This document shows positions 1 through 45,975 of a stretch of 45,975 bases of DNA, piece by piece. The translations under genes and the position numbers were made by a program. The notes beneath the pieces are model-generated. The model was not told the DNA's origin. It did not search any database and saw only the letters and a list, made by a program, of their open reading frames with translations. Every line of letters starts with the position of its first letter. Positions within the stretch are counted from its first letter, which is position 1. This DNA comes from Rhodospirillaceae bacterium (GTDB taxonomy: Bacteria > Pseudomonadota > Alphaproteobacteria > GCA-2731375), in assembly GCA_018660265.1 (NCBI GenBank), contig JABJKS010000098.1, forward strand, positions 1 to 45,975, read 5' to 3'.

Positions 1-2
1 CA

Positions 3-18
3 GGCGGCAAGAGCCGCC
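3..18. terminator. Small GC hairpin at window edge
   Basis: A perfect 6-bp stem (GGCGGC/GCCGCC) closes a 4-nt AAGA loop. It may be the end of a transcription unit lying outside the window. There is no T-tract, so the terminator call is weak. Confidence 0.3.
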
Positions 19-191
19 GAATGAACCCCGAACGTCAATCCCTAACACCTCTAAAAATTAGCCGCTGAAAACCGCCGTCGATCCGGCTGAAGCCGTGTGC
101 TCAGATCAAAGCTGATCGCGATCATGAATAATGTGGGCTAGCAAACTTAATATCATACTACAAGACCCCCTGCGCGACCGCCCAGAAACGT

Positions 192-1367
192 TCAGGCAGC
201 CGATAATTCCTGCTCCACCAGCTTCACCCAATAGGAAGCGCCGACGGGAAGAATTTCGTCGTTGAAGTCATAGTTGGGGTTGTGCACCATACAGCCACCC
301 GGTTCGTTCCCGACGCCGTTCCCGACCCAGATATAGCAACCTGGTTTGGCCCGCAGCATCCAGGAGAAATCCTCCGCGCCCATGGTCGGGTCCAGATCAC
401 GGCGCACATTTTCCTCTCCAACAACGGTGGCGGCGGCGCGATGGGCGATCTCCGTCTCTTCCGGTGAATTTATGGTCGGGGCATAGCGGCGGTCATAAGT
501 GTAATCAACCGTCGCACCATGGGCCGCGGCAATGCCCTCTGCCACGCGCTTGATCTCCACCTCCATGATATCCTGCACTTTCTCTGAAAAGGCCCGTGTC
601 GTACCTGCGATCAAAGCTGTCTCCGGGATCACATTGGTCGTGAAGCCGGATTGAAATTTGGTCGCGGATATGACCGCCTGCCGCAACGGATCCACGGTTC
701 GCGAAACAATCCGCTGCAGGGCAGTGACGATTTCGGCACCGATCAATACCGGGTCTATACCCTGATGCGGCATGGCACCATGGGCACCGGTACCATTCAC
801 GATGATCTCGAAAAAATCGGCCGACGCCATCATGGGCCCGGGCATCAGGGCAATCTGACCTGCTGGGATGCCCGGCATATTGTGCATGCCATAGACATCC
901 TGACAGGGAAATTGATCGAACAATCCTTCGTCGACCATCAGCCGGCCACCGGCTTCATTTTCCTCCGCCGGCTGGAAAATGAAATAGACCGTTCCGTCAA
1001 AATTCTTTGTCTCCGCCAGATAACGGGCCGCACCCAACAACATGGTGGTATGGCCGTCGTGACCACAAGCATGCATTTTGCCGTCATGCTGAGACCGATG
1101 GGCGACGTCCGCCAGTTCCTGCAGGTCCAAGGCATCCATGTCCGCCCGCAGGCCGATCTTGCGATCAGAGTTGCCGCATTTCAACACACCCACAACGCCG
1201 GTTTTTGCCAGGCCGGTGTGCACTTCCATGCCAAAACCGCGCAACTTTTCCTCTACCACCGCCGCCGTGCGCACTTCTTCAAATGCCGTTTCAGGATGGG
1301 CGTGAATATCGTGGCGCCATTCCACCATGTCTTCGTGAAAATCAGCAATTCGGTTGATGATCGCCAT
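192..1367 (-). CDS. M20 family amidohydrolase (hippurate hydrolase-like)
   Basis: This 391-aa protein belongs to the M20D metallo-aminoacylase group (hippurate/N-acyl-amino-acid/IAA-amide hydrolases), which cleave an N-acyl bond to a carboxylate plus an amino acid in the cytosol. The metal-site motifs are visible: HACGHDGHT at about residues 99-107 with the bridging Cys101, PAEEN at 133-137 with the catalytic Glu pair, MHN with His162, GAEDF near 330-334 and a final VHNP with His362. An inserted dimerisation domain spans roughly 185-295. I chose the ATG at 1367 because AGGAG lies 7 bases upstream and the fold begins there; the frame stays open for 33 more codons that lack family similarity. 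It is a single gene, transcribed convergently toward the window edge. The exact N-acyl substrate cannot be read from sequence. Confidence 0.9.
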   Translation of the reverse strand: MAIINRIADFHEDMVEWRHDIHAHPETAFEEVRTAAVVEEKLRGFGMEVHTGLAKTGVVGVLKCGNSDRKIGLRADMDALDLQELADVAHRSQHDGKMHACGHDGHTTMLLGAARYLAETKNFDGTVYFIFQPAEENEAGGRLMVDEGLFDQFPCQDVYGMHNMPGIPAGQIALMPGPMMASADFFEIIVNGTGAHGAMPHQGIDPVLIGAEIVTALQRIVSRTVDPLRQAVISATKFQSGFTTNVIPETALIAGTTRAFSEKVQDIMEVEIKRVAEGIAAAHGATVDYTYDRRYAPTINSPEETEIAHRAAATVVGEENVRRDLDPTMGAEDFSWMLRAKPGCYIWVGNGVGNEPGGCMVHNPNYDFNDEILPVGASYWVKLVEQELSAA

Positions 1368-1507
1368 AACAATCTCCTGATCTCGGGCCAACGCAGCCAG
1401 CACCGTTCGCACCGGCCGCAAATGAATTGGGATGGATCTCCCCCATGGAGCACCCATCCCAATCATTTACCCCGAAGTCAGGGCTATGTCATTGCTTAAT
1501 GCAGGGC

Positions 1508-2326
1508 CTAATGCGACATCATCACCGGACAGGTCATGGACTGCAGGATCGCCCGGGTCGCCCCGCCAAAAGCCAGCTCGCGCAATCGGGAATGGCCATA
1601 GCCCCCCATCACCAGCAGATCGATACCGTTGTCGGCAACTGCGGACAACATGCTATCGCCCACCTTCATATCAGGTGCCACGATATGACGCGCCGTGGCG
1701 TTAACCCCGTGGCGGGCAAGGTGGGCGCAGATATCCGCGCCTGCCAGATGCTCGTCATCATCAGGATTGACGGAAAACACAACAACCTCATCCGCCTTCT
1801 GCAACAGCGGCATGGCATCATGAACGGCACGTGTCGCTTCCCGCGTCGCGGTCCAGGCGACCATGATGCGCTTGCCCATATGGCTTTGATCGCCGGTATA
1901 GGGCACGACCAATACCGGACGCCCCGATGCCAACAAAAGTTCTTCAGCCAGACCATCTATCGACGCCGGGTGATCAGGATTGGGTTGGCCAACCACCAAC
2001 AGATCGCAGTAACGACCGCATAGTGCCACGGCGTCGGTGACATCACCCTCCATAAGGCGGAATTCGCCGTTCACACCTTCACGTGACATGGCGGCATCAA
2101 ATTCTTTGCGCTTCGCCTCGCCCATGGCGCGGATCTCTCTGTAGGTTTGTTCAATGATTTCCGTTGGCATTTCGGTCTGTACATATCCAGGCAGGGTCGG
2201 AAAGCCCAAAACATAGACCCCCGTCAGGCGTGCATCGAACTGTTTCGCCAGTGCGGTGCCGGCAGCCAGCCGCCTGTCTGCATGCGCATCATCACCTTGA
2301 TGTACAACGATATCCTTGATGGTCAT
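1508..2326 (-). CDS. Universal stress protein (UspA family)
   Basis: A 272-aa protein of tandem-UspA length, about twice the single-domain size. The N-terminal half begins with the IKDIVVHQG beta strand and is more divergent. The C-terminal half (about 150-272) starts with KRIMVAWTAT and carries the ATP-binding loop GGYGHSRLRELAFGG near 243-257, the canonical G-x2-G-x9-G arrangement, followed by the closing strand TCPVMMSH. UspA proteins are cytosolic and usually rise in stationary phase or oxygen/redox stress. The upstream 110 bp contain two nested inverted repeats and an FNR/FixK-like TTGAC-N4-GTCAC site, consistent with stress or redox control (inference). It is monocistronic. Confidence 0.9.
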   Translation of the reverse strand: MTIKDIVVHQGDDAHADRRLAAGTALAKQFDARLTGVYVLGFPTLPGYVQTEMPTEIIEQTYREIRAMGEAKRKEFDAAMSREGVNGEFRLMEGDVTDAVALCGRYCDLLVVGQPNPDHPASIDGLAEELLLASGRPVLVVPYTGDQSHMGKRIMVAWTATREATRAVHDAMPLLQKADEVVVFSVNPDDDEHLAGADICAHLARHGVNATARHIVAPDMKVGDSMLSAVADNGIDLLVMGGYGHSRLRELAFGGATRAILQSMTCPVMMSH

Positions 2327-2344
2327 TGTTTTTACCCCTTTTTT

Positions 2345-2390
2345 CTAATTCCAGAATTGCCCCGAATTAGGACTGGTGACCTACACCAGT
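2345..2390. promoter_or_regulatory. Nested inverted repeats upstream of the UspA gene
   Basis: Two adjacent perfect inverted repeats sit 19-64 bp upstream of the UspA start: CTAATTC (2345-2351) with GAATTAG (2364-2370), and ACTGGTG (2372-2378) with CACCAGT (2384-2390, 5-nt spacer). Their location in the promoter of a minus-strand gene suggests operator sites; the regulator is unknown. Confidence 0.4.
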
Positions 2391-2428
2391 TTAGATAGGG
2401 ATAATGCCCGTCAAATCCAGTCTCGGAC

Positions 2429-2442
2429 TTGACCTATGTCAC
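2429..2442. promoter_or_regulatory. Candidate FNR/FixK-type site
   Basis: TTGACCTATGTCAC has the dyad spacing of Crp/Fnr-family sites (TTGA-N6-TCA-). It is centred about 110 bp upstream of the UspA start and overlaps the last codons of the Hpt gene. UspA genes are frequent FNR/FixK targets. One half-site deviates from consensus (TCAC rather than TCAA), so confidence is low. Confidence 0.3.
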
Positions 2443-2783
2443 GTTAGCGCCGCGACAAAGGAACGCACCCGTTTCATGGCTATTTGCAAGTCAGCAATAT
2501 CATCGACGCGGGTGTCCGCAGGATCCTCACGATGGCCTTCGGCCACTTCGGCCAGCGCCGCCACTTCCCCCGCCCCCACACCCAGGGCGACGCCCTTCAG
2601 GCTGTGCGCGGCCCGCCACCAGGCCACTCCATCGCCCGCAATGTTCGCCGTCGCCATGTCATCAATATAGCCTTGGGCGCTGGGCAGAAACATGGTCAGC
2701 AACTCCACCTCCAGCTCCCGGTCGCCTTGGGTATAGGTGGCCAAGTGCGTCATATCGATCGCGGGTTTTGGATCAGACCCCAT
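2439..2783 (-). CDS. Orphan Hpt-domain phosphotransfer protein
   Basis: A 114-aa single-domain histidine phosphotransfer protein. The phosphorylatable His60 sits in AAHSLKG, the signature of Hpt four-helix bundles, preceded by a FLPSAQGYIDDMATANIAGD helix pair and followed by a Gly-rich turn and the second helix of the hairpin. Such proteins shuttle phosphate from hybrid kinase receiver domains to response regulators in the cytosol. I selected the ATG at 2783 because GGGAG lies 7 bases upstream and the longer frame adds cysteine-rich sequence without similarity. No kinase or regulator is adjacent; the two hybrid kinases in this window that end in receiver domains (13.2 and 28.5 kb) are possible but unproven partners. 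Confidence 0.85.
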   Translation of the reverse strand: MGSDPKPAIDMTHLATYTQGDRELEVELLTMFLPSAQGYIDDMATANIAGDGVAWWRAAHSLKGVALGVGAGEVAALAEVAEGHREDPADTRVDDIADLQIAMKRVRSFVAALT

Positions 2784-2920
2784 TTCGTAACTCCCATAAC
2801 GGTTGGTAATGCAGCTTAACAAGCTAACGCACAGGCTGGGAAGTATCGTTGTGACATCAGCCTGGGACTGATAGCCTTGGCAGAACAATTTTTGGCCAAA
2901 CACTAAATAGGACGGACAAC

Positions 2921-4378
2921 ATGAAGACGCCATTTGAAGAAGTGATGGAAATCCGGGGCAATGATTTGCCGGAGGCGACAGACGTCACGATCACCGGCGT
3001 CGACCCTGTATTCTCCACGCGCTTTAAGATTGGCGAAACGGTTGCTGCCGCCCTGGCCGGCATCGGCGTCGCCATTTCCGATATCTGGACCTTGAAGACA
3101 GGTAGAGGGCAATCAGCGGCCATTGATGTCCGCGCAGCCGCGGCCACATTGCGCAGCGCAATCTACATGCAAAGGCCCGACGAAAACGGCACCTACACCC
3201 CGGTGGTCAATGACGCCCATGAAGAGATGATCCAGCGCACCCAGCCCTGGCCCACAAAAGATGGCCGTTGGTTCCTGCCACACTTTGGCCTGCCACATTT
3301 GGGGGAGCGGGTATTGGGTGTTTTGGATTGCGAGCCCAATGTCGCTTCTGTCTCCAAGGCGGTGGCGAAACGGGACGCCATGGAATTGGAGGCGGCGATT
3401 GATGAAATTCGGGCCTGCGGCGGCATGGTGCGCAGCAACGAGGAATGGCTGGCGCATCCCCATGGCCAGGTCCTTGCCGCCAAGCCCATCGTTGAAATTT
3501 TCAAAATCGGCGACAGCGACCCCGAACCGTTTCCGGAAGGTGAGCGGCCGCAAAACGAAAGGCCCTTGAGCGGCATTCGCGTCCTGGATCTGACTCGCAT
3601 TCTTGCAGGCCCCATCGCAGCACGTACGTTGGCTGAAAACGGTGCCGACGTATTGATGGTTACGGCGGAGCATCTGCCCCAGATCGCCGAACACGTCATG
3701 GATACCTCGCACGGCAAACGCAGTACCTACCTCAACCTGAAAACCCCTGAAGACATTGCCAAGCTGAAGGAACTGGCAGCAGATGCGGATGTCTTTTCCC
3801 AGGGTTATCGCCCTGGCATGTTGGAGGGTTTGGGCTTTGGCCCTGAAGACCTGGCAAAAGTGCGCCCCGGCATCGTCTATTTGTCCATCAGCTGCTTCGG
3901 GCCTGACGGGCCGTTAAGCCATCGCGCTGGCTGGGAGCAAGTGGCCCAAACCGTCACCGGCATCGCACATGATGGCGAAGCGGGGGAAAGCGGGACCGAT
4001 CCCGCGTTGCTGCCGGCTGCGGCCTGTGACTACACCACAGGCTATCTTGGCGCCTATGGCATTATGCTGGCCCTGGCTCGGCGCGCGCGCGAGGGCGGTA
4101 GCTATCATGTCCGCGTCTCCCTCTGCCAATCGGGCATGTTCATCTATCGCCAAGGCAAGACCGGCGCGGTGACACCGGATATGGATTTGAGCCCGGAAGA
4201 ATTGTCAGCTTTGCATGTGGACAGCGACACCGCCGCAGGCCCATTGCGCCACCTGGGCCCGGTGTTGCAGATGTCGGAAACCCAGCCCCACTGGACCCGC
4301 CCCACCCCGGTGATGGGAGGGGACGCAGCGGAATGGCTGGACAGAGCAGCGGGCGCGGCAGCAGATGCGGCGGAGTGA
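2921..4378 (+). CDS. CaiB/BaiF (family III) CoA-transferase, permuted/extended form
   Basis: A 485-aa member of family III CoA-transferases, which move CoA between acyl groups through an aspartyl-CoA thioester. The C-terminal part (about 215-425) is the normal N-terminal half of the fold: LSGIRVLDLTRILAGP, then SISCFGPDGPL, then PAAACDYTTGYLGAYG, whose Asp is the likely nucleophile. The first ~200 residues instead resemble the later part of the fold (GVAISDIWTLKTGRGQSAAIDVR, then a DGRWFLPHFG stretch), so half-domains appear in swapped order compared with ordinary 400-aa relatives. It is divergent from the Hpt gene and ends next to the convergent zinc dehydrogenase. Substrate unknown; activity not guaranteed given the arrangement. 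Confidence 0.8.
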   Translation: MKTPFEEVMEIRGNDLPEATDVTITGVDPVFSTRFKIGETVAAALAGIGVAISDIWTLKTGRGQSAAIDVRAAAATLRSAIYMQRPDENGTYTPVVNDAHEEMIQRTQPWPTKDGRWFLPHFGLPHLGERVLGVLDCEPNVASVSKAVAKRDAMELEAAIDEIRACGGMVRSNEEWLAHPHGQVLAAKPIVEIFKIGDSDPEPFPEGERPQNERPLSGIRVLDLTRILAGPIAARTLAENGADVLMVTAEHLPQIAEHVMDTSHGKRSTYLNLKTPEDIAKLKELAADADVFSQGYRPGMLEGLGFGPEDLAKVRPGIVYLSISCFGPDGPLSHRAGWEQVAQTVTGIAHDGEAGESGTDPALLPAAACDYTTGYLGAYGIMLALARRAREGGSYHVRVSLCQSGMFIYRQGKTGAVTPDMDLSPEELSALHVDSDTAAGPLRHLGPVLQMSETQPHWTRPTPVMGGDAAEWLDRAAGAAADAAE

Positions 4379-4413
4379 TGATATCAAATGGATCAGAATT
4401 GCCTAGAAACGCG

Positions 4414-5466
4414 CTAGTTCGTTAGGACATAACGCCCCACGCCTTTACCAGCACGTAGATCGGCAATGGCATCACCGGCTTCACGCAAGGGCCGGGGCGT
4501 AACGGGCACCGGTTTGACCTTGCCAGCTTTAACCAGCGCCATCAGCTCGTGCATTTCTGCCAGATTACCGACATAGCTACCAATCAGGCTCATCATCTTT
4601 AATGGCAGACTGGCCGTCGGGAGGGGGACAGCGCCACCGAACAGGCCGACGACGACAATGCTGCCGCCACGTGCCAGGGTTTGCATGGCGAAGCCTGTGG
4701 TCGCGGGTGCGCCGACAAAATCGACCACGCCATGGACACCACCGCCGGTTCTTTCCAGCAAACTGGCAACGGCCTCCGCGTCACTGTTATCGATGACAAT
4801 GTCCGCACCCGCTGCCAGGGCCGCTGCGCGTTTCGCCGGGTCAATGTCCGCCACGATCAGTTTGGCATTTACCACCGCCTTGGCCATGCCGATCCCGGCC
4901 AGGCCAACGCCGCCCGCACCGATGATCATAAGGTGTTCATCCGCTTTCAGGAAGTTCAGCTTCTTCAGCGCGCTGTAGGCAGTGACGCCGGAGCAGGCAC
5001 AAGTTGCCGCATGGGTTTCTTCCACGCCATCAAAGGGAACCAGGTATTTGGGGTGTTGGGCAATGCAATATTCGGCATAACCGCCTGCGTAACGGGTGCC
5101 CGGCGTGCGCGGGGCCAGACATAACAATTCGTCACCGCGCTGGCAGACGTCGCACTCACCGCAACCGATCCAGGGGAAATAGATCCGCATATCACCGATC
5201 TCCACACCGCTCGCATCGGGACCCAGGGCGACAACTTCACCCAGAACTTCATGACCCATGGTGAAAGGCAGTTCCATACCGCGATCTTCCAAAGACAGCT
5301 TGTTATCACCGCCCATATCAAAATAACCGTCCCAGATATGGATATCACTATGGCAGATACCGGATGCGGTGACGCGGAGGAGGACCTGGGTGCCCGTCGG
5401 CTCCGGTGTCTCAATCTCCCGCTCTTCCAGAGGCTGACCCCATTTCGTAATTTGATATGCCTTCAT
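4414..5466 (-). CDS. Zinc-dependent alcohol dehydrogenase (MDR superfamily)
   Basis: A 350-aa medium-chain dehydrogenase/reductase oxidising an alcohol with NAD(P). Catalytic zinc ligands are visible at Cys38 (GICHSD) and His72-Glu73 (MGHE). The structural-zinc lobe has four cysteines at 102, 105, 108 and 116. The Rossmann motif is GAGGVG at 183-188, followed by VADIDPAKRAAAL, whose Asp favours NAD over NADP. I start at the ATG at 5466 (MKAYQ) because GGGAG lies 8 bases upstream; an in-frame TTG 15 bases earlier is part of that site. It precedes no other gene closely on its strand, but the CaiB CoA-transferase 90 bp upstream is co-oriented, so the two may be cotranscribed and serve one alcohol/acid degradation route (inference). 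Confidence 0.9.
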   Translation of the reverse strand: MKAYQITKWGQPLEEREIETPEPTGTQVLLRVTASGICHSDIHIWDGYFDMGGDNKLSLEDRGMELPFTMGHEVLGEVVALGPDASGVEIGDMRIYFPWIGCGECDVCQRGDELLCLAPRTPGTRYAGGYAEYCIAQHPKYLVPFDGVEETHAATCACSGVTAYSALKKLNFLKADEHLMIIGAGGVGLAGIGMAKAVVNAKLIVADIDPAKRAAALAAGADIVIDNSDAEAVASLLERTGGGVHGVVDFVGAPATTGFAMQTLARGGSIVVVGLFGGAVPLPTASLPLKMMSLIGSYVGNLAEMHELMALVKAGKVKPVPVTPRPLREAGDAIADLRAGKGVGRYVLTN

Positions 5467-5555
5467 CACTCTGTCTCCCAATTAGTTCTATATAAAAATT
5501 TCCGCCAGCCTATGGCAGCGGTCGCCGACCGTCCAGCGCTTAACCCCTATGCGAG

Positions 5556-6770
5556 CTATACGGGCGGTTTGGCCCGTTCCGTAAAGGCGACCTCGTCCGC
5601 AATCAGGTCATCGACCTGGGTCCGGTCATAGCCCAGTCCCGCCAGGACGTCCCGCGTGGCGCTGCCATAATGGGGCGGTTTGGCGCGGATGGAACCTGGC
5701 GTACGGCCCATCTTGATCGGGATACCGGTGCCGCGATAGCCGTCCAGCTCAACCACCATTTCCCGATGCAGGGTATGGGGCAGTTCCGCCACTTCGGCAA
5801 TGGTCAGAACCGCACCAGCGGGCGCACCTTTGGCCAACAGGGTGGACGAGACTTCCTCTGCCACGTGTGTGGAAAGCGCCTCTGTGATGGCCGCATTCAA
5901 TTCGTGGCGATGTTCCAGGCGCTCCGGATTATGCAGAAAGCGCGGATCGGTGGCCCATTCCGGATGACCAAGTGTCTCCCCCAACAATCTGAATTGCCGA
6001 TCGTTGCCAATGGCCAGAAACAGCTGTCCCTGCTTGGTCTTGTACAGATCATAGGGCGATATGTTGGGGTGGGAATTGCCGGTCAAAACAGGTGCCTTGC
6101 CGGACATGAAATAGTTTGCCGCCTGGGGATGCAGCAAGGCAACGCCGGTATCAAATAACGAGGCATCAACCCGTTGACCCTGGCCGGAACGGCGGCGTTC
6201 CTCTGCCGCCATCAAAATGCCAATGCTGGCATATAACCCCGTCGCCAGGTCAATGATCGGCACACCAATACGCATAGGTCCGCTTTCCGGTGAGCCATTG
6301 ACCGAAATTTGCCCCGATAAGGCCTGCGCCACAGCATCATAGCCCGGAAAGCCGCCGTAGGGGCCGTCCGCACCAAAGCCGGTAATGGAACAATAAATGA
6401 GCGAGGGGAAGCGTTTGGCGATGACGTCTTCATAACCGATGCCCCATTTTTCCAGGCTGCCGGCCTTGAAATTATCAATCATCACGTCGGCGCCTTCCAG
6501 CAGCTGGAACAGTATTTCCTGTCCCCGTGCGCTGCGCAGATCCAGGCCGAGGGATCGTTTATTGCGGTTCACGCCGGAAAAATAGGCGGACAATCCATCC
6601 TTGAAGGGCGGGCCCCAATCACGCACTTCATCACCCTGGGGCGGCTCCACCTTGATCACTTCGGCCCCGTGGTCGGAAAGCAATTGAGTGCAAAAGGGTC
6701 CGCCCAGCACCCTGGTTAGATCGATCACGCGAAAGCCCGCCAGGGCCCCGCCTGTCTGCTTGTCTGTCAT
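5556..6770 (-). CDS. CaiB/BaiF family CoA-transferase (family III)
   Basis: A 404-aa protein of normal family length. Signature elements occur in order: LAGFRVIDLTRVLGGPFCTQLLSD at the N-terminus, VNRNKRSLGLDL near 68-78, DNFKAG at 99-104, YCSITGFGADGPY at 126-138 and VPIIDLATGLYA at 170-181, whose Asp174 fits the thioester-forming residue. It would transfer CoA from a donor such as succinyl-CoA to an organic acid. The ATG at 6770 follows GGACGGA by 6 bases; the in-frame upstream TTG adds only five residues. It is divergent from the AtuA-type pair across a 61-bp spacer containing a palindrome, implying shared control. Its specific acid is not deducible. Confidence 0.9.
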   Translation of the reverse strand: MTDKQTGGALAGFRVIDLTRVLGGPFCTQLLSDHGAEVIKVEPPQGDEVRDWGPPFKDGLSAYFSGVNRNKRSLGLDLRSARGQEILFQLLEGADVMIDNFKAGSLEKWGIGYEDVIAKRFPSLIYCSITGFGADGPYGGFPGYDAVAQALSGQISVNGSPESGPMRIGVPIIDLATGLYASIGILMAAEERRRSGQGQRVDASLFDTGVALLHPQAANYFMSGKAPVLTGNSHPNISPYDLYKTKQGQLFLAIGNDRQFRLLGETLGHPEWATDPRFLHNPERLEHRHELNAAITEALSTHVAEEVSSTLLAKGAPAGAVLTIAEVAELPHTLHREMVVELDGYRGTGIPIKMGRTPGSIRAKPPHYGSATRDVLAGLGYDRTQVDDLIADEVAFTERAKPPV

Positions 6771-6806
6771 GGAAAATCCGTCCAAAAAAACATAAGGACG
6801 GCAACA

Positions 6807-6822
6807 CTAGCACAAGTGCTAG
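6807..6822. promoter_or_regulatory. Palindromic operator in the CaiB/AtuA divergent promoter
   Basis: CTAGCACAAGTGCTAG is a perfect 7-bp inverted repeat with a 2-bp spacer, in the only 61-bp gap between the two divergent genes. It lies 36 bp from one start codon and 9 bp from the other. Its size and position fit a dimeric repressor (TetR, MarR or GntR class; inferred). No regulator gene is adjacent. Confidence 0.55.
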
Positions 6823-6831
6823 ACTGTCTGC

Positions 6832-8175
6832 ATGGATACACAAAACACCTTTCGCATCGGGACGGGTGCGGGCTTTTCATCGGATCGGTTAGAACCGGCC
6901 CTGGATCTGTTGCGCCATGGCCGCCTGGACGCCATGGTTTTTGAATGCGTCGGCGAACGCACCCTGGCCTTCGGCCATCGGGACCGCCGGGGCGATCCGA
7001 ATAAGGGCTATAACCCGTTGTTGGAACGGCGCATGCGCGCAGTATTGCCCCTGGCGCATGCGGCAGGCACCCGCATCGTCACCAACATGGGCGTGGCCAA
7101 TCCAACTGCGGCGGCCCAACACACTGTCAAAATAGCCCGGGAGCTGGGCTTGAAAGGCCTGAAGGTCGCGGCCGTGACCGGGGACGAGGTCAACCACCTG
7201 ATCGGACCGGACACCCACTTGCTGGAACCCAATTGCAAGCTGTCGGAAACCGGTCGGGAAATGCTGGCCGCAAACGCTTATTTGGGCATCGACGCAATCC
7301 TGCCGGCAATTGAGGCGGGCGCGGATGTCATTATTACGGGGCGGGTCGCGGACCCCTCGTTGTTCCTGGCCCCCCTGGCGCATCATTTCGGCTGGGGACT
7401 GAAAGACTGGTCAACCCTGGGCGCGGGTACAGCGGTGGGCCATCTGATGGAATGCGGGGCCCAGGTCACGGGCGGCTATTTCGCCGACCCCGGCCATAAG
7501 GAGGTGCCCAACCTCGCTTATGTAGGGTTCCCCCTGGCCGAGGTTCAGGCCGATGGTTCCGCCACCATCACCAAACTGCAGGACAGTGGCGGACTGGTCA
7601 GCCAACGAACGGTGAAGGAACAGTTGCTCTATGAGGTGCATGACCCCAGTGCCTATTTGACACCGGATGTCACCGCCGATTTCACCCAGATTGGTCTGGC
7701 CGACGACGGCCAGGACAGGGTGCATGTAACCTCTGCCAAGGGCGGGCAACGGCCCGATCAATTGAAAGTCACCATCGCCTTTGACGGTGGCCTGCTGGCA
7801 GAGGCGGAAATTTCCTATGCCGGACCCGGCGCCGCCGATCGCGCCCGTATGGCGGGGGCCATCGTGGTCGAACGTATGGACAATCTACACAATAGCAATG
7901 GCCCGGCCCGGATTGACCTGATCGGGGTCTCTGCCCTGCATGCATCGGCGGTTGATTATCCGGACACAGCGCAGGATGTGCGCCTGCGCTGCGCCATGCG
8001 CGCCTCCTCCCGCGAGGAGGCGGAGGTTTTGTTATGGGAGGTTGAGGCATTATTGTGTTGCGGGCCATCTGCGGGGGGTGGCTATCGCGGGCACATCACA
8101 CCGTCGGTGATGACATATTCGGCCCTGGTTGATCGGGCTGATGTGAAGCCTGCGTTGGAGATCTTGACCGTATGA
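6832..8175 (+). CDS. AtuA family (DUF1446) protein
   Basis: A 447-aa protein matching the acyclic-terpene-utilisation AtuA/DUF1446 family: RIGTGAGFSSDRLEPALDLL at the N-terminus, a conserved GHRDRRGDPNKGYNPLLERRM stretch, TNMGVANP near 84-91, IITGRVADPSLFLAPLAHHFGW near 165-186, and GGGYRGHI at the C-terminus. The family occurs with acyl-CoA and terpene catabolism genes; its reaction is poorly defined. The start is fixed by the RIGTGAGFS strand close to the N-terminus, yet no Shine-Dalgarno is visible upstream, so the message may be nearly leaderless. The stop overlaps the next start (ATGA). Divergence from a CaiB CoA-transferase supports an acyl-CoA role. Confidence 0.85.
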   Translation: MDTQNTFRIGTGAGFSSDRLEPALDLLRHGRLDAMVFECVGERTLAFGHRDRRGDPNKGYNPLLERRMRAVLPLAHAAGTRIVTNMGVANPTAAAQHTVKIARELGLKGLKVAAVTGDEVNHLIGPDTHLLEPNCKLSETGREMLAANAYLGIDAILPAIEAGADVIITGRVADPSLFLAPLAHHFGWGLKDWSTLGAGTAVGHLMECGAQVTGGYFADPGHKEVPNLAYVGFPLAEVQADGSATITKLQDSGGLVSQRTVKEQLLYEVHDPSAYLTPDVTADFTQIGLADDGQDRVHVTSAKGGQRPDQLKVTIAFDGGLLAEAEISYAGPGAADRARMAGAIVVERMDNLHNSNGPARIDLIGVSALHASAVDYPDTAQDVRLRCAMRASSREEAEVLLWEVEALLCCGPSAGGGYRGHITPSVMTYSALVDRADVKPALEILTV

Positions 8176-8504
8176 GCACGCAGATCCCCTTACGCGACCT
8201 TGCCCATGCGAGATCGGGGGACAAGGGCAACCGCTCCAACCTTTCGGTCTTTGCCTATGATCCGGCCCACTATGATGTTTTGCGCCAACAACTGACGCCG
8301 GAATTATTGAAGGAAAAATTCGGCGGCGTTCTGCGCGGGCCTATCACCCGGTATGAACTGCCCAATCTGCATGGTCTGAACTTTGTCATGGATCAAGCGT
8401 TGGAGGGCGGAGTCAATGAATCCCTAAATCTGGACGGCCACGGTAAATCATGGAGCGCCATGGTCCTCGGGCTGGAAATAATAATGGAAAAGACTACAGA
8501 TTAA
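8172..8504 (+). CDS. AtuA-like ferredoxin-fold subunit
   Basis: A 110-aa protein corresponding to the small AtuA-associated ferredoxin-fold domain that in many bacteria is fused to the C-terminus of DUF1446 proteins or encoded next to them. The characteristic start IPLRDLAHARSGDKGNRSNLSVFAYDP is present, then RYELPNLHGLNFVMDQALEGGVNESLNLDGHGKS. The start codon overlaps the preceding stop by 4 bases, indicating translational coupling and probably a heteromeric complex. Function is otherwise unknown. Confidence 0.88.
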   Translation: MSTQIPLRDLAHARSGDKGNRSNLSVFAYDPAHYDVLRQQLTPELLKEKFGGVLRGPITRYELPNLHGLNFVMDQALEGGVNESLNLDGHGKSWSAMVLGLEIIMEKTTD

Positions 8505-8598
8505 ACAGCGCCTTTACTTTGACCGTCCTGAATGCCTGTGCTAATACCCAATCAATAAAAAAATTAATATGCAATCTAGAAACAGGGAGTTTGATAAA

Positions 8599-9633
8599 GT
8601 GGTGAAATCTGTCTTTAAATCAACGGCGACCGTGGCGACAGCTGCGTTCGTGGCTTTAAGCTTCGGCGCGGCATCTACCGCACAGGCCGGATCGACCTGG
8701 AATTTCAATATGTGGGGCGGCAAGCGCGCTTTTACCGCAGGTGTTGAATCCTTGAAAGTCGATCTGGAAAAGGCCGGCGGCGGTGAGTTCGAGTTGAAAA
8801 TCAACTACGGCGATGCCCTGGGCCCACGGCGTCAGAACCCCGAAAACATCCGCGTTGGCGCGTTTGAAGCCGGGCAACTCTGTGTCGGTTACTATCCAGG
8901 TAAATTGCCTTTATATTCGGGCTTGGAATTGCCGTTCATTCTGCCGCGCGATTTGGCAAAGCGTGCAGCCGTGGAAATGGAATTGCACAAGCATCCCGCC
9001 CTGGTCGCCGAATTGGACAAGCGCTGGAACATGAGATTTTTCGGCCCGGCTTTCCTGCCCGCCTATGAATTCATGGGCAACAAGCGGATTGAAACCACGG
9101 CGGACATGAAGGGCGTGAAAATGCGCATTTCAGGTCTGAACGCCAAGGTGCTGCAAGTCTTTGGCGCAACACCGACCATGGTCACCGCCCCTGAAGGCTA
9201 CAACGCCCTGCAACGTGGCACCATCGACAGTTTTGGTTTCCCCTACAGCTATGCCTTTGGTGCTTACAAGCTGTATGAAGTTTCCAAGTACGTCACTGAA
9301 GGCCTCGGGATGGGTGGTTTCCTGTGCCTGCAAACGGTCAACAATGAAGCCTGGAACGCAGCCCCAAAAGCGGTTCAGAACGCCCTGCCCGCTGCGCAAA
9401 ACCACGCCATTGAGAAGATGATCACTGCCTACACCGAAGCGGACAAAAAATGGATCCCGCTGTTCCACAAAAAGCTGGAAGTTGTGCAGGTTGCCCCATC
9501 CGTGCGTCAGCAACTGGTTGACGGTTCCGACGCGGTTTACAGGGAATGGGCTGCTGCACAGGATGCCAAAGGGCGTCCGGGCACCGAGATGCTGGAACAT
9601 ATTAAAGCGGTTGTCGCCAAGCACATGAAATAG
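8599..9633 (+). CDS. TRAP transporter substrate-binding protein (DctP family)
   Basis: A 344-aa periplasmic binding protein for a C4-dicarboxylate-type TRAP transporter. The N-terminal signal peptide runs VVKSVFKSTATVATAAFVALS to the AQA cleavage site, followed by WNFNMWGGKRAF. DctP features include GALGPRRQNPENIRVG-like ligand-pocket sequence near the start, MKGVKMRISG with the carboxylate-binding Arg, and ALQRGTIDSFGFPYSYAF. I prefer the GTG at 8599 (9 bases after GGGAG), which gives a compact signal peptide; an ATG at 8569 would add ten residues without a ribosome site. It heads the operon binding protein - small permease - large permease. Proximity to CoA-transferase and AtuA genes suggests the ligand is an organic acid used by them (inference). 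Confidence 0.88.
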   Translation: MVKSVFKSTATVATAAFVALSFGAASTAQAGSTWNFNMWGGKRAFTAGVESLKVDLEKAGGGEFELKINYGDALGPRRQNPENIRVGAFEAGQLCVGYYPGKLPLYSGLELPFILPRDLAKRAAVEMELHKHPALVAELDKRWNMRFFGPAFLPAYEFMGNKRIETTADMKGVKMRISGLNAKVLQVFGATPTMVTAPEGYNALQRGTIDSFGFPYSYAFGAYKLYEVSKYVTEGLGMGGFLCLQTVNNEAWNAAPKAVQNALPAAQNHAIEKMITAYTEADKKWIPLFHKKLEVVQVAPSVRQQLVDGSDAVYREWAAAQDAKGRPGTEMLEHIKAVVAKHMK

Positions 9634-9660
9634 TGCGAACCTGGCAAACCGGTTAGTATA

Positions 9661-10254
9661 ATGTTAGAGCTCATCTACGTTATCGTTACTGTTTTGGTCG
9701 TGACCGGTGCTATGGCGCTGGTCACGATCAAGGCAGAACTTTTCATGCGCTTTATCGAGGAAGTACTGACCAATTGTTCGGTCGTATTGATCCTCGGCGT
9801 CATGCTCTGGGTGGTGTCGGAAGTTATCGCCCGCTACGTCTTCAATTCCCCCCTGCCGGGCCATCTGGAAGGTGCGGAACTGTTGCTTCCCATGATCGTG
9901 TTTTTTGGCGTTTCCTATGTCCAGGCACGGGACGGACATGTGGGCATGACCTTTGTTGTGGACGCGCTACCGAAAAAAGTTCGCCGCGTTACGGACATTC
10001 TCTCTTTAACCGTCTCCGCTCTCACATGCGCCGCGCTGGCCTATTTTTCCTCCAAAAATGCCTGGTTGTCGTATTCTTATGAAGACGTGACCATGTCGCC
10101 GCCGTACTGGCCCGTTTGGCCTTCAGCGGCGGTCATTCCCTTGGGTTATGGCATGCTTGCGGTTCGTATGGGGTTGCAGGTATTGCAGAAACTTATGCCG
10201 CAGCGGTTTCCACCCGACATTGTCGAACAATCTGATTTGCACGTGCCTGAGTAA
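9661..10254 (+). CDS. TRAP transporter small permease (DctQ family)
   Basis: A 197-aa membrane protein with four hydrophobic helices: an N-terminal LIYVIVTVLVVTGAMALV segment, CSVVLILGVMLWVVSEVIARYVF, LLLPMIVFFGVSYVQA, and later VSALTCAALAYF and PSAAVIPLGYGMLAVRMGLQ. The SEVIARYVFNSPLPGHLEGAELLLP stretch is typical of DctQ. It sits 27 bp after the binding protein gene and assembles with the large permease in the inner membrane. Confidence 0.88.
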   Translation: MLELIYVIVTVLVVTGAMALVTIKAELFMRFIEEVLTNCSVVLILGVMLWVVSEVIARYVFNSPLPGHLEGAELLLPMIVFFGVSYVQARDGHVGMTFVVDALPKKVRRVTDILSLTVSALTCAALAYFSSKNAWLSYSYEDVTMSPPYWPVWPSAAVIPLGYGMLAVRMGLQVLQKLMPQRFPPDIVEQSDLHVPE

Positions 10255-10313
10255 TGGCACGGCCTGTCACGGTGCAGATTATATCATCTTTTAGTTAGGA
10301 TATTTTTCACGTC

Positions 10314-11612
10314 ATGGATCCGATCACCCTTGGCCTGGTAGCTCTCATCGCCCTGACCGTCATGTTGATGTCGGGCATCCGCATCGCCTTCGCCACGGCG
10401 ATCACCGGCTTTATCGGCTTATGGATTTTGCGCGGCTATGTGCCCGCAGCAAGTTTGGCATCAACTATTCCCCAGGGCCATCTTTCCGCCTATACCCTGT
10501 TGGTCCTGCCTTTGTTCATCATGATGGGCTTTTTCGCCTTTTATGCGGGCATCACCAAGGATCTGTATTGGGCGGCGCGGCAATGGGTCGGGCATCTGCC
10601 TGGTGGCCTGGCCATCGCGACTATTTTCGGCTCCGCCGGATTTGCCGCCGCCTCAGGTGCCTCCACGGCGTCAGCCGCCGTGATGGGCCGGATCGCCTTG
10701 CCGGAATTGAAGAAATACGGCTACGACGATAAAGTCTCCACGGGCTGTGTCGCCGCAGGCGGCACTCTGGCGACCATGATCCCCCCCTCGGTGTTGATGG
10801 TTATTTATGGCTTCATTGCCGAGGAATCCATTGGCGCGCTATTACTTGCCGGCATCCTGCCCGGTCTGCTGGAAGCCTTCAGCTATTCCGTGATGTTGAT
10901 TATCCGCTTTAAGATCAATCCGGAATTGGGCCCCCCTATCAGGGGAATTACCTGGGGGGACCGGATTAAGTCCATCAAGGGCGTCTGGGGCATGGTGGTC
11001 CTGGTGATCCTGGTCATGGGCACGATCTATTCCGGCATCGCCACCCCAACAGAGGCGGCAGCCGTCGGGGCCTTTGGTGCCCTGTGCCTGGCCTTGCCGC
11101 GGCTGACTTTTAAAACCTTCCGCGATGCCATGGTTGAAACCGCGCGCTCCACGGCGATGATCTTCGCCATCATAGCAGGCGTTTTGATCTTTGTGCATTT
11201 CCTGGGCTTCACCGGCATGCCGGCAGCCGTCTCGGAAAGCATTGTCACACTGGATATGCATCCAACCGTCATCCTGATTTGCATTCTGGCTATGTATCTC
11301 GTTCTGGGCATGTTCCTGGACGGTATCGGAATGTTGTTACTGACGGTGCCGATCATCCTGCCGACTGTGAAGGAACTGGGCATTGACCCCATCGTCTTCG
11401 GCGTCCTGGTCGTCCGCATGGTGGAGATCGGCCTGATCACGCCCCCCGTTGGCCTGAACGTCTACATCCTCAAAGGCGTGGCTCCTAACGTGACCATGGG
11501 CGATATGTTTAAGGGCTGTGGTTGGTTCGTCTTCGTTGATCTGATCAACGTTGCCATCCTGATCGCCTTTCCCGCGATCATCCTGATCATTCCAGAAACC
11601 ATGATACGATAG
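10314..11612 (+). CDS. TRAP transporter large permease (DctM family)
   Basis: A 432-aa, about 12-helix inner membrane protein, the sodium-coupled transport subunit. Hallmarks are LPLFIMMGFFAFYAGI, FGSAGFAAASGASTASAAVMGRIALPELKKYGYDDKVSTGCVAAGGTLATMIPPSVLMVIYG and ATPTEAAAVGAFGAL, all of the DctM core, and a C-terminal PPVGLNVYILKGVAP. It closes the three-gene TRAP operon and is followed by a strong hairpin shared with the convergent nucleotidyltransferase gene. Confidence 0.92.
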   Translation: MDPITLGLVALIALTVMLMSGIRIAFATAITGFIGLWILRGYVPAASLASTIPQGHLSAYTLLVLPLFIMMGFFAFYAGITKDLYWAARQWVGHLPGGLAIATIFGSAGFAAASGASTASAAVMGRIALPELKKYGYDDKVSTGCVAAGGTLATMIPPSVLMVIYGFIAEESIGALLLAGILPGLLEAFSYSVMLIIRFKINPELGPPIRGITWGDRIKSIKGVWGMVVLVILVMGTIYSGIATPTEAAAVGAFGALCLALPRLTFKTFRDAMVETARSTAMIFAIIAGVLIFVHFLGFTGMPAAVSESIVTLDMHPTVILICILAMYLVLGMFLDGIGMLLLTVPIILPTVKELGIDPIVFGVLVVRMVEIGLITPPVGLNVYILKGVAPNVTMGDMFKGCGWFVFVDLINVAILIAFPAIILIIPETMIR

Positions 11613-11652
11613 GGCGTCTGCCCGCAGCAGCGAACCTTTAGACAAAAATACA

Positions 11653-11686
11653 GCACCTCCGCCTCTTTAAATTGAGGCGGGGGTGC
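11653..11686. terminator. Bidirectional terminator between convergent units
   Basis: A 13-bp stem (GCACCTCCGCCTC with GAGGCGGGGGTGC, one G-U pair) closes an 8-nt TTTAAATT loop. It is flanked by A-rich sequence on the left and AAATATTTT on the right, in the 92-bp gap between the large TRAP permease and the convergent nucleotidyltransferase gene. Confidence 0.75.
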
Positions 11687-11704
11687 AAATATTTTGGGGC
11701 AGCG

Positions 11705-12481
11705 CTAAAATAGTTTACAGAAATGATCCAGCTCGCTTTCGGCGGCCAGGGCATGGTAGACGGCCAGATCTTCGACGCTATCCACCTCCAACCAGCCGCC
11801 TGCGACCTTGACCCCATAGACCGGCCAATCGAGATCACATAGCTGTTGCAGAAAATCAGTCATGTACATATTCCCAAAAGCCGCCCCTTCATAACGGGGC
11901 AGTTTGGCCATGTCGTCAAAGACGCCGGCCAATTTCGGCGCCCATTTGGCAGCGACCTTGATCAAGCCCATATATTGGCCTTCAATCTGGGCATAGTCCG
12001 TGGCCTTCCGCCCGATTTCCATCAACCGATCATCAGGGCCTAGACGAAGGCTCTCAGCATCCGAGAGTGGATCATCCATGCGGACGTCCCACAGATCCCG
12101 CCATTCCGTATTCACGGCGACGGAAACCGCCTCTTGGCTATCCATCAGGGCACGAAGGACCCGCGCCTCGTAAACGATATCGCTATAAGCGATCAGAATG
12201 TCGTCAGATCCATCCAAGGCCTCTTTGGCACAAAACAGGGAATGCACCATGTTGGTGGTGGCAAAGTCCGGATTGACGATCACCTGATGCTCGTGGCCCG
12301 GCAGTTGGTCGGCCCGATAACCGCCAACCAATACAATATCCTCCACCCCCAAGGCTGTGAGCACGGATAGTTGACGGCTTAACAAGGTCTGGCCAGACAA
12401 TTCCACCAGACATTTGGGCCGGTCATCGGTATGGGGTGCCAGACGAGTGCCCTGCCCTGCTGCCAGAATAATAGCGCGCAT
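11705..12481 (-). CDS. Sugar/choline-type nucleotidyltransferase, probably CTP:phosphoglutamine cytidylyltransferase
   Basis: A 258-aa GT-A-fold nucleotidyltransferase. The NTP loop is MRAIILAAGQGTRLAPHTDDRPKCLVEL at the N-terminus with Lys in RPKC; IAYSDIVYE near 96-104 supplies the metal Asp, and the C-terminus has the family EVDSVEDL motif. The NPDFATTNMVHSLF stretch resembles the LicC/Cj1416 branch, which activates phosphocholine or phosphoglutamine with CTP. The neighbour, 5 bp upstream, is a class-I amidotransferase-like hydrolase of the kind paired with Cj1416 in Campylobacter phosphoramidate synthesis, so I infer CTP + L-glutamine phosphate to gamma-glutamyl-CDP-amidate. I start at the ATG at 12481, where the fold begins. 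A phosphocholine cytidylyltransferase remains possible. Confidence 0.65.
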   Translation of the reverse strand: MRAIILAAGQGTRLAPHTDDRPKCLVELSGQTLLSRQLSVLTALGVEDIVLVGGYRADQLPGHEHQVIVNPDFATTNMVHSLFCAKEALDGSDDILIAYSDIVYEARVLRALMDSQEAVSVAVNTEWRDLWDVRMDDPLSDAESLRLGPDDRLMEIGRKATDYAQIEGQYMGLIKVAAKWAPKLAGVFDDMAKLPRYEGAAFGNMYMTDFLQQLCDLDWPVYGVKVAGGWLEVDSVEDLAVYHALAAESELDHFCKLF

Positions 12482-12486
12482 GGCTC

Positions 12487-13158
12487 CTAAAGCTCCAAAA
12501 CCGTTGCCAGGTAATTTAGATCTTCGACCCTCGGCGGCATTTCCCGCTCCGGATGCCACATAATACCATGGCATTTGCCATTCTCATGGATGAACGCCTC
12601 TACATCACCCGCTTCCGAGCGGGCCAGACATTGTAGAGACGGCGCAAGAGACCGCATCGGTATGCATACGTCATGGTATGAATTTACACGCCAGGGATTG
12701 GGCCATAAGTTGGACCAGGGACTGCCGTCTTGTACGCTGATATCGTGGGATACACCGGCGTGACCTGTTGTCCGCGCCAGGCCACCGCCCAGGACCATAT
12801 TGATCATCTGCATGCCACGGCAAATGCCCAATAACGGCAGGCTACGCTGTAGACAAAGTGTAATCAGGGCGTGCTCAAATTTGTCCCGTTCAGGCGCTAC
12901 ATTGGTGGCACCGGGTGTGCCTCCGACATCGTTGCCGCCCGTCAGAACGATGCCGTTCAGGCCCAGGCCATCAACCAGATTTTCAGGTACTGTATCAAGG
13001 TTGGGCAACGGGATTATCATTGCGCCCAAACCGGCGAATAGTGGTTGCCACCGTTGATCAAGGCAGTCGCGGCGTTCATCACGTTCGTCGAGCACATCAA
13101 CCCGTTGGCTAAGACCAAGCCGGATCAATCCATCGCCCCCGCCGCCATCAGCCGGCAT
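12487..13158 (-). CDS. C26-type class-I glutamine amidotransferase-like hydrolase (gamma-glutamyl-CDP-amidate hydrolase candidate)
   Basis: A 223-aa protein of the C26 gamma-glutamyl hydrolase/PuuD family. The triad is visible: Cys113 in GICRGMQ, His202 and Glu204 in WHPERE. The oxyanion strand is LTGGNDVGG near 72-80. LGLSQRVDVLDERDERRDCLDQRW at the N-terminus resembles the phosphoramidate-pathway enzyme (Cj1417 type), which releases glutamate from gamma-glutamyl-CDP-amidate to give CDP-amidate. It lies directly upstream of the nucleotidyltransferase and is presumably cotranscribed. The start is uncertain: ATG at 13158, or TTG at 13128 (residue 11), which follows GGGGG and begins exactly at the first beta strand. 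No L-glutamine kinase is visible nearby, which the pathway would require. PuuD-like GABA metabolism is the alternative. Confidence 0.7.
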   Translation of the reverse strand: MPADGGGGDGLIRLGLSQRVDVLDERDERRDCLDQRWQPLFAGLGAMIIPLPNLDTVPENLVDGLGLNGIVLTGGNDVGGTPGATNVAPERDKFEHALITLCLQRSLPLLGICRGMQMINMVLGGGLARTTGHAGVSHDISVQDGSPWSNLWPNPWRVNSYHDVCIPMRSLAPSLQCLARSEAGDVEAFIHENGKCHGIMWHPEREMPPRVEDLNYLATVLEL

Positions 13159-13220
13159 TGTTTTGCTTCGGTCGGGTCAATGTCACCAACCTGACCCCAA
13201 ACCCTTCGTCAAACACGGGG

Positions 13221-14912
13221 CTAATCATGATCCAATGCTTGGCGCACAGCAAAGGCCAACTCCTCATCACTGTAGGGTTTGTTCAACAAATTTCTGGCAA
13301 GACGGGCGCGGTCGGGATCCAGTTCATTGGTAAATTCCTCCCGCCTTTTTGTGAAGCCGCTGGTCAACAATATTTTCAGCTCCGGGTAAGTATCCTTTGC
13401 CTGCAAGGATAATTGATAACCATCTATTTTTCCGGGCATGATGATATCACTAAACATCAAATTAACCTCCGGGTGGGTCTTAAGAATATCCAGCGCCCGG
13501 GTCCCATTTTCGGCGGTTAATGTCGTATAGCCAAGCCGCTTTAAATACTCTACAGCAATTCTGAGCAAATCCTTTTCGTCATCAACAATAAGTATGGTTT
13601 CATCGCCACAGGGCAGCAATGTCTGACGGCGTGGCACGCTCTTGAACTCTGCCGGCCTGGCCTGTTTGCGAGGGAGGAAAATGCTAAACGTCGTTCCCGA
13701 GCCGAGCTCCGAATAGACTTCTAAATATCCGCCCGAGCGTTCGACAAAACCATGCACCATATTCAGGCCCAAGCCGCCGCCCTGCCCGATTTCCTTGGTG
13801 GTAAAGAACGGATTGAAAAGTTTCTCTTTGATATAATCGGTCATGCCCGTGCCGGTATCACTGATCGAGATCATGACGAATTCCCCCGCCTTAGCCGGTG
13901 GGTTTCGTCGGGCATAACCTTCATCCAGGCGTTTATTGGCGCTCTCAATCACCAAGGCCCCGCCGTCAGGCATCGCATCCCGCGCGTTTAGACAAAGGTT
14001 GAGCAGGGCATTTTCAAATTCCGCCACATTGATATCGACCGGCCATATATCTTCCAGCAAAAAAATTTCAACGTCGATGGCAGCCGTCAAAGATTTGGCG
14101 ATCAGATCGCGCATACCTTCAATGCTTTGGTTGGGATCCGTCAGTTTGGTTTCACTGTTATCCTGCCCGGACATGGCCTGCAACTTCCTGGTGATATTCA
14201 CGCCGCGTTCAATGCCCTCCAACGCTGCTTCCACGTGCTGCAGCAAATCCGGCTGGCCCTGTGTCTGGTGCTGCAAAAGATGCAAATTCCCAACGGCGAT
14301 GCTCAATACATTGTTGAAATCGTGGGCAATTCCCTGGGTTAGTTGACCAATTGCCTCCATCTTCTGCGCCTGGCGCAGCTGCATTTCTATCCGGGCCCGT
14401 TCCGCAGTCTCCATTTCCAGACTATCGCTGGTTTGTTGTAGTTCAAGTGTCTGTTTTTCGACACTTTGCTCCAACACCGCATGGGCTTTCTCAAGTTCCA
14501 GTTCCGCCTGCTTTCGTTGCGTAATGTCATTAACCACAACGAACAGCCCGGCAACGCCCCCATCAGGTTCAACATCCGGCACATAGATAACGTGGATATA
14601 GCGATCACCGCCATCCCCGTAGGACGTATGGGCCTCGGCTTCAACGGTTTTACCCGTCAATGCATCGTCAATATAGGGACGCAGGACTTCATAGGTCCGT
14701 TTCCCCACAACATCCCGGATATGCCGGCCTTTAATATCTTCCTGGCGGTGACCGAACCAATCTTCATGGGCTTTATTGTTGAACTGGTAACACCGATCCT
14801 TGTCCACATAGGATATGAGCGAAGGCAAGGCATCAATCAACGACCGCAGTTGCCCTTGTTCATGGCGCATATTAGCATCAAGTGGAGGATCACTCACTTC
14901 AGACCCGCTCAT
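13221..14912 (-). CDS. Cytosolic PAS hybrid histidine kinase with C-terminal receiver
   Basis: A 563-aa soluble hybrid sensor kinase. A PAS domain spans about 22-132 (LRSLIDALPSLISYVDKDRCYQF), a coiled coil about 135-180, the dimerisation domain has the phospho-acceptor His197 in GIAHDFNN, the ATPase domain shows the N box [11 protein letters not shown] (305-315), DTGTGM and GGGLGLNMVHG, and the receiver has phospho-acceptor Asp489 in MFSDIIMPG. There are no membrane segments. I start at the ATG at 14912 (4 bases after GGGAG); an upstream in-frame ATG at 14933 is possible. Its output is unlinked: no response regulator or Hpt gene is adjacent. The PAS and kinase core resemble the larger membrane kinase at 28.5 kb. 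Confidence 0.9.
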   Translation of the reverse strand: MSGSEVSDPPLDANMRHEQGQLRSLIDALPSLISYVDKDRCYQFNNKAHEDWFGHRQEDIKGRHIRDVVGKRTYEVLRPYIDDALTGKTVEAEAHTSYGDGGDRYIHVIYVPDVEPDGGVAGLFVVVNDITQRKQAELELEKAHAVLEQSVEKQTLELQQTSDSLEMETAERARIEMQLRQAQKMEAIGQLTQGIAHDFNNVLSIAVGNLHLLQHQTQGQPDLLQHVEAALEGIERGVNITRKLQAMSGQDNSETKLTDPNQSIEGMRDLIAKSLTAAIDVEIFLLEDIWPVDINVAEFENALLNLCLNARDAMPDGGALVIESANKRLDEGYARRNPPAKAGEFVMISISDTGTGMTDYIKEKLFNPFFTTKEIGQGGGLGLNMVHGFVERSGGYLEVYSELGSGTTFSIFLPRKQARPAEFKSVPRRQTLLPCGDETILIVDDEKDLLRIAVEYLKRLGYTTLTAENGTRALDILKTHPEVNLMFSDIIMPGKIDGYQLSLQAKDTYPELKILLTSGFTKRREEFTNELDPDRARLARNLLNKPYSDEELAFAVRQALDHD

Positions 14913-15180
14913 GCCACTCCCTCGAAAATTCATCGTGAAAAGCTCAGAACGACGTATCACATATAGATCTTAATATAATGGTAACCATAACCGAATTGTC
15001 GCACTTTAGGATATTTGCGGTACAAAACTAGATAAACAAAATCTAAATGCAAATTATTTTCGGCCTCGAATTTTGCAGCCATTGGCATTTTCTGACGCCG
15101 GCAAAATTTATCTTAGCCAAAACATAGAAATCCACGCTACGCTCAGGTCAATCAAACAGCAACACGGGAGGAAATGATCC

Positions 15181-16275
15181 ATGAAGGCGGCAGTCCTATA
15201 CGAAACGAATACACCGCTGGTAATCGAAGACATCAGCACCAAGAAACCTGGTCCCCACGAAGTCCTTATGAACACGGCGTATGCTGGACTTTGTCATTCG
15301 GACTTGCATTTCATCGAAGGCCTCTACCCCCATCCCCTGCCCGTCGTCCTTGGCCACGAGTCGGCCGGTATTGTCGAACAGGTCGGCTCGGAAGTCACCT
15401 ACGTAAAACCGGGCGACCATGTCATCACCTGCCTATCGGTATTTTGCGGTACTTGTGAACAATGCACCTCCGGCCGGCCGGTCATCTGCACCAATACGGA
15501 AGTTAAGATGCCGCCTGGTGAGGCACGCCGTTTGGAATGGCCGAAACCGGATCAACTACACACATTCACCAACCTATCCTCGTTCGCCGAACAGATGCTG
15601 GTGCACGAAAACGCCTTGGTAAAAGTTCGCGACGATATGCCCCTCGACCGTGCGGCCCTGATCGGTTGCGGCGTCATCACGGGCTTTGGTGCAGCGGTCA
15701 ATACGGCTGGTGTCAGCTTTGGCGATACGGTGGCCGTGATTGGTTGCGGTGGCGTCGGGATGGCGGCCATTAACGGTGCCCACGTGGCCGGTGCAGGTCG
15801 GGTCATTGCGGTGGATACCAACCCTGTGAAATTACAACTGGCGACAAAGCTGGGCGCGACGGATCTTATCAATCCCAACGACGGCGATCCCGTAGCGCAG
15901 ATCATGGAGATGACCAAGGGTGGCGTCGATCATTCCATCGAATGCCTGGGCTTAAAGAAGACCGCCGAACAGTCTTTTGAAATGCTGAAGGTGGGGGGCA
16001 CGGCAACCATCGTCGGCATGGTGCCTTTTGGTGTGAAGATCGAACTGCATGGGGCTGATTTCCTACGGGAGCGTCGGATCCAGGGCTCCTCCATGGGTTC
16101 CAACCGGTTCCGCAGGGATATGCCAAAGCTGATCGATATGTACTTGCAGGGTCGCCTGCATCTCGACGATTGGATTTCCGACAAAATTCAGCTCAGCGAG
16201 ATTAACGACGGCTTCCAGGCGATGAAAGAAGGTCGCACCGTCCGCTCGTTGATCGATTTCGGGATCGCCTCCTAG
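15181..16275 (+). CDS. Zinc-dependent alcohol dehydrogenase, class III-like
   Basis: A 364-aa MDR enzyme close in organisation to class III/aryl-alcohol dehydrogenases. Catalytic zinc ligands appear as Cys38 in GLCHSD and His60-Glu61 in GHESAG. The structural-zinc loop is CGTCEQCTSGRPVIC near 90-104. A catalytic Cys lies in GCGVITGFGAAVNTA, followed by the dinucleotide motif GCGGVGMAA and VIAVDTNPVKL, where Asp indicates NAD. The C-terminal SLIDFGIAS is typical. GGGAGGA sits 8 bases before the ATG. It is monocistronic, divergent from the kinase gene and followed by a hairpin; it likely oxidises an alcohol or hemithioacetal, substrate unknown. Confidence 0.9.
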   Translation: MKAAVLYETNTPLVIEDISTKKPGPHEVLMNTAYAGLCHSDLHFIEGLYPHPLPVVLGHESAGIVEQVGSEVTYVKPGDHVITCLSVFCGTCEQCTSGRPVICTNTEVKMPPGEARRLEWPKPDQLHTFTNLSSFAEQMLVHENALVKVRDDMPLDRAALIGCGVITGFGAAVNTAGVSFGDTVAVIGCGGVGMAAINGAHVAGAGRVIAVDTNPVKLQLATKLGATDLINPNDGDPVAQIMEMTKGGVDHSIECLGLKKTAEQSFEMLKVGGTATIVGMVPFGVKIELHGADFLRERRIQGSSMGSNRFRRDMPKLIDMYLQGRLHLDDWISDKIQLSEINDGFQAMKEGRTVRSLIDFGIAS

Positions 16276-16277
16276 AA

Positions 16278-16296
16278 CATTTCCGATCAGGAAATG
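16278..16296 (+). terminator. Hairpin after the zinc dehydrogenase
   Basis: A 7-bp perfect stem (CATTTCC/GGAAATG) with a GATCA loop begins two bases past the stop codon. No T-run follows, so termination is uncertain. Confidence 0.35.
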
Positions 16297-16382
16297 CTCA
16301 GACTCTTAAGAATAGGGCAACTGTGGCCTATTTGATGGCATCGTTTGAGTTGACGGGCCTTTAAACTTTCACAGGACATCCC

Positions 16383-16427
16383 CTTCCGCCACAGCCATGG
16401 CCACAGCCACAGCCACCGTGGCGGAAG
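16383..16427. terminator. GCCAC-repeat hairpin between convergent genes
   Basis: A 10-bp perfect stem (CTTCCGCCAC/GTGGCGGAAG) encloses a 25-nt loop made mostly of repeated GCCAC units and an internal GCCATGGC palindrome. It lies 22 bp before the 3' end of the convergent nitrilase-family gene. It has no T-tract; it may act as a bidirectional terminator or mRNA stabiliser. Confidence 0.4.
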
Positions 16428-16449
16428 AGGATCTCTCGCTATTGTGCCG

Positions 16450-17334
16450 CTAATACCATCCGGGCTTGGTTCCCGTGCCCAGCATCTCGTCGTAAACATC
16501 GCTACGGCGGTCTCTCAGAACCTGATTATATTCGTTCCAATTGCGACTGCGCCGCGCGTCCGACAGATTGGCATCCGCGTAGATGATCTCCTCTTCCTTA
16601 CTGCTGGCAGGGCCAGCGATCGGCCAACCGGTATAGCTGACGATCACGCTTTGCCCGATAAAGGGTTGCCCGCGTTCCCGACCGACCCGGTCGGCGGCGG
16701 CGACAAAGACTGAGTTCGAATGGGCAGCGGCCATACATAGGATATTCGCCATCGCCTCGCGCTTGCTATCCTGACCAGGGATCGGCACCCAGTTCGTCGG
16801 CACGCAAATCAGGTCGGCACCCTGCAAGGCCAGCAGGCGATAGCCTTCGGGAAACCAACCGTCATAACAGATCATGGCACCAATGCGACCGATCGGCGTA
16901 TGAAAGACAGGAAATCCGAGATTGCCGGGTTCAAAAAACAGGTTTTCTTCGTTCCAAAGATGCACCTTGCGGAAAGTACCGATATAGCCTTCGGGTCCGA
17001 TCACCACGGCGGAATTAAACAGGGTCTGGCCCTCGCGCTCGGCGATACCGGCGACGATATGCAGATCGTGTTCGGCGGCTGCCGCACACCAGGCCTGCGT
17101 GGTGGGGCCACTTGGAATTTTCTCGGCCAGATCGAAGGCCTCTTCCCGTGTCTCAAAGACATAACCTGAATTAGCCAATTCCGGCAGCACCGCCAGTTTG
17201 GCGCCCCTGCCCGCCGCTTTGCCGAGCAGTTCAAGCGACTTGGCAACGTTGGCTTTCTTGCGCCCGACCTTGGGTTCCATCTGGATGCAGGCGATACGAA
17301 TTTCGGCTTCGTGACGCCCTTTGTTTTTAGCCAT
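16450..17334 (-). CDS. Nitrilase-superfamily carbon-nitrogen hydrolase
   Basis: A 294-aa cytosolic amidase of the nitrilase superfamily. The Glu-Lys-Cys triad is visible: Glu52 in VLPELANSGY, Lys123 in FRKVHLWNEE and Cys156 in MICYDGWFPEG. The LHIVAGIAEREG and GPEGYIGTFRK elements are typical. I start at the ATG at 17334 because GGGGAG lies 7 bases before it; the frame extends 14 codons further without family sequence. It is divergent from the first ABC transporter operon across 380 bp and adds to the amide-hydrolysing content of the island. Omega-amidase, carbamoylase or aliphatic amidase functions are all possible; the substrate is not resolvable here. Confidence 0.88.
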   Translation of the reverse strand: MAKNKGRHEAEIRIACIQMEPKVGRKKANVAKSLELLGKAAGRGAKLAVLPELANSGYVFETREEAFDLAEKIPSGPTTQAWCAAAAEHDLHIVAGIAEREGQTLFNSAVVIGPEGYIGTFRKVHLWNEENLFFEPGNLGFPVFHTPIGRIGAMICYDGWFPEGYRLLALQGADLICVPTNWVPIPGQDSKREAMANILCMAAAHSNSVFVAAADRVGRERGQPFIGQSVIVSYTGWPIAGPASSKEEEIIYADANLSDARRSRNWNEYNQVLRDRRSDVYDEMLGTGTKPGWY

Positions 17335-17714
17335 GTCTAAACTCCCCGACGACCCGGTTTCAATTAATGCGCTCACGGCCCAAAAATGATGAGGCCAGAG
17401 GTGGATAGATTCCTATCCGATCCCAGCATCTTATCGCACTCAAGCATGGCTTCAAGGGGATGTCATCGATCCGCGACGATCCAAGGGGTGAGGGAAAGGC
17501 CCTTGTGCGGTGGCTCCTTTACGTACTAAGATTTTAGGATAGTAATCTGTGAGGCAATGGCGTTAGCAGATGCTCTCCAGTTTTTTTTCCGGACTAGCAA
17601 CCGGCGATATTTCGATGTGGGTCTCGCCCAGGGATTCGCGATAGGGCCTGACGGACGCGAGCGGCGGGCGATATCATATAGTAGTGTTCTTCGAGAGTGG
17701 ACAACCAAGTAACG
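17335..17714. other. Divergent intergenic region, no gene seen
   Basis: This 380-bp spacer separates the nitrilase-family gene from the first amide ABC operon and must hold both promoters. I see an AT-rich patch with a T8 run near 17,581 but no convincing palindrome, sigma-54 or sigma-70 pair. Confidence 0.4.
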
Positions 17715-18599
17715 ATGGACATAGTAGTCAAACTGATTTTCGATATCCTCGCGTTCTCTTCGATCATGGTTTTGGTTGTCGGTGGCTTGGCTGTCATTGC
17801 AAGTTTAATGGGCATCTTCAATCTTGCACATGGTGAGTTCGTGCTGTTGGGTGCCTACACGGTTTATTTGTTCCGGGAGTGGGGCCTGCCCGAATGGTCA
17901 GGCATGCTGGCCGCGCCATTCGTCGTTGCGGCAGTCGGCTATATCATTGAATTGATCGTCATCAGGCGTCTCTACACCGCGCCCATAATTGCCATGTTGG
18001 CAACCTATGCCATCGGTTTGATTATCCGCGAGATTGTTCGTGGTCTGATCGGCGGACAGTACTTTGCCATTGATGAACCGATCGTCGGTTCCTTCGAGGT
18101 TATCGGCCTGAATTTTTCAATCTGGCGCACGGTTATTATTTTCGTGGCAATTACGGTGATGGCGGCGTGTTATCTATTTCTGGTACGGACAAGTTTCGGC
18201 CTGCAAATCCGAGGTTCATTGGAAAATCCGGCGTTGGCCAGGGCCTCCGGCGTTTCGACGACCCGTTTGTACTCTTTTACCTTCGCCTTTGGTGCTGCCT
18301 TGGCCGGACTGGCCGGCGCGCTGATGGTGCCGTTATTTTCATTGTCCGCCGACCTGGGCGTACGTTTCCTGGTTCAGGCGTTCCTTTCCGTTATGCTGGG
18401 TGGCATCGGCAGCTTTGAAGGGCCGGTCCTGGGCAGCGCCATCCTGGGTGCCATGGTACCTGGCTTTCAATGGCTGCGGGAAATACCCTACGTTGTGGAT
18501 TTTGTCAGTCCAGTTTTCGCCGAGGTTCTGGTTTTTGTAACCGCCCTCATTATCGTCAAACTTCGGCCGCAAGGCCTCATTCGCCAAGGGAGATCATAG
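17715..18599 (+). CDS. ABC transporter permease, LivH/UrtB type (amide transporter 1)
   Basis: A 294-aa inner-membrane permease of the branched-chain amino acid/urea uptake family, with about eight hydrophobic helices. Family motifs include GLAVIASLMGIFNLAHGEFVLLGAY, the LivH GxxNLAHG(D/E) signature, ARASGVSTTRLYSFTFAFGAALAGLAGALMVP and MLGGIGSFEGPVLGSAILG. I use the ATG at 17715; a GTG at 17697 would add six residues and neither has a strong ribosome site. It is the first gene of permease, binding protein, permease, ATPase, ATPase and amidase, so the imported ligand is probably the amidase substrate (inference). Confidence 0.88.
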   Translation: MDIVVKLIFDILAFSSIMVLVVGGLAVIASLMGIFNLAHGEFVLLGAYTVYLFREWGLPEWSGMLAAPFVVAAVGYIIELIVIRRLYTAPIIAMLATYAIGLIIREIVRGLIGGQYFAIDEPIVGSFEVIGLNFSIWRTVIIFVAITVMAACYLFLVRTSFGLQIRGSLENPALARASGVSTTRLYSFTFAFGAALAGLAGALMVPLFSLSADLGVRFLVQAFLSVMLGGIGSFEGPVLGSAILGAMVPGFQWLREIPYVVDFVSPVFAEVLVFVTALIIVKLRPQGLIRQGRS

Positions 18600-18600
18600 A

Positions 18601-19839
18601 ATGGCATTTATAAAGAAAGACAAACAACCCGGCGACGGCATGTCCCGTCGTTCGTTCCTTACGGGAACAAGTGCATTGGCCGCAGCTGGTTGGACAGCGG
18701 TTGCCGGCGGTTGGGTCTTACGACCGAATTGGGCCCATGCAGCCGGCCCGATCAAGATGGGCATCGCGACCGACATCACCGGTGCGATCGCGCCGAGCGG
18801 TAACGCCAATTGGCAAACAGCACAGTTCACGGTCAAGCAGATCAACGATGCCGGCGGCATCCTGGGCCGGCCAATCGAACTGCTACTTGAAGACACGGCC
18901 TCCGACCCGGGCAAAGCGGTGAGCAACGTGCGTCGGCTTATTCAAAAGAATAACGTGGATGTTGTCCTTGGCGGCATTACCTCCGCCATGCGCGAAGCCA
19001 TTAAGAACCCGATCGTGCGCCGGGGCAAAACCCTCTACATCTATCCCCAGCTCTATGAAGGCCAGGAATGTACGCCGCATCTCTATTGCACTGGCCCAAC
19101 GCCGGCCCAGCAATGCGCGGAATTGCTGCCCTATTTGATCAAGCAGGGCTACAAGCGGTTCGCCATGCCATCGGCCAACTATCGCTGGCCACAGCTGTTG
19201 AACAAATGGGCCCGTAAGGTGATCGAGGCCAATGGCGCCGAAGTGGTGTTCGAGGAATATTACCCCCTCGATCAATTGGAATATTCTGCGACAGTTGCCA
19301 AGATCATGAAGGAAAAGGTGGATCACGTCTTCAACACCGTAATTCCGCCAGGGCTGCAAGCTTTCACCAAACAACTCTACGAAGCCGGCTATCAGGACAC
19401 CGGCGGCACCCAGTCTTGCGTCTATTATGACGAAAACTCCGTCAATTACGTGGCGGCGCGCGAACTGGAAGGTACTTACAGTTGCCTGGACTACTACCAC
19501 ACCGTCGACGATGCCTTTAGCCAGAAACTGGTGGCCGATTACAACAAGATGTTCCCGAACACCAAATATCTGTTCACCGCAGGTAGCGCGTCGACGGGTA
19601 TGTACCGTGGCATCAAGCTCTACGAACAGGCCGTCATCAAGACCAATGGCAATCTGGACCGTGAAGCAGTATCCGCAGCAATGGACAGCGCCTCGATCAC
19701 GAACGGACCGGGCGGTGCGGCAAGGATGGTGCCAGGCACCGGGCATGCCGCCATGAACATGTACGTTGCGCAATCCAAGGGTGGGAAGTGGAATATCATT
19801 TCCAAGGCCGACATGGTCGCCCCGGACGAATGCGGCTAG
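18601..19839 (+). CDS. ABC transporter substrate-binding protein, amide/urea type, Tat-exported (transporter 1)
   Basis: A 412-aa periplasmic binding protein of the type-1 AmiC/UrtA group. A twin-arginine signal (SRRSFLTGTSALAAAGW) precedes cleavage near the AHA-A site at about residue 49. The mature part begins IKMGIATDITGAIAP and contains INDAGGILGRPIELLLED, LYIYPQLYEGQECTPHLYCTGPTPAQQ and EEYYPLDQLEYSATVAKIMKEK. The LYEGxxC and YPLD segments are those of amide/urea binders rather than leucine binders. GGGAG 8 bases upstream supports the ATG at 18601, which directly follows the permease stop. Unusually it lies between the two permease genes, and a 13-bp hairpin follows it. Confidence 0.88.
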   Translation: MAFIKKDKQPGDGMSRRSFLTGTSALAAAGWTAVAGGWVLRPNWAHAAGPIKMGIATDITGAIAPSGNANWQTAQFTVKQINDAGGILGRPIELLLEDTASDPGKAVSNVRRLIQKNNVDVVLGGITSAMREAIKNPIVRRGKTLYIYPQLYEGQECTPHLYCTGPTPAQQCAELLPYLIKQGYKRFAMPSANYRWPQLLNKWARKVIEANGAEVVFEEYYPLDQLEYSATVAKIMKEKVDHVFNTVIPPGLQAFTKQLYEAGYQDTGGTQSCVYYDENSVNYVAARELEGTYSCLDYYHTVDDAFSQKLVADYNKMFPNTKYLFTAGSASTGMYRGIKLYEQAVIKTNGNLDREAVSAAMDSASITNGPGGAARMVPGTGHAAMNMYVAQSKGGKWNIISKADMVAPDECG

Positions 19840-19850
19840 CAGGTGAGACA

Positions 19851-19880
19851 GGTAGTCGCGCGGACAACCGCGCGGCTACC
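19851..19880 (+). terminator. Strong hairpin downstream of binding protein gene 1
   Basis: A 13-bp stem (one G-U pair) with an ACAA loop lies 12 bp after the binding protein stop, followed about 12 nt later by a TTTTT patch. Inside an operon this fits an attenuator or 3'-end stabiliser that keeps binding protein levels above permease and ATPase levels. Confidence 0.65.
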
Positions 19881-19930
19881 GCGCCGCCTGATTTTTATAC
19901 CTTTTGAATTTATTCCGGTAATCGAAAAAT

Positions 19931-20998
19931 ATGTCCGACGCCGCCAATAGTATCCGAAAACCGGCGCGACGGCCCGTGCGTGTCATTCCTATTGTTGAAG
20001 TGGTTCTGCTTGTTCTTTTGATTACCGTTCCATTTTTCGTCAGTGATTTTTTGACCATTATCGTGACCCGCATGATCATTCTGGGCATGTTGGCCATCAG
20101 TTTCGATCTCTGTTGGGGCTATTCCGGAATTATGACATTCGGTCAGGCGCTGTTCTTCGGCATGTCTGGATACGTCGTGGCGCTGCTGGCCAACAAGGCG
20201 GGATTTGTACAGTTATGGGGGGTTATTCCCCTCGGCATGCTGGTCGGGCTGGTGGTTTCCTTCCTGATCGCGTGGTTCCTGTTACTGGGCAAGCACCGAC
20301 CGGAAATCATCTTTGTCGCCCTGGGCACGTTGACAGCATCCTATGCCGCTGAACGTCTGGTGGCGGGTTGGGAATGGGTCGGTGCCGGCAACGGCATGTC
20401 GATCTTTGATTTTCTTTTGATCGGCGATTACGAGCTTGAACCAGGCATTGTGTTCTATTACATCGCTGCCGCTATCCTGGTTATTGTTTATCTGGCCAGC
20501 CGGTATCTGGTACGCTCGCAGTTCGGGCTGGTCCTGGCCGGCATGCGCCAGAACGAAGATCGCCTGGCCTTCTTCGGCTACCGGATCCAGGTCTTCAAGG
20601 CTTTGGTGTTCTGCTTCGCCGGTATGATCGCCGGACTTTCGGGTGCCCTTTACACCTATCATGAAGGCTTTGTCGGCCCCGGCAGCATGGGCATGGCGTT
20701 GTCGACTTATGCGGTACTGTACGGACTTTTTGGCGGTACCGGCACCTTACTCGGCCCCTTAATCGGCGTCGTAGCGATTGAAAGCATCAGCTTCGTACTT
20801 TCTGATCTGGACGAAGTAAAAAGTTTCTGGCCGATCATTCTGGGCGTGATCATGTTGATCGTTGTTGCCTACAAACCGACTGGGTTGATGGGCTTTTTTG
20901 TCTCCCAGAGAGAACGGATCGGTACTTTCGGTGTCGCCGAAAACAAACGCGGCAAAGCCTCCCGTCAAGTTAAGGGAGGCGATGATGGCACTGCTTGA
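19931..20998 (+). CDS. ABC transporter permease, LivM/UrtC type (amide transporter 1)
   Basis: A 355-aa inner-membrane permease pairing with the LivH-type subunit. The family core is visible: AISFDLCWGYSGIMTFGQALFFGMSGYV, then VALGTLTASYAAERLVAGWEWVGAGNG, then GMRQNEDRLAFFGYRIQVFKALVFCFAGMIAGLSGALYTYHEGFVGPG and GGTGTLLGPLIGVVAIE. The C-terminal cytosolic tail after residue 320 is basic. The initiation region has little Shine-Dalgarno signal. Its 3' end overlaps the following ATPase gene by 14 bp. Confidence 0.9.
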   Translation: MSDAANSIRKPARRPVRVIPIVEVVLLVLLITVPFFVSDFLTIIVTRMIILGMLAISFDLCWGYSGIMTFGQALFFGMSGYVVALLANKAGFVQLWGVIPLGMLVGLVVSFLIAWFLLLGKHRPEIIFVALGTLTASYAAERLVAGWEWVGAGNGMSIFDFLLIGDYELEPGIVFYYIAAAILVIVYLASRYLVRSQFGLVLAGMRQNEDRLAFFGYRIQVFKALVFCFAGMIAGLSGALYTYHEGFVGPGSMGMALSTYAVLYGLFGGTGTLLGPLIGVVAIESISFVLSDLDEVKSFWPIILGVIMLIVVAYKPTGLMGFFVSQRERIGTFGVAENKRGKASRQVKGGDDGTA

Positions 20999-21719
20999 AG
21001 TCCAGGGAGTTGGCAAAGTTTTTGGCCCCTTGCGGGCGCTTGACGGCGTTGATGTTTCGGTTCGCGCCAACACCTTTCACGGCCTGATCGGCCCCAACGG
21101 ATCAGGCAAGAGCACCTTGTTGAAAGCTATCGCCGGCGATCATTTCGCAACAGAGGGCACGATCAACTTCGACGGCGATGACATTACCATGCTGCGCCCT
21201 TTTGAGCGTGCGCGCCTGGGCCTCAGTTTGAAATTTCAGATCACCGCCGTGCTGCCGGAATTGTCACCCTATGACAATCTTCTTCTCGCCTCGCAGGCAG
21301 AACGCTCGGTCTGGTCCCTGATCCGTTCAGGTAGCAAGGGCGAATTGCACGATGAAATCATGGACAGCCTGGAGCGCTTCAGCCTGGCGGACAACGCCGA
21401 CGAACTGGCGGCCAATCTAAGCCATGGCCAGCAGCAATGGCTTGAGATTTCCATGTCCCTGATACGCAAACCGAAAATGCTTCTTCTTGATGAACCAACG
21501 GGTGGCATGAGCCCCGAGGAGCGGCGGGCGACAGGTGAATTGTTGCTGCCCATCAAAGCCCATTGCGCGTTGGTTATCGTCGAACATGATCTCGATTTCA
21601 TCAAGGATATCTGTGATCACCTAACGGTGCTTGATCAAGGTCAGGTACTGGACGACGGCACCGTGAGCGAGATCGAGGCATCCACCAAGGTGCAGGAGGT
21701 TTACACGACCCGTGTCTGA
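20985..21719 (+). CDS. ABC transporter ATPase, LivG/UrtD type (amide transporter 1)
   Basis: A 244-aa ATPase. Walker A is GPNGSGKS at 36-43, the signature is LSHGQQQW, Walker B is MLLLDEPTGGMSPEE, and the switch His follows in VIVEHDLDFI. The LivG-type insertion FERARLGLSLKFQITAVLPELSPYDNL is present. I chose the ATG at 20985, 5 bases after AGGGAGG, over the adjacent ATG at 20982. It overlaps the LivM-type gene upstream, and its final codons overlap the GTG start of the second ATPase. Confidence 0.92.
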   Translation: MALLEVQGVGKVFGPLRALDGVDVSVRANTFHGLIGPNGSGKSTLLKAIAGDHFATEGTINFDGDDITMLRPFERARLGLSLKFQITAVLPELSPYDNLLLASQAERSVWSLIRSGSKGELHDEIMDSLERFSLADNADELAANLSHGQQQWLEISMSLIRKPKMLLLDEPTGGMSPEERRATGELLLPIKAHCALVIVEHDLDFIKDICDHLTVLDQGQVLDDGTVSEIEASTKVQEVYTTRV

Positions 21720-22416
21720 TGGCGATGAAATTCTCAATGTCCAGGATCTCAGCTCCGGCTACGGCCGCAGCCAGGTGCTGTTCGGTGTCAGCTTGTCCAG
21801 TCCCCGCACCGGCGCGGTTGCGATGTTAGGCCGTAATGGCGCCGGCAAGACCACACTGCTGAAAACCCTGATCGGAGAAATCAAGCCAATGGATGGCTTG
21901 ATAGGGTTTGATCATATCGAGACGCAGAACGAAAATACCGAAAAACGCGTGCGTCGGGGCATGGGTTATGTGCCCCAGGAACAGGCGGTGTTCACGACGC
22001 TTACAGTGCGCGAAAACCTTGCCCTTGGCGCTATCTCGCAAAAAGACAAAAGCGGTATCGACATGGTATTGGATTTCTTTCCCAAGCTTGGCGAACGCCT
22101 GGAGCAACAGGCAGGCACTCTATCGGGTGGTGAACGCAAAATGCTGGCTATAGGAAGGGCCTTATTGAGTAAGCCCAAGCTGCTTTTGCTGGATGAACCG
22201 ACAGAGGGCGTCTGGATCGGTGTGATCGAGGAAATCGCCGAGCGGCTGGAGCTGCTGGCCAAGGAAATCTCAATGATTATCGTTGAACAGCATGTTGAAC
22301 TGGCATTGAGAGTTGCCGATTACGCCTACGTCATGGATCGGGGCGAAATCGCACTGGAAGGCACGTCGGAAAACATCAAGGACGACCCCCAACTGCTGCG
22401 CTATCTCGCGCCGTAG
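21712..22416 (+). CDS. ABC transporter ATPase, LivF/UrtE type (amide transporter 1)
   Basis: A 234-aa ATPase with Walker A GRNGAGKT at 40-47, signature LSGGERKMLAIGRALL, Walker B LLLLDEPTEGVW and switch VEQHVELAL. It begins at a GTG overlapping the stop of the previous ATPase by 8 bp, with AGGAGG 13 bases upstream. The DEPTEG sequence is the UrtE-like form rather than the LivF DEPSLGL form. With the preceding four genes it completes a five-part transporter; the amidase gene follows after 25 bp. Confidence 0.9.
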   Translation: MSDGDEILNVQDLSSGYGRSQVLFGVSLSSPRTGAVAMLGRNGAGKTTLLKTLIGEIKPMDGLIGFDHIETQNENTEKRVRRGMGYVPQEQAVFTTLTVRENLALGAISQKDKSGIDMVLDFFPKLGERLEQQAGTLSGGERKMLAIGRALLSKPKLLLLDEPTEGVWIGVIEEIAERLELLAKEISMIIVEQHVELALRVADYAYVMDRGEIALEGTSENIKDDPQLLRYLAP

Positions 22417-22441
22417 GATTGAAACACAGTGGAGGCAGAAA

Positions 22442-23962
22442 ATGGCCGTACAAGTCCCTACCCCGGAACAAATTTTGGATCTTGCTGATGACATAGGTCT
22501 GGACCTGACTGATGCAGACGTCCAATCTTATATCGATTTATTGAGAGGCACGGTCGACGCTTACAACGTCGTTGATGCCATGCCGGACAACCTGCCGCAG
22601 GTGCATTATCCGCGCACACCAGGCTATCGCCCCCGTGCAGAAGAAAACCCCTACAATGCCTGGTACGTCAAGACCGAGGTGAAGGGTGCTTCACGCGGCA
22701 GGCTGAAGGGCAAGACCGTCGTCCTGAAGGATAACGTGATGCTGGCCGGTGTGCCTATGATGAACGGTGCCGCGACCCTCGAAGGCTATGTGCCGGAGAT
22801 CGATGCCACCGTCGCGACGCGCCTGCTCGATGCCGGCGCAACCATCGTCGGCAAAGCCCATTGCGAGAATTTTTGCCTCTCGGGCGGCAGTCATACCAAC
22901 GCCACGGGCCCGGTTCATAATCCCCACAAGATGGGTTATTCGGCAGGTGGTTCATCGTCTGGCAGCGCGGCGCTGTTGGCGGCGGGCGAGGTCGACATGG
23001 CGATTGGCGGCGATCAAGGCGGCTCTATCCGCATGCCCGCGTCGTTTTGCGGTGTATACGGCATGAAAGCGACCCATGGTCTGGTGCCTTATACCGGCAT
23101 CATGCCGATTGAGGTCTATGTGGATCATACCGGCCCGATGACCAACAGTGTGGCCGATAACGCCCTGATGCTGGAAGTCATTGCCGGCGAGGACGGCTAT
23201 GACCCGCGTCAGTACAACGTCAAAACCCAGCGTTATACCCAGGCCCTGCAGGGCAAAAAGGGTGTCAAGGGCATGAAGATCGCCATCGTCAAGGAAGGCT
23301 TCATGCAGGAGAACGGGGAAGCCGACGTCAACACCAAGGTCCGGGCGGCGGCGAAAAAGCTGCAGAGCATGGGCGCAACGGTCAAGGAAGTCTCGATCCC
23401 GATGCATCTGCTCGGCGGGGCCTTATGGATGCCGATTGGTATCGAGGGTTTGACCCAGACCATGATGTATGGTGACGGCTATGGCGTCAGCCGGCCCGAT
23501 CTTTACGTCACCTCTCTGATGGACTTCCATCGCAATTGGCGGAACCGGGCGAACGAGATGTCCGAAACCACCAAACTGTTCACTATGTTCGGCACCTATA
23601 TCCGCAAATATTATGGCAGCCGCTACTATGGCAAGGCGATGAATATCACCCGGCTTTTGACCGCGGCATATGATGCGGTGCTGGAAGATTACGATTTGCT
23701 GTTGATGCCGACGACTGTGATGAAGGCGACACCGCTGCCCGCACCGGATGCCAGCCGCGAGGAATATGTGCAACGGGCTTTGGAGATGCTCGCCAATACT
23801 GCGCCATTCGACATCACCCATCACCCGGCCATGGCCATTCCCTGCGGCATGTCGAAGGGATTACCGGTAAGCATGATGCTGGTCGGTAAGCATTTCAATG
23901 AATCTACAATATATCGGGCGGCCCATGGCTTTGAGCAGGGGACAAACTGGAAAAAGATGTAA
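22442..23962 (+). CDS. Amidase, amidase-signature family (enantioselective amidase type)
   Basis: A 506-aa cytosolic amidase hydrolysing R-CO-NH2 to acid plus ammonia. The Ser-cisSer-Lys triad is visible: Lys96 in VVLKDNVML, Ser171 in AGGSSSGS and Ser195 in GGDQGGSIRMPA. From memory this numbering equals that of the Rhodococcus nitrile-pathway amidase, which also shares the extended N-terminus and GVPMMNGAATLEG. The ATG at 22442 follows GTGGAGG by 7 bases and lies 25 bp past the second ATPase gene, so import and hydrolysis are coupled in one operon. It is paralogous to the amidases at 35.9 and 37.4 kb. No nitrile hydratase gene is present in the window. Confidence 0.92.
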   Translation: MAVQVPTPEQILDLADDIGLDLTDADVQSYIDLLRGTVDAYNVVDAMPDNLPQVHYPRTPGYRPRAEENPYNAWYVKTEVKGASRGRLKGKTVVLKDNVMLAGVPMMNGAATLEGYVPEIDATVATRLLDAGATIVGKAHCENFCLSGGSHTNATGPVHNPHKMGYSAGGSSSGSAALLAAGEVDMAIGGDQGGSIRMPASFCGVYGMKATHGLVPYTGIMPIEVYVDHTGPMTNSVADNALMLEVIAGEDGYDPRQYNVKTQRYTQALQGKKGVKGMKIAIVKEGFMQENGEADVNTKVRAAAKKLQSMGATVKEVSIPMHLLGGALWMPIGIEGLTQTMMYGDGYGVSRPDLYVTSLMDFHRNWRNRANEMSETTKLFTMFGTYIRKYYGSRYYGKAMNITRLLTAAYDAVLEDYDLLLMPTTVMKATPLPAPDASREEYVQRALEMLANTAPFDITHHPAMAIPCGMSKGLPVSMMLVGKHFNESTIYRAAHGFEQGTNWKKM

Positions 23963-23980
23963 CAGCCCGCATAATTCGAT

Positions 23981-24027
23981 CCCCGTCTCGGGGCGCGAAC
24001 GGCCGTCCACCTAACGGTGGGCGGCCG
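23981..24027. terminator. Double hairpin between convergent amidase genes
   Basis: A small CCCC/GGGG hairpin (23981-23993) is followed by a 12-bp stem with a TAAC loop (24000-24027, one G-U pair). They fill the 88-bp gap between two convergent genes and likely end transcription from both sides, although no clear T-run follows. Confidence 0.55.
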
Positions 24028-24050
24028 CTATCGATTTGGCGGCAGTTATC

Positions 24051-25445
24051 TCAAAACGCCGGTATGCGGGTGCCCCAATCCGTCGCACTTTCATAGGCTT
24101 GCGCGACCCGCAGTATCTGGGCTTCGCCAAAGGGGCGGCCGATGGCCTGAAAGGACAGGGGCAAACCACTGTCGGAGAAACCACAGGGCACCGCGATTGA
24201 CGGCAGACCGGTCACGTTAGCCGGTGCCGACAGACGGACGAAAGCCGGGGTCACCGGCTCCTCGTTGCCATCGCCCCAATCGATCATCTCCTGCTCGCGG
24301 CGGGTGGCGGGCGCGGCAACCGAGGGGGCAATGACCACGTCAACCTCTGCATACATCGCCTGCCAGGCATCCTTCATTTTCTGCCGCACCCGCAATGCCG
24401 TGATGTAGTCGGTGGCGGGGATCAACTCCCCGGCCTCAAGCGACATGCGCACGTCATCGCCATAAAGGTCGGCGCGTTCACGCAGTGCATCCCGATGATA
24501 GGCACTGGCTTCCGGCAGACAGAGGCCGAATTCCACGCCCATTATCTGGTCGGCGAACGGTATCTCCACCTCACGCACAATTGCACCAAGGGATTGAAGC
24601 TTTTCGATCGCCGCCCGGACCGCTGTATCAACTTCGCCATCGACAAGGTCAAAGAAATAATTGCGCGGCACGCCAATGCGCAGACCTTTTACGCCGCCAT
24701 CAAGGGCGGAAAGATAATCGTCCACCGGTTCATCGGCGCTACCGGGATCCCGTGGGTCATACCCCGCCAGCCACTTCAGTGTGATCGCCGCATCGCGGAC
24801 GGTCCGGGTTAACGGCCCGACGTGATCCAGCGACCAGCTGAGGGAGGCCACGCCAAAACGGCTGACCCGGCCAAAAGTCGGCTTCAGGCCGACAACGCCG
24901 CAAACAGCAGCAGGAATGCGGATCGAACCACCCGTGTCTGAACCCATCGCCATGAAACAGCCCCGGGCCGCCACGGTTGCGCCGGATCCACCGCTGGAGC
25001 CGCCGGGCATATGCTCAACGTTCCACGGGTTGCCGGTCGTTGGGGTAACGATGCCATAGGCGAACTCATGGGTATGGGTTTTACCCACGATCGTCGCGCC
25101 GGCAGCTTTCAGGCGCGCGGCACAGGCGGAATCCTGATCCGCTATATGATCATGGCGCACCTTTGAGCTGCAGGTCGTCGGCAGACCGGCCATGTCGTAT
25201 AGATCCTTCAAAGCAACGGGTACGCCATGTAACTCGCCACGATAACGGTCGGCGCTAATTTCGGCCTCCGCTTCACGCGCCGCCGTCAGGGCATGTTGCG
25301 CGTTAAGCCTGACATAGGCATTGAGGGTGCCTTCGGTTGCATCGATACGCGCCAGGGCGGCCTCGGTCAGTTCAACGGGCGAGATTTCCTTGGCACGGAT
25401 CTTTTCCGCCACCTGGGACAGCGAGAGATTTAGCGCGTCTTCCAT
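24051..25445 (-). CDS. Amidase, AtzE/GatA-like
   Basis: A 464-aa amidase-signature enzyme of the GatA/AtzE branch, distinct from the three longer amidases here. The triad reads Lys80 (VALKDLYD), Ser150 (PGGSSGGS) and Ser174 (TGGSIRIPA). LSLSQVAEKIRAKEISPVELTEAALARID is the usual GatA-like N-terminus. The ATG at 25445 follows GGAGGG and overlaps by one base the stop of the small partner gene, so the two products are translationally coupled. AtzE with AtzG hydrolyses 1-carboxybiuret, but other members act on other amides or ureides; the substrate is open. A true GatA is less likely because no gatB is adjacent. Confidence 0.85.
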   Translation of the reverse strand: MEDALNLSLSQVAEKIRAKEISPVELTEAALARIDATEGTLNAYVRLNAQHALTAAREAEAEISADRYRGELHGVPVALKDLYDMAGLPTTCSSKVRHDHIADQDSACAARLKAAGATIVGKTHTHEFAYGIVTPTTGNPWNVEHMPGGSSGGSGATVAARGCFMAMGSDTGGSIRIPAAVCGVVGLKPTFGRVSRFGVASLSWSLDHVGPLTRTVRDAAITLKWLAGYDPRDPGSADEPVDDYLSALDGGVKGLRIGVPRNYFFDLVDGEVDTAVRAAIEKLQSLGAIVREVEIPFADQIMGVEFGLCLPEASAYHRDALRERADLYGDDVRMSLEAGELIPATDYITALRVRQKMKDAWQAMYAEVDVVIAPSVAAPATRREQEMIDWGDGNEEPVTPAFVRLSAPANVTGLPSIAVPCGFSDSGLPLSFQAIGRPFGEAQILRVAQAYESATDWGTRIPAF

Positions 25446-25642
25446 CACTTACCCTCCCATTTCGCCCGGTAAGCGAAGGCCGGTGCCGTTTCACCCAGTT
25501 CAACGCCATCCAGAGAATCCAGCATCTGGAAAACCTCATCCATGGTCTCAACCAAAAGTTCGGCGCGGCCTTCCGGAATATCCAGGCGCGCGGCTTTGGC
25601 CATGGCCGCAATATCTTCTTTCTTAACGGGGGTGCGTTGCAT
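25445..25642 (-). CDS. Small AtzG/GatC-like amidase partner
   Basis: A 65-aa protein with two predicted helices (IAAMAKAARLDIPEGRAELL, then TMDEVFQMLDSLDGVEL) and a C-terminal AFAYRAKW tail, the layout of AtzG/DUF4089 and GatC-like subunits that brace amidase-signature enzymes. GAGGAA lies 9 bases upstream of its ATG. Its TGA overlaps the amidase ATG by one base, strong support for a two-subunit enzyme. Confidence 0.75.
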   Translation of the reverse strand: MQRTPVKKEDIAAMAKAARLDIPEGRAELLVETMDEVFQMLDSLDGVELGETAPAFAYRAKWEGK

Positions 25643-25799
25643 GTCTGCTATTTCCTCAGATGTTTGTTCTGCCTGATGGCGCTTGCAATATCTTAGGAAA
25701 GCGCATCCCGCCTTCCAAGTACTTTGTTAACGGCGAAAGGGCGCGGATGACCCTACAGATTTTGGCGAAATCAGTGCACCGGTCTTGTCGGGACTATGC

Positions 25800-26681
25800 C
25801 TACAAGGTGCCCTGCCGCTCTCCGGAATGGGACAACAGGGGATCATACAATTCTGGCCGGCGATCACGAAATAGGCCCCATGCCGCACGTTCAGCCCGGA
25901 TAGCGGCGAAATCGAAACTGGCGGTGACTATGCCCGCCTGCAACCGGTCTGCCTGCGCTACCGTCTCGCCATGCTGGTCGGCGATAAAGGATGAGCCATA
26001 AAATGTCATGCTCATATCATCCCAATCCTCATTACCGATCCGGTTTGACGCGGCGACCGGGATGACGTTGCAAGCGGCATGCCCTTGCATCGCCCGTTGC
26101 CAGGTTGTTTGAGAATTGTACCCCGGCACACCAGGATGGTTACCAATCGCCGTCGGATAAAGCAGAATGTCGGCACCTTGCTGGGCCATGACGCGGGCGG
26201 CCTCGGGAAACCACTGGTCCCAGCATACCGCAGCGCCAATTGCGCCATGGCGGGTTTGCCATACCTTGAAGCCGGTATCGCCTGGTGTGAAGTAGAATTT
26301 TTCCTGATAGCCGGGTCCATCGGGAATATGGCTTTTACGGTAGCGCCCCATGATCTCTCCATCCGCATCGATCATCGCAACGGTGTTGTAGTAGGCATTA
26401 TTGTCGCGTTCAAAAAAGCTGATGGGGATGACAACACCAAGTTCCGCAGCCAGTTCGGAGAAGCCTTTGATCGTTTTATTGTCGGTGAAAGGCCGGGCCA
26501 GGGCAAAATGTTCGGCTTTTTGTTCCGGACAAAAATAGCGTGTTTCAAAAAGTTCCTGGAGCAGGATAATATCCGCGCCTTGGGCTGCCGCCTGGCGAAC
26601 CAGGTCTCGCGCGGCCTCGATATTTGTCTCCCGGTCAGGTCCGCAATTCATTTGCGTTGCCGCTACACAAACCTCAGTCAT
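25800..26681 (-). CDS. aguB: N-carbamoylputrescine amidase
   Basis: A 293-aa nitrilase-superfamily enzyme converting N-carbamoylputrescine to putrescine, CO2 and ammonia in the cytosol. The triad is Glu43 (LLQELFETRYFC), Lys116 (YRKSHIPDGPGY) and Cys153 (AAVCWDQWFPE). QELFETRYFC and HIPDGPGYQEKFYFTPGDTGFKVW are specific to the AguB group rather than generic nitrilases. Length agrees with the family. The ATG at 26681 has GGAGGG 10 bases upstream. The usual partner, agmatine deiminase, is not in the window, so it may serve polyamine breakdown with a partner elsewhere, or act on a related carbamoyl compound. Confidence 0.9.
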   Translation of the reverse strand: MTEVCVAATQMNCGPDRETNIEAARDLVRQAAAQGADIILLQELFETRYFCPEQKAEHFALARPFTDNKTIKGFSELAAELGVVIPISFFERDNNAYYNTVAMIDADGEIMGRYRKSHIPDGPGYQEKFYFTPGDTGFKVWQTRHGAIGAAVCWDQWFPEAARVMAQQGADILLYPTAIGNHPGVPGYNSQTTWQRAMQGHAACNVIPVAASNRIGNEDWDDMSMTFYGSSFIADQHGETVAQADRLQAGIVTASFDFAAIRAERAAWGLFRDRRPELYDPLLSHSGERQGTL

Positions 26682-27444
26682 TGTTTCAGATCCCTCCGCC
26701 AAATCCCTAAGTAACCCGCTAATGACACAGGTCAGGGTTAGTCTAGCACGCTTCGTAACCGCACTGAAATCCAGGCACGTTTAGATCTATCCTCGCCGCA
26801 CATGACGGCCAATATTACCCGACGCCGAATTTACTTGTACTTTAATGAACTTGCTGTGCTCCCCTTGGTTGGACCACCCTGCTGGAGGTTTTCCGGGGGC
26901 GATAGCTCATGGCGGATGCCTCGCCGCTGAGCTCTTGTGCAACGATATCGGCGGGTTGTTGCCGTTCCAAGAAGCTTATTCCAGAAATTTTCGCACCTGG
27001 TCGACAGTCTGCAACAAGGACCCGTTCCGGCGTAAACCCATCCAACAAAGGAATTTGTTAGAGATAGATAGACGCCGTCCTTGGGCCTTGAGAGATGCCT
27101 GATTTTCCCATCTGTCGACCGGCACAGGAATTGATCAAGCGGATTGCTACTTGCAAACAGCGCATGCCCTTTCAGATAGCCAGAACGCCGCCGATCCGAT
27201 TGAGCTTGCCTATTAGAATCTTGTAATAATATAACAAAAATGCGACTAATATAGCCTCGCTCAGCACCCTGGGGCGATGGCTGGACGAATGTCGAGGTAT
27301 CTGGACGAACCGAACCGGCACCAAAGGGTTAAAGTCCCCTAAATGTCGACAGGTGCTAGCTCGGTTCGTCCAATCTGGCGTATTTTGGCGCTTCGCAAAC
27401 CTTCGTTGCTGGCCTCATGAGAGATTCGGTATATATGGACACTA
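26682..27444. other. 763-bp intergenic region
   Basis: No convincing gene is visible; short frames lack ribosome sites and similarity. It must hold the promoter of the carbamoylputrescine amidase on one side and of the sensory operon on the other. The right end contains three TGGACGAA boxes, described separately. The rest is AT-richer than neighbouring coding sequence and may be degraded. Confidence 0.5.
27282..27372. promoter_or_regulatory. Three TGGACGAA boxes upstream of the sensory operon
   Basis: TGGACGAA occurs at 27282-27289 and 27302-27309 (direct, 20 bp apart, two helical turns) and inverted at 27365-27372. The second and third belong to a 12-bp perfect inverted repeat (27302-27313 with 27361-27372), continued after 4 mismatched bases by GCACC/GGTGC. 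The set ends 72 bp before the PhnD-like gene and fits operator sites or a long cruciform/hairpin. Confidence 0.5.
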
Positions 27445-28470
27445 ATGGATAGCCAATTCATCAAAAGACAACGTCCGAGTAGCGTTTTGCCAAAGGCGCT
27501 ACCTGCTGCGCTTTTTCTCGTGGTTTGCATGGTGTCTTTGCCCCTAGCGCCGGGGTTAGCGCAAACGAAGCCGCTCATGGACCTGAGAGACAGCATGAGT
27601 GTCGACGAGGTCAATCGCAGCTTGGCTCAGCGGGCGAGCCGAACCAAGGGCCGGGCAACGTTTCATTTCGGTTTTGATTTGCGTTCCGGTCCGTTGGAAG
27701 ATGCCCGGCAATACCTTCCTTTTTTGAACTATCTTAGTCGAGCTACTGGGTACGATTTCAAGCTGCGCTTCACCTCGAAATCATCTTCCATCATCGACGA
27801 CCTGGGAACGGGAAAGGTTCATTTCGCGGCAGTCGGTGCGGTGTCCTTCATCAAGGCGCATGAAAAATACGGCGCTGTCCACATGGTGCGCGGCAAGAAT
27901 AAACAGGGCGGCTCCGAGTACCGTTCAGCCTTCGTGGTGCTGCCCGATAGCCGCTTTGAAAACCTGCAACATATTAAAGGGGCGAGTGTCGCTTTTGGCT
28001 CCAGAACGTCGACGCAAGGGCATCTAATCCCGCGTATCACCCTTGCACGACATGGCATCGAACTTAACGATCTCACCTCCTACGAATTCGCCGGATCGCA
28101 TCGGAGCTGCGTCAACTCTGTCCTCAAAAGGGCATTTGATGTTTGCGGGATGCAGGACACCATGGCCTTGGAATTGGCGAGCCGGGGCTTGGTCAGGGTT
28201 CTCCATATGTCCGGCTATTATCCGTCGAGCGGCATTGCGTCCAATAAAGATGTTTCATTGGAAGTCATTGAAACGGTGAAACGGGCCTTGCTGGATTTCG
28301 ACCCTTTGGACCGAGACAAAAAGGGTTTGTATGATTGGCAAAGAACGGAAATGCCGAACGGCTTTGGCCGCTCAGACTCAACCGACTATGCGGAATTGAG
28401 GAGCTGGTTGATCCGACTGGGATTGCTTGAATCAAAGACGGTCTCCCCAAGGCGAGAAAAGCAAGAATGA
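27445..28470 (+). CDS. PhnD/SsuA-like periplasmic binding protein, kinase-linked
   Basis: A 341-aa type-2 periplasmic binding protein of the phosphonate/phosphite-binding (PhnD) superfamily. A signal peptide spans about 1-40 (ALPAALFLVVCMVSL, cleavage near GLAQ). The mature protein shows FHFGFDLRSGPLEDARQYLPFLNYLSRATGYDFKLRF, then DDLGTGKVHFAAVGAVSF, then VAFGSRTSTQGHLIPRITLA, all PhnD-like. No ABC permease or ATPase gene is adjacent; instead the TGA overlaps the start of a membrane histidine kinase by 4 bp. I infer a ligand receptor that presents its cargo to the kinase rather than a transport component. The ligand is unknown. Confidence 0.82.
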   Translation: MDSQFIKRQRPSSVLPKALPAALFLVVCMVSLPLAPGLAQTKPLMDLRDSMSVDEVNRSLAQRASRTKGRATFHFGFDLRSGPLEDARQYLPFLNYLSRATGYDFKLRFTSKSSSIIDDLGTGKVHFAAVGAVSFIKAHEKYGAVHMVRGKNKQGGSEYRSAFVVLPDSRFENLQHIKGASVAFGSRTSTQGHLIPRITLARHGIELNDLTSYEFAGSHRSCVNSVLKRAFDVCGMQDTMALELASRGLVRVLHMSGYYPSSGIASNKDVSLEVIETVKRALLDFDPLDRDKKGLYDWQRTEMPNGFGRSDSTDYAELRSWLIRLGLLESKTVSPRREKQE

Positions 28471-30689
28471 AGATCAGGACCCGGTTCGCCCTCCTCATTA
28501 TGCTCTTGACGGCAGGGTTTGCGTTGTCCGTCGTGACGGTCATGGAGACCCTGTTGCGTGACCACCTTGTTTCCGCGCAGGAAGAATGGGCGGAAACGCT
28601 GGTTCGGTCCGTTGCCGAGGGTGTAGCGCAAGACACTATTGATGGTGAAATACTTCAGGCACGAGATTATTTACGCCGGATCGTCGCGAAAGATACCGCC
28701 TTGTCGTACATATACGTTACCAGCTTCGATGGCAGGCTCTTTTCCCACACCTTCGATGACGAATTTCCGAAAGCTCTCGCCGAGCGCCTGCTCTCCGCGG
28801 ACAGGGCTCTATCACATGCCGTTTTTTCAACGGAGCGCGGCGATATTCATGAGGTTATCGCGCCACTCATAGAAGGAATGGACGCCTACCTGCATATCGG
28901 CGTGAGCCACGAAAGGATCAACGAGTTGATCGCGGATGCTCGAGACGATTTGGTCTTGGTTATTCTGACCGTCGCCATTGTCGGGCTGGGCGTCGCGCTA
29001 ACCCTCGGTTATCGCATCGGCCAGCCATTGCGACAGCTTGTCGATCAGATACAACGCTTCGGCCAAGTCGGAGATAACATCAAGATAGAAGTCGGCACCT
29101 CGGAGCCGGACATCAAGAACCTCGCCGGTGCCTTCAATGAAATGGTCGCATCTAGATGGTCCGCCGAAGCGGAGTTGAGAGAAAGCGAACAACAACTTCG
29201 TCTGGTGACCGACGCCCTGCCGGCGCTGATCACTTATGTTGACACATCGCAGCGCTACCGTTTTGTCAACAAGGTTGCAGAACGCTGGTTCGCCCGTTCC
29301 CAGAGCGAAATTGTTGGCCACACCATTGCCGAAGTACTCGATCAGTCAACGACCGACGACACGCATGTCCGTTCAATGGCCGCCTTGGCGGGTGAGTCAC
29401 AGAGTTTTGAAAAAAGGCAATTGTATCCTGATGGCCAAGAGAGGTGGATAAGCAGTAGTTATATCCCACACAAGAATGAAGCCGGCGAGATCGTCGGTTC
29501 GTTAGCTCTGGTTATCGACATCAGCGAACGACATATCCTGGAAGAGCGCCTTCATCGGTCGCAGAAGATGGAGGCCGTGGGGCAACTAACGGGTGGCATC
29601 GCGCACGAATTCAACAACTTGCTGCAGGTCGTCGCAGGTAACATCGCCCTGCTGGAAGAAAATGTTCCGTCCGACCTGGTCACAGGCAGATCCTTCGACG
29701 CGATTAACAGGAATGTCACGCGCGGGGCTGATTTGACGAGCCGCTTGCTGTCATTTTCGCGCCAGCAACCATTGGCGCCAAAGGCACTGGTGATCGATAA
29801 AATCTTGGCGGAAATGCAGGAGCTGTTGCGGCAGACCTTGGGCGAAACCATTGAGGTGAAGATCGGATCGGTAAAGGGCATCTGGATAGCCGAGGCAGAC
29901 CCGGGTCAACTGGAAAGCGCCCTGCTGAATTTGGCACTGAATGCCCGTGACGCTATGCCAGGTGGCGGCATTATCACGCTCTCCGCCGACAATATTCAAC
30001 TCGACGAGCGGATGGCGGCAACACATGAGGAAGAGGCGTCCGGTGACTATGTGATGTTGAGCCTAGCCGATAATGGTAGCGGCATGTCCGAAGACGATAT
30101 CAGCCATGCCTTCGAACCATTCTTTACGACCAAGGATGTTGGCAAGGGTACCGGGCTAGGCTTGAGCATGGTTTACGGCTTCGCCCAGCAGTCAGGCGGC
30201 TTTGTCGAGATCGAGAGCGAATTGGGAAGCGGCACGACGATGCGCCTGTACTTGCCCCGGCTAGTCGGCACCAAGGAGGACGAAGCCGCCACCCAAGGGG
30301 CCCTGCTCGAGGCTGCTGCAACGGCTGATGGCACCATACTCCTGGTCGAGGATGACGCCGATGTCCGGGAGTCGCTGGCGGCGCAACTGACGAGTTTGGG
30401 CTATCGGGTGATCGAAGCCGAAGATGGGACGGCGGCATTGGCCGCTCTATCCGATGCGCCGAACATCGATTTGCTGTTCACGGATGTCGTGATGCCCGGT
30501 GGGTTAAGCGGTGTTGAATTAGCCCGCCGGACATTGGCGCTTCGACCGGAACTGAAAATTCTTTATAGCACCGGTTACAGCGAAGAATTTATCGTCGAAG
30601 CAGGTGACATGCCAGATAGCGCCATCGTACTGCGCAAGCCTTACGATAAGTCAAAACTAGCGGCCACAATCGCACAAACCCTGAATTGA
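28467..30689 (+). CDS. Membrane hybrid histidine kinase with HAMP, PAS and receiver domains
   Basis: A 740-aa hybrid sensor. TM1 spans about 6-28 and TM2 about 152-175, with a ~120-aa periplasmic sensor between. Then come a HAMP (about 176-228), a PAS (about 240-360, [18 protein letters not shown]), the dimerisation domain with phospho-acceptor His380 in GGIAHEFNN, an ATPase domain with [19 protein letters not shown] and [11 protein letters not shown], and a receiver with Asp673 in LFTDVVMPG. It is translationally coupled (ATGA) to the PhnD-like binding protein, so the periplasmic domain probably reads the liganded receptor. No output regulator is adjacent. Confidence 0.92.
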
Positions 30690-30698
30690 TCTTTTGAG

Positions 30699-30718
30699 CC
30701 CGCAAGGGCCGCTGCGGG
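30699..30718 (+). terminator. Weak hairpin after the kinase
   Basis: A 6-bp stem (CCCGCA/TGCGGG) with an 8-nt loop sits 10 bp after the kinase stop. No T-run follows. Confidence 0.25.
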
Positions 30719-30914
30719 TCCAGACCCGGACACACTGCGTCGCCTAGTATGCGGTTCGCTGCTGGGAGTAAGCGGACATCATCTTACCGCCGATATCTTT
30801 CCATAACGTGCCAATGGCTCCGCCCGCCATCGATTTCAGCCACCTTGTAGAAAAACATGCCATACTGTTTGCAATTATCCGCCAATTTTCGGGTCATATT
30901 ACGGGAGTGGCAGC

Positions 30915-31781
30915 ATGGGTGCGATCGATATCGTTTGCAATCTATTCACGGAACGGGAAGTCGCAGAGGGGCGCACGGGCTTGGACGACACGTTCAAGGC
31001 GCAGGTGCGCATGCCGGTGGAGATGCGTGGTGGTGTCTCCGTTCCCCGCTATCTGAAAAAAATGGACGCTGCCGGCATCGACCGCTCGTTGTTGGTTGCC
31101 GTTCGCGCCGGTGATCTTGCCGTACGGGGTTCCTTTGAAATCGAATATGCCCGGGTGGCTGAGGTCTGTAGCGAACATCCCGACAGGTTTTCCGGCCTGG
31201 CAGGGGTTGATCCGTTTCGTGGCATGGCCGGTATTTACCAGTTGAGGCAGGCGGTGGAGGAAATGGGCTTTGTTGGTGCGCATCTTTATCCCCATTGGTT
31301 CGGGCTGGCCCCGAATGACCGGCGCTATTATCCCTATTACGCCAAGTGCTGCGAGCTGGATATTCCGATCATGATGCAAGTCGGCCATAACCTGATCTAT
31401 TCCCGCGAGCGCCGCCTGCCGAGTGTTGGCCGGCCCATCACCCTGGACGAAGTGGCCATCGATTTCCCAGAGTTGAAGCTGATCGGTATTCACATTGGTG
31501 TACCCTGGACGGACGAAATGATCTCCATGGCCTGGAAGCATGAAAATGTCTTTATCGGTGTTGATGCCTATGCCCCGAAACATTGGCCACCGCAAATTGT
31601 CCACTACCTCAACACCTATGGTCAGGACAAAGTCTTGTTCGGCACTGATTGGCCGGTCATTGACCCCGAACGCGCCATGGCAGAGGTCAACGACATGGAC
31701 CTTCGCGCGGAGGCGAAAGCCAAATTGCTGCGCGACAATGCCTTGAAATTATTTCGCCTGCCTGAAAGCCCCGGGGCATGA
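30915..31781 (+). CDS. Amidohydrolase family 2 (TIM-barrel) protein
   Basis: A 288-aa protein of the amidohydrolase-2/ACMSD-related family, which includes metal-dependent decarboxylases and hydratases or hydrolases of ring-cleavage products. Visible elements are GAHLYPHWFGLAPNDRRYYPYYAKC, IMMQVGH, LKLIGIHIGVPW and VLFGTDWPV with the metal Asp near the C-terminus. The usual N-terminal HxH metal pair is not evident: the first strand reads IDIVCNLF. Metal binding, and so catalysis, may therefore differ. GGGAG lies 8 bases upstream of the ATG. Its stop overlaps the acyl-CoA ligase start by 4 bp. Confidence 0.8.
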   Translation: MGAIDIVCNLFTEREVAEGRTGLDDTFKAQVRMPVEMRGGVSVPRYLKKMDAAGIDRSLLVAVRAGDLAVRGSFEIEYARVAEVCSEHPDRFSGLAGVDPFRGMAGIYQLRQAVEEMGFVGAHLYPHWFGLAPNDRRYYPYYAKCCELDIPIMMQVGHNLIYSRERRLPSVGRPITLDEVAIDFPELKLIGIHIGVPWTDEMISMAWKHENVFIGVDAYAPKHWPPQIVHYLNTYGQDKVLFGTDWPVIDPERAMAEVNDMDLRAEAKAKLLRDNALKLFRLPESPGA

Positions 31782-33313
31782 ATGCCGGGGCCTTTCAGGT
31801 GCGGGAGGCATTGGTCGGTGCCGACATTACCTCCGGCGTTATGGCGGGGGCGTTGCGCCATCCGGACAAACCGGCGTTATTGTTTGAAGGGCGTTGCCTA
31901 AGCTTTGCCCAATTGGCTGAACGCATTCAGCGTGTCGCGGCCCTGGCGCGGGACGAGCTGAATTTAGTTCCGGGCGATTGCGTTGCGATCTATGCGCCAA
32001 ATTGTCTGCCCTACATCGAGCTGGTCGCAGGCCTATCCCGTGCTGGTGTGATGGTCGCGACACCCACCCACCGGGCGGCGAAAATGGAATTGCAACAAAT
32101 TCTGAACAATTGCCAGGCCAAAATGGTGTTCTGCCCGGATGATCTTGGCGGAAATCTGGAGCACCTCGACAGCCTATCGGTTCTGTCGCTCGATGCCGAG
32201 TACGAAGATATGCTGGCTCGGCAATCCCTTGACCAACCAGTGCCGCCCGCTGACGCGGAGGCAACATTCTGCATCCCCTATACGTCTGGCACAACGGGGG
32301 AGCCCAAGGGCGTGATGTTGTCGCACCATTGCCGCAGCCACTTATTTGCGGCCATGGCATATCATTTTCGCTGCCTCAGCGCAGAGGACCAGCATCTTTG
32401 TTTTGCGCCTTTGGCGCATGGCGGTGGCTATGGTTTTGCCATGGCCAGCATCTTCAATGGCGGCACCTTGGAGTTGATGGCGGCTTTTGATCCGGCCCAT
32501 GTCATGGCACGATTGGCCAGTGGCGAAGTAACCTCTGTCTTCATGGTGCCAACACATGTTCATCAAATCCTGTCCTTGCCAGATGATCTTTTGGCTCAAC
32601 GCAAGGGGTTTCGCCTCAACGGTATTGTCGTTAACGCCGCGCCCTTCGCCCGAACTTTGAAACAAAGTGCCGTGGCATTCTTTGGCGAAGGTATCATTCA
32701 CGAATGTTATGGCTGCACCGAGGTCGGTATCGCAAGTGCCCTGGCACCAGAGTTGATCGAGGATAAACCCGGCTCCGTCGGCCCGGCCATCCGGGGCACA
32801 GAGGTTATTGTGCGACGGGAAGACCGTAGCCTTGCAGAGCCCGGCGAAATTGGCGACATCTGGGTTAAATCGCCCACCTTGTTCAACGGATACTGTCGCA
32901 ATGAAGCGGCAACGGCCGACGCCTTGGATGATGGCTGGTTACTGACCGGAGACATGGGGGCTACGGACCATGATGGCTTTCTCTCCATCATGGACCGGCG
33001 GAAGGATATGGTTATATCGGGCGGCATCAACATCTATCCCCGGGAGATTGAGGAAGTTCTGCTGCGTCATGGAAGCGTGGCGGAGGCAGCGGTGGTCGGC
33101 GTTCCGGACGAGAAGTGGGGAGAGTGCCTAGCCGCAGTCATTGTCGCCCGGCCCGGGTACGAGGTAACGGCAGACGAGATTGAGGCACATTGCCGACAGT
33201 TTCTGGGCGGCTACAAAATTCCACGGCGCATTACCTTTGAGGATGAGCTTATACGCAATCCTGCGGGTAAAGTTATGAAACGCACCATCAAGGCGCAATT
33301 ATCAAGCACCTAA
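31778..33313 (+). CDS. AMP-dependent acyl-CoA synthetase/ligase
   Basis: A 511-aa ANL-superfamily ligase activating a carboxylic acid with ATP and CoA. The phosphate loop is PYTSGTTGEPKGVM at 167-180, followed by HECYGCTEVGIA, GDMGATDHDGFLSIMDRRKDMVISGGINIYPREIEE and the C-terminal catalytic Lys in RNPAGKVMKR. Cytosolic. It overlaps the amidohydrolase by ATGA, so the two likely act in sequence: release or processing of an acid, then thioesterification. The acid chain cannot be assigned from sequence; the pocket resembles the broad fatty/aryl-acid ligase group. Confidence 0.9.
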   Translation: MNAGAFQVREALVGADITSGVMAGALRHPDKPALLFEGRCLSFAQLAERIQRVAALARDELNLVPGDCVAIYAPNCLPYIELVAGLSRAGVMVATPTHRAAKMELQQILNNCQAKMVFCPDDLGGNLEHLDSLSVLSLDAEYEDMLARQSLDQPVPPADAEATFCIPYTSGTTGEPKGVMLSHHCRSHLFAAMAYHFRCLSAEDQHLCFAPLAHGGGYGFAMASIFNGGTLELMAAFDPAHVMARLASGEVTSVFMVPTHVHQILSLPDDLLAQRKGFRLNGIVVNAAPFARTLKQSAVAFFGEGIIHECYGCTEVGIASALAPELIEDKPGSVGPAIRGTEVIVRREDRSLAEPGEIGDIWVKSPTLFNGYCRNEAATADALDDGWLLTGDMGATDHDGFLSIMDRRKDMVISGGINIYPREIEEVLLRHGSVAEAAVVGVPDEKWGECLAAVIVARPGYEVTADEIEAHCRQFLGGYKIPRRITFEDELIRNPAGKVMKRTIKAQLSST

Positions 33314-33348
33314 TTTAATGCCACAAAACATGGACCCGGTTTTTCAAA

Positions 33349-33993
33349 TCAGTCGATAATTCTGTTCGCAACCGGGGAACCGTTTGCCAAGGCGTGCGCG
33401 ACGCCGTCGGAATTGGAAACCACACCGAAATGCGTGCCAATATCATAGAGGCTCGACGCTTGTTCACGCGGACCTGTGGCGGCCACACAATCTTCGGGCA
33501 CCACAACGCGATAGCCATGAAAAAAGGCGTCGTGCACCGTCGACCTCACACAGATATTTGTGACGACACCCATGGCAATGATGGTGTCTATCTCCATGTC
33601 CTTCAGGGTTAAATCAAGATCGGTATTAAAGAAGCCAGAATAGCGTCGTTTTAAAATACACAGGTCATGCTCGGTCTGGACGAGGCCATCCATTACCTCC
33701 GCCCCCCATGTGCCTTCGACACAATGATGCGACCGCTTCAAATACTCTCGGTCCCGTCGCAGGCCGGGACGATGGGCATCGTTTACAAATGCTACAACAC
33801 CGCCTGCCTCCCGAACCGCCCCCAGTACCGCATTCTGTGGTCCCAAAAGCCGGTCCGCATCAGGCAACACCATAGCGCCGCCCTCGACGCAAAAATCATT
33901 CAGCATATCGATGATCAGCACAGCGGTGCTGTGCGGCGTGAACAGAAATTCGTTTTCGTCCTGTCGATGTGCGGAAAATTGATCCAGCGTCAT
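33349..33993 (-). CDS. Isochorismatase-like cysteine hydrolase
   Basis: A 214-aa cysteine hydrolase. The Asp-Lys-Cys triad is visible: Asp29 in LIIDMLNDF, Lys115 in LCILKRRYSGF and Cys148 in GVVTNICVRSTVHDAFF. The family covers isochorismatase, nicotinamidase, N-carbamoylsarcosine amidase, biuret hydrolase and ureidoacrylate amidase. Given the surrounding amidases, an amide or ureide substrate is more likely than isochorismate (inference). GGAG lies 8 bases before the ATG. It is divergent from a second cysteine hydrolase gene at 34.3 kb, with a palindrome in between. Confidence 0.87.
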   Translation of the reverse strand: MTLDQFSAHRQDENEFLFTPHSTAVLIIDMLNDFCVEGGAMVLPDADRLLGPQNAVLGAVREAGGVVAFVNDAHRPGLRRDREYLKRSHHCVEGTWGAEVMDGLVQTEHDLCILKRRYSGFFNTDLDLTLKDMEIDTIIAMGVVTNICVRSTVHDAFFHGYRVVVPEDCVAATGPREQASSLYDIGTHFGVVSNSDGVAHALANGSPVANRIID

Positions 33994-34023
33994 AATTGAT
34001 CTCCATTCAGGGAATGCTGTTTC

Positions 34024-34035
34024 GTTCCATGGAAC
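34024..34035. promoter_or_regulatory. Palindrome in the promoter between two cysteine hydrolase genes
   Basis: GTTCCATGGAAC is a perfect 12-bp palindrome 31 bp upstream of one start codon and about 240 bp from the other. Possible operator; short enough to occur by chance. Confidence 0.3.
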
Positions 34036-34276
34036 CCAAGCCAGTACGCCTAATCGTTAGCGAAGCACCAATACTTGTCAATGTCGTGGCACGGTTCAAT
34101 GCTGGACCCTGCAATAGATCGCGCAACGGATCATGTGGACTTTCCAGGCCCGATAATCCAGAATTTAATTTGTCGGTGGTACTGCCGCTGTGCCTCGGTG
34201 CCGTCATGACTTGGCTGCGTAATGGGCGGCTCCCGCAGTCTTTTAGATTGCACCCGAATTTGCGAAGGAAACACAC

Positions 34277-34894
34277 ATGACAGACCACCGCATGACACCC
34301 ATCGCCGGCTGCACGGCGCTCATGGTTATTGATATGCAGAACGCGTTCTGTAATGACGGCGGTTCCATCGCCTCGATAGACCTCGATATTTCCATGTTGA
34401 AAGCGGCGATAAAGCCCTGTGCGCGCCTTATCGACGGGGCAAGGGCGGCCGGAATACCGATTATTTATACCCGCTATGTCTATCGCGCGGACTACGCTGA
34501 TGGTGGCGTGCTGGTTAAATATCTGCTGCCCGCATTGGGTGAGTTGGATCATCTTGCAGCCGGCACCTGGGATGTAGAAATTGTGGAGGAATTAACGCCC
34601 CAAAAAAGCGACTATGTTGTTGATAAGAACCGTCCCAGCGGTTTCTACGCCAGCGGGTTGGAGCCCATATTAAACGGCCTCGACACCGACAGCCTGGTGG
34701 TTTGCGGTGTTACGACAAACTGCTGTGTGGAAACCACGGTGCGTGATGCCAGCCAACGAGACTATAAAACATTCGTTGTGACCGATGCCACAGGGGAGCT
34801 GGAACAGGAACGCCACGACTTTGCGATCAATACCATGGCCTTCCTGTTCGCCGAACCTGTGACCGTTGATGACGTGTTGCAGTTCTGGCAATGA
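34277..34894 (+). CDS. Isochorismatase-like cysteine hydrolase
   Basis: A 205-aa protein with triad Asp19 (MVIDMQNAF), Lys117 (VVDKNRPSGF) and Cys150 (GVTTNCCVETTVRDA). The KNRPSGFYASGLEPIL and TNCCVETTVRDASQRDY segments match the ureidoacrylate amidase/carbamoyl-hydrolase side of the family better than isochorismatase (inference). AAGGAA lies 8 bases before the ATG. It converges on the SDR gene 19 bp away. Together with the neighbouring isochorismatase-like enzyme it strengthens a ureide/amide degradation theme. Confidence 0.87.
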   Translation: MTDHRMTPIAGCTALMVIDMQNAFCNDGGSIASIDLDISMLKAAIKPCARLIDGARAAGIPIIYTRYVYRADYADGGVLVKYLLPALGELDHLAAGTWDVEIVEELTPQKSDYVVDKNRPSGFYASGLEPILNGLDTDSLVVCGVTTNCCVETTVRDASQRDYKTFVVTDATGELEQERHDFAINTMAFLFAEPVTVDDVLQFWQ

Positions 34895-34913
34895 TAACCA
34901 TCGCTACGGATAG

Positions 34914-35675
34914 CTAAAGCTGAACGCCTTTGGTCAGCGCACCATCGACAACCAGGTTGGTTCCCATGATGAAGCTGGCAGCGGGACTAGCCAAAAACAC
35001 AACGGCGCGGGCAATTTCTTCCGGCTTCGCCATGCGGCCTGTTGGATTTAGGCTGAGGGCCTGGACGTAGAATTCAGGATTATTCTGCTCAATCTGTTGC
35101 CACACGCCACCGTCGAAATAGGTATTGCCCGGGGAAACGGAATTGGCGCGAATGCCGTTGCCCGCCAGCTGGTTGGCCAAACCTTGCGTGTAATGCAGCA
35201 ACGCAGCCTTGAAGGTACCATACGGGCCGGCGGCAAAATCAATCTCGCGACCGGAAACGCTGGAGACAGTGACAATGGCACCCGCGGTGCTTTTTTCCAA
35301 CCAAGGCATCGCAGCATCGACCATGCGCACGCTATGCATCAAATCGACCTCAAAACCCTGGTGCCAGCTGTCTTCGTTATTGTCGATGGCCAATGCGGAA
35401 ACGTTGGCCACAACGATATCGATGCCGCCCATTGCCCCTGCTGCCCCGTCGATCCAGCTTTTTAAACCCGCCCCATCCGCGACATCAAGCGCCTGACCAA
35501 ATGCCGTGACGCCGCGTGATCGCAATTCCGCCGTGGTCCTATCGACCGATGCACCATCACGGGCGCAGATCGCGACGTCGGCACCTTCGTCCGCCAACAA
35601 TTCCGCGACCGCCAGACCGATCCCTTTGGTGCCACCGCTTACCACGGCCCGTAAACCTTTTAAGCCCAGATCCAT
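34914..35675 (-). CDS. Short-chain dehydrogenase/reductase
   Basis: A 253-aa classical SDR using NAD(P). The dinucleotide motif is SGGTKGIG at 13-20; catalytic residues are Ser139, Tyr152 and Lys156 (VTVSS and PYGTFK). The usual NNAG strand is replaced by ANVSA. The NSVSPGNTYFDGGVW loop resembles 3-oxoacyl-reductase relatives. I chose the ATG at 35675, where GGGAGAAGGA lies just upstream and the fold starts; the frame continues 59 codons further with no SDR similarity. It may be the last gene of the transporter 2 operon, 198 bp after an amidase. Confidence 0.9.
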   Translation of the reverse strand: MDLGLKGLRAVVSGGTKGIGLAVAELLADEGADVAICARDGASVDRTTAELRSRGVTAFGQALDVADGAGLKSWIDGAAGAMGGIDIVVANVSALAIDNNEDSWHQGFEVDLMHSVRMVDAAMPWLEKSTAGAIVTVSSVSGREIDFAAGPYGTFKAALLHYTQGLANQLAGNGIRANSVSPGNTYFDGGVWQQIEQNNPEFYVQALSLNPTGRMAKPEEIARAVVFLASPAASFIMGTNLVVDGALTKGVQL

Positions 35676-35873
35676 TGTCCTTCTCCCATGTTTCAGTACA
35701 GCTTTATGGCCATAAGCAACGACGAGGGCGGCCCCATCCGACTGTGGCATCAAACCAACCCATGGCCCGGCTCCCTGGCCGGCACCATGCCAAATGAAAT
35801 CAACTTCGATCAGGTAATTGCGGGCACCGCCCCGATTGTAGGCGGCGCCCATATTTTCTCGAACGACCTTCTG

Positions 35874-37382
35874 TTATGAGGATTTCCAATCAAAATTTGC
35901 CTCGAACGCCGCTGCTGCGCGGTAGATGGTGCGTTCATCGTACCTCTTGCCGATCAGTTGCAGGCCGGCGGGCAGGCCGTCTTCGTTGCGGCCACAGGGG
36001 ACCGAGATCGCCGGGTTTCCGGTATAATTATAGGGCGATGTGTTGGCCAACATGCACCAGGCCTGGCCGATCCGGCTCATCCGATCATCATCTTCACCAG
36101 GCAGAGGCATGGCGCACATGGGCAGGGTGGGTGTGAGCAACAGATCCCATTCCTTGAACAATTCCCCATATTGCAGCGTGGCATGGCGTTTCAAGTTCTG
36201 CCCCTTGCCATAGATGCGGCCACCATAGGTTTGCGTGACCCAGGATCCCAGCAGGGTGAGGACCTTGGCTGTGTCGGGCCATTCATCGGCCCGCAGGCCC
36301 AGGGTATTGATTTTTTCGATCAGGCTGGGGGGATAGAAACCCGCCGCACCACTGGCCACGCCGCCGCCAAAGGTAAACTGACGCACCATGCCTTCTGCGA
36401 TCATGGGCAGATAGATATTGCCGATGTCATTGTGCAGCGGCACGGAAATACGTTCCACCGTCGCGCCCAGTTTACCCAACAATTCGGCTGCGGCCAGGAC
36501 AGCCGTATCGACGGCTTCCTCTGACTCCTCCCGTCCGAAGCCTTCATCGATGATACCGATGCGTAGGCCTTCAACGCCTCTTTCTAACTCCTCCGTGTAG
36601 GTATCCGCCCGCACGCCGGCCTGACGGTCGTCATAGCCGTCGGGTCCAGCCAAAACCTCCAACAACAGGGCATTATCGGCCACCGTATTGGTCATGGGGC
36701 CAATATGGTCGATGGTTGTCTCCATGCTCATGATGCCGCTGTAGGGCACCAATCCATGGGTCGGCTTCATCCCCACGACGCCGGAGAAAGCAGCCGGGAT
36801 ACGGATGGACCCCGCCTGATCGCCGCCGATGGACATATCGACTTCACCATTGCCCACCAGGGCGGCACTCCCCGATGAGGAGCCGCCGGCGGAATAACCG
36901 TATTTGACGGGGTTGTGGACGGGGCCGGTGGCTGAGGTGAAGCTGCTGCCAGAGAGGCAAAAATATTCGCACACCGCCTTGCCGGTAATCGTCGCCCCTT
37001 CGTCCAGCATGCGGGTAACAATGGTGGCATCGACCTCCGGCACATAGCCTTCCATTACGGACGCGCCGTTCATCAATGGTACACCGGCCAGCAATACCGT
37101 ATCTTTCAGGGCCACGGTTTTGCCTGCCAATTTGCCGGTTGCCGCTCCCTTAACCTCCGTCTTGTAGTACCAGGCGTTAAGGGGGTTATCTTCCGCCGGT
37201 GGACGGACGCCGGGACTGCGGGGATATTTCACTTCCGGCAGTGCGTCCGGCCCGGTCAGGGCGGCATCGGTCAAATCGAACAAGGGACCGAGGACTTCTC
37301 CGAAAAACGTCGCATCTTCGTCAGTGATGTTGGCGCCGAAACCGGCGGCAATCTCGCGCAGCTGTTGATTGGTAGGTTTCAT
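35874..37382 (-). CDS. Amidase, amidase-signature family (enantioselective type, paralogue 3)
   Basis: A 502-aa amidase, paralogous to the genes at 22.4 and 37.4 kb. The triad is Lys93 (VALKDTVLL), Ser168 (AGGSSSGS) and Ser192 (GGDQAGSIRIPA); one Gly of the usual DQGGS is Ala190. The motif spacing (24 residues between serines) equals that of its paralogues. AGGAG lies 9 bases before the ATG at 37382, 32 bp after the second amidase. It is probably the sixth enzyme of the minus-strand amide transport operon. Substitutions around the pocket suggest a substrate different from the tandem partner (inference). Confidence 0.92.
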   Translation of the reverse strand: MKPTNQQLREIAAGFGANITDEDATFFGEVLGPLFDLTDAALTGPDALPEVKYPRSPGVRPPAEDNPLNAWYYKTEVKGAATGKLAGKTVALKDTVLLAGVPLMNGASVMEGYVPEVDATIVTRMLDEGATITGKAVCEYFCLSGSSFTSATGPVHNPVKYGYSAGGSSSGSAALVGNGEVDMSIGGDQAGSIRIPAAFSGVVGMKPTHGLVPYSGIMSMETTIDHIGPMTNTVADNALLLEVLAGPDGYDDRQAGVRADTYTEELERGVEGLRIGIIDEGFGREESEEAVDTAVLAAAELLGKLGATVERISVPLHNDIGNIYLPMIAEGMVRQFTFGGGVASGAAGFYPPSLIEKINTLGLRADEWPDTAKVLTLLGSWVTQTYGGRIYGKGQNLKRHATLQYGELFKEWDLLLTPTLPMCAMPLPGEDDDRMSRIGQAWCMLANTSPYNYTGNPAISVPCGRNEDGLPAGLQLIGKRYDERTIYRAAAAFEANFDWKSS

Positions 37383-37414
37383 CTGCCTGCACTCCTTTAG
37401 CTATGGTTGAACGG

Positions 37415-38935
37415 TTATGCGGAGAAAGATGTCCAATCACCGGATTGTTCAAAAGCCTCTGCCGCCCTGTAAATAGTGGGCTCGTCAAAGAACCGGCCCG
37501 TCAGCATTAGACCAACTGGGCGACCATCGCTCATACCACACGGCAGGGAAAGTGAAGGATGATGGCTAATATTGAACGGCGCCGTATTGGTCAGCATCTC
37601 GAAGGCGCGATCAATATGAAAATCCCAGTCGTCATCCGCCTTCGGTAGCGGCGTTGCCTTCATGGGCAGGGTCGGCATCAACAACAGATCATAATCAGCC
37701 AACACCGCATCATAGGCGGCGCGCAGGACATAGGAGAGATTGATCGCCTTGCCATAAAACCGTTTGCCGGCGGTATTGTCTACGTGGGTGCCCATCATCA
37801 TGGCCATTTTCAAAGTTTCCGACAAGGAATCCGCCTGTTCCCGCCAACCTCGATGAAAGTCCATTAACGATGTCGCGTATAAATCACTCCGCGAAACGCC
37901 GTAACCGTCACCCATCATCATGGTGTGGGTTAATCCATGCAGCCCGATGGGTGTCCAGATATCCATGGCGTCCAGATGCATGGGGATAGAAACCTCTTCG
38001 ACCGTGGCACCAAGATCAGCGAAACGGGCGGCGGCCGCCTTTACATAGGCATCCACATCCGCTTCGGAATTCTCCAGACCAAAGCCTTCTTTTACCACGG
38101 CGATCTTCATGCCGCTGACACCGCCACTCAACATTTCACTATATGGTTGGGTCACGACGTTCTGCTGCCGGCCGTCATAGCCGTCTACACCCGCGATGGC
38201 TTGCAGCATCAGCGCATTGTCCGCCACCGTCGCGGTCATGGGACCGGTATGATCGACAAACGGTTCGATCGGCATCACACCCGTATAGGGTACCAGGCCG
38301 AACGTGGCCTTCATCGCGACGATACCGCAATAGGAAGCCGGGATACGTACCGATCCACCTTGATCGCCGCCAATGGCCATGTCCACATCACCGGCCGCAA
38401 CCAGCGCCGCGCTGCCCGATGAAGAGCCACCGGCGGAAAAGCCTGGTGCGCGCGGGTTGTCTACATGGCCCGTCGCGTTGGTGTGACTGCCGCCTGACAG
38501 GCAAAAACATTCGCAATGGGCCTTGCCCATAATTGTGGCGCCGGCGTCCAGCAACCGGGTTGCCACCGTGGCATCGATATTTGGTACAAAGCCTTCGAGG
38601 GTGGCCGAGCCATTCATCATCGGCACACCGGCCAACATGACATTGTCTTTCAATGCTACGGTTTTGCCGGATAATATTCCCTCGGGCGCGCCCTTGATTT
38701 CGGTTTTGTAGTACCACCCATTGTGCGGATTTTCGCCCCCCTCCGGGCGGTAGCCGGGGGTGCGGGGATATTTCACCTCGGGCAGCGGGTCGGCCATTTG
38801 GTCAACCGCCTTATAGGCTGCGGTATAGGCCGCAAAACGGGGTTGTAGTAGAGCGACCTTGGCCGCATCGATGTTCATGCCAAGCTGCTCGGCGAGCTCG
38901 TAAATTTGTTCGTCCGTGGGCTGTATAACGGTCAT
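37415..38935 (-). CDS. Amidase, amidase-signature family (enantioselective type, paralogue 2)
   Basis: A 506-aa amidase with the triad at exactly the positions seen in the 22.4-kb paralogue: Lys96, Ser171 (AGGSSSGS) and Ser195 (GGDQGGSVRIPA). It is closer to that gene than to its tandem neighbour, judging from GVPMMNGSATLEGFVP and HCECFCLSGGSHTNATG. The ATG at 38935 has GGGG 6 bases upstream; an in-frame TTG four codons earlier is part of that site. It lies 32 bp downstream of the second-transporter ATPase gene, so uptake and hydrolysis are again in one operon. Confidence 0.93.
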   Translation of the reverse strand: MTVIQPTDEQIYELAEQLGMNIDAAKVALLQPRFAAYTAAYKAVDQMADPLPEVKYPRTPGYRPEGGENPHNGWYYKTEIKGAPEGILSGKTVALKDNVMLAGVPMMNGSATLEGFVPNIDATVATRLLDAGATIMGKAHCECFCLSGGSHTNATGHVDNPRAPGFSAGGSSSGSAALVAAGDVDMAIGGDQGGSVRIPASYCGIVAMKATFGLVPYTGVMPIEPFVDHTGPMTATVADNALMLQAIAGVDGYDGRQQNVVTQPYSEMLSGGVSGMKIAVVKEGFGLENSEADVDAYVKAAAARFADLGATVEEVSIPMHLDAMDIWTPIGLHGLTHTMMMGDGYGVSRSDLYATSLMDFHRGWREQADSLSETLKMAMMMGTHVDNTAGKRFYGKAINLSYVLRAAYDAVLADYDLLLMPTLPMKATPLPKADDDWDFHIDRAFEMLTNTAPFNISHHPSLSLPCGMSDGRPVGLMLTGRFFDEPTIYRAAEAFEQSGDWTSFSA

Positions 38936-38967
38936 CACGATCCCCAAAATTTGTTTAGGTTATGGCG

Positions 38968-39675
38968 TTAATTACCAAAGCCAAGATACTCGGCCACCAT
39001 GGCCGAATCCTGGATCTCCTCAATCGGGATTTCGGTGTCCAATACGCCGCGAGAGATAGTATAAATGCGTGACGCCAGACCCAGAATGAAATCCAGATTT
39101 TGCTCAACAAGTACAATTGTCAGATTTTGTTTAACGCGTAGTTCCTGCAATACTTCGCTGATTTCCTGGATGATTGAGGGCTGCACCCCCTCTGTCGGCT
39201 CATCCAGAAGAATAAGGGATGGATGATTGCACAGACATCTGGCCAGGGCCAGGATCTGCTGCTCACCTCCACTTAATGCACCACCCCTGCGGTCCAGCAG
39301 CGGGCGCAGGCGGGGGAAGAATTCCAGCATCTCGTCGATCCGGTCCAGGGAGCCCTTTTTGCCTAATATACCAACGGTAAGATTCTCCATGACCGTCAGG
39401 TTAGGAAAAATCTCCCGACCTTGCGGCACCAGCGACATGCCCATACGGGCCCGCTTGTAGGTGGGCAGACGGCGAATTTCCCGTTCCTGATACTTGACGC
39501 TGCCGGCTGTCGTGGTGACAAATCCCATCAAGGCGCGCAACAGGGTGGTCTTGCCCATGCCGTTATGGCCCAGCACACCGACGAATTCGCCTTGTTCCAC
39601 ATGCATATCGATCTTGTGCAAAATCGGCACCGGTCCATAGGCAGCAGCAAGATTCTGTATTTCAAGCAGCGCCAT
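38968..39675 (-). CDS. ABC transporter ATPase, UrtE/LivF type (amide transporter 2)
   Basis: A 235-aa ATPase with Walker A GHNGMGKT at 36-43, signature LSGGEQQILALARCL, Walker B LILLDEPTEGVQPSII and switch LVEQNLDFIL. DEPTEGVQPSII is the UrtE form found in urea/amide transporters. I start at the ATG at 39675 (ribosome site GGGAAAAGAAG upstream), which overlaps the upstream ATPase gene by 14 bp, mirroring the layout of transporter 1. Confidence 0.92.
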   Translation of the reverse strand: MALLEIQNLAAAYGPVPILHKIDMHVEQGEFVGVLGHNGMGKTTLLRALMGFVTTTAGSVKYQEREIRRLPTYKRARMGMSLVPQGREIFPNLTVMENLTVGILGKKGSLDRIDEMLEFFPRLRPLLDRRGGALSGGEQQILALARCLCNHPSLILLDEPTEGVQPSIIQEISEVLQELRVKQNLTIVLVEQNLDFILGLASRIYTISRGVLDTEIPIEEIQDSAMVAEYLGFGN

Positions 39676-40393
39676 TGGCTTCTTTTCCCAAATAGATTTC
39701 CTGCACCTCCCGGTGCGCCATGATCTCGGCCACGTCACCCTCGAGAAAGACGCGGCCCCGGTGAAGCACCGTAATTTCAGTCGCGATATCCCGGATAAAC
39801 TGCATATCGTGTTCCACGACGATCAGGGACATATCGCCCGCCAATTCCCGCAACACATTGGCCAGGCGCCCACGCTCCTCTGCCGTCATTCCGGCCGCTG
39901 GTTCGTCAAGCAGTACCAGACGCGGCTGACCCGCCAAGACCATGGCCAGTTCCACCAACTGGCGTTCACCATGGGCCAAATGCCCCACGTCCCGATTGGC
40001 CAGCGCGGTAATGGCGATCAATTCCAACATCTGGTCGGTGATCTCTTCCGATCGCTTCTTACTATGGTTTTGCAGGGCGGAGAGGGCGATGTTCTCCCGT
40101 GCCGGCAGCCCGTCAAACAGGTTCGGCACCTGGGTCTTAATGCCAATGCCTTTGCGCACAATCTCGTGTGTCGTCGCGCCACGCAATTCCTGATCCGCGA
40201 ACACAACGGACCCCGCAGTCGGCCTTAGCTGCCCGGTCAGGCATTTAAAAAAGGTACTTTTGCCGGCACCGTTTGGGCCGATAAGGCAACGTAACTCTCC
40301 GGCCTTGACCGCGAAATCCACTTGATCAACAGCCACCACGCCGCCGAACCGCATGGTCAGCCCTGAGGTCGCTAATAGTGCCGGCTCACTCAT
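39662..40393 (-). CDS. ABC transporter ATPase, UrtD/LivG type (amide transporter 2)
   Basis: A 243-aa ATPase with Walker A GPNGAGKS at 39-46, signature LAHGERQLVELAM, Walker B LVLLDEPAAGMTAEE and switch VVEHDMQFI. The UrtD-like GIGIKTQVPNLFDGLPARENI stretch is present. Its start overlaps the last codons of the permease gene by 8 bp, and its 3' end overlaps the second ATPase gene. Confidence 0.92.
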   Translation of the reverse strand: MSEPALLATSGLTMRFGGVVAVDQVDFAVKAGELRCLIGPNGAGKSTFFKCLTGQLRPTAGSVVFADQELRGATTHEIVRKGIGIKTQVPNLFDGLPARENIALSALQNHSKKRSEEITDQMLELIAITALANRDVGHLAHGERQLVELAMVLAGQPRLVLLDEPAAGMTAEERGRLANVLRELAGDMSLIVVEHDMQFIRDIATEITVLHRGRVFLEGDVAEIMAHREVQEIYLGKEANGAA

Positions 40394-41390
40394 GGCGACG
40401 GTTCCAATGCTTGGTGACGAAATCGCGGAAGGTCGGGAACAACCCCTTGGGCAACAGCAGAACCAGGAAAATCAATATGACGCCCATAATGATCAGGTTG
40501 TTGATGAAGTCCGTTTGACCCAGTTGGAAAGACAGATATTCCAAGGCCAGAACCCCGACCATAGGCCCGAACAACGTACCCACACCACCTGCCATCACCC
40601 AGATCAGACATAACGCCGACCATTCCAAACTGAAAATATTCGGATCGACAAAGGTTTGATAGGTCGCCCACATGGCCCCCGCCGCACCACCGATGGCACC
40701 GCCGATGGTGAAAATCGCCAACTTGTAAAGCCGGACATCATAACCCAGCAGCCCGGTCCGAACCTCGTTCTCGCGGATCGAGATGGCGATGCGTCCGAAT
40801 TTTGATTTGATCAGAATATGCAAAAGAACATAAACGCCGATCAGAATGGCCATGAAATACTGGAACATGTGGGATGGTTCCATCTCCTGATCAGGTTGCC
40901 AGGGCAGGGTCATGATCGGGATAGATGGAATACCGTTGAAGCCGCCCAGGCGCGCCGTGCCGATGACATATTCCGGGCCTGCGGTGTGATTAATCAATTT
41001 CCACAGGATCAACGTCACCACCAGCGTGACTACACCGAGGTAGACATCGCTCAAACGTCCATAAAACATGAAATAGCCAAGGGCAGCGGCAAACAGTGCA
41101 GCGACTGCAATGGCAATCAGAAATGGCACCGTGGTCTGACCCATGTTGATGGACGACACGGCAAAGGCATAACCGCCCAAGCCAAAAAACCCGGCCTGAC
41201 CAAAACTCAAAATGCCGCCAAAACCCCAGATGTAGGCGAGGCTCAAAACAAACAACGCAAGGACCACATATTTGGTCATTTGCAGCACTTCGAACAGATC
41301 AAACAGGACCGGCACAAAAAACAGAATTGCCAACCCAATCACGGTCACGAAACCGGCGCCCAGCCAATCCTTGGAAATAGCCCTCAACAT
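40386..41390 (-). CDS. ABC transporter permease, UrtC/LivM type (amide transporter 2)
   Basis: A 334-aa inner-membrane permease with about eight to ten helices. Core motifs are SLAYIWGFGGILSFGQAGFFGLGGYAF, VIGTARLGGFNGIPSIP, SIRENEVRTGLLGYDVRLYKLAIFTIGGAIGGAAGAMW and GGVGTLFGPMVGVLALEY. The LGGFNGIP region matches UrtC rather than LivM in general form. It lies 25 bp downstream of the first permease and upstream of two ATPase genes. Confidence 0.92.
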   Translation of the reverse strand: MLRAISKDWLGAGFVTVIGLAILFFVPVLFDLFEVLQMTKYVVLALFVLSLAYIWGFGGILSFGQAGFFGLGGYAFAVSSINMGQTTVPFLIAIAVAALFAAALGYFMFYGRLSDVYLGVVTLVVTLILWKLINHTAGPEYVIGTARLGGFNGIPSIPIMTLPWQPDQEMEPSHMFQYFMAILIGVYVLLHILIKSKFGRIAISIRENEVRTGLLGYDVRLYKLAIFTIGGAIGGAAGAMWATYQTFVDPNIFSLEWSALCLIWVMAGGVGTLFGPMVGVLALEYLSFQLGQTDFINNLIIMGVILIFLVLLLPKGLFPTFRDFVTKHWNRRHE

Positions 41391-41415
41391 ACGACCCTCA
41401 ATTTTATGACTACCA

Positions 41416-42282
41416 TCAGACGCTCCGGGTAAAAATTCGGCCGGTGATGCCCTGGGGCAGGAGGCGAAGAAGGATCAAGGCTACGAACAACAACGTGGCA
41501 TCGCCGAACACCGGGCCGGTGGCAAATGTGACCGCCTGACTGACGGAGCCCAATATGGCAGACGCGCTCAAGGTTCCGGCGACCACTGCGGCACCACCCG
41601 TGACCACGGTGATAAAGGCCTTGCCAATCAACAATGCCCCCATGCCCGGTACGACGCCGCTAATAGGTGCCAACAGACCGCCCGCCAGCCCGGCAAAGGC
41701 CGCGCCTATACCGAACGTCGCCATGTAGACCAGTTTTGAATTGATCCCAAGGCTTTCGACCATATCCGGATTCTGCATAGTGGCCCGGGCAATCAGACCG
41801 GATTTAGTGTAGCGCAAGGTCAGATAAACGGAGGTGATAAAGGCGATCGCGGCAAATATCAAAAACAGGGTATAAATCGCAATGCTGTATCGGCCGACTG
41901 AAAAACTGCTGAATGGGGTCGAAACCCCCTCCACCGTATTACCAAAGGCCACGGTGACAAAGCCGATCAGGAACAGGCTTAACCCCCAGGTCGCGAGCAG
42001 AGAATCTATTATTCGTCCATAAAGATGACGGATGATAAGCCGTTCCACCAGGATGCCAAAAACGCCGACGACCAACGGTGCCAGTATAAGAATAGCGACC
42101 CAGATATTGACGCCCCATTTGGTCGTCAATACGACCGTGTAGCCACCCAGCATCATGAATTCGCCATGCGCGATGTTAATCACCCGCATCATGCCGAAAA
42201 TAACGGCAAGGCCGGTCGCGATTAGTATTAGTCCGGCGACCTCTCGCAACAACTCAATAGCCACCACCAGGGAATAATCCAT
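41416..42282 (-). CDS. ABC transporter permease, UrtB/LivH type (amide transporter 2)
   Basis: A 288-aa permease with about eight helices. LIATGLAVIFGMMRVINIAHGEFMMLGGYTVVL is the family core; TKSGLIARATMQNPDMVESLGINSKLVYMATFGIGAAFAGLAGGLLAPISG follows, with a GGAAVVAGTLSASAILG loop near the end. GGGTGGG lies 5 bases before the ATG. It begins 81 bp after the binding protein gene, separated from it by a strong hairpin. Confidence 0.92.
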   Translation of the reverse strand: MDYSLVVAIELLREVAGLILIATGLAVIFGMMRVINIAHGEFMMLGGYTVVLTTKWGVNIWVAILILAPLVVGVFGILVERLIIRHLYGRIIDSLLATWGLSLFLIGFVTVAFGNTVEGVSTPFSSFSVGRYSIAIYTLFLIFAAIAFITSVYLTLRYTKSGLIARATMQNPDMVESLGINSKLVYMATFGIGAAFAGLAGGLLAPISGVVPGMGALLIGKAFITVVTGGAAVVAGTLSASAILGSVSQAVTFATGPVFGDATLLFVALILLRLLPQGITGRIFTRSV

Positions 42283-42314
42283 GGAAGCCCACCCTATTAA
42301 AATTTTTATTAAGT

Positions 42315-42342
42315 CCCGGGCCGTCGATCATGACGGCCCGGG
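42315..42342 (-). terminator. Strong hairpin downstream of binding protein gene 2
   Basis: An 11-bp perfect stem (CCCGGGCCGTC/GACGGCCCGGG) with a 6-nt loop lies 20 bp beyond the binding protein stop and 32 bp before the permease start. A TTTT-containing AT-rich stretch follows on the minus strand. It resembles the hairpin after the other binding protein gene and probably acts as an attenuator or stabiliser. Confidence 0.7.
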
Positions 42343-42362
42343 CAGTTTTGCGTTGGGAACTT

Positions 42363-43607
42363 CTATTCAAGCGATATTTCGTAATGCTTGTTCGCGTTCG
42401 GTGTTTCCTTCAAGTTGCAAACCAGTTGTGTATCGGCTGGCTGAACCTGTGAAAACTTCTTCTTGATGATGTAAGTCTTATCCTGCAAATCGGCGATATA
42501 GACATCGCGGATCGCATGATGCGTCAGCGGATCGATAGCGCACTGACCGGACGGCATGTCATAAGTCTTACCGGATTCCATCACCTCGATCAGCTTCATA
42601 CGATCCAGGCTGCCGGCGGAACGCACCGCATCAGCCCAGATCATCATGCCCTCCCAGGTGAAGGCGGACAGTTCGGACAACAACGGAGTCTTGTCTGGAT
42701 AGCGTTTGTTGACCTTTGCCACCCATTCCTTGTTAGCCGGCGAGTCAATGGAGGGATAATAGCCATAGCAAGTGAGGATGCCGTTGGCGACTTCAGGCTT
42801 GAGGATCTCCAGCTCAGCACCGGCGGCACCAAAAGTGGTGGAGGCGATGGGGATTTCATTTTTCATGCCCGCTGCAGCCCATTGATTGTAAAAACCAAGA
42901 TGGCCCGTTCCCACAAGCACACTCATCACCATGTCCGGTTTGGCGCTTTGTATCTTGGAGATCGTCGGGCCAAAGTTGGTGACGTCGAGGGGGAAGAAAT
43001 CGGTCGAGACCACTTCGCCGCCATTTTGTTCCACATAGCGTTTCACCCAGGCTGCGGTGATCTGGCCATAGTTATAGTCAGCTGCGATGGTGTAAACTTT
43101 TTTGCCCCATAGCCCCATTGAGTACGGCACCAGCTTTTCAACAGTCTGCGCCGGCGTCGTGCCGAGGGATATTTCATTACGGTCACAGACACCGCCTTCA
43201 TACAAAGTGTTATAGAAATACAATGTCTTGTAACGATGCAGGATCGGTCGGATGGTTTCACGGCTGGCGGACGTAATGCCGCCCATGACCACGGAAGCTT
43301 TATCCTTGAGCGCCAATTGCGTCGCGAATTGCGAATACAGCGGCATTTTGGTCTGCGGGTCATACACCGCGCCTTTAAGTTTTTTACCCAGCAGGCCGCC
43401 TGCGGCGTTGATCTCTTCAATCGCCATCAACATGATCTGGTTCATGGGAATGCCGGCAAAATCGATAAAGCCGGACAGGTCGTGTAAACCACCAACGATG
43501 ATATCATCGCCGGCTTCCGCCGCGAACGGGATCATAGGCAGGGCGCTTGCCGCACCTATGGCAGCGGTCGTCTTAAGCATCGAACGTCTGGTAATGTCAC
43601 GCGTCAT
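42363..43607 (-). CDS. ABC transporter substrate-binding protein, amide/urea type, Tat-exported (transporter 2)
   Basis: A 414-aa periplasmic binding protein. A twin-arginine signal (TRRSMLKTTAAIGAASALP) is followed by cleavage near AEA at about residue 32. Mature features are IIVGGLHDLSGFIDFAGIPM, INAAGGLLGKKLKGAVYDPQTK, LYFYNTLYEGGVCDRNEISLGTTPAQ and STDFFPLDVTNFGPTISKIQ. LYEGGVCDRN is characteristic of the UrtA/amide-binding branch, and it pairs with UrtD/UrtE-like ATPases downstream. GGAG lies 8 bases before the ATG. It is the first gene of the minus-strand operon through to the amidases; the upstream promoter contains the GATGAC/GTCATC palindrome. Confidence 0.9.
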   Translation of the reverse strand: MTRDITRRSMLKTTAAIGAASALPMIPFAAEAGDDIIVGGLHDLSGFIDFAGIPMNQIMLMAIEEINAAGGLLGKKLKGAVYDPQTKMPLYSQFATQLALKDKASVVMGGITSASRETIRPILHRYKTLYFYNTLYEGGVCDRNEISLGTTPAQTVEKLVPYSMGLWGKKVYTIAADYNYGQITAAWVKRYVEQNGGEVVSTDFFPLDVTNFGPTISKIQSAKPDMVMSVLVGTGHLGFYNQWAAAGMKNEIPIASTTFGAAGAELEILKPEVANGILTCYGYYPSIDSPANKEWVAKVNKRYPDKTPLLSELSAFTWEGMMIWADAVRSAGSLDRMKLIEVMESGKTYDMPSGQCAIDPLTHHAIRDVYIADLQDKTYIIKKKFSQVQPADTQLVCNLKETPNANKHYEISLE

Positions 43608-43666
43608 AGTAAATTCTCCGGTTCTGTGAAGCCTCTAAACACAACGTACTCAGGAAATTATTATTG

Positions 43667-43681
43667 GATGACTATGTCATC
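43667..43681. promoter_or_regulatory. Palindrome upstream of amide transporter 2 operon
   Basis: GATGACTATGTCATC is a perfect 6-bp dyad with a 3-bp spacer, 60 bp upstream of the binding protein start. A second TATGTCA half-site lies 20 bp further on (from 43694). Operator for a local regulator is likely but unproven. Confidence 0.45.
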
Positions 43682-43775
43682 GACCCTCCGATTATGTCAC
43701 CTTTGCGCGTTTGTGCAAGAGGCCTCGTTAACTTCAGAAGTTCTGTTTGGCCGGATGAAACCGTTTTTGCCATCC

Positions 43776-43991
43776 TTAAATATAGAGCAGCATGCCGTTG
43801 AGTTCTTCGAACACCGGCAGCACCGAGTCCTTCAATGTGGTCTCGGAAATCGCCATGGTTCCCGACAGGGAATGCAGCACGCCGACCTTGATCGTATCTT
43901 CTGCCGCCTTGGCCGGTATGGCCATGGCGGCAACGCCGGCCGTCAGCGCGGCAGCAGCTAGGGTGTTAAGGGCATTACGTCTGGTTATCAT
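43776..43991 (-). pseudogene. urtA: Truncated urea-binding protein gene (urtA 5' remnant)
   Basis: A 71-codon frame encodes the first part of a urea ABC transporter binding protein: an N-terminal RR-containing signal ([19 protein letters not shown]), then [22 protein letters not shown], the UrtA hallmark, and VFEELNG. Family members are about 400 aa or more; similarity stops near residue 66 and the frame ends five codons later, so most of the gene is lost. GGAG precedes the ATG, and a sigma-54 promoter lies upstream. Sequence beyond the break is the promoter of the transporter 2 operon, suggesting deletion with fusion of its promoter to other sequence. Confidence 0.75.
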
Positions 43992-44035
43992 CAGTTTATC
44001 TCCATAGGGGGTTGTCTTGCACCACTCCTCTCAAC

Positions 44036-44050
44036 GCAAGGACCATGCCA
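44036..44050 (-). promoter_or_regulatory. Sigma-54 (RpoN) promoter upstream of the urtA remnant
   Basis: Read on the minus strand, TGGCATGGTCCTTGC carries the -24 GG and -12 GC dinucleotides separated by exactly 10 bases and matches TGGCAC-N5-TTGC at all but one position. It ends 45 bp upstream of the urtA remnant start codon, a normal leader length. Urea transport genes are classic NtrC/RpoN targets. I found no clear NtrC enhancer site. Confidence 0.6.
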
Positions 44051-44101
44051 AATCCAAACCAAGCTGATGATTTTTCATAAGCGACTGATCTATATAGGGA
44101 A

Positions 44102-44177
44102 ATTTGGCATTACAGTGTAGGAGTCGCGACCAAACGAACTCGCACATTTTTTAAGCACGAATTTTCCAATGCCAAAT
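44102..44177. repeat. Inverted repeat with ATGCCAAAT boxes
   Basis: ATTTGGCATT (44102-44111) and AATGCCAAAT (44168-44177) form a perfect 10-bp inverted repeat 56 bp apart. A third ATGCCAAAT copy lies at 44045-44053, overlapping the sigma-54 element. They could be activator sites or ends of a small element; no target duplication is evident. Confidence 0.4.
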
Positions 44178-44349
44178 AATCAGGCGTTGTGCCGGTCTTT
44201 GAAGCGCCTGCCTCGCCGTCGCGTTTGGGCGGCATATCCTTGAGGGAAGTCAATAGAGGTTGGTCATGGTCCCTGCGGCATAACGCCCCAAGCCATCCCA
44301 AGTAAGGAGACTAAGAGATATCTATGGGGTAGAGAATAGGTCGATCAAA

Positions 44350-44727
44350 TCAGGAGCAACCATGAACCATAAACATCGTAAAGTTCTCCATCCTCGGACG
44401 CCGCTTCTTGCCAAGGTGTACAGTCGGCGGTTCGGCGATGTCCTGATCCAGGGTGTCCAGAATATCCCGCACCACCCGTGATGCCTTTGCCCGCTCCGGC
44501 GAGGTGATCGGCTCGTTACCGGGAACCCGCTGGGCTGGGTTCACATCCACCTTGATCAGGGAGGCATCGACCGAGAAAGCCTCGCCACCGACCAGACCTT
44601 CAACGATGCAGGTGCTCAATTTGGGCTGGGCCTTCATTATTTGGTCGGAGATGGCGTCCCTCAAAACAATGATTTGGGAACGCGTTGGATAAGAAAAGCC
44701 GCCGAGCAGGGAATGGCAGAAGCTCAA
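44350..44727 (-). pseudogene. Transposase fragment (IS5/IS1182-like)
   Basis: The frame contains AQPKLSTCIVEGLVGGEAFSVDASLIKVDVN and later a RAKASRVVRDILDTLDQD stretch, matching the middle of IS1182/IS5-type DDE transposases (the VDASLIKAD block). Neither the N-terminal domain nor the C-terminal catalytic core is present, and the final ~25 residues look unrelated. It is a decayed insertion sequence remnant; no terminal repeats were identified. Confidence 0.7.
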
Positions 44728-44844
44728 TACACTTTAGGTAATCTGAAGTAGTTTCGATCTGATCTGACACAGTCCCCCATGCCCCCGCCTTGGAGAAACG
44801 GTGACGGCGACCATAACCGAACCCAGGAGCGGTCTTCAGAGTCC

Positions 44845-45099
44845 TCAGGCAAGCAATGCTGCCTTAATGATGCGTTTAGCTGTCCCGACTGAAACACCCG
44901 CCTCCTCGGCGATCCTGCGGACGCTGAGGCCATCCCGCTTGGCCGCCAACACCTGATCCCGAACAGCGTCAGCGACGTTGGGCCGTCCCAGCGTTTTGCC
45001 TTCCGCCCTGGCCCGCGCCAGCCCAGCCTTAACCCTCTCCTGGATCATCGACCGTTCGAACTCAGCGAACACGCCCATCATTTGGAACATGGCTTTCCC
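44845..45099 (-). pseudogene. Serine resolvase C-terminal fragment
   Basis: This 81-residue frame is the end of a Tn3-type/Hin-like serine recombinase: AGKAMFQMMGVFAEFERSMIQERVKAGLARAR (the long E helix) followed by the helix-turn-helix SVRRIAEEAGVSVGTAKRIIKA. The N-terminal catalytic domain with the nucleophilic Ser is missing. Similarity extends a few codons upstream of the first ATG at 45090 up to about 45,099, where an in-frame stop and unrelated sequence begin, so the break point is there. Confidence 0.8.
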
Positions 45100-45101
45100 G
45101 G

Positions 45102-45975
45102 CTGCCTAACAACGTGCTGGAGCTGCTGAGAAAGGGGGGCAATTTCCTTGATCTCACCGGCATGAACCAGCGCCCTATCGGGCCGCAACCAGACCCAAGC
45201 CCCGAAAAGATCGAGGCACTGGTTGCGGAACAACAACAGTCTTCCAAGTCGCCGACGGCGTCCTCTACACCGTACACGTCGATGGGCGTGAACGGCCTTT
45301 TAAAGTCTCGCATAGCGCCACTAGAGTGGCTGATACCGGGGATGATCCCAAAGGGCAGCACGGTAAGTCTGGGCGGGACATCAAACGTAGGCAAGACGCG
45401 ATGGCTCGCCTCGCTCTGCGTATTACTGGCGACAGGGAAGACTGAGATGATGGGCCTACCTGTTGTTGAGGTTCCGGCCCGCATCCTCTGGGTTGCCAAC
45501 GAGGAGCGCGTCGATGACATTAGGCGTAGGTGTAAGGCTGTAGCCTTGCAGCACGGTCTCAAGGGCGGCTTGAATTGGGTGGTCAGAGGCAAGGATGAGG
45601 GGATGCTTCAGCTGGTCAGCCTCAACGAGAATGGCCAGCCTGAGCTGAATGCTGAGGCTATCGCCACCCTGGTGGCCGAGATCAGGAAGGCCGGGGCGGA
45701 TGCTTTCGTTATGGACCCCTATGTCACGATCTCCAACGCCGTCGATGAGAACAGCGCCGTCAGCGCCACCATGATCACCAAGGGTCTGAACATCGTGACC
45801 CAGATGACCGGGGCCGTCGCCATACATGCCCATCACACCCCAAAATCGAGGAATGATGACGGGGACTGGTATCGCGGCTCCAGCGATGCCTGGAGAGGCA
45901 GTGGGGCTATAGAAAGCCTTCCAGTATTGACCTCCTGTAACGCCAATCACTGTATTGCCAACCATCAAACCGTCG
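45102..45975 (+). CDS. RepA-like AAA (AAA_25) ATPase, partial at both ends
   Basis: An open plus-strand frame runs from about 45102 to the window end without a stop (291 codons). It contains WLIPGMIPKGSTVSLGGTSNVGKT near 80-105, a Walker A of GTSNVGKT, VANEERVDDIRRRCKAVALQHG, a Walker B-like ADAFVMDPY and IHAHHTPKSRNDDGDWYRGSSDAWRGSGA, the layout of hexameric RepA/AAA_25 helicase-like ATPases of phages, plasmids and integrative elements. The 5' end abuts the resolvase fragment at about 45,100, so the N-terminus is probably lost; the first in-frame ATG is 45162. After GSGAIES the sequence reads unusually, possibly a frameshift near the end. Confidence 0.7.
   Translation, partial: MPNNVLELLRKGGNFLDLTGMNQRPIGPQPDPSPEKIEALVAEQQQSSKSPTASSTPYTSMGVNGLLKSRIAPLEWLIPGMIPKGSTVSLGGTSNVGKTRWLASLCVLLATGKTEMMGLPVVEVPARILWVANEERVDDIRRRCKAVALQHGLKGGLNWVVRGKDEGMLQLVSLNENGQPELNAEAIATLVAEIRKAGADAFVMDPYVTISNAVDENSAVSATMITKGLNIVTQMTGAVAIHAHHTPKSRNDDGDWYRGSSDAWRGSGAIESLPVLTSCNANHCIANHQTV

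Follow-up and report, generated by a model that had tools for sequence, protein, structure and literature searches.

The minus strand of the window (the whole 45,975-nucleotide stretch that we analysed, which is the entire contig G000:C19) carries, read 5' to 3', a urtA control region and a urtA stub, followed by a seven-gene amide operon that runs from 43607 to 35874 (Table 1). The first gene of the operon encodes a substrate-binding protein, and downstream of it lie genes for permeases, ABC ATPases and amidases, two of each. The sequence-only reading of this DNA had correctly placed the next gene start after the stub at 43607. A second amide-type ABC transporter operon is present at 17697-23962, with an amidase identified by eye and a UrtA-like binding protein at 18601-19839.

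The stub is an open reading frame of 71 codons (43776-43991, minus strand). It keeps a ribosome site and a signal peptide, twin-arginine-like by eye, both where they had been described before. Its product gives a partial match to Peripla_BP_5 (33.2 bits, cut-off 27). It also matches the UrtA family model TIGR03407 (urea_ABC_UrtA), over residues 34-65 only and below the curated score (38.4 bits against a cut-off of 492.75); UrtA from the intact operon elsewhere in this genome scores 584.6 on the same model. The remnant is a fragment of the UrtA family and not a working member of it.

The reading frame is made up of urtA codons 1-58, an in-frame deletion of 180 bp, 12 further urtA codons and one foreign codon. 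With the intact urtA of the related species G005 as the reference, the 180-bp jump runs exactly between two copies of the 9-bp repeat TCGGTGCTG. Homology to urtA stops at 43782, and the stop codon of the frame (43776-43778) lies within junction DNA for which a blastn comparison with five loci gave no match. The earlier description, that the first 65 or so codons of urtA remain, was right about the start of the gene being kept. What follows the start is really two pieces, of 58 and 12 codons, around the deletion.

Table 1. Features of the urtA remnant and its flanks, with positions in the window and the evidence for each.
Feature	Position	Strand	Evidence
Serine recombinase C-terminal fragment	44845..45090	-	PF00239, phrog_125
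IS1182-like transposase fragment	44350..44727	-	tblastn to plasmids
Upstream NtrC-type dyad A CGCCTGATTATTTGGCA, 17 bp	44170..44186	-	Weight-matrix rank 3 of 45,958 window positions; 15/17 identical to G005
Upstream NtrC-type dyad B TGCTTAAAAAATGTGCG, 17 bp	44141..44157	-	Weight-matrix rank 1 of 45,958 window positions; 16/17 identical to G005
Sigma-54 core TGGCATGGTCCTTGC, TGGCAT-N5-TTGC	44036..44050	-	Same place in relatives; 15/15 identical to G005
Conserved 5' leader TGGTGCAAGACAACC... with ribosome site	43992..44024	-	Alignment and pattern; 31/33 identical to G005
urtA codons 1-58 (encoding the signal peptide and the beginning of the binding domain)	43818..43991	-	166/174 identical to G005; partial Peripla_BP_5, TIGR03407
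9-bp repeat TCGGTGCTG, site of the missing 180-bp in-frame urtA stretch	43818..43826	-	Comparison with G005 urtA
Second urtA piece, 12 residues, after the deletion	43782..43817	-	98% identity to G005 across 45 bp, repeat included
Junction DNA	43720..43781	-	Matches neither urtA nor the DNA upstream of the amide operon in relatives
Sigma-70-like promoter of the operon, TTGCAC-N16-CATAAT	43691..43718	-	Consensus and conservation
Substrate-binding protein gene, amide/urea-type ABC transporter operon	42363..43607	-	Peripla_BP_5 over cut-off; TIGR03669 and TIGR03407 below

On the other side of the remnant, upstream homology to G005 ends at 44236. The DNA from 44350 to 45975 is mobile debris and includes an AAA_25 primase/helicase gene that is cut at the contig end. 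The IS1182-like fragment has no Pfam or PHROG match; in tblastn it aligned to plasmids at 41-55% over 44-60% among the 6 records listed of 43, two of which are annotated as IS1182 and one as a transposase.

A urtA control region with a sigma-54 core and paired dyads

The sequence-only reading reported a sigma-54 promoter in front of the truncated urtA, and the promoter is indeed there. A GG-N10-GC core lies at the conserved position before the gene, and a core aligns at the same position in all 10 other urtA copies of the genus that have upstream sequence (the G009 copy, whose contig begins inside the gene, was left out). The motif by itself is within chance: the 46-kb window holds two matches against a shuffle mean of 0.47, and 7 of 100 shuffles reach two. 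The other match (19720-19734) is antisense inside a gene. We take the core as real because of its homologous position across the genus, which rules chance out. One base is unusual. Sigma-54 promoters have, by consensus though not invariably, an A or T after the -12 GC, and the remnant departs from this consensus with a G, where the 10 relatives carry A (nine) or T (one).

From the position of the core, transcription is predicted to start about 12 bases beyond it, at 44024-44025, in agreement with the 44024 proposed before. The conserved leader opens at this predicted start with TGGTGCAAGACAACC, which is identical in the window and the 10 other copies. A second exact copy of this sequence lies 245-258 bp upstream in six of the 10 intact loci with the leader (for example L004, positions 5116 and 5371), and the whole genome has three exact copies, all at urtA. 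A search of a collection of 84,980 species for the core and leader as one pattern matched 9 stretches. An Rfam scan of 43500-44700, with E values up to 1, matched the leader RNA to nothing.

Upstream of the core are two NtrC-type dyads, 29 bp apart, that the earlier reading did not mention. In intact urtA copies, two dyads of the form TGCCTA-N5-TAGGCA, first seen by eye, lie about 134 and 105 bp upstream of the core. We scored such sites with a symmetrised weight matrix made from 18 urtA sites in 9 copies, with the window and G005 excluded. At a threshold of 9.5, a spaced pair occurs once in the window, at the remnant. The same matrix, which holds urtA sites only, found pairs 29-30 bp apart before glnK-amtB in eight of 10 loci of one amtB type at 9.5 and in four of 10 at a threshold of 12; the lower value was adopted after weaker second sites had been noticed. 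The two glnK-amtB loci without a pair are shorter (2,961 and 3,031 bases, compared with 4,176). No spaced pair was found before the other type of amtB (0/10 loci) or in control loci (0/53, comprising 220,551 bases; with repeats removed, about 45 loci and 191,013 bases). At a threshold of 12, every pair in the DNA scanned is at a urtA or amtB locus, including one (L019) from a different genus of this family, and no pair arose in 300 block-shuffled windows. A search for the plain dyad, GCCTA-N5-TAGGC, was uninformative genome-wide, with 146 matches per strand against 253 for the reversed control, and the dyad claim therefore rests on the spaced pairs.

In seven of the eight paired glnK-amtB loci, the first site and a sigma-54-like box, CGGCACG-N-TTCTTGG, are 132-143 bp apart; the box ends in GG and not in the usual GC. 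The gene between the pair and amtB reads as PII in six loci, one of them checked by Pfam. Because the same pairs precede glnK-amtB, we infer that NtrC is the factor that binds the dyads. rpoN was found in 11 of 11 genomes of the genus, and one protein of this genome scores above the NtrC cut-off. With upstream sites paired as they are before glnK-amtB, the region upstream of the remnant looks like a whole NtrC-type control region.

Relationship of the remnant to other urtA copies

An intact urtABCDE-urease operon is present elsewhere in the genome, on contig C25. Its UrtA-E, UreC and UreG are above curated cut-offs, and its other urease genes were named by eye. The core, enhancers, leader and signal peptide of the remnant are homologous to those of this operon (80% identical over 220 bp), which, unlike the remnant, has the full gene set. 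DNA upstream of the C25 operon is common, by eye, to seven of nine other aligned copies but not to the remnant.

Among the copies compared, the closest match to the remnant is in a different species. Over 207 aligned columns, the remnant is 95.7% identical to the urtA of G005 and 80.2% identical to that of C25, and a tree of these columns places it as sister to G005 with support of 97/98. An AU test rejects a grouping of the remnant with C25 alone (p 9e-5). The test does not reject the remnant joined to both C25 and G006 (p 0.147), which leaves room for an older duplication on that side. In contrast to the remnant, the C25 urtA and rpoB each place the genome with G006 at 100/100. Of the 11 genomes, 8 yielded the rpoB domain; in the rpoB tree, the misplaced row of G004 (branch length 10, from a slice that is not comparable) was disregarded. 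The rpoB loci of this genome and G005 are 83.7% identical. Because the C25 urtA tracks rpoB and the remnant groups with G005, C25 is most likely the native copy, and the remnant most likely an import from, or an exchange with, the G005 lineage.

The amide operon has a distribution of its own. Close orthologs of its first gene (87-88% identity) are found in three of 10 other genomes of the genus, and none of the three (G009, G002 and G007) has urtA beside the operon in the available stretches, which extend about 2.4, 7.7 and 5.2 kb upstream of it, respectively. The remnant precedes the operon in one of the four genomes of the genus that have the operon. The sole match of remnant DNA to the amide loci of relatives is 33 bp long (82%, E 0.007) and lies 6.8 kb from the operon in L034; it is taken as chance. 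A search of the genome with the urt operon of G005 gave, beyond C25 and the remnant and with 40 of 84 candidates scored, only matches of 48-80 bases at 74-82%, and these short matches are to ATPase genes.

Between the core, dyads, leader and coding part, the remnant is only 58-79% identical to G005. The coding part is 95.4% identical and thus as well preserved as the control sites. We infer that selection on this copy as a urt gene lasted until recently, in which case retention of the promoter needs no present function. Conservation of the sites is best read as a record of the time before decay, not of retention since.

The interval between the remnant and the amide operon

The amide operon has its own promoter. 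A sigma-70-like sequence, TTGC[AG]C-N16-CATAAT, lies 109-115 bp upstream of the start codon in all four orthologous loci, the window included, and in the window it sits intact between the remnant and the first gene of the operon. Any nitrogen input would be an addition to this promoter.

From the predicted transcript start to 43607 is about 417 bases, and both are on the same strand. We searched for an intrinsic terminator between the remnant and the operon and rejected one: a scan of the minus strand from 43000 to 45975 for the intrinsic-terminator consensus found no terminator-like site. The fold of 43608-43790 is mildly stable (z -1.59). With no such site in between, read-through into the operon is possible. 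Rho might still act here, as the 168 untranslated bases before 43607 could permit Rho termination. In the three relatives, the operon has neither an NtrC-type site (the best score was 5.4) nor a sigma-54 core within 600 bp. The arrangement expected of promoter capture is present at the locus, with the control region and the operon on the same strand, no terminator-like site between them, and an operon that in relatives is without such control. By our own estimate, the chance of significant read-through into the amide operon is somewhat under one half, and the chance of selection for it is near one tenth.

Possible fates of the promoter

We postulate that an additional urtA came, together with its NtrC/sigma-54 control region, from a lineage near species G005 and was placed just upstream of the amide operon. 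A slippage-type deletion between the 9-bp repeats would account for the missing 180 bp, and further decay for the loss of everything after about codon 130, so that the enhancers, the core, the leader and a 71-codon stub would be left. The promoter would most likely still fire under nitrogen limitation, and part of the transcript might run into the amide operon, giving it a second, nitrogen-responsive promoter beside the sigma-70-like one. We lean modestly toward this account of a decayed import with a promoter that is still active and partial read-through into the operon. The G after the -12 GC, the operon's intact promoter, possible Rho termination and the short tree of 207 columns all weigh against it. 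Further, it is unlikely, though conceivable, that the sigma-54 switch of a dying xenolog has been handed to the resident amide operon, as a rewiring with both promoters in place.

Alternatively, the remnant could be inert. It would then be a recent gain that was recently broken, with a promoter that is unused or a transcript that is stopped (for example, by Rho), and the operon would depend on its own promoter. Conservation of that promoter in four of four loci, the presence of the remnant before the operon in just one genome of four, the changed base after the -12 GC and the adjoining mobile-element debris are all consistent with an inert remnant. However, relative to G005 the dyads, core and leader are preserved at nearly every base, and no terminator-like site lies before the operon. 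We regard inertness as a substantial possibility, a little short of probable.

At the other extreme, selection could be keeping the fragment for amide uptake under nitrogen control. The orientation and distance of the remnant, the lack of a terminator-like site and the lack of NtrC-type and sigma-54 sites near the operon in three of three relatives would fit with such a capture, and the physiology would probably match as well, since both systems would serve nitrogen scavenging. However, the eight differences from G005 in 174 coding bases are too few for a selection test, and the operon's own promoter is preserved. We consider true capture improbable.

We are slightly more doubtful still that the locus is an artifact of assembly, in which unrelated pieces of a metagenome were joined close to a contig end. 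The contig does end 2 kb beyond the remnant, in mobile DNA, and nine related records all come from metagenome assemblies, which makes the same origin probable for this genome. Against a chimera, the remnant is at least 4% different from every urtA compared, it is itself rearranged, and its G+C content (0.51-0.54) matches that of the left flank (0.52), although none of these is enough to exclude one. Lastly, the residue of a urt operon formerly resident at this locus, which the sequence-only reading implied, would explain the strand and order of the urtA start and is formally compatible with the grouping of the remnant with C25 and G006, but it is very improbable given that the native operon is intact on C25 and sits with G006 as rpoB does, that the remnant is sister to G005, and that the three relatives with the amide operon show no adjoining urtA.

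Pseudogene remnants whose promoter survives, and may read through into the operon beyond, are a known general kind. The locus resembles them in that a deletion leaves a promoter facing a neighbour; it differs in that this promoter appears to be of outside origin and the neighbouring operon retains one of its own. Our literature search found no paper on this locus, and we claim nothing wider from this. If the promoter works, the locus would show, as a natural snapshot, how a broken foreign gene can bring an operon into a new regulon; the control region, the scar of the deletion and the earlier promoter can all still be read. Otherwise, the remnant would be an ordinary recent pseudogene.

Among known systems, the closest to the remnant core are urtABC promoters of Alphaproteobacteria that depend on RpoN. 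For Bradyrhizobium sp. DOA9, the RpoN-dependent box TGGCATGGTTCTTGC is listed for urtA-B-C (PMC13207237). As listed there, the box equals the remnant core at all but one base and precedes the same gene. In contrast to the DOA9 listing, the gene behind the remnant core is a stub of 71 codons, and the first intact genes after it encode the amide-type transporter and amidases.

A firmer by-product of the analysis is the paired enhancer motif, which appears to be common to urtA and glnK-amtB in this uncultured, apparently marine alphaproteobacterial genus. The glnK-amtB pairs lie at about 780-840 in loci L113-L118, L120 and L121, on the amtB strand, and represent a candidate NtrC site of the genus.
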